A DNA stretch of 26,819 nucleotides from Thermococcus sp. (GTDB taxonomy: Archaea > Methanobacteriota_B > Thermococci > Thermococcales > Thermococcaceae): contig JALVWX010000221.1 of NCBI GenBank assembly GCA_027023165.1, forward strand, positions 1 to 26,819, given 5' to 3'. Position 1 is the first letter of the stretch, and every line of letters begins with the position of its first letter. Under the pieces are notes generated by a model. That model saw only the letters and a program-made list of their open reading frames with translations, was not told the DNA's origin and did no database searches. The translations under genes and the position numbers were made by a program. Of the stretch, positions 1 through 26,819 are shown one piece after another.

Positions 1-464
1 GCCCCCAAGCGAGGCCTTCCGTCGATGAAAATTTTCACCGCTACCTTCTCACTACTACCGTTTTCTTGGAGCAGGGTGAAGGTAAAGACGTTCTCTTTTC
101 CAAGGAACATCCAGTTAAGACCCGGTGAAAACGGCCCCTCGTAATCGTCAGTTATCCTTGAAAGCGCGTACCAGAGTGGAAGCTTTATCCTCGCAGGTGG
201 TTTGAACCAGAGTGGCTTTTCACCCCACCACGCCATTCGCTCTCTGCCGTTGTATTCCACATAGAGTAGCGCCTCTCCCGGCTTCAGCTCAACGCCGTTG
301 ACTGAACTGATGTAAACAGCGAGCTTCCCATTTTGACTCGCGTTCAGGGTGCAAACTACATATCTCACCGTTGCGTTAATCGTGTGGGGACAGTCCACAG
401 TTGCACCGCTGGCGGTAGGGGCCAATAAAAGGAGAATGAAAAAGACGGGCAGGAGTCTCTTCAT
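1..464 (-). CDS. Secreted or membrane protein, 3' part outside window
   Basis: Partial gene running off the left edge; about 154 N-terminal residues are visible. The protein begins with a clear signal peptide (MKRLLPVFFILLLLAPTASG) and continues into an extracellular domain with two cysteines about 14 residues apart, near residues 25 and 38. The ATG overlaps the stop codon of the upstream gene as ATGA, so the two are translationally coupled. The ectodomain is paralogous to that of the upstream neighbour: both start GAT followed by a hydrophobic residue and a cysteine, share an S-x-NGV element, and share KENV-(F/L)-TF followed by ENG and then a GR motif. The neighbour goes on to several membrane helices, so this one may as well, but that part is not in the window. 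I do not recognise a named family. The reading frame is certain; the function is unknown. Confidence 0.85.
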   Translation of the reverse strand, partial: MKRLLPVFFILLLLAPTASGATVDCPHTINATVRYVVCTLNASQNGKLAVYISSVNGVELKPGEALLYVEYNGRERMAWWGEKPLWFKPPARIKLPLWYALSRITDDYEGPFSPGLNWMFLGKENVFTFTLLQENGSSEKVAVKIFIDGRPRLG

Positions 465-1684
465 TCGTCTCCCTCCAGCTTTCTCCGCTTTATCACGTCA
501 TCGAACCTTTCTAAAAGTTCCTTAACCTCCGGGCTTCTCTGGAACACGGGTAGATCCTCAATGCTTGGAGCGGTCTCGATTTTGGAGACAACAAGATAAG
601 GATGCAGAAAAGCCATTGCCAGGAAAATCACGCCGAAGGCAAAGTCGGGGTGGATGAGAATGACCAGGGCAAACGCCGCTACCAGCGACGCGGGGAGGGC
701 GAGCTTTCTCATCAATACATTGATTCTTGACTCCTTGTTAAGGAGGAAGAGGAGGAAAAATGAGAGCACCCCAAATGGCACCAGCTTGAAATCCAGGGGC
801 CAGCCTCCCAGCGGCACGACTGCCAGTGGCACCCACTCCAGACCGGTTAATGGGGCCTCCCTGATGATGTAGGGATGTCCGCTTCTCCAGGCGTCCCACA
901 CGAACAGGAGCCACTCAAGCGTTAGAAAGGCGAGCACCACGGTCAGAATGTAAAGCCCAACATCGCTCACAATACGCAAGGGCGTGGCCAAGAGATAAAA
1001 TAAAATGGGGACCACAAACAGCCCTCCCCCTCGGAAGAGAAAGCCCCCTGTCACCGCGAACCCTGCCCTGGATGGCTGAGGGGGTTTTGGTCTATTCTCT
1101 CCGGAAGTTTCTGACGACTCCTTCTCGGTTTCTAATCCCCTAGACTTTGAGGCGAACCGGAACAGGATAAAAACACCGGTCACGAGTATCAATGCGAGGA
1201 AGGCCCCGGACAAAACCCCGTTTTCCCAGGGATACGGAACCCTCCCAGAGATGTAAACGGTGACGTTCTTCTCCTCAACCGTTCCGTTTTCGCCGAGTAT
1301 TTCAAACGTCAGAACGTTCTCCTTGTTGTAAAGGACCCAGTAGTGATTCGAACCGAGCCATGTCCTCCCGGCAAACTCCCTCATTGTGCTTTTGAGACCC
1401 ACGGTGAAGTTGAAAGGTGCTACAAGGTAGGCGCCTCCAGGGTTTGCCCTTACGGTTTGACTCCGCCCAACGATATGTCCTGTCGCCTCGATGTTGGAAG
1501 AATCCATCCCAACGCCATTTAAGGACTTCAAGTAGAACCTAAAGCTCTCGTTTCCCGTTCCGGCGAGGGTGCACTTCAACTTGAGGCCCGGGGCAGTCAC
1601 ATGATTACCGCAGGTGATCGTCGCCCCAGCAACGGCAGGAACGAAGAGAAGTACCACTAGGATTGCCATAACTGCCCTTCTCAT
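461..1684 (-). CDS. Membrane protein with secreted N-terminal domain, paralog of downstream gene
   Basis: 407 residues. A signal peptide (about 1-20, ending VAGA) precedes an ectodomain of about 130 residues with two early cysteines (ITC and KCTL). A transmembrane helix follows at about 153-174, then a charged, Pro-rich linker (about 177-203) and a C-terminal block of six or so hydrophobic helices, ending in a charged tail. The ATG at 1684 is preceded by a near-palindromic TATA box about 34 bp upstream and has no Shine-Dalgarno box, which suggests a very short leader. Its stop overlaps the start of the downstream paralog (ATGA). The ectodomain also shares the pattern (Y/F)-LV-x-PFN-(F/V)-(T/S)-V with the divergent gene across the promoter. 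No family name can be given. The architecture suggests a surface sensor or envelope protein, but that is inference. Confidence 0.85.
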   Translation of the reverse strand: MRRAVMAILVVLLFVPAVAGATITCGNHVTAPGLKLKCTLAGTGNESFRFYLKSLNGVGMDSSNIEATGHIVGRSQTVRANPGGAYLVAPFNFTVGLKSTMREFAGRTWLGSNHYWVLYNKENVLTFEILGENGTVEEKNVTVYISGRVPYPWENGVLSGAFLALILVTGVFILFRFASKSRGLETEKESSETSGENRPKPPQPSRAGFAVTGGFLFRGGGLFVVPILFYLLATPLRIVSDVGLYILTVVLAFLTLEWLLFVWDAWRSGHPYIIREAPLTGLEWVPLAVVPLGGWPLDFKLVPFGVLSFFLLFLLNKESRINVLMRKLALPASLVAAFALVILIHPDFAFGVIFLAMAFLHPYLVVSKIETAPSIEDLPVFQRSPEVKELLERFDDVIKRRKLEGDE

Positions 1685-1710
1685 TTAAACTCCCATATAG
1701 TCAGAACATA

Positions 1711-1725
1711 AAACTTTTTAAAGTT
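1711..1725. promoter_or_regulatory. Shared bidirectional TATA box
   Basis: The 14-mer aactttttaaagtt (1712-1725) is almost its own reverse complement and is the only TATA-like element in the 60-bp gap between two divergent genes. Its centre lies about 27 bp upstream of the plus-strand ATG (1745) and about 34 bp upstream of the minus-strand ATG (1684). Both distances suit archaeal TBP-dependent starts with little or no leader. Neither gene has a Shine-Dalgarno box. Confidence 0.6.
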
Positions 1726-1744
1726 ATTCCCAACATACAGCACC

Positions 1745-2926
1745 ATGAGAAAGACAACGGCAGCTAGAATCATACTCATACTTCTCTTGCTCAGTTTGAG
1801 GAGTGTTGGCGCGAGCAATATGGGAAAGCACGACAATATTACCATTACATGTCCACAGGTAAAGCTCGTGGGTACCTGGGAGGAAGTTACGGGGTTCCAT
1901 ATCAAGATTAAGGATAACTGCAGTGCCTTTCTTGTGAACCCGTTCAACGTGAGCGTGAGGTACAACCATGCCGAGGGGTTTGATTTGAACGCTTACCCCA
2001 ATGATTACTCCAGTGTTGATGTGGGTTATCCAAGGCTTGACTTTCCAAGGGTATGGATCAAGCCCGGAGAGACCCTGAAAGGCAACACCTCGATCCAAGG
2101 CAGGATTTTTGGGATTAACGGCCTGTTTGAGGTGCTCCGTGCCGGCAACATCAAGATAATCGGTGTGGGAACCTTGGCCATGATAGCCAAGAAGGGAAAC
2201 AACACCTCACCTGTTTTTATGGATTTTAAACTTAGACTGAGTCCCAAGATTGTAGTGGACTGGAAAACCGTCGCCCCCGTGGCATCTGTTATTCTCTTTC
2301 CATTTATCTGGTTCGCCCTCGGAATTTTGCTCTCACTTCTAAACAGGAAGAGGGAAGACAGAGCATGGGGATGGGGGCTTTTCACAGCGTATAGTGCAAT
2401 ATGGGCAGGTCTAGGGCTGATGATAACAGCTCCGAGTCCAAGAACCCAGCTCGTCGCCACTGCTTCCCTGGAGTCGCTTATCCTGGCATTGTGGGTTTCT
2501 ATAGCAAACAGGACTACACCCAGAAAACCGGAGGGTACCACACATTTCCTGGGAAATGCGGTCCTGTTCTTCCTAGGGCTGTCTATTTTAATGGCGTTAG
2601 CTGGAGGTTATCTCGGAGGAGGCTCGGAGGTGACGGGAGGGATACTTTTTCTGATTGTTATCTTTGGGGTGCTATCGTACTACGTCACCGATAAATCAAT
2701 CAGGGAAGAGGAAGATAAGGGGAAGATTCCAAGGATATACCCCCTTCCACTGGGCATTGCACTGTTCTTTTTCGCATATCCCGTGGCAGTCGTTTTCTGG
2801 ATAATCGGGTGGGACGCTGGCTTAGAGGCACTTCTTGCCATTACGGCGTTGTTCTTTACCGCTGGCCTGTGGCTCGTAGGAAAAGCGAAGGGGACGGTCA
2901 AAGCGTGTAATCCAGAACCTTCTTAG
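1745..2926 (+). CDS. Membrane protein with secreted N-terminal domain
   Basis: 393 residues. The signal peptide spans about residues 1-23 (ending VGA-S). An ectodomain of about 150 residues follows, with two cysteines (TITC and DNC) and several N-x-S/T sites. After it come two helices around 175-200, a short basic loop, and four to six further helices to the C-terminus. The order of parts matches the divergent gene at 461-1684. The elements ITC and [10 protein letters not shown] resemble ITC and YLVAPFNFTV in that gene, so the two are probably distant relatives. The start is supported by the TATA box 27 bp upstream. Base composition looks more AT-rich than the housekeeping genes to the right, which is compatible with accessory status. 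The 3' end overlaps the convergent DUF1931 gene by 29 bp. No specific function can be assigned. Confidence 0.85.
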
Positions 2927-3359
2927 CTTCCTCAATGTGCTCGGGGTAGACGTTCTTAATCTCGGGATGGAGGGCCTTGACGACCCTGCCGACGAGCACG
3001 AAGAGGGTTCCTGTTATGACCGGAAGCTCGTTTACCACATCTTCCTCAAGCGGGATATCCCCCGGTATCTTCTTGAGGACGTACTTCCTGATAGGCTCCA
3101 TCTGGACCTTCTCGTCCTCTATGACCGCCCTGAACAGCTCCATCGACGATCTGAATCCCTTGGTTATCGGGATGTGGCGCATCTTTATCGTGCTTGAGCG
3201 CTCGGCCTTCGCGTTTTCGTAGGCAACCTCAAAGAGGTCTGCCAGCTTCTTCTCGACGATCTCCATCATCTCTTCGGCGCGCGGCTTAATGACCGCGAGT
3301 TCGCACGTCCTTTCCAGAATCTTCTGGAGCTGCGGGTAAGGTATCACCATCTCTGCCAT
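2898..3359 (-). CDS. DUF1931 family histone-fold-like protein
   Basis: 153 residues from the ATG giving [12 protein letters not shown] recognise the DUF1931 pattern: [10 protein letters not shown] in mid-protein, and near the C-terminus [21 protein letters not shown] followed by [15 protein letters not shown]. Solved members of this family fold as two histone folds in one chain, resembling a histone dimer; the two halves here would be about residues 8-70 and 85-150. The role is not established, and DNA association is inferred from the fold. The start is set by aGGTGAT ending four bases before the ATG. An in-frame GTG at 3368 lies within that box and is unlikely. A TATA box (3414-3421) predicts a leader of about 30 nt. 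The last 29 bp overlap the convergent membrane-protein gene. Confidence 0.88.
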
Positions 3360-3377
3360 AATCATCACCTCTGTTCA

Positions 3378-3390
3378 GGGGTTCTGCCCC
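3378..3390 (-). other. Small hairpin near the mRNA 5' end of the DUF1931 gene
   Basis: The message strand reads ggggcagaacccc, a 4-bp G:C stem with a 5-nt loop. Counting about 26 bp from the TATA box at 3414-3421 places the transcription start near 3391, so the hairpin would sit at the very 5' end of a leader of about 30 nt. Its function is unknown and the stem is short. Confidence 0.3.
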
Positions 3391-3413
3391 GGACATTTTT
3401 AGTTACTTTTTGT

Positions 3414-3421
3414 ATTTAAAT
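3414..3421 (-). promoter_or_regulatory. TATA box for the DUF1931 gene
   Basis: atttaaat (3414-3421) is a self-complementary TATA box 55-60 bp upstream of the DUF1931 ATG. That predicts a leader of about 30 nt, which would include the GAGGTGAT Shine-Dalgarno box. Confidence 0.5.
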
Positions 3422-3439
3422 GTTTCGGTGGTGTGAGGG

Positions 3440-3448
3440 TTTTTAAAA
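3440..3448 (+). promoter_or_regulatory. TATA box for the MobA-like gene
   Basis: tttttaaaa lies about 25 bp before the ATG at 3469, which has no Shine-Dalgarno box. This implies leaderless transcription and supports that start over the upstream in-frame codon at 3433, which lies before the TATA box. Confidence 0.55.
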
Positions 3449-3468
3449 GCCAATTCCAAGGTTCAACC

Positions 3469-4056
3469 ATGAGGGGTTTGATACTCGCGTTCCCAGAAAA
3501 GAGGTGGGAGAACTATACAATCCCAATCAACGATGAGCCGGTGGTGAAGTTCACCGAGAGAAGACTTTTGATGAGCAAGAGAATAGACGAGGTCCTCACC
3601 GTCGTAAGAAAGGACAAGCTGAAGACCTACTCGCTTCATGTAATGAACCCCGTTCCGGTGAACGCGAAAAATAAAATGGAGGCCCTCCTGAAGACCCTTC
3701 CCGATGAGCCGTTTTTCTTGGTTGAGGGCAACATGCCTCTCGTAATGCCCTTCCTGGTGAACTACTTGGTCGGCCTCTTCTACGAGAACGGGCCGGAGGC
3801 ACTGATACCAGTCTGGAAGGATGGGAAGGCTGAGATTACACACGCGGTCTACGAGCCAGACGCGCTGGCGGATGCGATAGAGGCCGCTTTATCCGAAGGA
3901 TACCGGAGCCTGAGCAGAATAACCGAGTTCCTCGACTACGAGCTTGTGTCGATAGAGGAGCTGGCCAGGAGGAATCCCAAAGTTACGCTTAGCTTCTTCA
4001 AGGTCAGGAACTCCTTCGACGTGAGCTTCGCGGGGAGGGCTCTTGGGGAAAAATAA
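3469..4056 (+). CDS. MobA-like NTP transferase with degenerate nucleotide loop
   Basis: 195 residues from the ATG giving MRGLILAFPEKRW. The outline is that of the MobA/GlmU-type nucleotidyltransferase fold (molybdenum cofactor guanylyltransferase family). It has an N-terminal LILA strand, a basic-residue region leading to IDEVLTVV, a mid-protein FFLVEGNMPLVMP that corresponds to the family's D-x-P metal-site strand, and ALIPVWKDGKAEITHAVYEP, which matches the family's acceptor-site segment. The usual LAGGxSxRMG loop is replaced by LAFPEKRWENY, and the catalytic Asp before MP is Asn (GNMP). Activity may therefore be altered or lost. No molybdopterin genes are nearby. The start is supported by the TATA box 25 bp upstream. 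Family assignment is fairly secure; the reaction is not. Confidence 0.75.
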   Translation: MRGLILAFPEKRWENYTIPINDEPVVKFTERRLLMSKRIDEVLTVVRKDKLKTYSLHVMNPVPVNAKNKMEALLKTLPDEPFFLVEGNMPLVMPFLVNYLVGLFYENGPEALIPVWKDGKAEITHAVYEPDALADAIEAALSEGYRSLSRITEFLDYELVSIEELARRNPKVTLSFFKVRNSFDVSFAGRALGEK

Positions 4057-4102
4057 TGGAAAGTCAAGAGCTTTTGAAGATAACTGGGGAACAGGAAATG
4101 CC

Positions 4103-4624
4103 TCAGAGCACACCGGTGGTTTTTCTCACTGTTTTTGCAGTTGCTACAGTCAGCGCCGCCTTCAGGAGGTCGAGCGGCAGGAACGGCAGGACGCCGGCTT
4201 CGAGGGCCTTTTCAAAGTTTCCGCCGAGGTAAAATCCCAGCCTGATCCAGCCGAGGATGTAGATGGCAGCAAGTCCGAGGAGGGCACCTACGGTCATTCC
4301 CCAGACGCTTTCGCCGCTCTTCTCGGTAACGTACCCCGTGAGCAGGGCCGCTATCGGAAACGCAAGCAGATAGCCGCCGGTGGGGCCGTAAATATGAGCA
4401 AAGCCGCCCGAGAACTCCGCGAAGACGGGAAAGCCTAATGCGCCAACGAGAACGTAGGTGAGCTGGCTCAGGAAGCCCAGCCTCGCGCCCAGGAGAAGCC
4501 CGCTCAGGAGGACGAAGAAGACCTGGAAGGTGAAGGGAACCGGGCCGATTGGAACGCTTATCTGCGCCCCTACGGCCGTTAGAGCCGCAAAGAGTCCCGC
4601 GAAGGCAACGTCCTTTGAGTTCAT
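4103..4624 (-). CDS. bioY: BioY biotin-binding S component of ECF transporter
   Basis: 173 residues, about six membrane helices, the usual BioY length. Recognisable family features are the start KDVAFAGLFAALTAVGAQIS with PIGPVPFTFQVFFVLLSGLLLG, the LGFPVFAEFSGGFAHIYGPTGGYL segment and the GWIRLGFYLGG region. BioY binds biotin in the membrane and works with an energy-coupling module, here encoded divergently by the next two genes. The ATG at 4624 follows GGTGG with a three-base gap; an upstream TTG at 4639 has no such support. A possible TATA box, ggtttttaac, is at 4681-4690 on this strand, inside the divergent ATPase coding region. No biotin protein ligase or BirA-like operator is seen in the window. 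Assignment is confident; specificity for biotin follows from the family. Confidence 0.93.
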   Translation of the reverse strand: MNSKDVAFAGLFAALTAVGAQISVPIGPVPFTFQVFFVLLSGLLLGARLGFLSQLTYVLVGALGFPVFAEFSGGFAHIYGPTGGYLLAFPIAALLTGYVTEKSGESVWGMTVGALLGLAAIYILGWIRLGFYLGGNFEKALEAGVLPFLPLDLLKAALTVATAKTVRKTTGVL

Positions 4625-4640
4625 CTTACCACCCTGCAAA

Positions 4641-4650
4641 CCTTTTAAAG
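4641..4650 (+). promoter_or_regulatory. TATA box for the ECF ATPase gene
   Basis: ccttttaaag is centred about 26 bp before the ATG at 4672, which has no Shine-Dalgarno box, so the message is probably leaderless. It is too close to the bioY start (about 20 bp) to serve that gene. Confidence 0.55.
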
Positions 4651-4671
4651 TGCCTGCTTGAATTCCCCACG

Positions 4672-5481
4672 ATGATCCGGGTTAAAAACCTTCACCACAC
4701 CTACGAAAACGGCCGTGAGGTGCTCAAGGGAATAGACTTCGAGATGGGGAACGAGGTAGTGGCGTTAGTCGGCCAGAACGGGAGCGGCAAGACTACCTTC
4801 GCCAAGCACCTGAACGGCTTGCTCAAACCGACCTCCGGCAGTGTTGAGGTTGAGGGACTCGACACGAGGGAGCACACGGTCGCGGAGCTTAGCAGGCTCG
4901 TTGGCTACGTCTTCCAGAACCCGGAACACATGTTCTTTGAGGAGAACGTTTTTAGGGAGGTCGCCTTCGGGCCTAAGAACCTCGGGCTGAGCGATGAGGA
5001 AGTGGAAAAGCGCGTGAGGTGGGCACTGAAAGCGGTAAACCTCGAGGGCTACGAGGAAAGAACCCCTTACTCGCTCAGCGGAGGCGAGAAGCAAAGGCTG
5101 GCCATAGCCTGCGTTCTGGCCATGAAGCCCCACTACATCATCCTCGACGAGCCGACTACCGGCCTCGACGCGAGAAGCTCGGAGAGCGTGGTTGAAGCGA
5201 TAGAGAGACTCCACTTCGAGGGGCATGGAATTTTGCTGATCACCCACGACATGGAACTCGTCCTCAGGTTAGCCGGGAGGGTGGTGCTCCTCGAGAACGG
5301 GAGGAAGGCCTTCGATGGCCCCGTTGAGGAGTTCTTCTCTATGGACCTTCGTCCCTATGGCCTTGAGAGACCGGAACTGTTGGAGCTCAGCGAGAGGCTC
5401 GGCACTGGATTCGTGAGGAGAGTACGGGAGCTAATGGAAAAACTGGACGGTGAGAACGTTGATGGCGCAGTTCTACCATGA
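4672..5481 (+). CDS. ECF transporter ATPase (BioM/EcfA)
   Basis: 269 residues. Complete ABC ATPase: Walker A GQNGSGKT (about 34-41), a Q-loop at VFQNPEHMFFEENV (the Q-N-P form typical of ECF ATPases), signature LSGGEKQR (about 139), Walker B YIILDEPTTGLD (about 156) and switch His in ITHDM. It hydrolyses ATP on the cytoplasmic side to drive substrate uptake with the EcfT gene that follows and the divergent bioY. The start at 4672 fits the TATA box at 4641-4650. Its end overlaps the EcfT start by 20 bp, so the two are co-translated. It could also serve other S components; the bioY neighbour favours a dedicated BioMNY system. Confidence 0.93.
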   Translation: MIRVKNLHHTYENGREVLKGIDFEMGNEVVALVGQNGSGKTTFAKHLNGLLKPTSGSVEVEGLDTREHTVAELSRLVGYVFQNPEHMFFEENVFREVAFGPKNLGLSDEEVEKRVRWALKAVNLEGYEERTPYSLSGGEKQRLAIACVLAMKPHYIILDEPTTGLDARSSESVVEAIERLHFEGHGILLITHDMELVLRLAGRVVLLENGRKAFDGPVEEFFSMDLRPYGLERPELLELSERLGTGFVRRVRELMEKLDGENVDGAVLP

Positions 5482-6223
5482 GAGAGATTCCTTCCTCCAC
5501 CGCCTTGATCCGAGGGTGAAGATAATCGGAACGGCCCTTGGGATAGCTGCGGTAATGCTCTACAACGACCCGGTGATTCTAATACCCCTGTTCTTCGTCT
5601 TCCTCTTTACAGGCGCGTTCCTGGGAAAAATCTCCATCGGAGAACAGCTGGCGCTCCTGAAGCCTCTCCTGCCGATCGTCATAATAACAATCGCAGTCTG
5701 GCCCCTGATATACAAGCCGAGGCTCATGGGCGTTCTGTTTGGAATATCCTTCTCGATGAGACTCCTTACCTTCGCCCTGCTCACGTTCCTTCTTCTGGCC
5801 ACAACGAGCCAGACGGACCTCATCCTCGGCTTCGTTAAGCTCGGCATGCCCCACGAGTACGGTTTAACCGTTTCCATCTCCCTTAGATACATCCCAACAC
5901 TTTACAGGCTCGCGGGGACGATAATGGACGCCCAGAAGAGTCGCGGCTGGGAGGTTGAGAAGGGCAACTTCATAACCCGCGCAAGGAAGATGACCGCCGT
6001 TCTCATACCCCTCCTCGTTTCTTCCCTCAAAACCGCCCACGATCTAAGCATAGCCCTCGAAAGCAGAGGCTTTGGGGCATCGCCGAGGAGAACCTTCATT
6101 CGGGACATAAGAATGACCAAAAGGGACTATGCGGTTCTCGCTTTCACGGTTGGACTCTTCCTGCTGGCCCTCTATGCTCGCTACGGTCTTGGATTTGGCC
6201 ACATAAGCATCTACCCGCGGTGA
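5462..6223 (+). CDS. ECF transporter transmembrane protein (BioN/EcfT)
   Basis: 253 residues. The N-terminus has FYHERDSFLHRLDPRVKI, the classic EcfT opening, then several hydrophobic helices. Two short coupling motifs that insert into the ATPases are visible: KSRGWE (about residue 159) and ESRGFG (about 200), the S/A-R-G type of the family. It links the ATPase to the S component BioY. The ATG at 5462 sits eight bases after GGTGA, while an in-frame GTG at 5450 overlaps that box and is less likely. The gene begins inside the ATPase gene (20-bp overlap), and its 3' end overlaps the convergent RecA-like gene by 13 bp. Confidence 0.92.
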   Translation: MAQFYHERDSFLHRLDPRVKIIGTALGIAAVMLYNDPVILIPLFFVFLFTGAFLGKISIGEQLALLKPLLPIVIITIAVWPLIYKPRLMGVLFGISFSMRLLTFALLTFLLLATTSQTDLILGFVKLGMPHEYGLTVSISLRYIPTLYRLAGTIMDAQKSRGWEVEKGNFITRARKMTAVLIPLLVSSLKTAHDLSIALESRGFGASPRRTFIRDIRMTKRDYAVLAFTVGLFLLALYARYGLGFGHISIYPR

Positions 6224-6852
6224 AGAAACGGCCTGGTCAGGGAGTCGATGGGAATTGAGTGGTCGCCGACGCTGGCAACGTATTCCGCCGGAGCGCGGAG
6301 AACCGTTATGTTCATACGGTGGTGGCCGCGGTAGGAGCTTGTTCTAAGGACCGCGAGAAGGTCAAAGATTTCCGGCAGGAGAAAGAGCTTTCCAAACTCT
6401 CCCGGAAGGTCGAGTTCGTTGAGTTCCAGCGAGGAGTGACAGAGAACCACGCTCAGGCCCCTCTCATCGGCGGTTCGCTTTATCTCCACCACTTCCTTCC
6501 CCGAGAGACCCAAGAGGAGGGGAAACCTGCGGACCACAACTAGGGAGTCCTCTTCGACGAGTTTCAGGGCATCCATCAGCTCCTCCGCGGTGTAGGCGCT
6601 TCCCGCGTAGAGGTTTGAGGTCGACTCGCTCAGCTTCTCAAGAACCCGGACGGAGAGACCCCCAGGGCCGATGTGGTATGCGGGACCATCCTTCAGGGCT
6701 GTGGCTATAAGGTGGTGAATGAAAACCTCCTCCGCGAGCTGGTCCGCGAAGACGATACCCGAGACACTCCCGGCTGGCAGGGCCACTGGAAAAGCGTCGA
6801 AGGGTTTCACCTCACGCGGCTGAAGCTCGGCTGGCTTGAAGAACATACCCAT
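6211..6852 (-). CDS. RecA-fold-like protein without a P-loop
   Basis: 213 residues from the ATG giving MGMFFKPAELQ. I do not recognise a named family, but the shape is that of a short RadA/RadB/KaiC-type RecA domain. Residues 28-56 (GSVSGIVFAD to ATALKDG) align in length and hydrophobic pattern with the strand, P-loop and helix that open such domains. The loop itself is FADQLAEE (35-42), with no G-x-x-G-K-T. A strand SLVVVRRFPLLL is where Walker B should be, followed by a helix and the strand LSVVLCHSS, then a strand pair near MNITVLRAP. ATP binding is therefore unlikely. A TATA box 27 bp upstream and no Shine-Dalgarno box support a leaderless start. Its last 13 bp overlap the EcfT gene. The fold is inference; the reading frame is secure. 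Confidence 0.75.
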   Translation of the reverse strand: MGMFFKPAELQPREVKPFDAFPVALPAGSVSGIVFADQLAEEVFIHHLIATALKDGPAYHIGPGGLSVRVLEKLSESTSNLYAGSAYTAEELMDALKLVEEDSLVVVRRFPLLLGLSGKEVVEIKRTADERGLSVVLCHSSLELNELDLPGEFGKLFLLPEIFDLLAVLRTSSYRGHHRMNITVLRAPAEYVASVGDHSIPIDSLTRPFLHRG

Positions 6853-6874
6853 CACAGAGAATTCGTGCGGTAAG

Positions 6875-6883
6875 TATTTATAA
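6875..6883 (-). promoter_or_regulatory. TATA box for the RecA-like gene
   Basis: Message strand ttataaata, centred about 27 bp upstream of the ATG at 6852. It defines a leaderless start and excludes the upstream in-frame ATG at 6900. Confidence 0.6.
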
Positions 6884-6921
6884 TTTTCCTTCCGGCCCAC
6901 GGGAAAGTAAAAGGGATGAAC

Positions 6922-7311
6922 TCAGATTGCTGAGAGTGCTCCGAGTGCAAAGAGTCCCAGGGCGGCGAGTATGCCCACTACGATGCCCGCTATAATGGCC
7001 GCAATCAGCCAGGCCAGAAAAGCCTTGAGCCAGCCGGTGTCGAAGACGACCTTCACCACCCAGAGGTTGGCCAGGAAGCCCAGGAGGGGAGCGAGGGGTG
7101 CGAAGACGAGGGCCGTTAACGCCGCTATTATGCCCCCGAGAATGCCGCCGCCGAGTATCGCCACTATAGACCTGCCTATCGAGGCCTTCTCTATACCGAT
7201 GAGCTTTCCTGCCAACCACAGGAAAATCGCCGCTATGAAGAGAGCCACTAAAAAGGCAACTATCCCCACCGCGCCTATCTGAAGCAGAGGGTCGTGCATA
7301 TAGCCGTACAT
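6922..7311 (-). CDS. Small hydrophobic membrane protein
   Basis: 129 residues, almost entirely hydrophobic. One helix lies at about 12-37, a Gly/Ala-rich helical hairpin at about 47-88 (ILGGGILGGIIAALTALVFAP), and another helical pair at about 95-128. The only charged stretch is the short loop KLIGIEKASIGR. The start ATG follows GGTGATGTC, and a TATA box (gtttaaatac on this strand, 7341-7350) lies 35 bp upstream, giving a leader of about 9 nt. There is no recognisable family and no clear functional partner; the upstream neighbour is divergent and the downstream one has its own promoter. Confidence 0.8.
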   Translation of the reverse strand: MYGYMHDPLLQIGAVGIVAFLVALFIAAIFLWLAGKLIGIEKASIGRSIVAILGGGILGGIIAALTALVFAPLAPLLGFLANLWVVKVVFDTGWLKAFLAWLIAAIIAGIVVGILAALGLFALGALSAI

Positions 7312-7341
7312 GACATCACCGTTTTGAGTACGTCTTCAAGG

Positions 7342-7349
7342 TATTTAAA
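7342..7349 (-). promoter_or_regulatory. TATA box for the small membrane protein gene
   Basis: tttaaata on the minus strand, centred about 35 bp before the ATG at 7311. It fits a short leader carrying the GGTGAT Shine-Dalgarno box. Confidence 0.55.
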
Positions 7350-7373
7350 CATTCCAGGGCCGTTCCAAAAGTG

Positions 7374-7380
7374 TTTTAAG
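7374..7380 (+). promoter_or_regulatory. TATA-like box for the DUF63 gene
   Basis: ttttaag lies about 31 bp before the first ATG at 7407. With a start about 26 bp downstream, the leader would be only 5-11 nt. Confidence 0.4.
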
Positions 7381-7406
7381 TCGCCCCTTCCACCCTCGGC
7401 GGGGGG

Positions 7407-8213
7407 ATGAAAATGCTGGAATCGCTATGGCATGACCTCTGGGAGTTCTTCTACACATACTTCTGGCAACCGATGTTCACGCGCAGCGGCTACAACGCGG
7501 TTAATACGCTGGTCTATGCTCTCCTTCTGGGGTTCGGTTTTCTCTACGCATACCGCTACATCATCAAGCCCCTTGGAATCAAGATCGACGAGCGCTTCTT
7601 TCTCGCCGCCACTCCGATGATAGTCTTCGGAGCTACCCTCCGCGCCCTCGTTGACGGCGGAATCCTTCCCGAGAACCCCTGGATACTCACCCCTGGCATA
7701 TTCATAACAGCGACGCTCCTCTTCGGACCCGTCCTTGTGCTCGACGTCAAGCTGAAGAAGTATCCCGTTATAACCACCGTTTGGGGCACCCTCCTTGCCA
7801 TCTGGGCCAACTACCTCCTGGTGACCCACGCGAAGAGCTGGGAGCCATACGAACTCACAATGCTCTACACCATCGTCAGCTGGGTGGTGGTTCTTGCATT
7901 CTATAAGTGGAGGCCCTTCGACAGGCTCTACCTCTACGCAGTGCTGGCCCACATGTACGACATGGGTTCAACAGTGGTGGGAATTCATTACTACGGCTAC
8001 CACGAGGTTCACTGGCTTGAGCACTATCTCGTCCAGTGGTTCGGTCCCTTCGTTTACTACCCCTGGATAACCTTCATCCTTGTGGTGGTTTACTACATAA
8101 TCAACGCCTACGTGGAGGATGAAAACGAGAAGCGCCTCTGGTACTTCCTCGTCTACGTCCTCGGCCTCGGCCCGGCGATAAGGGACCCGGCGCAGATGGT
8201 GCTCCAAATCTGA
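7407..8213 (+). CDS. DUF63 family integral membrane protein
   Basis: 268 residues, seven or eight predicted membrane helices. It matches the archaeal DUF63 family: the RALVDGGILPENPWILTPGIF segment (family pattern of an Asp, then TPG-(I/Y)) and AHMYDMGSTVVGIHYYGYHE, where the D-x-x-ST-x-VG and the following Glu are typical. The family has no established function. Two starts are possible: ATG at 7407, nearer the TATA box, and ATG at 7413, better spaced after GGGGGA. They differ by two residues. The gene is followed by a T-rich terminator-like stretch, then the chemoreceptor gene. Confidence 0.88.
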   Translation: MKMLESLWHDLWEFFYTYFWQPMFTRSGYNAVNTLVYALLLGFGFLYAYRYIIKPLGIKIDERFFLAATPMIVFGATLRALVDGGILPENPWILTPGIFITATLLFGPVLVLDVKLKKYPVITTVWGTLLAIWANYLLVTHAKSWEPYELTMLYTIVSWVVVLAFYKWRPFDRLYLYAVLAHMYDMGSTVVGIHYYGYHEVHWLEHYLVQWFGPFVYYPWITFILVVVYYIINAYVEDENEKRLWYFLVYVLGLGPAIRDPAQMVLQI

Positions 8214-8214
8214 A

Positions 8215-8226
8215 GGGTCCCTTTTT
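8215..8226 (+). terminator. Terminator-like T tract after the DUF63 gene
   Basis: gggtccc followed by ttttta directly after the stop codon. Archaeal termination relies on T tracts; the short self-complementary gggtccc in front is too small to be a strong stem. Confidence 0.45.
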
Positions 8227-8227
8227 A

Positions 8228-8248
8228 CACCTACACGTGCACCTACAC
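8228..8248 (+). repeat. 9-bp direct repeat upstream of the chemoreceptor
   Basis: cacctacac occurs at 8228-8236 and 8240-8248, start-to-start distance 12 bp, with cacgtg at the joint. It lies 47-67 bp upstream of the chemoreceptor ATG, where an activator or repressor might bind. The function is inferred from position only. Confidence 0.4.
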
Positions 8249-8294
8249 AAAAAGATGTTAACCTTTTTCACTTATTCTTAATGGGGGGAGTCCC

Positions 8295-10061
8295 ATGAAC
8301 ATGCGGAGGACGGTGCGGATAGGTATAGCGATAATGCTGATTCTTAACATCATCTCCGTTACAGGTGTTTTTATCTACGCCAGCAAATCAAAAGCAGACG
8401 GGGCCGTCATCGATATCGCTGGAAGGCAGAGGATGCTGACGCAGAAGATGTCAAAGGAGGCCCTTGCGATAGCCGTTGGAAAGGACGAGTACAGGGAAGA
8501 CCTCTTGGCCACGGCCCAGCTTTTTGACCGGAGCCTTAAAGCCCTGCTCTACGGCGGAACGGCCCCAATCCATGGGGATGAGGTGAAGGTTCCGCCAGCG
8601 CCACCGGAGGTTCGGGAACAGCTCAAGAAGGTCGAATCCCTCTGGGGGCCGTTTTACAAGAGCGTTCAGGTGGTTGCCACCAAGAACCCGAACGATCCCG
8701 AGTTCAAAGAGGCTCTCGAGTACATCCTGGCCCACAACACCGAGCTTCTCACTGAGATGAACAAAGCTGTTGGCCTCTACAGCAGCACCTACGGGAAAAA
8801 GCTCACCTACCTGGAGGTGTATCTCCTCGTCATGCTCCTCCTGAGCGTCGTCGTTGCGCTCTACCTCCTGCGCTATCTCGGGGCAGTGACCGATGATTTC
8901 ATCAGGCTTCACAACGAGAGCCTGGAAAGGGGCAGGGCACTGGAAAGGGAACTCAAAGCGCTGGTTGATTACATCACCGCCCTGTCCAGAGGGGACCTCA
9001 CCGTTAGCCCCATTGGCGGAGAGGGGGAGTTCAAAAGGGTTCACGAAGCCCTTGAGGAGTTCAGGGGCAGGCTTATACAGACAATAGGCACGCTCCGGGA
9101 TATAACCTCCGACCTGGAGGAGAACTCCAAAAAGCTCCTGGAGATGTCGCGGGAGGGGGTCAACCTCGTTGAGCAGGGGACTGAGGCTATCAGGCAGATA
9201 GCGATTGAGGCGCAGAGGCAGCAGGAGAACATCAACGAGATAACCGAGGGAATGCGTCACGTCGGGGAAATAAGCGACCAGAGCGTCCGCTCAATGGAGG
9301 AGTTCGAGGAATCCATGAGGGAAGTCGTCAACATGGCCAACGAGGGGCGCGAGAAGAGCCGTCTTTCGGCGGATCAGATAGCGGGCATCCAGCGCACAAT
9401 CGAAGACGTCAAGGAGGCCGTGGACTCGATAAGGGAGATGAGCAGGAACATCGTCAGCATCACGGACGTCATTACGAACATTGCGGAGCAGACCAACCTG
9501 CTCGCTCTGAACGCGGCCATCGAGGCCGCTCGCGCCGGAGAGGCCGGAAGGGGCTTCGCTGTTGTCGCACAGGAGATTCAGGAGCTTGCCGAGGGCAGCA
9601 AAAGAGCGGCGGAGAACATAAGGGGAATCATCACCCAGATTTCAGACAGGATAGAGGACACCGTTGAGCTGACGGAGCGCAGCGTTGAGGTGGTCGGTCA
9701 GAGTTCAAGGGGCCTCGAGGAGACCGTCCAGTACCTTGAGAACATAGCCATGATGATAGAGGGGATAGCTCCCAAGATGGAGGCGGTGAAGGAAGGCATA
9801 CTCCACACCCGCGAGGAGGTTGAGAACGCCCTCCGCGCGATGGAGAACCTCGCCGCCAGCTCTGAGGAAACAACCGCCAGCACCGAGGAGGTAACGTCCA
9901 CCATGGAGGAGCAGGAAAAGCTCGTACGCTCGCTGGAGGACATGGCAACGGCCATAAACCGCGCCATCGGCCGCATGGTTCCGATAGTCGAGTCGTTCAG
10001 GGTTCCAGAGGAAGGACCCTCAAAACGGATAGCGAGCGCGGTAAGGGGCCACCTGCCCTAA
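8295..10061 (+). CDS. Methyl-accepting chemotaxis protein with PilJ-type sensor
   Basis: 588 residues. The first membrane helix is at about 8-28. A ligand domain of about 140 residues opens with [18 protein letters not shown], the hallmark of the PilJ/NIT-like sensor found in type IV pilus chemotransducers and nitrate sensors. The second helix is at about 172-195, followed by a HAMP domain (to about 265) and a long coiled-coil signalling domain. The conserved hairpin tip ([20 protein letters not shown], then [10 protein letters not shown]) is at about 394-430. It would control CheA and so the archaellum. No che or archaellum genes are in the window, so it is an orphan receptor. The start ATG follows GGGGGGAG by four bases. 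Its stop TAA overlaps the convergent helicase stop (shared ctaa). Ligand unknown. Confidence 0.94.
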
Positions 10062-12574
10062 TGCCGCGCGGCCTTCCCACCTATCCCCCTTCCCTCCTCG
10101 ATTTCCCTCTTCAGTATCTTCGCCTCTTCTTCTGCGCTCCTAACGCGGAAGACCCTCGCTATCCTCTCGACGGCTTCGAGCTTCCTCACAATGCCGTCGA
10201 GCCACGTGAAAACGTCACCGGGATAGACGATTAACCCATAAACCTTCCTGAAATGCTCCGCTATTTGCGTGGGGTGCTTCCCGCTCCGCCTTAGATCGAT
10301 TATCAGGTTACTAACCTTCTCCATCGCGTAGTCGGTGCAGTCATCCTCGCCGCACATGAAGAGGTCCTGGTAGAGCGTGAACAGCCTCTCGGCCGCGTTG
10401 GGGCTGACCTCCGGGATAACCTTGTCAAGCTCCTCCAGAATCGAGGCGAAGCTCGGGGAGAAGACGTTGGCGCTCAGCCTACCCCTCACCGCCCCCTCAA
10501 GCTCCCTCTGGAGCGTTCCGCTAAGGTAGAGGTTCTCAAAGGGGAGCAACTTCACGACTATCCACTGAGCTGGCTTCTTTCCGAGGTTCTTCCTAATGAA
10601 CTCGGCCTCCTTCGGCAGGAGAAAGCTCATGCTCACGGCCCTTCCGTAGGAGGTAACCTCGACGAGGGGTCTTTTGAGCCTGACCAGCTTAAACTCTTCC
10701 AGCTTTTCCAGAACCCTCTCGGCGCTCTGATTAGCCCCGAGACACCTCGACTGAACTTCCCCTATCACCTCAAGCCGGTTAAAGACACAGGAGTGGGCTA
10801 AGACGTTGTCCTGCTCTAGCTCGTCGCTCCACTCGACGATGACAGGCTCTATCGGCGCCGTCAGGAGCTTGAAGGCAACTTCGTCCTCTGAACCTTCCAT
10901 CTGAGCCGAGTACTTCCTTCCAGGCTCGACAACGAGGTAGACCCTTCCCCTCTCGTGGTAGAGGGGCCTTCCGGCCCTTCCAAGCATCTGGTGGAACTCC
11001 CTAACGCTGAGCCACTTGTTGCCCATCGCGAGGCTCTCGAAGATAACCTGCGAAGCAGGAAAATCAACGCCAGCCCCGAGTGCCGCGGTGGTGACCACAA
11101 CGTCAAGCCTCTGAGCCAGAAACTCCATCTCCGTCAGTTTTCTTTGCCTGTACGGCAGGCCGGAGTGGTAGGGCTTCGCTTTGAGGCCCTTGCTCGTGAG
11201 GTAAGCGGCAAGCTCGTGGGTTCTCTTGCGTGAGAAGGTGAAGACTATCGTCTGGCCCTTGTAGCCCTGCTTCGACTTCCTCATCGCCTCAGCCCTACAG
11301 AGGTTCGCTATGTGCCTCCACTTCTCGCTCTCGTTCCTCGCGATGATTATGTGCCTCTCTAAATCAACGGGCCTCTCGTCATAGAGAACCAGTTTTAAGC
11401 CAAGCTCTCTCGCTAACTCCTCCGAATTTCCGACGGTTGCACTCAAACCTATGAACTGGGCCTTGGGATAGAGCTTTCTCAATCTCGCGATGAGTCCGTC
11501 TAAGCGGGGCCCGCGCTCCTCGTCGTCGAGGGTGTGGATCTCGTCTATAACTATCGTCCCGACGTTTCCTATCTTCCTGCCCGCCCTGAGCAGGTAGTCT
11601 ATTCCCTCGTAGGTTCCGACGAGTACATCGGCGTCAATGCCCGTATCAACGATCACAAGCTCGTCTCTCGTCTTTATACGGCTCATTCCAACGCGGATGG
11701 CAACGCGGAGACCGAGTTTGGAGTATCTCCTCTTGAAGTCCTCGTACTTCTGGTTCGCCAGGGCAACGAGGGGCACCAAAAAGAGCATCTTCTGGCCCCT
11801 CATAGCCTTCGGAATTCCAGCGAGCTCGCCTATGAGCGTCTTACCGCTCGCCGTGGCGGAAACGACGAGGAGGCTCTCGCCCTCAAGGAGGCCGTTTTTC
11901 ACAGCTAAACTCTGAACCGGGAGAAGTTCGCTGACACCCTCCCCCTCTAGAACTTCTTTGAACTTCTCAGGAACGGGAAGCTCGTCCACATTAAGCCTCT
12001 CCACCCGGACGTGCTTTGCCTTCAGCTCGTCCCACTTGGTTATCTCAGGGTGCCTCGTCGGGTCGAAGCGGGGATCGAAGGCGTAGAGGACCTTGTCGAG
12101 GTCCCTAAACCGTTTCAGGAGTTTCTTCGCCTGCTCGAGCATGGCGGTGCTCTTGAAGCGGAAGCGAAGCTCCCTCTTAAGTTCGTCCTCGGCGCAGCGC
12201 TCGCAGATGTACTCGTTGTGGTACTTAACCCGGTTCCCCTCGGTGAGGACGGTTATCCTCCCCTCCATGAGGCAGAGGCGGCAAAGCTCGGCCCTCTCAA
12301 CGCGCCTGTTCTGGAGCCTTCGCCTGAAGTAGTCCTCCCACTCGTCAGCATTAACGAGAACTATCCTGGCCTGGCGGAGGAGCTTCTCTATCTCCTTGGG
12401 GTTCCTGTACTGGCTCCCCTCAAGGACCTTGAAGAGCCTGCCCTCGCGCATTATGAAGCGGTAAATCGCGTCGGCCTTTAGGTTCTTCATCTGTGTGAGC
12501 TTCTCAGGCTCGTTCTCGATGAAGAAGGCTTCAAGTTCATTTTTCTTCCTGCCGGGCCTGATTACAAAGAGCAT
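10058..12574 (-). CDS. Ski2-like RNA helicase with N-terminal zinc finger (ASH-Ski2 type)
   Basis: 838 residues. The N-terminal region of about 200 residues carries a C4 zinc finger (Cys98-x2-Cys101 and Cys124-x2-Cys127). The helicase core follows: LLPVQ (about 217), motif I ATASGKT (240-246), motif II DEIH (344-347), motif III SAT (378-380) and motif [10 protein letters not shown] (529-536), then a Ski2-type C-terminal region. This layout matches the archaeal ASH-Ski2 group of Thermococcales, reported to associate with ribosomes and the exonuclease aRNase J in RNA turnover; that equation is from memory of the family. The ATG at 12574 follows GAGGTGA, which overlaps the stop of the upstream Lrp gene, so the two are co-transcribed. 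A GTG at 12604 lies inside the Lrp gene and is less likely. DEIH rather than DEAD/DEAH is noted. Confidence 0.9.
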
Positions 12575-12582
12575 CCCCAACC

Positions 12583-13044
12583 TCACCTCAGCGAAATCCA
12601 GCACTCTTTGAAAGCGTCGATTATCAGCGTGGCCTCAACCCTCTCGAGGTTCCTCCCGAAGAGCCGCTTCAGCCTTCCGGCGAAGGCTTTGACCTCGTCG
12701 GTATCGTGAAAGTGCGCCTTTATGAGTATCTGCCTCCCCCCGCTCCTCCGGTAGAGGGACTCAACGTTCTCCATCTCCGCCACCTTCCGAAGGAGGGTGT
12801 CAACTGTGTGATCGTCTATGGAGAGGGTAAGCTCGAAGAAGACGGAGACGTACTCGTCCAGGAAAGCGGGATCAACGACGGCCGAATAGCCCTTAACCGC
12901 GCCGAGCCTCTCGAGCTTGTCCAGTCTGTTCCTCACGCTCGCCGGGGAGAGGTTTACCCTCTTGCCCAGCTCTGTGAGGGTTATCCTGCCCTCCTCCCGC
13001 AGAATCCGCAGTATCTCCCTGTCCTTCTCGTCGACGCCGGGCAT
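12583..13044 (-). CDS. Lrp/AsnC family transcriptional regulator
   Basis: 153 residues, standard length. An N-terminal winged helix-turn-helix (about 7-60, with ITLTELGKRVNLSPASVRNR) is joined by GYSAVVDP to a C-terminal RAM (ACT-like) effector domain. Such proteins form dimers and higher oligomers, and the RAM domain binds amino acids or other small molecules. The ATG at 13044 follows GGTGGG. A perfect 12-bp palindrome (13051-13062) overlaps the predicted transcription start, suggesting autorepression. The stop lies 8 bp before the helicase ATG and its codon is part of the helicase Shine-Dalgarno box, so this regulator and the helicase form one unit, probably with tyrS upstream. The effector is not predictable from sequence. 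Confidence 0.93.
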   Translation of the reverse strand: MPGVDEKDREILRILREEGRITLTELGKRVNLSPASVRNRLDKLERLGAVKGYSAVVDPAFLDEYVSVFFELTLSIDDHTVDTLLRKVAEMENVESLYRRSGGRQILIKAHFHDTDEVKAFAGRLKRLFGRNLERVEATLIIDAFKECWISLR

Positions 13045-13050
13045 TTTCCC

Positions 13051-13062
13051 ACCGAATTCGGT
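13051..13062. promoter_or_regulatory. Perfect palindrome, candidate Lrp operator
   Basis: accgaattcggt is fully self-complementary. It sits between a TATA-like element and the Lrp start codon, spanning the expected transcription start (about 13057) and part of the Shine-Dalgarno box. A protein bound here would block polymerase, which fits autoregulation by the Lrp protein encoded immediately downstream. Confidence 0.5.
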
Positions 13063-13074
13063 TGTTCATAGAGA

Positions 13075-13086
13075 TTAAGAATAAAG
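13075..13086 (-). promoter_or_regulatory. TATA-like element for the Lrp-helicase unit
   Basis: Message strand ctttattcttaa, about 37 bp upstream of the Lrp ATG. It is a weak match to a TATA box, but it is correctly spaced for a leader of about 12 nt. Confidence 0.35.
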
Positions 13087-13099
13087 CGAAATGTCAAAC

Positions 13100-14227
13100 T
13101 CAGCGGGTAATCTTTACCTGGTTCATCAGCTCAAGCGGTTCTGGGTGTTTCTCGAAGTACTCTCTGACGGGTTTGAGCAACTCGATGAGGTACTCGGCGA
13201 CGGCGTTCTTCAAATCGAGCGGGTGGAGCTTTCCTTCGGCGAAGTCCCTCTTGAGCTCCTCGAAGGTCGTGTAGGTGACGTCTCCACCGAACTTGGCAGG
13301 CCTGTGGATTGTGAACTCGGTCGGCTCCTCACGGAAGATTACGTGCTCGGCCCAGTCCAGAACGGGGTTGTATTTGACCTCCTTTGCCGGACAGAAGGCC
13401 TTCCTGAGCTTCTGCTTTATCTCCTCTGGCGAATCGTGGATGAACACAGCTGAGTAGGGCTTGCTCTTGCTCATCTTCATCTGGGTCTTGAGCTCTTTGA
13501 ACTGCTCCTCGCTCTCTATCGGCCAGACAGGAGGTTCCTGAAGGCCGAGGAGGAGGTGGTGGTGTAAAGCTACCGGTTTAAGCTTCTCGCCCTTCCACTC
13601 AAGGGGATGGTATTTGAGCCTTTGGGCCACTTCAATCGCTATAACGTGGGCCTTCCTCTGGTCCATTCCCGCATGAGCGATGGTAACGCCTTGGTAGAAG
13701 ATATCAGCGACCTGCATTGCGGGGTAAATCAACTTGGCGAAGTCTATGGCCTCTCCCATCTGCCTGCCCATTATCGTTATCGAGCGCATCATTCTAGCTA
13801 GCGTTACGTTCTTCGAGATGTCTATTACCGTCTGCCAGTAATCACCTTTCTCCAGTATCTCGCTCGCTAAAACGAACTCGACCTTGTCAGGGTCGCCACC
13901 CATGACCTTAATGCTCTGCTTCATGCCCTCCTTAAAGTATGTTAAGGCAACCTTCTGTATAGTCTCAAGGTCACCGCCGAGCTTGTCGTTTATCCAGCTG
14001 TGCCAGTCGGCAAGGAAAATCCTCGTCTTTATGCCCGCCTTCTGGAGGTCTGCTATTTTAGCGCCTGCCATCAGTCCGGTTCCGAGGTGAATGTAACCGC
14101 TTATCTCGAATCCGATGTAGTGTTGCATCGGGATTCCGACTTCGAGGAGATGCCTGAGGTTCTCCTCCGTAAGGAGTTCCTCCGTTGGCTTCCTCTTTAT
14201 GAGTTCTATCCTGCTCTCTATGTCCAT
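13100..14227 (-). CDS. tyrS: Tyrosyl-tRNA synthetase, archaeal type
   Basis: 375 residues, class I synthetase that charges tRNA-Tyr. The sequence agrees closely with the archaeal/eukaryal short TyrRS: HIGH-like HLGTG (about 47-51), the tyrosine-site region with YPAMQVADIFYQGV and HAGMDQRKAH, and the KMSKS loop (KMSKSKP, about residue 245). The C-terminal anticodon-binding domain ends QVKITR. The length equals that of Pyrococcus TyrRS. The ATG at 14227 follows AGGTGGT by four bases; the upstream in-frame GTG at 14236 lies inside that box. A TATA-like cctttaaagcc equivalent is at 14259-14268 on this strand. The Lrp gene begins 55 bp downstream on the same strand. Confidence 0.97.
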   Translation of the reverse strand: MDIESRIELIKRKPTEELLTEENLRHLLEVGIPMQHYIGFEISGYIHLGTGLMAGAKIADLQKAGIKTRIFLADWHSWINDKLGGDLETIQKVALTYFKEGMKQSIKVMGGDPDKVEFVLASEILEKGDYWQTVIDISKNVTLARMMRSITIMGRQMGEAIDFAKLIYPAMQVADIFYQGVTIAHAGMDQRKAHVIAIEVAQRLKYHPLEWKGEKLKPVALHHHLLLGLQEPPVWPIESEEQFKELKTQMKMSKSKPYSAVFIHDSPEEIKQKLRKAFCPAKEVKYNPVLDWAEHVIFREEPTEFTIHRPAKFGGDVTYTTFEELKRDFAEGKLHPLDLKNAVAEYLIELLKPVREYFEKHPEPLELMNQVKITR

Positions 14228-14258
14228 GCTTACCACCTGAAGCCAAAACGGTGGAGGG

Positions 14259-14268
14259 CTTTAAGGGT
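14259..14268 (-). promoter_or_regulatory. TATA box for tyrS
   Basis: Message strand cccttaaagc, centred about 36 bp before the tyrS ATG. It predicts a leader of about 10 nt that includes AGGTGGT. Confidence 0.5.
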
Positions 14269-14280
14269 TTTGCCCTGAAG

Positions 14281-14306
14281 TTTCGGGAGGCCATTCAACC
14301 CCGAAA
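14281..14306. repeat. Inverted repeat between divergent tyrS and CGP-CTERM promoters
   Basis: Arms tttcggg (14281-14287) and cccgaaa (14300-14306) are perfectly complementary with a 12-bp spacer, placing arm centres 19 bp apart, near two helical turns. It lies upstream of both divergent TATA boxes. It could be a regulator site or chance. Confidence 0.35.
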
Positions 14307-14341
14307 GTTTAACAGGGCCGAAAAACTTCCTGATTCATAAG

Positions 14342-14349
14342 ATTTATAA
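14342..14349 (+). promoter_or_regulatory. TATA box for the first CGP-CTERM gene
   Basis: atttataa is centred about 35 bp before the ATG at 14381 and fits a short leader carrying GGTGATACC before the start. Confidence 0.6.
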
Positions 14350-14380
14350 CTTCATCTTCGTTAGATAACCCGGTGATACC

Positions 14381-15481
14381 ATGAAGAAGGTTGCTATAGT
14401 AATGGCGGCCGTCGTGCTGCTGTCTCTTTTTGGGGTTTTTGCGACACCCATGGCCAGCGCTGCAAGCAGTGGAAAGCCAGTGATAGCGGTTGACCTCGCC
14501 CACGGCGAGAATCCGAAGGGATTGACCCCCGTTACCTACAAGAACAAGACCCTGACCGATGGGATGCTCGATGTTCTGACAGGCTACACCTTCGTCTACA
14601 TCGGCGACACCAAGTACGAGGACGAGCTTGGAATCAAGAACATCGGTGACAAGATAACCTACGATGCGCTTCACAACAACAACGTTACAATCCTCATAAT
14701 CGGCCAGCCCACAAGCCCGTTCCTGCCGGACGAGATCCAGGCCATAAGGAAGTGGCTCCTCGAGGGCGGGCACGTTCTCTGGGTTGCCGCTGACAGCGAC
14801 TACGGAAGCGGCGCCAAGGACCAGCAGTTCGTTGACAGCCTCCTCGACAATCTCAACATGACTAACCTCCGTGTTGACCTTTGTTCTGTTGAGGACGCTC
14901 AGAGTAATGCCGGTGGAAAGTCCTACCGTGTCGTTGCCTACGATGATCCTTGGAAGGATACTCCGATGAGGGACATCCTCGTCAAGAACCTCAAGCACGG
15001 TGGTAAGATACTCGCCCACGGTCCCGGTGTTGTTGCCTGGGTTGACCAGCCCGACGGAAACGGCAACTGGCACCCGCTCAACCAGAACGTCAAGCCTCAG
15101 AACGCCTACGTCATCGTCCACAGCAGCAACAGTTCTGACATAGTAGAGAACAACGCCCCGGCTGGAAACGCCTACCAGGCTGGAAGCACTGGCGAGTTCC
15201 CGATCATCGCCGTCCAGATAGTCACCCCGAAGGGCAAGAACCCGGACGTCATAATCGTCAGCGGTGAGACCCCAATAGGCGGCTACGAACCAATGTGGAC
15301 CAGCGAGTACTACAAGGTTCCGCTCGACGGCCCGCAGGTCATAAGCAACATCTTCGAGTGGAGCCTTGAGATGACCAAGAAGCCCGAGACAACCTCCAGC
15401 TCAAGCGGTGGAGGCATCTGCGGTCCGGCTTTGATAGTCGGCCTCGCCGCACTTCCACTCCTCTTCAGGAGGAGGAAGTGA
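14381..15481 (+). CDS. Secreted GATase/DUF4350-like protein with CGP-CTERM tail
   Basis: 366 residues. A signal peptide (about 1-28, ending MASAAS) precedes a domain opening with VIAVDLAHGENP and containing TFVYIGDTKYED, NVTILIIGQPTSPF and IRKWLLEGGHVLWVAADSDYG. This is a Rossmann-like outline seen in DUF4350/GATase1-like extracytoplasmic proteins. No catalytic Cys-His pair of true glutaminases is evident; its role is probably binding or scaffolding (inference). A Ser-rich linker leads to the C-terminal GGGICGP, a hydrophobic helix and FRRRK, the CGP-CTERM sorting tail (Cys at about 347), which implies surface anchoring. The ATG follows GGTGATACC. It heads the transporter cluster and is followed by its own T tract. 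The tail DNA is nearly identical to that of the phosphoesterase gene at 20805-22817. Confidence 0.82.
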   Translation: MKKVAIVMAAVVLLSLFGVFATPMASAASSGKPVIAVDLAHGENPKGLTPVTYKNKTLTDGMLDVLTGYTFVYIGDTKYEDELGIKNIGDKITYDALHNNNVTILIIGQPTSPFLPDEIQAIRKWLLEGGHVLWVAADSDYGSGAKDQQFVDSLLDNLNMTNLRVDLCSVEDAQSNAGGKSYRVVAYDDPWKDTPMRDILVKNLKHGGKILAHGPGVVAWVDQPDGNGNWHPLNQNVKPQNAYVIVHSSNSSDIVENNAPAGNAYQAGSTGEFPIIAVQIVTPKGKNPDVIIVSGETPIGGYEPMWTSEYYKVPLDGPQVISNIFEWSLEMTKKPETTSSSSGGGICGPALIVGLAALPLLFRRRK

Positions 15482-15484
15482 ACC
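15394..15484 (+). repeat. 91-bp near-identical repeat, copy 1 (CGP-CTERM coding tail)
   Basis: Aligns without gaps to 22730-22820 with 89 of 91 bases identical, including an uninterrupted 70-bp match (15394-15463). It covers the end of the Ser linker, the CGP motif, the membrane helix, the basic tail, the stop codon and three bases beyond. Confidence 0.95.
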
Positions 15485-15500
15485 TCTTTCCTTATTTTTA
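15485..15500 (+). terminator. T-rich terminator-like tract
   Basis: tctttccttattttta directly after the stop codon and before a separate TATA box, consistent with separate transcription units for the first CGP-CTERM gene and the binding-protein gene. Confidence 0.5.
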
Positions 15501-15514
15501 CATTTGAACCATAG

Positions 15515-15525
15515 CATTTTTAATG
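15515..15525 (+). promoter_or_regulatory. TATA box for the solute-binding protein gene
   Basis: catttttaatg is centred about 37 bp before the ATG at 15557. It predicts a leader of about 12 nt that includes GGAGGGGAT. Confidence 0.6.
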
Positions 15526-15556
15526 AACCTTCCTAATTTCACAGGAGGGGATTTGA

Positions 15557-17026
15557 ATGAAGAAGGTTGCGGCTGCACTTTTCATTCTGGTGTTGGCCCT
15601 GAGCGTTGTGGCCAGCGGCTGTATGAGCAGTAACGGGGGCAGCAATCCAACGACTACTTCGGGAAGTGGCGGAAAGGGCATAACCCTTGTTATAGTGACA
15701 AGGCACGACGCGACCATACAGTACAAGGTCAAGCAGATCTTCCTTAAGACCGACATAGCGAAGCAGTACCACATCACCAACATAAAGTTCATAGGCGTTC
15801 CCGAGGCCCTCTGGCCGCAGTACATCAAGCAGGGAGCGGACGTCGGCTGGGGTGGAGGACCGACCCTCTTTGACGACATGTACAAGATGGGCTACCTCCA
15901 GCCCATAACCGACCAGAAGGTCCTCGGCCTCATAGGGACGAAGATACCGGCCGAACTCGCTGGAATGCCGATGGTCAGAAAGGACCAGAACGGCAAGGTT
16001 TACTGGATAGCGGCGGCGCTCTCGTCCTTCGGTTTCACCGTCAACAAGCAGGTCCTCAACAAGCAGGGACTCCCGTTCCCAGAGAAGTGGGAGGATCTCG
16101 CCTCTCCCAAGTGGGCCGTTGACCCGCCGCAGTACGGGATAGCCGACCCGACGAGAAGCACATCCAACACGAGGATATACCAGATCATTCTCCAGACCTT
16201 TGGCTGGGATGAGGGATGGAAGGTAATGACCCTCATAGCCGCCAACTCCAAGATATACGAGGCAAGCGACGCGGTCAGGGATGCCGTCATCAACGGTGAG
16301 ATTGCGGCTGGAAACACCATTGACTTCTACGGCTACACCGCCATGAAGCAGAACCCGAACTGTGTCTACGTCATCCCGAAGGGAGAGAGCATCATCAACG
16401 GCGACCCGATAGCGCTCCTCAAGTACAGCAAGCACCCCGAGGCAGCCCAGGCCTTCATATACTGGGTCCTCACCGAGGGACAGGCTATCTGGATGAGTCC
16501 CGACATCAACAGGCTCCCGATATGGGGAGGCATCTTCAACCAGACCATCACCCAGCAGTACGCCAACGTCCTCTTCAATGGAAAGTTCGTCGGTAAGACC
16601 TACGGCCAGGCCAGGCCTGCGCTCCTCAAGGCCTACAACATCGCCATAAACAGCAAGGGAATACCCTTCAACGACAAAGAAGCGCTCGCCACCGTCAACA
16701 CCCTCCAGTACTACTTCAAGGCCACCCTCATCGACACCAACGGTCCGCTCCACCAGGCATGGATTTCGATGGTCAAGGCCTTGAAGGAGGGCAAGATAAC
16801 CCAGGACCAGTTCAACAGACTCAAGGATGAGCTTACCGCCCCAATACAGTTCAAGGACCCGCTCACCGGACAGACCACCACCCTGACGGAGGACTACGCC
16901 AAGAAGATAAACGACAAGATCGCCACCGACGCGAACTTCCAGAGCCAGATAATGCAGGAGTGGAGGAGTGCGGCCCAGGCCAAGTACAACAAGGTCCTCC
17001 AGGACCTCAAGTCAATGGAGGGCTGA
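15557..17026 (+). CDS. ABC transporter solute-binding lipoprotein
   Basis: 489 residues. An N-terminal signal with lipobox VVASGC (lipidated Cys22) is followed by a flexible Gly/Ser/Thr linker to about 38, which tethers the protein to the outer face of the membrane. The body (ITLVIVTRHDATIQYKV, VGWGGGPTLFDDM, IYEASDAVRDAVINGEIAAG, KHPEAAQAFIYWVLTEGQ) has the two-lobe pattern of the Fe3+/spermidine/2-aminoethylphosphonate class of type II binding proteins. It is about 100 residues longer than typical; the extra part is a Lys/Gln-rich helical C-terminus (about 390-489). The ATG follows GGAGGGGATTTGA. It has its own promoter, a T tract after it, and the permease and ATPase genes follow on the same strand. 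The substrate cannot be read from the sequence. Confidence 0.92.
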   Translation: MKKVAAALFILVLALSVVASGCMSSNGGSNPTTTSGSGGKGITLVIVTRHDATIQYKVKQIFLKTDIAKQYHITNIKFIGVPEALWPQYIKQGADVGWGGGPTLFDDMYKMGYLQPITDQKVLGLIGTKIPAELAGMPMVRKDQNGKVYWIAAALSSFGFTVNKQVLNKQGLPFPEKWEDLASPKWAVDPPQYGIADPTRSTSNTRIYQIILQTFGWDEGWKVMTLIAANSKIYEASDAVRDAVINGEIAAGNTIDFYGYTAMKQNPNCVYVIPKGESIINGDPIALLKYSKHPEAAQAFIYWVLTEGQAIWMSPDINRLPIWGGIFNQTITQQYANVLFNGKFVGKTYGQARPALLKAYNIAINSKGIPFNDKEALATVNTLQYYFKATLIDTNGPLHQAWISMVKALKEGKITQDQFNRLKDELTAPIQFKDPLTGQTTTLTEDYAKKINDKIATDANFQSQIMQEWRSAAQAKYNKVLQDLKSMEG

Positions 17027-17030
17027 AGTC

Positions 17031-17052
17031 CTTTCCATTTTCTTCTCAATTT
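17031..17052 (+). terminator. T-rich terminator-like tract after the binding-protein gene
   Basis: ctttccattttcttctcaat followed by more T shortly after the stop. A partial terminator here would allow more binding protein than permease, the usual stoichiometry of importers. Confidence 0.45.
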
Positions 17053-17153
17053 TGACTGTTCTACTCGGTTCTTTTAACATACCCCTGTGCAGAGTTGTAG
17101 CGTTAATCCGGGCGTTGGGATTCAGGATTTTTCAAAGTAAACCATTCAGAAAC

Positions 17154-17162
17154 CTTTAAAAC
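17154..17162 (+). promoter_or_regulatory. TATA box for the permease-ATPase unit
   Basis: ctttaaaac lies about 73 bp before the ATG and predicts a leader of about 45 nt that includes the Shine-Dalgarno box and the mini-ORF. Confidence 0.5.
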
Positions 17163-17230
17163 CCCGCCCATCAAAACCGGGTAGAAACTAAAGGGCAGTG
17201 TGAGTTAAAAAGCAATGGGAGGTTAACACA

Positions 17231-19078
17231 ATGGCGGTCAACAAGTGGGTTGAGAGATTCTTTGGGACCCCCCTTCCTGACGGCGTGGTTATAACCTCGT
17301 TCCTGTTTCCACTCCTGTATCTTGTGGCGTTTCTCGTAATACCAGTGCTCGTGATGTTGCTGACGGCCTTCATTTACAACGGCCACATCTCGATCTACTG
17401 GTTCAAGAGCATCTTCGGCGCACCGTACTACTTCAACCCGCTCCATCCATCGGGGTTCTTCGTTAAGACCATCCCCTGGGGCAACGAGCAGGTCTACTAC
17501 TTCTCGGGCTGGGACTTCGGCGTCGTCATCAACTCCATAGTGGTGTCGATAAGCGTCATGATACTGACGACCATTCTCGGCGTTACATTCGCTTTCGTCA
17601 TGGCGCGCTACGACTTCCCGGGCAAGAACATCGTCAGGATCCTACTCTTCGTCCCGCTCCTCGTCACCCCGTTCGTCAACGTCGTCGTCGTTAAGAAGAT
17701 GTTCCTCCCGAACGGGCTGATAAACTGGATCTTCTACCAGCACCTCCACCTCTTCCCGCACCCGATATGGATCGACGGTCTCGTCGGCGTTGTCATCGCC
17801 CAGTCGATAACATACTACCCGATAGTCTACCTCAACGCCTACGCGAGCTTCATCAACATCGACCCCAGCCTCGAGGAGCAGGCCGAGAATCTCGGGAGCA
17901 GGGGCTTCCACCTCTTCAGGACGGTAACCTTCCCCCTTGCCCTTCCAGGAATAGCGGCCGGAGCAGCCCTCGTGGGAATATTCAGCCTTGAGGACCTCGC
18001 CGCACCCATAGTCTTCCAGGGAAGCGCGATAGCCAAGAAGCTCATGTCCTTCCAAATCTACAGCTCATTCGTATCGGGATTCGCGGTCGGCAACCCGCAG
18101 ATGGCCGCGCTGAGCCTCGTCATGCTCACGATAGCGCTCATAATATTCCTTGCAATCCGCTGGTACGTCGGGATGAAGCAGTACGCCATGCTCAGCAAGG
18201 GGGGCAGGTGGAAGCCGAGGGTCGCCAAGCCCAAGTCCTGGCAGGCCGCACTGATCTACCTCGTGGTAATCCCGCTCCTCCTGCTGACCATCTTCCCACA
18301 GGTCGGAGTCGTTCTGCTGGCCTTCTCGGAGCGCTGGTACGGTACCTGGCCCGAGGGATTCACCCTCTCCAACATGGAGGCTCTGCTCACCCAGCCGGAC
18401 ATCCTAAGGGTCATCGAGAACAGCCTGCTTTACTCCACGGCGGCAATATTCATCATCATCCTGCTCTCTCTGACGGCTTCCTACGCCGCCGGAAGGTTCA
18501 AGAAGGCCAAGCTCGCACCGATCCTCGACAGTCTCGCGACGATACCCATAGCCGTCCCCGGAATTGTCATAGCGATGAGCTATTTCTTCTTCTTCTCGAC
18601 GGTTCCGCCCTTCAAGGGAAGTGCCTTAGACCCAACCAACCTGCTCGCCTTCTTCCCGGGAGCGGCTCTCATCCTGGCGTACTCGATAAGGCGTCTGCCC
18701 TTCGCGGCGCGTTCCATCTCGGCGGGAATCCAGCAGGTCCACGTCTCGCTTGAGGAGGCGGCTATAAACCTGGGCGCCGGCAGGTGGAAGGCCCTGACGA
18801 GCATACTGATCCCCATGATACTCCTGAACCTCCTCGGCGGGGCTATGCTGAGCTTCGTTTACTGTATGAGCGAAACCAGCGTCGGCATCACCCTCGGTTC
18901 CATAAACTCCACGTGGTACCCAATAACGGCGAAAATGAAGGAGCTTATCATGGGTTCGGTCGGAAGCGCCAGCCTCGCGGCCGCGCTCGGCGTCTTCCTG
19001 ATGCTCGTGCAGATACTTGCGATAGTCCTCGCGAACGTGATAACCAAGCAGAGGTACTCGTTCATCGGTCTTACATGA
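17231..19078 (+). CDS. Fused double-domain ABC transporter permease
   Basis: 615 residues with about twelve membrane helices in two homologous halves. Each half has the cytoplasmic EAA loop that contacts the ATPase: EEQAENLGSRGFHLFRTVTF at about 213 and EEAAINLGAGRWKALTSILI at about 505. This fused FbpB-like form replaces the two separate permeases of PotBC-type systems. The halves are joined by a basic segment (KGGRWKPRVAKPKSWQ). It works with the binding lipoprotein upstream and the ATPase 10 bp downstream. The start ATG follows GGGAGGTTAACACA. A three-codon upstream frame overlaps that ribosome-binding site. Import direction and class are confident; the substrate is unknown. Confidence 0.94.
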   Translation: MAVNKWVERFFGTPLPDGVVITSFLFPLLYLVAFLVIPVLVMLLTAFIYNGHISIYWFKSIFGAPYYFNPLHPSGFFVKTIPWGNEQVYYFSGWDFGVVINSIVVSISVMILTTILGVTFAFVMARYDFPGKNIVRILLFVPLLVTPFVNVVVVKKMFLPNGLINWIFYQHLHLFPHPIWIDGLVGVVIAQSITYYPIVYLNAYASFINIDPSLEEQAENLGSRGFHLFRTVTFPLALPGIAAGAALVGIFSLEDLAAPIVFQGSAIAKKLMSFQIYSSFVSGFAVGNPQMAALSLVMLTIALIIFLAIRWYVGMKQYAMLSKGGRWKPRVAKPKSWQAALIYLVVIPLLLLTIFPQVGVVLLAFSERWYGTWPEGFTLSNMEALLTQPDILRVIENSLLYSTAAIFIIILLSLTASYAAGRFKKAKLAPILDSLATIPIAVPGIVIAMSYFFFFSTVPPFKGSALDPTNLLAFFPGAALILAYSIRRLPFAARSISAGIQQVHVSLEEAAINLGAGRWKALTSILIPMILLNLLGGAMLSFVYCMSETSVGITLGSINSTWYPITAKMKELIMGSVGSASLAAALGVFLMLVQILAIVLANVITKQRYSFIGLT

Positions 19079-19088
19079 GGTGGTTAAG

Positions 19089-20153
19089 ATGGTTGAAGTT
19101 AAGCTTCAGAACATCGTTAAGCGGTTTGGAGATACCGTCGCCCTCAAGGGCATAAGCCTTGATATAAAGCACGGGGAGCTGTTCACCCTGCTCGGACCCA
19201 GCGGCTGCGGGAAGTCAACGACTCTGAGGATTATAGCGGGTTTGGATTACCCGGACGAGGGGAAGCTCTACTTCGGTGATCAGGACGTTACCTACCTTCC
19301 GTCCCACCAGAAGGGCGCCGTCCTCGTCTTCCAGAACTACGCCCTCTGGCCGCACATGACCGTCTTCGACAACGTTGCCTACGGACTCAGGCTCAGGAAG
19401 ATCCCAAAGGAGGAGATCAAAAGGAAGGTTGAGTGGGCGCTCGAACTCGTGAAGCTCAAGGGCTTCGAGGATCGCTACCCAACCCAGCTGAGCGGTGGCC
19501 AGCAGCAGCGTGTGGCAATAGCCAGGGCCTTGGTCGTTGAGCCGAAGGTTCTCCTCCTCGACGAGCCGCTCAGCAACCTCGACGCGAAGTTGAGGCTTGA
19601 GATGCGCTCGGAGATAAAGAGGATTCAGCGCGAGCTTGGAATAACCGTCATCTACGTCACCCACGACCAGGAGGAGGCAATGGCGATAAGCGACAGGATA
19701 GCGGTCATGAACGTCGGAACCGTTGAGCAGGTCGGAACTCCCAAGGAAATTTACGAGACGCCCAAGACGGAGTTCGTCGCCAGCTTCATGGGCAAGACCA
19801 ACGTCATCCCAGCCAAAGTCGTCGAGAGGAACGGCGACCGCGTTACGGTGGAGTTCGAGAGCTTCCGTCTGGATGGCCTTCCATATACAGGGAAGAGCGA
19901 CAACGTGGTCGTCGTCATAAGGCCCGAAAGAATAAGACTCAAGCCCGTCGAGAACGCGGTTTCGCTCACGGGGACCGTTGACCTCGTCGAGTACTACGGC
20001 TTCTTCGTCGAGGTCGTCGGCATCTTCGGGGAGACGAGGATCATAGCGAGGACGATAAGCGACAGGGAGGTAAGCCACCTCAAGCCTACCCAGCCGGTTA
20101 CCTTCTACATCGACAGGGACGATATAATCGTCCTCCCGAAGCAACAGCTCTGA
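19089..20153 (+). CDS. ABC transporter ATPase with C-terminal TOBE-like domain
   Basis: 354 residues. Walker A GPSGCGKST (36-44), Q-loop VFQNYALWPHM, signature LSGGQQQRVAIARAL (about 135), Walker B VLLLDEPLSNLDAKLR and switch THDQEEAM are all present. The region after about 235 (GKTNVIPAKVVERNGDRVTV to VRPERIRLKP) is a TOBE-type regulatory domain as in MalK, PotA and FbpC. It powers the permease immediately upstream; the genes are 10 bp apart. The ATG at 19089 follows GAGGTGGTT by two bases (aag spacing). The GTG at 19080 lies within that box and is rejected. MalK-class regulation through the C-terminal domain is possible, but no partner is visible. Confidence 0.95.
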   Translation: MVEVKLQNIVKRFGDTVALKGISLDIKHGELFTLLGPSGCGKSTTLRIIAGLDYPDEGKLYFGDQDVTYLPSHQKGAVLVFQNYALWPHMTVFDNVAYGLRLRKIPKEEIKRKVEWALELVKLKGFEDRYPTQLSGGQQQRVAIARALVVEPKVLLLDEPLSNLDAKLRLEMRSEIKRIQRELGITVIYVTHDQEEAMAISDRIAVMNVGTVEQVGTPKEIYETPKTEFVASFMGKTNVIPAKVVERNGDRVTVEFESFRLDGLPYTGKSDNVVVVIRPERIRLKPVENAVSLTGTVDLVEYYGFFVEVVGIFGETRIIARTISDREVSHLKPTQPVTFYIDRDDIIVLPKQQL

Positions 20154-20180
20154 TCTCTTCTCCCTTTTTGGGTGGTTTTT

Positions 20181-20771
20181 ATGCTGGGCAACCTCAAAGA
20201 AGGGAAGGTCTATGAGGTTCTTCTTATCACGTCCTCCAACACAACCCCCGTAGGGGTTGTCCGGGGAGGAGATATTCTCGAGTTCAAGCTCTTTCCAGGA
20301 AGGAGCTTCGAGGACCTTCTTGAAAATCCTGCGGCGTCTATACAGGTCACGAACGACGTTGAGCTTATCGTCAGGCTTGCCCTCAACCTTCCCGTAGATG
20401 TTGGCTTTGGGGGGAAGGACGGGCACCGCTGGATTAAGGGCCTTCCGGGCTGGTACGGGTCGGTCGAGTACCGCCTCAACACATGGAGGGACAACCTGGG
20501 GGAGAGCAGGGTTTTAATAGGGAGGTTCGTTCCTGAAGGGAAAATCCCTGGCTCCCTGCCGGTTATCCCATGGAGCCGGGCGGACTGCAGGCTCATTGAG
20601 ATGGCAGTTCACTTCACGAGATTCATCGTTTCCCGCGATGAAAAGCTCGCGAAGGCGATAGCGGAACTCTACTCGGAATACAGAAGGTTTGGAGGGGATT
20701 CGGAGGTCGCGGAGTACATGATGAGTCGCCTTGGAGCTTTCACTTCGAAAGGAAAACGGGAAAACTTTTAA
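20181..20771 (+). CDS. DUF447 family protein (flavin-reductase-like split barrel)
   Basis: 196 residues from the ATG giving MLGNLKEGKVYEVLLIT. The opening V-Y-E-V-LLIT-S-S-N-T-TPVGVVR is the DUF447 pattern (E-x-x-x-T-x-N near an aPiGv strand). The next segments, LFPGRSFEDLLENPAASIQVTND, also fit. Known structures in this archaeal family show a flavin-reductase-like split barrel that binds FMN; the reaction is not established. It lies 27 bp after the ATPase, so it is probably part of the transporter operon. The ATG follows GGGTGGTTTTT; an upstream in-frame GTG at 20172 lies within the box. Its stop codon overlaps the TATA box of the phosphoesterase gene. Confidence 0.82.
   Translation: MLGNLKEGKVYEVLLITSSNTTPVGVVRGGDILEFKLFPGRSFEDLLENPAASIQVTNDVELIVRLALNLPVDVGFGGKDGHRWIKGLPGWYGSVEYRLNTWRDNLGESRVLIGRFVPEGKIPGSLPVIPWSRADCRLIEMAVHFTRFIVSRDEKLAKAIAELYSEYRRFGGDSEVAEYMMSRLGAFTSKGKRENF
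20765..20771 (+). promoter_or_regulatory. TATA box for the metallophosphoesterase gene
   Basis: cttttaa, centred about 37 bp before the ATG at 20805, overlaps the DUF447 stop codon. It would allow the phosphoesterase to be made separately from the transporter operon. Confidence 0.55.
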
Positions 20772-20804
20772 CATGCTCCTCCTCCCATATTACTTGGTGA
20801 TACC

Positions 20805-22817
20805 ATGGCCAAGCGGCTGATTGCAGGCATTGCCCTGTTGATAGGAGTTATAATGCTCTTCGGAGCGGTGCCAGCGAGCGCGGCTCAGTACGACACGACC
20901 TACAGCAAGTATCTTACCCAGCCAGCCCCCGCCATTCCAGCCTTTGCCATTCCCGGCGGGAGCTTCACCCTACATCTGAAGGACGGGGTAAGCGTTGATG
21001 GAATCCAGGCGGTGTCCGTTCTTCACGGACCCTACGACCTCCAGGTAGTCAAAACCGAGGGGAACACCGTAACCGTCAAGGTGCCCGGCGATATAGTCCC
21101 TGATGACTACTTCCTTCTGATAAAGACGGACAAGGGGACCCTCGTTCTCCCGAACGGGCTTAAGGTCTTCAAAGAGTGGCCGAAGACACTTAAACTCGCC
21201 TGGGTCAGCGACACCCACGTCACCAGCAGCGCCAAGATCGGCTACGTCTGCGGTCCCTACTTCCAGCACAGCCCCTACAAGCTCGAGAAGATGTGCTCTA
21301 ACCCGATACCGCTCCACAGCGTCGTTGCAACCGACAGCGCGTACACCTATTGGGCGATGCAGGGCGTTGATCTCATCATAAACACCGGTGACGACGTCGA
21401 CAGCAGCAACGACCTCATAGGCTACGAGATAATGTACAACATCATGAGGGACGCCGCCTCTGCAGGACAGGCACACATTAGCATCAAGGGCAACCACGAC
21501 AACCCGCCGAAGATATACTCCCAGATCATAGCCCCGCCGGTGTTCTACACGACCATCGGTAAGTTCCTTATAATCGGTCTCGATACCGGCGGCGACCGCG
21601 GATGGCCGACCATGGATGAAATCCAGTTCATGGAGAAGGTTCTCGACGAGCACCCCGGCTACACCCCGATAATCCTCTACCACCACCCGTTCTTCTTCGC
21701 CCCGCGCTGGAACTACCGGGGAGGGACGATAAGCGGCCTTGACCCGAGCAACGACGCCGACTGGGCCAAGCTCAAGAACTATATTGGCAACTACTGGAAG
21801 GGCAACCTCACCGTTGCGAGGCGCTTCCTGGAGGACGTCGTCAAGTACAACATCCCGCTCACCATGAGCGGCCACATCCACCACGACATGTACTGGACCT
21901 ACACCGACAAGGAGGGCCACGTCCACTACTTCCTCACGCTCACCTCGACCGGCGCCCCCGACAAAGAGAGCAACCCTGCCACCAATCCCAAGCACAGTCC
22001 GACCTGGTACGGAACCAACCTCGTGGTTATAAGCCAGAACGGAAGCGTTGAAATGCCCCTCACCCCGGTCAAGATAGAGGACAACAAGGTCAAGAGCGAC
22101 TTCATCAGCGTCCCCGTCCCGCAGGAGTTCATGGTCTTCCGCCACACCACAAACTTCGGAACGGCCGCCAAGTTCATCAACGAACTCAACCACAGCGTTA
22201 CAGGCCCGATAACCTTCGTCATCCCGGAGGGGGCCAAGATAGACCCGCAGCACACCAACATAACCTACAAGATTCTCGGCGAGAGGACCATCGGAGACAA
22301 CACCTACCTCATGGTGAACGCCACCGTCCCCGCGGGGATTTCACAGATAGTCATCACCAAGGGAACCGACAGTGAGAAGCCGGTCGTCCAGATAGCCTAC
22401 CTCCAGCCGAGCCACCCGAAGGTTGACCAGGAGTCGACCCTCTACTTCACCGCCCAGGACAACCTCGGAATAAGGGACCTCTACGCCCAGGTTATTGATG
22501 AGAGCGGCAAGCCAGTCGCCTACGGCAAGGTTACGAAGTTCCCTGCCGAGCCTGGAAGCGGAAAGCCGACGAACAACTTCTACACCGTTGAGCTTCCTCC
22601 GCTCAAGGCCGGAAAGTACAAGATAGAGGTCGTTGCGGTCGACTTTTACGGCAACAAGGCCGTCGTCACGAAGGCCCTCAGCGTTGGAAGCGCAACCCCA
22701 CACCCGACCTCCTCAAGCACTACAACCAGCTCCAGCTCAAGCGGTGGAGGCATCTGCGGTCCGGCTTTGATAGTCGGCCTCGCCGCACTTCCACTCCTCC
22801 TCAGGAAGAGGAAGTGA
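20805..22817 (+). CDS. Secreted metallophosphoesterase with CGP-CTERM tail
   Basis: 670 residues. A signal peptide (about 1-27, ending ASAA) and an N-terminal beta domain of about 100 residues precede a calcineurin-type phosphoesterase. Metal-binding motifs are in order: VSDTH (about 134), NTGDDVDS (about 194), KGNHD (about 226), YHHPFFF (about 291) and SGHIHHD (about 354). A beta-sandwich-like region at about 530-630 (VVQIAYLQPSHPKVDQEST, then GKYKIEVVAVDFYGNKA) is followed by a Ser/Thr linker and the CGP-CTERM tail (Cys at about 651). It would hydrolyse phosphate esters at the cell surface. The start follows GGTGATACC. Closely placed after the ABC transporter, it may release the ligand taken up, which is inference. 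A T tract follows. Confidence 0.92.
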   Translation: MAKRLIAGIALLIGVIMLFGAVPASAAQYDTTYSKYLTQPAPAIPAFAIPGGSFTLHLKDGVSVDGIQAVSVLHGPYDLQVVKTEGNTVTVKVPGDIVPDDYFLLIKTDKGTLVLPNGLKVFKEWPKTLKLAWVSDTHVTSSAKIGYVCGPYFQHSPYKLEKMCSNPIPLHSVVATDSAYTYWAMQGVDLIINTGDDVDSSNDLIGYEIMYNIMRDAASAGQAHISIKGNHDNPPKIYSQIIAPPVFYTTIGKFLIIGLDTGGDRGWPTMDEIQFMEKVLDEHPGYTPIILYHHPFFFAPRWNYRGGTISGLDPSNDADWAKLKNYIGNYWKGNLTVARRFLEDVVKYNIPLTMSGHIHHDMYWTYTDKEGHVHYFLTLTSTGAPDKESNPATNPKHSPTWYGTNLVVISQNGSVEMPLTPVKIEDNKVKSDFISVPVPQEFMVFRHTTNFGTAAKFINELNHSVTGPITFVIPEGAKIDPQHTNITYKILGERTIGDNTYLMVNATVPAGISQIVITKGTDSEKPVVQIAYLQPSHPKVDQESTLYFTAQDNLGIRDLYAQVIDESGKPVAYGKVTKFPAEPGSGKPTNNFYTVELPPLKAGKYKIEVVAVDFYGNKAVVTKALSVGSATPHPTSSSTTTSSSSSGGGICGPALIVGLAALPLLLRKRK

Positions 22818-22820
22818 ACC
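22730..22820 (+). repeat. 91-bp near-identical repeat, copy 2 (CGP-CTERM coding tail)
   Basis: Second copy of 15394-15484 in direct orientation, 89 of 91 bases identical. The two differences (positions 22800 and 22807) both change an amino acid (Leu for Phe, Lys for Arg), so no silent difference separates the copies. Confidence 0.95.
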
Positions 22821-22838
22821 ACTTTTATTTTTCCCTTT
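22821..22838 (+). terminator. T-rich terminator after the metallophosphoesterase
   Basis: acttttatttttcccttt four bases after the stop codon, before the TATA box of the next gene. Confidence 0.5.
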
Positions 22839-22845
22839 CGATACC

Positions 22846-22853
22846 CATTTAAG
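22846..22853 (+). promoter_or_regulatory. TATA box for the AlaX gene
   Basis: catttaag, centred about 34 bp before the ATG at 22884, gives a short leader carrying AGGTGGTT. Confidence 0.5.
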
Positions 22854-22883
22854 CCCAAAGCCCTATTCTCTAAGGTGGTTGAA

Positions 22884-23525
22884 ATGACCAGGAAGCTCTA
22901 CTACGAGGACGCCTATCTGAAAGAGGCCAAGGCAAAGGTTCTGGAAATCAAGGAGAACGCCCTGCTCCTCGACCAGACGGTTTTCTACCCAACGGGCGGC
23001 GGCCAGCCCCACGACAGAGGGATGATAAGCGGCGTCGAGGTTCTCGACGTCTACAAGGACGATACCGGAAACGTTTGGCACGCCGTTGCCGAGCCGGAGA
23101 AGTTCAAGGTTGGGGACGAGGTCGAGCTTAAAATCGACTGGGACTACCGCTACAGACTGATGAGAATCCACAGCGCGATGCACCTCCTCGAGCACGTCCT
23201 CAATCTTGTCCTCCCCGGCGAGTGGCAGCTCTACGGTAGTGGAATGAGCGCCGAGAAGGGCCGCTACGATATAGTCTACCCAGAGAACATCAACCAGTGG
23301 AAGGAGCAGATTATAGAGACCTTCAACAGACTCGTTGACAAAGGCGGTGAAATGAGAATATGGTGGGAAGGAGAAACGCGCTACACCCAGATAAGGGACT
23401 TCGAGGTAATCCCCTGCGGAGGAACCCACGTGAAGGACATCAAGGAAATCGGCCACCTCAAGAAGCTCAAGCGCTCCAGCCTCGGAAGGGGAAAGCAGAG
23501 AATAGAGATTTGGCTCGAGGATTGA
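22884..23525 (+). CDS. alaX: AlaX-type alanyl-tRNA editing hydrolase
   Basis: 213 residues, the size of the medium AlaX form. It is a stand-alone version of the alanyl-tRNA synthetase editing domain that removes wrongly attached amino acid (chiefly serine) from tRNA-Ala. The N-terminal barrel has VFYPTGGGQPHDRG (about 33-46). The zinc and catalytic ligands are all present: H96-x3-H100 (RIHSAMHLL) and C178-x3-H182 (PCGGTHV). The ATG at 22884 follows AGGTGGTT with GAA spacing; the in-frame GTG at 22875 lies in that box. It converges on the Trm-G10 gene with a gap of only five bases. Confidence 0.93.
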   Translation: MTRKLYYEDAYLKEAKAKVLEIKENALLLDQTVFYPTGGGQPHDRGMISGVEVLDVYKDDTGNVWHAVAEPEKFKVGDEVELKIDWDYRYRLMRIHSAMHLLEHVLNLVLPGEWQLYGSGMSAEKGRYDIVYPENINQWKEQIIETFNRLVDKGGEMRIWWEGETRYTQIRDFEVIPCGGTHVKDIKEIGHLKKLKRSSLGRGKQRIEIWLED

Positions 23526-23530
23526 GCCTC

Positions 23531-24529
23531 TTACTCTTTTTCAAACACGTAGAACCATCTATCGAGGCTTTTGTGCACCCTCTGGTAGTACCTGCCCCCG
23601 AGCCTGAAGCCCGCTTTTTGCCCCTCGGCTTCCCCGTCGAAGTCGGCTGGAAACGCTATCGCCAGCCTTCCACCCTCTTTGAGCACGTTGTACATGCTCT
23701 CCAAGGCTTTTCTGTAAAGCTCATCCCTCTTCCTGCCCGCGAGCGTTGCGGAGGTGCCGTAGGGCGGGTCGGTGGCTATCGCCTCGAACTTCTTATCCGG
23801 GAAAAGCTCACCCAGCTTCGTTGCATCGCCGAGCTTCAGCTCGTAGTTCTCTATGCCGTAGTGCCTGAGGTTCATCCCGGCCCCCTCAACCATCTCCGGC
23901 TTTATGTCCACGCCATAGACTTTGAGGCCGAGCAAACCGGCCTCCATCAGTATTCCACCGGCCCCCATGAAGGGGTCGAGAATCTCATTCCGGGCTTTTG
24001 TGAGGTTTACGAGTGCCCTCGAAATCCTCGGATGGAGTGAAATGGGCCTGAAGAAGGGCCTGTGGTGGGCCTTCCTTCCCTCAAAGTCCTTTGGGTCGAA
24101 GAAGCGGAGCCTTATTCCGGCGTAAAGCCTCTCCCCGCAGTATACCCTGACCAGTGTGTCCGGCTTCGAGAGGTTAACTCTGAATCCCCGCGCGTGTATT
24201 ACCGCTCCAAGCTTCCGCGGCAGGTCAAGAACATCGTGCCCGCAGTTAGCCATCGTCTCGGTATCGACCTTGAAGGCCCCCTTAATCGGCCACCTGACTC
24301 CCCCCGCCTTCTGGAGGAGTTCATCAACAGAGTCCGCCTCAACCACGAGCAGTCCGTATTCGTGGGCCAGGCCGAGTCTGTCGAGGAACGGGAAGGCCTC
24401 CTCGCCCACATCAACCTTGAGAAAGAGGTAGTCCTGGCCAGCTATCCTTCCGCCGCCGAGTTCGAGCATGGCCCTGACTTCGTCCCTCGCCATCTCCGGA
24501 AGGTTCCCGAGTATCTCAACGTAGAGCAT
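23531..24529 (-). CDS. tRNA (guanine-10-N2) dimethyltransferase (Trm-G10)
   Basis: 332 residues. An N-terminal THUMP-containing region of about 150 residues binds tRNA and is followed by an SAM-dependent methyltransferase domain: DPFMGAGG (185-192, SAM loop), [10 protein letters not shown] (second strand), and TDPPYG (253-258), the N-methyltransferase motif for the amino group of guanine. This order and length match the archaeal Trm-G10 enzyme (archaeal Trm11) that makes m2G and m2,2G at position 10. The ATG at 24529 has no Shine-Dalgarno box but lies 26 bp from a TATA box, so the message is leaderless. It is divergent from the ThiI unit and convergent with the AlaX gene. Confidence 0.92.
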
Positions 24530-24551
24530 GGTGAGCGCTACTCGGAGGGCT

Positions 24552-24559
24552 TTTTAAGC
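24552..24559 (-). promoter_or_regulatory. TATA box for the Trm-G10 gene
   Basis: Message strand gcttaaaa, centred 26 bp before the ATG at 24529; leaderless start. Confidence 0.6.
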
Positions 24560-24576
24560 TTTCCCGGCGGCCAAAC

Positions 24577-24586
24577 GTTTTTATTC
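24577..24586 (+). promoter_or_regulatory. TATA box for the small membrane protein-ThiI unit
   Basis: gtttttattc lies about 33 bp before the ATG at 24615, back to back with the minus-strand TATA box at 24552-24559. Confidence 0.5.
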
Positions 24587-24614
24587 CCCGATCCCAACTC
24601 CATGTGGTGGGAGG

Positions 24615-24941
24615 ATGATAGAGTTCGTCATACTGCTGGGCGTCATCGGCGGCTGGATAGTGGTCGCCTCAACGCTGTTCCTCATGCTCGCCCTCGGCCG
24701 GATATGGGGTTTAGTGGGTGTGTTCCTGCTCGTGGGCTTCATACTCGTCAACCAGTCCCTCAAGAGGAAGTACATGGGGAAGATAGTCGACGCCACGCCG
24801 AGGGCAAAGGCCATAGCGGCCCACATCTTCGAGATGAACGAGCTTATACTCCTCTCCTCCTACATTGCATCCCTCCTGCTCTACGAGGGCATTCAGAAGT
24901 ACGTCGAGATAATAATCAAGTTCCCGCACGCGCTGGGGTGA
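24615..24941 (+). CDS. Small membrane protein upstream of thiI
   Basis: 108 residues. Two membrane helices at about 3-25 and 31-46 are followed by a basic loop (QSLKRKYMGKIVDATPRAKA), then an amphipathic stretch and a third helix near 78-92. No family recognised. The ATG directly follows GGTGGGAGG. The stop codon TGA is part of the Shine-Dalgarno box of thiI (GGGGTGAT), so the two genes are translated from one message. The role is unknown; the coupling suggests joint expression rather than shared chemistry. Confidence 0.8.
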   Translation: MIEFVILLGVIGGWIVVASTLFLMLALGRIWGLVGVFLLVGFILVNQSLKRKYMGKIVDATPRAKAIAAHIFEMNELILLSSYIASLLLYEGIQKYVEIIIKFPHALG

Positions 24942-24945
24942 TATC

Positions 24946-26088
24946 ATGTTCAACGTCGTTATCGTGAGGTACGGTGAGATTGGAACGAAGGCAAGGCAGA
25001 CGAGGAGATGGTTTGAGAACATCCTCATGAACAACATTCGCGAGGCTCTGGTGAGCGAGGGCATCGACTTCAAGAAGGTGGAGGCAAAGCACGGCCGCGT
25101 TCTGGTGAGAACGAACAGGGCAAGGGAGGCCGTTGAAGTCCTCCAGAGGGTTTTCGGCATCGTCTCGCTCTCGCCGGCGATGGAAGTCGATGCTGAGATG
25201 GGAAAAATAAACAAAACCGCGCTTAAGCTCTTCCGGAAGAAGAAGCGCGAGCTGGGCCTTGAGAGGCCCCGCTTCCGCGTCACCGCCAGGAGGATAACCA
25301 AAGAGTTTCCGCTCAAGAGTCCGGAGATACAGGCCAAGGTGGGGGAGTACATCCTGGAGAACGAGGAGAGCGAGGTGGACCTGCACGACTACGATATCGA
25401 GGTCGGCGTCGAGCTGATGGAGGGCAAAGCCTACGTCTTCGTGGACAAGGTTAAGGCCTGGGGCGGCCTGCCGATAGGAACACAGGGCAAGGTTGTCGCG
25501 CTGCTCAGCGGAGGGATAGACTCGCCTGTGGCAGCTTTCCTCATGATGAAGCGCGGCGTCGAGGTCATTCCCGTCCACGTCTACATGGGCGAGAAGACCC
25601 TTGAGAAGGTCAGGAAGATATGGAACCAGCTCAAGAAGTACGGCTATGGTGGAAAGGGCGAGCTTATAGTGGTCAAGCCGAGGGAGCGCGAGAGGATAAT
25701 CGGGAAGCTCAAAGAGATGAAGAAGGACAAGTACACCTGCGTCCTCTGCAAGTTCAACATGGTGAGGAGCGCCGACAAAATCGCGAGGGACTTCGGTGCC
25801 AAGGGCATCGTCATGGGCGACTCACTCGGCCAGGTAGCCAGCCAGACGCTCGAGAACATGTACATCGTCAGCCAGGCGAGCGATCTGCCGATATACCGCC
25901 CTCTTATAGGCATGGATAAGGAGGAGATAGTCGAGATAGCCAAGAAAATAGGTACCTTCGAGCTTTCCACCCTCCCCGAGGATGAATGCTGGTGCGTCCC
26001 GAAGCATCCGGTAATACGCGGCTCATGGGAGGAGTTCAGGAAGATATACCAGACGGTTCTTGGAGAAGACCCTGGCAGGGACCGGTGA
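24946..26088 (+). CDS. thiI: ThiI: tRNA 4-thiouridine sulfurtransferase, no rhodanese domain
   Basis: 380 residues. An N-terminal ferredoxin-like part and THUMP domain (to about 165) bind tRNA. The PP-loop ATPase domain has SGGIDSP (188-194), which adenylates uridine 8. It lacks the C-terminal rhodanese domain of the E. coli protein. Instead it has Cys265-x2-Cys268 (CVLC) and Cys348/Cys350 (CWC), the cysteine set conserved in rhodanese-free archaeal ThiI and implicated there in sulfur transfer or Fe-S binding. In some organisms ThiI also supplies sulfur for thiamine. The ATG follows GGGGTGATATC, overlapping the previous stop. A DUF998 gene follows after nine bases, in the same operon. Confidence 0.95.
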   Translation: MFNVVIVRYGEIGTKARQTRRWFENILMNNIREALVSEGIDFKKVEAKHGRVLVRTNRAREAVEVLQRVFGIVSLSPAMEVDAEMGKINKTALKLFRKKKRELGLERPRFRVTARRITKEFPLKSPEIQAKVGEYILENEESEVDLHDYDIEVGVELMEGKAYVFVDKVKAWGGLPIGTQGKVVALLSGGIDSPVAAFLMMKRGVEVIPVHVYMGEKTLEKVRKIWNQLKKYGYGGKGELIVVKPRERERIIGKLKEMKKDKYTCVLCKFNMVRSADKIARDFGAKGIVMGDSLGQVASQTLENMYIVSQASDLPIYRPLIGMDKEEIVEIAKKIGTFELSTLPEDECWCVPKHPVIRGSWEEFRKIYQTVLGEDPGRDR

Positions 26089-26097
26089 GGTGGAAGG

Positions 26098-26652
26098 ATG
26101 GACATTAAAGAAGTTTCAGCCTACCTCTCTGTCTTCCTTCCGGTTATCTTCCTCTTGGGGCTTGTGGTAGTGCTGTCCAGGAACCCCTGGTTCTCCTTCA
26201 CGAACAACGCGCTGAGCGACATGGGTTCGCTCAAAAATCCCGAGAGATGGTACTTCAACGGCTTTCTGATGGTCTTCGCGGTCGTTGGTTTCATAGCCGC
26301 CTTTGGTGCCTTCAAAAGCGGCCTCAGCTATCTCATGCCCCTTGCAATGGCCTCCCTCTTCATTGTGGGCGTTTTCCCTGAGGAGTTGCCCTATCATACA
26401 CCCTCGGCGGTTCTGTTCTACGTCCTCGCACTGGCGGACATAGTCATCATCGGTGTTAAGCTCGGCCGCTCGGGGGCTTTCGTAGGATACCTCTGGTCAA
26501 TTGTCTCGGTGCTAACGTTCCTCTCAATGCGCTACCTGGTTAGGGCTAGGGCATTTAGGGGGCTTGCCATCCCTGAGATGGTGGGCGCGGTGACGATATT
26601 GGGGTGGTTTGTTTACGTTGGGCTGCTACTGATGAAGGATCTTCCTTCGTAA
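26098..26652 (+). CDS. DUF998 family membrane protein
   Basis: 184 residues with six predicted helices. The segment NPWFSFTNNALSDMGSLKNP, with N-x-LSD-(M/L)-G, is the DUF998 signature, and FPEELPYHTPSAVLFY matches the second conserved loop. The function of the family is not established. The ATG follows GAGGTGGAAGG nine bases after the thiI stop, so it belongs to the thiI operon. A T-rich stretch lies beyond the stop, inside the convergent partial gene at the right edge. Confidence 0.88.
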   Translation: MDIKEVSAYLSVFLPVIFLLGLVVVLSRNPWFSFTNNALSDMGSLKNPERWYFNGFLMVFAVVGFIAAFGAFKSGLSYLMPLAMASLFIVGVFPEELPYHTPSAVLFYVLALADIVIIGVKLGRSGAFVGYLWSIVSVLTFLSMRYLVRARAFRGLAIPEMVGAVTILGWFVYVGLLLMKDLPS

Positions 26653-26672
26653 ACGCCACAACAGGTCAACAT

Positions 26673-26690
26673 CCCAAAAAGGAAAAAGAG
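26673..26690 (-). terminator. T-rich terminator of the convergent right-edge gene
   Basis: On the minus strand two runs of five T (tctttttcctttttggg) follow the stop codon of the partial gene. The plus-strand counterpart for the DUF998 operon is the T-rich tract at about 26707-26722. Confidence 0.45.
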
Positions 26691-26694
26691 GGGC

Positions 26695-26819
26695 TTAACT
26701 AAGCTCGTTTTCTCTTTTTATTTCGTGGAGCAAGACTTTGAGCCGTTCGATGAAGTCCTGTGATACCGGCACTCCCTCCTTAATCATGGCTTCAACCGCA
26801 TTTACCGCATTACTAAGAT
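26695..26819 (-). CDS. C-terminal end of an unidentified protein (partial)
   Basis: An open minus-strand frame enters from the right edge and ends at TAA (26697-26695). The visible 41 residues include VNAVEAMIKEGVPVSQDF followed by the charged helix IERLKVLLHEIKRENELS. The segment is helical and amphipathic and could be the tail of a regulator or coiled-coil protein; no family can be named. The codon use looks coding and a T-rich terminator follows, which supports a real gene. Confidence 0.6.
   Translation of the reverse strand, partial: LSNAVNAVEAMIKEGVPVSQDFIERLKVLLHEIKRENELS

Follow-up and report, generated by a model that had tools for sequence, protein, structure and literature searches.

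Two genes for predicted secreted proteins in Thermococcus sp. end in almost the same stretch of DNA, and the question raised by this locus is whether protein-level selection, a constraint on the nucleic acid or copying of DNA keeps the two ends alike. The window (the whole stretch analysed, 26,819 nucleotides) was therefore examined for repeats, and the tails were compared with those of related genomes.

Two gene ends in the window

Gene A encodes a GATase-like protein matching PF14258 (27.7 bits) and PF09822 (23.8 bits), both below the Pfam cut-off. A Pfam search with the product of gene B at E 0.01 gave no match; many of its homologues contain PF00149 and are named in their sources as, for example, metallophosphoesterase. 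Both N-termini are hydrophobic, as read from the translations. At the C-terminus both tails score above the curated cut-off of TIGR04288, with all 20 positions of the model matched. Tails of this family are putative sorting signals with a Cys-Gly-Pro motif. Genes for an ABC transporter and a DUF447 protein lie between the two tails (Table 1).

Table 1. Features of the locus, with positions in the window
Feature	Positions	Strand	Evidence
Gene A: secreted (predicted) DUF4350 / GATase-like protein, 366 aa, CGP-CTERM tail	14381..15481	+	ORF; TIGR04288
Shared 3' tail, copy A: linker SSSSGGGI, CGP tail, stop and 3 nt	15394..15484	+	89/91 vs copy B; in 108-nt repeat family
CGP_CTERM sorting domain, gene A (residues 346-365)	15416..15475	+	TIGR04288 positions 1-20, 30.8 bits vs cut-off 21
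Potential RNA hairpin, last codons and stop of gene A	15450..15480	+	MFE -20.9 kcal/mol (71-nt stretch), z -3.46 vs dinucleotide shuffles; synonymous-shuffle z -2.5
ABC transporter solute-binding protein, between tails	15557..17026	+	PF01547, PF13416, PF13343 above cut-off
ABC permease, two permease stretches in a single protein	17231..19078	+	PF00528, two stretches
ABC ATPase	19080..20153	+	PF00005 and PF08402 above cut-off
DUF447 protein	20172..20771	+	PF04289 and PF20766 above cut-off
Gene B: secreted (predicted) metallophosphoesterase-like protein, 670 aa, CGP-CTERM tail	20805..22817	+	ORF; TIGR04288
Shared 3' tail, copy B	22730..22820	+	89/91 vs copy A
CGP_CTERM sorting domain, gene B (residues 650-669)	22752..22811	+	TIGR04288 positions 1-20, 29.2 bits vs cut-off 21
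Potential RNA hairpin, gene B end	22786..22816	+	MFE -17.0 kcal/mol (71-nt stretch), z -2.70; synonymous-shuffle z -2.1

An earlier note on this DNA had described the two 3' ends as nearly identical, with no silent differences, and the remainder of the proteins as unrelated, and direct alignment bears out both statements. Of the 91 bases, 89 are the same in both copies, 70 of them in one unbroken run, and the stop codon and the three bases that follow it are shared. The two mismatches, at 15464 (T/C, Phe/Leu) and 15471 (G/A, Arg/Lys), are both non-synonymous. Upstream of the repeat the codons of genes A and B show no relation. A search for direct repeats with seed 14 and a minimum length of 24 yields this family alone in the window (108 nt, 93%). 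Wherever the two copies encode the same residue the codon is also the same (26/26, against 8.8 expected from window codon usage; P ~2.9e-13); for the last four linker codons and the first 12 tail codons the count is 16/16.

Silent sites within and between genomes

Comparison genomes were represented by one per species, and the host-genome tails compared were those of genes A and B, from the window only. A filter on CGP, length or hydrophobicity excluded 23 of 227 tail candidates; 12 of 67 family matches were left out in G001-G007, and 2 of 91 in ten further genomes, both below cut-off.

Comparison of the tails in related Thermococcus revealed an excess of silent identity within genomes. In 32 genomes, each required to have both tails, silent codon identity between the tails of genes A and B was 304/489 (0.622) within genomes and 0.452 between them, a difference reached in 0/10000 permutations, which treat genomes without regard to kinship. 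Leaving out the last eight or more codons gave 254/416 (0.611) against 0.403 (again 0/10000). As in concerted evolution, two tails from one genome resemble each other more at silent sites than tails from different genomes do. The window follows this pattern: its two tails are identical at 18/18 silent codons, whereas their comparisons with orthologues in G030 and G001 gave 9/14, 10/14, 15/18 and 12/18, and the gene bodies of these orthologues are identical to the window at 0.63-0.77 of silent codons.

Near-identity of the gene A and gene B tails was found in 7/32 genomes and was absent in 25/32; the own-genome partner was the strictly best match in only 7/32. Of 18 gene pairs tested, 12 were not below 100/10000 permutations. 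These counts speak against copying. Near-identity is nevertheless not confined to the pair of genes A and B. Among genomes with at least two tails, 12/34 contain near-identical tails of different genes. In an 18-genome set, from which the partly sampled G015 was excluded, such pairs made up 11/184 of comparisons within genomes and 3/2898 between them (Fisher 8e-12, with pairs treated as independent and kinship of genomes disregarded). Near-identical tails also occur between genes on different contigs; these contigs belong to draft genomes, and no near-identical pair was placed far apart on one contig. Near-identity is seen in G013, G018 and G042, whose contigs span 1.87-2.07 Mb, which speaks against an assembly effect.

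Shared codon preference, together with protein-level constraint on the sorting signal, might also make tails of one genome alike, and genome-specific codon usage does slightly raise the expected match (0.399 in the same genome, 0.349 otherwise). However, neither this rise nor the 8.8 codons expected in the window accounts for the identity found. Four other pairs of genes from these genomes (OG0-OG3, OG0-OG5, OG1-OG5 and OG3-OG6) show no clear within-genome excess. Moreover, some genomes keep the identity beyond the stop codon, for 10 nt in G001, 18 nt in G003 and 17 nt in G017, whereas identical runs of at least 10 bases beyond the stop were found in 0/3862 cross-genome pairs. Codon preference was thus rejected as the cause and is exceedingly improbable; the earlier note had named it, acting alone, as the explanation that would overturn copying, and in the window it fails (P ~3e-13).

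Three genomes carry mosaic tails, with borders judged by eye from alignments. In G040 the 10 nt before the tail and its first 29 nt are common to both genes, after which the sequences diverge; in G017 the common part is the 3' half of the tail and the 17 nt beyond the stop; in G041 28/30 linker bases are common and the tail is not. In a tree of the tails, a single clade of phosphoesterase tails was rejected (AU p 0.0009). The tree has few columns, leaves 33/60 forks open and clusters weakly by gene, with 18 gene-label changes against 21.6 for shuffled labels (39 and 46 of 500 shuffles were equally low). Like the silent identity, tails that do not group by gene and mosaic borders inside the tail are features of concerted evolution.

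Taken by itself, the window needs no more than one copying event, by which one gene newly took the tail cassette from the other without ongoing exchange. Such a one-off duplication is nevertheless highly improbable. A CGP tail already ends 62/63 phosphoesterase homologues (the exception, P0031, is without its end) and the 54 closest of 94 gene A homologues, so the tail was replaced and not gained. Near-identical pairs in 12 genomes and the partial tracts also count against it.

Codon choice and folding at the gene end

The last eight codons (LLLRRRK) show a palindromic codon bias across the genus. Leucine at -8 to -6 is encoded by CTC at a frequency of 0.80, compared with 0.52 in gene bodies, and CTCCTCCTCAGGAGG occurs in 40/76 LLLRR tails, where 3.1 are expected. 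Silent sites at these ends may be kept alike by the need for a hairpin or some different RNA or DNA signal. Relative to synonymous shuffles, CGP-CTERM gene ends do have more stable folds (mean z -0.57; ends of other genes, 0.02), and a potential hairpin is predicted at each gene end in the window (Table 1). Pairing exceeds that with shuffled partners in all but 1/500 shuffles, although the gain is small (0.842 against 0.823).

The reach of this constraint is limited to about eight codons at the end. A fixed signal should be alike between species, but the silent sites are not: upstream of these codons, tails of different genomes agree at 0.40 of them and tails of one genome at 0.61. RNA constraint was therefore rejected as the full cause upstream of the last eight codons, where it is very improbable, and retained as a contributor for those eight. 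The earlier note's argument from third codon positions needs amending for these eight, where such positions are biased or constrained genus-wide and where the stretch taken alone would mislead. The identical 70-base run includes part of CTCCTC..AGGA.GAGGAAGTGA, that is, of the palindromic codon choice common across the genus, which makes about eight terminal codons poor evidence of copying.

Probable gene conversion of sorting tails

The tails are homogenised within genomes, this recurs among genomes and genes, and some tails are mosaics. These observations are best read as recurrent ectopic gene conversion, acting on a sorting-tail module ~40-120 bp long, with a probability of roughly 0.87. 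The recent copying or ongoing conversion suggested earlier is thus supported by silent identity, mosaics, recurrence in 12/34 genomes and the tree test. CGP-CTERM 3' ends would form a short dispersed repeat, homogenised in each genome by conversion without crossover, in which the tail of one gene serves as template to overwrite that of another, otherwise unrelated gene. The converted tract would comprise part of the Ser/Gly linker and the CGP sorting signal, sometimes extending through the stop codon and as far as 18 nt beyond, and its ends would vary. In the window, copying probably ran from gene A to gene B: the GATase-like tail would have replaced the greater part of the phosphoesterase one, between the linker and roughly codon -7, leaving the gene-specific RKRK end of gene B in place.

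The agent may be the cell's homologous recombination, aided by short-homology recombination and polyploidy. In P. furiosus, marker replacement has been obtained with 40 nt of homology (PMC3462420, citing Farkas 2012), and T. kodakarensis has 7-19 chromosome copies (PMC4502288). Homology of ~40-120 bp is shorter than that reported for recombination in T. kodakarensis, where homologous recombination is stated as known only for at least 500 bp (PMC5495485); this counts against the reading. Conversion would presumably be tolerated or favoured since every tail must suit one sorting machine.

Alternatively, the exchange might be made by a mobile-element integrase of low sequence specificity. The pTN3 integrase of T. 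nautili likewise recombines short paralogous stretches in Thermococcus, in pairs with at least 104 bp in common (PMC5495485). However, the reactions described there are crossovers giving inversions, and sorting tails do not figure in its relevant passages, which name four gene pairs. Genes A and B share a contig in 48/61 genomes, and in 43 of the 48 the distance between them is 5-9 kb, as expected without crossover. An integrase is very improbable as the agent.

It had also been suggested that the direct repeat could mediate deletion of the transporter locus. This is unsupported: no deletion between tails with one tail left was found among 61 genomes (one per species), the basis of the count in preference to 44 loci mostly chosen for having both genes. 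G060 is the only one of the 61 with gene A and without gene B, and its contig stops before the position of gene B. In G023 the phosphoesterase gene is far from the GATase-like gene, but the transporter genes still adjoin the latter, so a tail-to-tail deletion was rejected.

Concerted evolution of duplicated prokaryotic genes such as tuf and mtrA likewise leaves copies within a genome closer than orthologues, recurrently in many lineages, and is ascribed to gene conversion (PMC6053082). There duplicated genes are homogenised, whereas here only ~40-120 bp at the 3' end is affected and the gene bodies are unrelated. VARTIG modules, from the same archaeal order, also recombine in a C-terminal region with a putative sorting signal (PMC8416519). 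That recombination, as described, diversifies an Ig domain by exchange between species, and its authors detected none among the loci of a single genome. The exchange found here takes place inside one genome and renders the tails similar. TIGR04288, which both window tails match, is defined as a protein motif. The literature searched held no account of DNA-level exchange between its members, nothing relevant on gene conversion in CTERM or LPXTG tails and no earlier report of sorting-tail copying between genes.

A bolder view, and an unlikely one, is that CGP-CTERM tails form a module exchangeable across the genome, whose uniformity is maintained by frequent conversion at homology lengths of ~40-120 bp, with the palindromic LLLRRR codons as initiation site and a species-own dialect of the signal matched to the sorting enzyme.

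Trees built from such tails do not follow the genes, which is a warning for their use. The tails provide natural evidence that Thermococcus archaea convert stretches of ~40-120 bp between separate sites. They suggest that DNA copying among unrelated genes, beside protein selection, may spread a protein sorting signal and maintain its uniformity, and that other C-terminal sorting signals may be worth examining for the same pattern.

Sorting tails of the window and its relatives

The GATase-like gene (gene A) and the metallophosphoesterase-like gene (gene B) both end in a CGP-CTERM sorting signal, TIGR04288 being over its cut-off in each protein. Gene A is otherwise DUF4350/GATase-like (Pfam matches below cut-off); gene B has no Pfam match and its homologues carry the name metallophosphoesterase. 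Between them lie genes for an ABC transporter (binding protein, permease and ATPase) and a DUF447 protein. The two tails, the sole direct-repeat family in the window (seed 14, minimum 24 bases), have the same base at 89 of 91 positions, 70 of these in one unbroken run, and the codons upstream of the tails are unrelated. The two mismatches are Phe/Leu and Arg/Lys. A recount thus bore out the description in an earlier note, including that both mismatches change an amino acid and that the rest of the proteins is unrelated. Codon preference alone, the possibility which that note had set against recent copying, does not account for the likeness, since all 26 codons for a shared residue are identical when 8.8 would be expected by chance from the window's codon usage (P ~3e-13).

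Positions of the genes, tails and related features (window coordinates unless a genome is named)
Feature	Position	Strand
Gene A, GATase-like	14381..15481	+
Gene B, metallophosphoesterase-like	20805..22817	+
Tail copy A	15394..15484	
Tail copy B	22730..22820	
Near-palindrome CTC CTC CTC AGG AGG AGG, tail A	15450-15480	
Near-palindrome, tail B	22786-22816	
Control gene for folding	13100-14236	
Neighbour with an equivalent in L209	22875-23525	
L209, locus with phosphoesterase remnants	G031:C1:174000-190000	
Phosphoesterase match, G023 (L205, L206)	243509	
GATase-like gene and transporter, same contig of G023	near 1290000	
Phosphoesterase in two open frames, G030	G030:C19:392122-394019	
Phosphoesterase in two open frames, G043	G043:C3:166151-168000	

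A scan of the contigs of related genomes (G handles) gave 26 loci, and TIGR04288 was searched in sets of 7, 41 and 11 genomes, all 11 and two of the 7 being part of the 41. Of the 227 tail candidates, 204 passed the filter; by gene body they fall into phosphoesterases (OG0), GATase-like proteins (OG1), thiamine-type binding proteins (OG2), a group without a Pfam match (OG3), a group with a glucodextranase C domain (OG4) and two groups of SBP_bac_5 proteins (OG5 and OG6).

Silent identity within and between genomes

Across 32 genomes, same-residue codons of OG0 and OG1 tails were identical in 304 of 489 cases (0.622) within a genome versus 0.452 between genomes, an excess reached by none of 10000 permutations. 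Genome-specific codon usage accounts for part of this gap, predicting 0.399 within and 0.349 between. Identity was at least 0.90 in seven of the 32 (the window, G024, G018, G042, G013 and two loci without a genome handle, X015 and X019); the tails differ more in the other 25, and a genome's own partner tail was strictly the best match in just 7/32. Six of the 18 gene pairs tested were raised (OG0-OG1, OG0-OG2, OG0-OG6, OG1-OG3, OG1-OG6 and OG2-OG6; fewer than 100 of 10000 permutations). The other 12, including OG0-OG3, OG0-OG5, OG1-OG5 and OG3-OG6, were not raised by permutation.

Tails of different genes were near-identical (at least 0.90) in 11 of 184 comparable pairs within genomes versus 3 of 2898 between them, in a set of 18 genomes that leaves out the partly sampled G015 (Fisher 8e-12, pairs taken as independent). 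By gene pair they occur for OG0-OG1 (7/32 genomes), OG0-OG2 (2/17), OG0-OG6 (2/8), OG1-OG6 (2/8) and OG1-OG3 (1/12), with none in the remaining 13 of the 18 tested. Such a pair is present in 12 of 34 genomes having two or more tails; G018 and G042, both among the 12, are close kin. As several of these pairs (in G001, G003, G006, G009 and G039, and those of G024 with OG6) are split over different contigs, a side-by-side position is probably not needed for tail sharing. The OG3 tails of G024 (L140) and G009 (L154) agree in most codons and also in the 14 bases that follow the stop; because they resemble each other across genomes, OG3 there looks like an ordinary orthologue outside tail exchange.

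The window's tails score 18/18 to each other and 9/14, 10/14, 15/18 and 12/18 to the orthologues in G030 and G001, for which gene bodies score 0.63-0.77. In the close pair G018/G042, DNA identity of the bodies is 0.94 and 0.976. Tails agree at 14/14 and 19/20 inside each genome and, between orthologues, at 18/20 and 11/14; one Leu and one Pro codon distinguish the two genomes alike in both genes. In a tree of 64 tails, a single phosphoesterase clade is rejected (AU p 0.0009), and the gene labels require 18 changes versus 21.6 after shuffling. Single placements in it are unreliable because 33 of 60 forks are open.

Extent and probable direction of the shared tracts

Tracts range from about 40 to 120 bp. 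In G003, identity of OG0 and OG2 starts 39 nt ahead of the Cys codon and continues until 18 nt beyond the stop; in G009, that of OG1 and OG6 runs from 42 nt ahead to 7 nt beyond. Mosaics, read by eye from alignments, were seen in G017 (OG0 and OG1 share the 3' half plus 17 nt beyond the stop), G040 (sharing covers 10 nt ahead of the tail plus its first 29 nt, after which the ends are gene-own) and G041 (linker alike at 28/30 bases, tail not). Among 3862 cross-genome pairs of OG0, OG1, OG2 and OG6, no runs of at least 10 nt past the stop were found.

In the window the tract probably ended before codon -4 (counted from the gene end), since the Arg/Lys difference there is the same as between the two genes in G001, with AAG for OG0 and AGG for OG1. 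The window core IVGLAA is the form of OG1 relatives P0064-P0066, and IVALAA is that of the closest OG0 relatives, P0002 and P0003 (overall identity 96% and 92%); this suggests copying from OG1 to OG0. The GLAA form is also present in OG0 of G030.

Gene ends, transporter locus and proposed mechanism

The LLLRRRK end is spelt CTC CTC CTC AGG AGG AGG AAG in many tails, and CTCCTCCTCAGGAGG occurs in 40 of 76 LLLRR tails versus 3.1 expected. At -8 to -6, CTC accounts for 0.80 of Leu codons, compared with 0.40 at other positions of these tails and 0.52 in gene bodies. The resulting near-palindrome, found in both window tails and among the 204 related-locus tails, is far commoner than codon usage predicts and may form a predicted hairpin reaching the stop codon. 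Compared with synonymous shuffles, tail ends have more stable predicted folds (mean z -0.57 over 199 tails), the controls being gene bodies (-0.06) and ends of other genes (0.02, 172 ends). Codon bias and folding would fit a constraint on RNA at the gene end, which is very improbable as the full cause of tail likeness but may contribute over the last eight codons. A special role of the fold is spoken against by the ends of the ATPase gene (z -0.57, 38 ends) and of the upstream control gene, presumably a tRNA synthetase and labelled Trm1 in the analysis (-0.55, 15 ends), which are equally low. The gain in pairing over shuffled partners is small (0.842 versus 0.823, 1 of 500 shuffles being as high). 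The OG0-OG1 excess survives trimming of at least eight codons from the 3' end (254/416 versus 0.403 between genomes; 0/10000 permutations); removal of the 3' end weakens OG0-OG2 to 160 and OG2-OG6 to 296 of 10000. The earlier argument that protein-level constraint would not preserve third positions stands upstream of the 3' end, but not for the last codons, where Leu/Arg choice is biased in many tails.

Of 61 genomes searched, 59 have a match to gene A and 60 to gene B. Both lie on one contig in 48, at 5-9 kb in 43 of these (exceptions G012, G021, G023, G031 and G053). The order GATase-like, binding protein, permease, ATPase, DUF447, phosphoesterase is kept in 36 of 44 loci read, which were mostly chosen for the presence of both genes (two of the 36 come from a genome already counted). 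Deletion between the tails, proposed earlier as leaving one tail, found no counterpart among the 61 genomes, one per species: only G060 has gene A without gene B, and its contig ends before gene B would be reached. None of the 44 loci fuses gene A to the gene B flank. In G012, G021 and loci L011 and L012, the phosphoesterase is present and the transporter absent in the stretch examined. G023 has the phosphoesterase match far from the GATase-like gene and transporter, and L209 retains two short phosphoesterase pieces beside a neighbour still in place. The two-frame phosphoesterases of G030 and G043 reflect either a frameshift or an assembly error.

No treatment of conversion of sorting tails was found in the open-licence PMC literature searched, of which a single paper uses the term CGP-CTERM. 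The closest known systems are concerted evolution, which there involves whole genes (PMC6053082), and VARTIG (PMC8416519). Another paper states that recombination in T. kodakarensis is known only at 500 bp or more (PMC5495485), which counts against ectopic conversion; the same paper describes a plasmid integrase able to act on 104 bp, and it is very unlikely that such an enzyme, instead of the cell's own recombination, makes the exchange. Other papers report that 40 nt of homology is enough for marker replacement in P. furiosus (PMC3462420) and that T. kodakarensis carries 7-19 chromosome copies (PMC4502288). With high confidence, the pattern is best explained by crossover-free ectopic gene conversion, whereby the tail of one CGP-CTERM gene would be copied over that of another.
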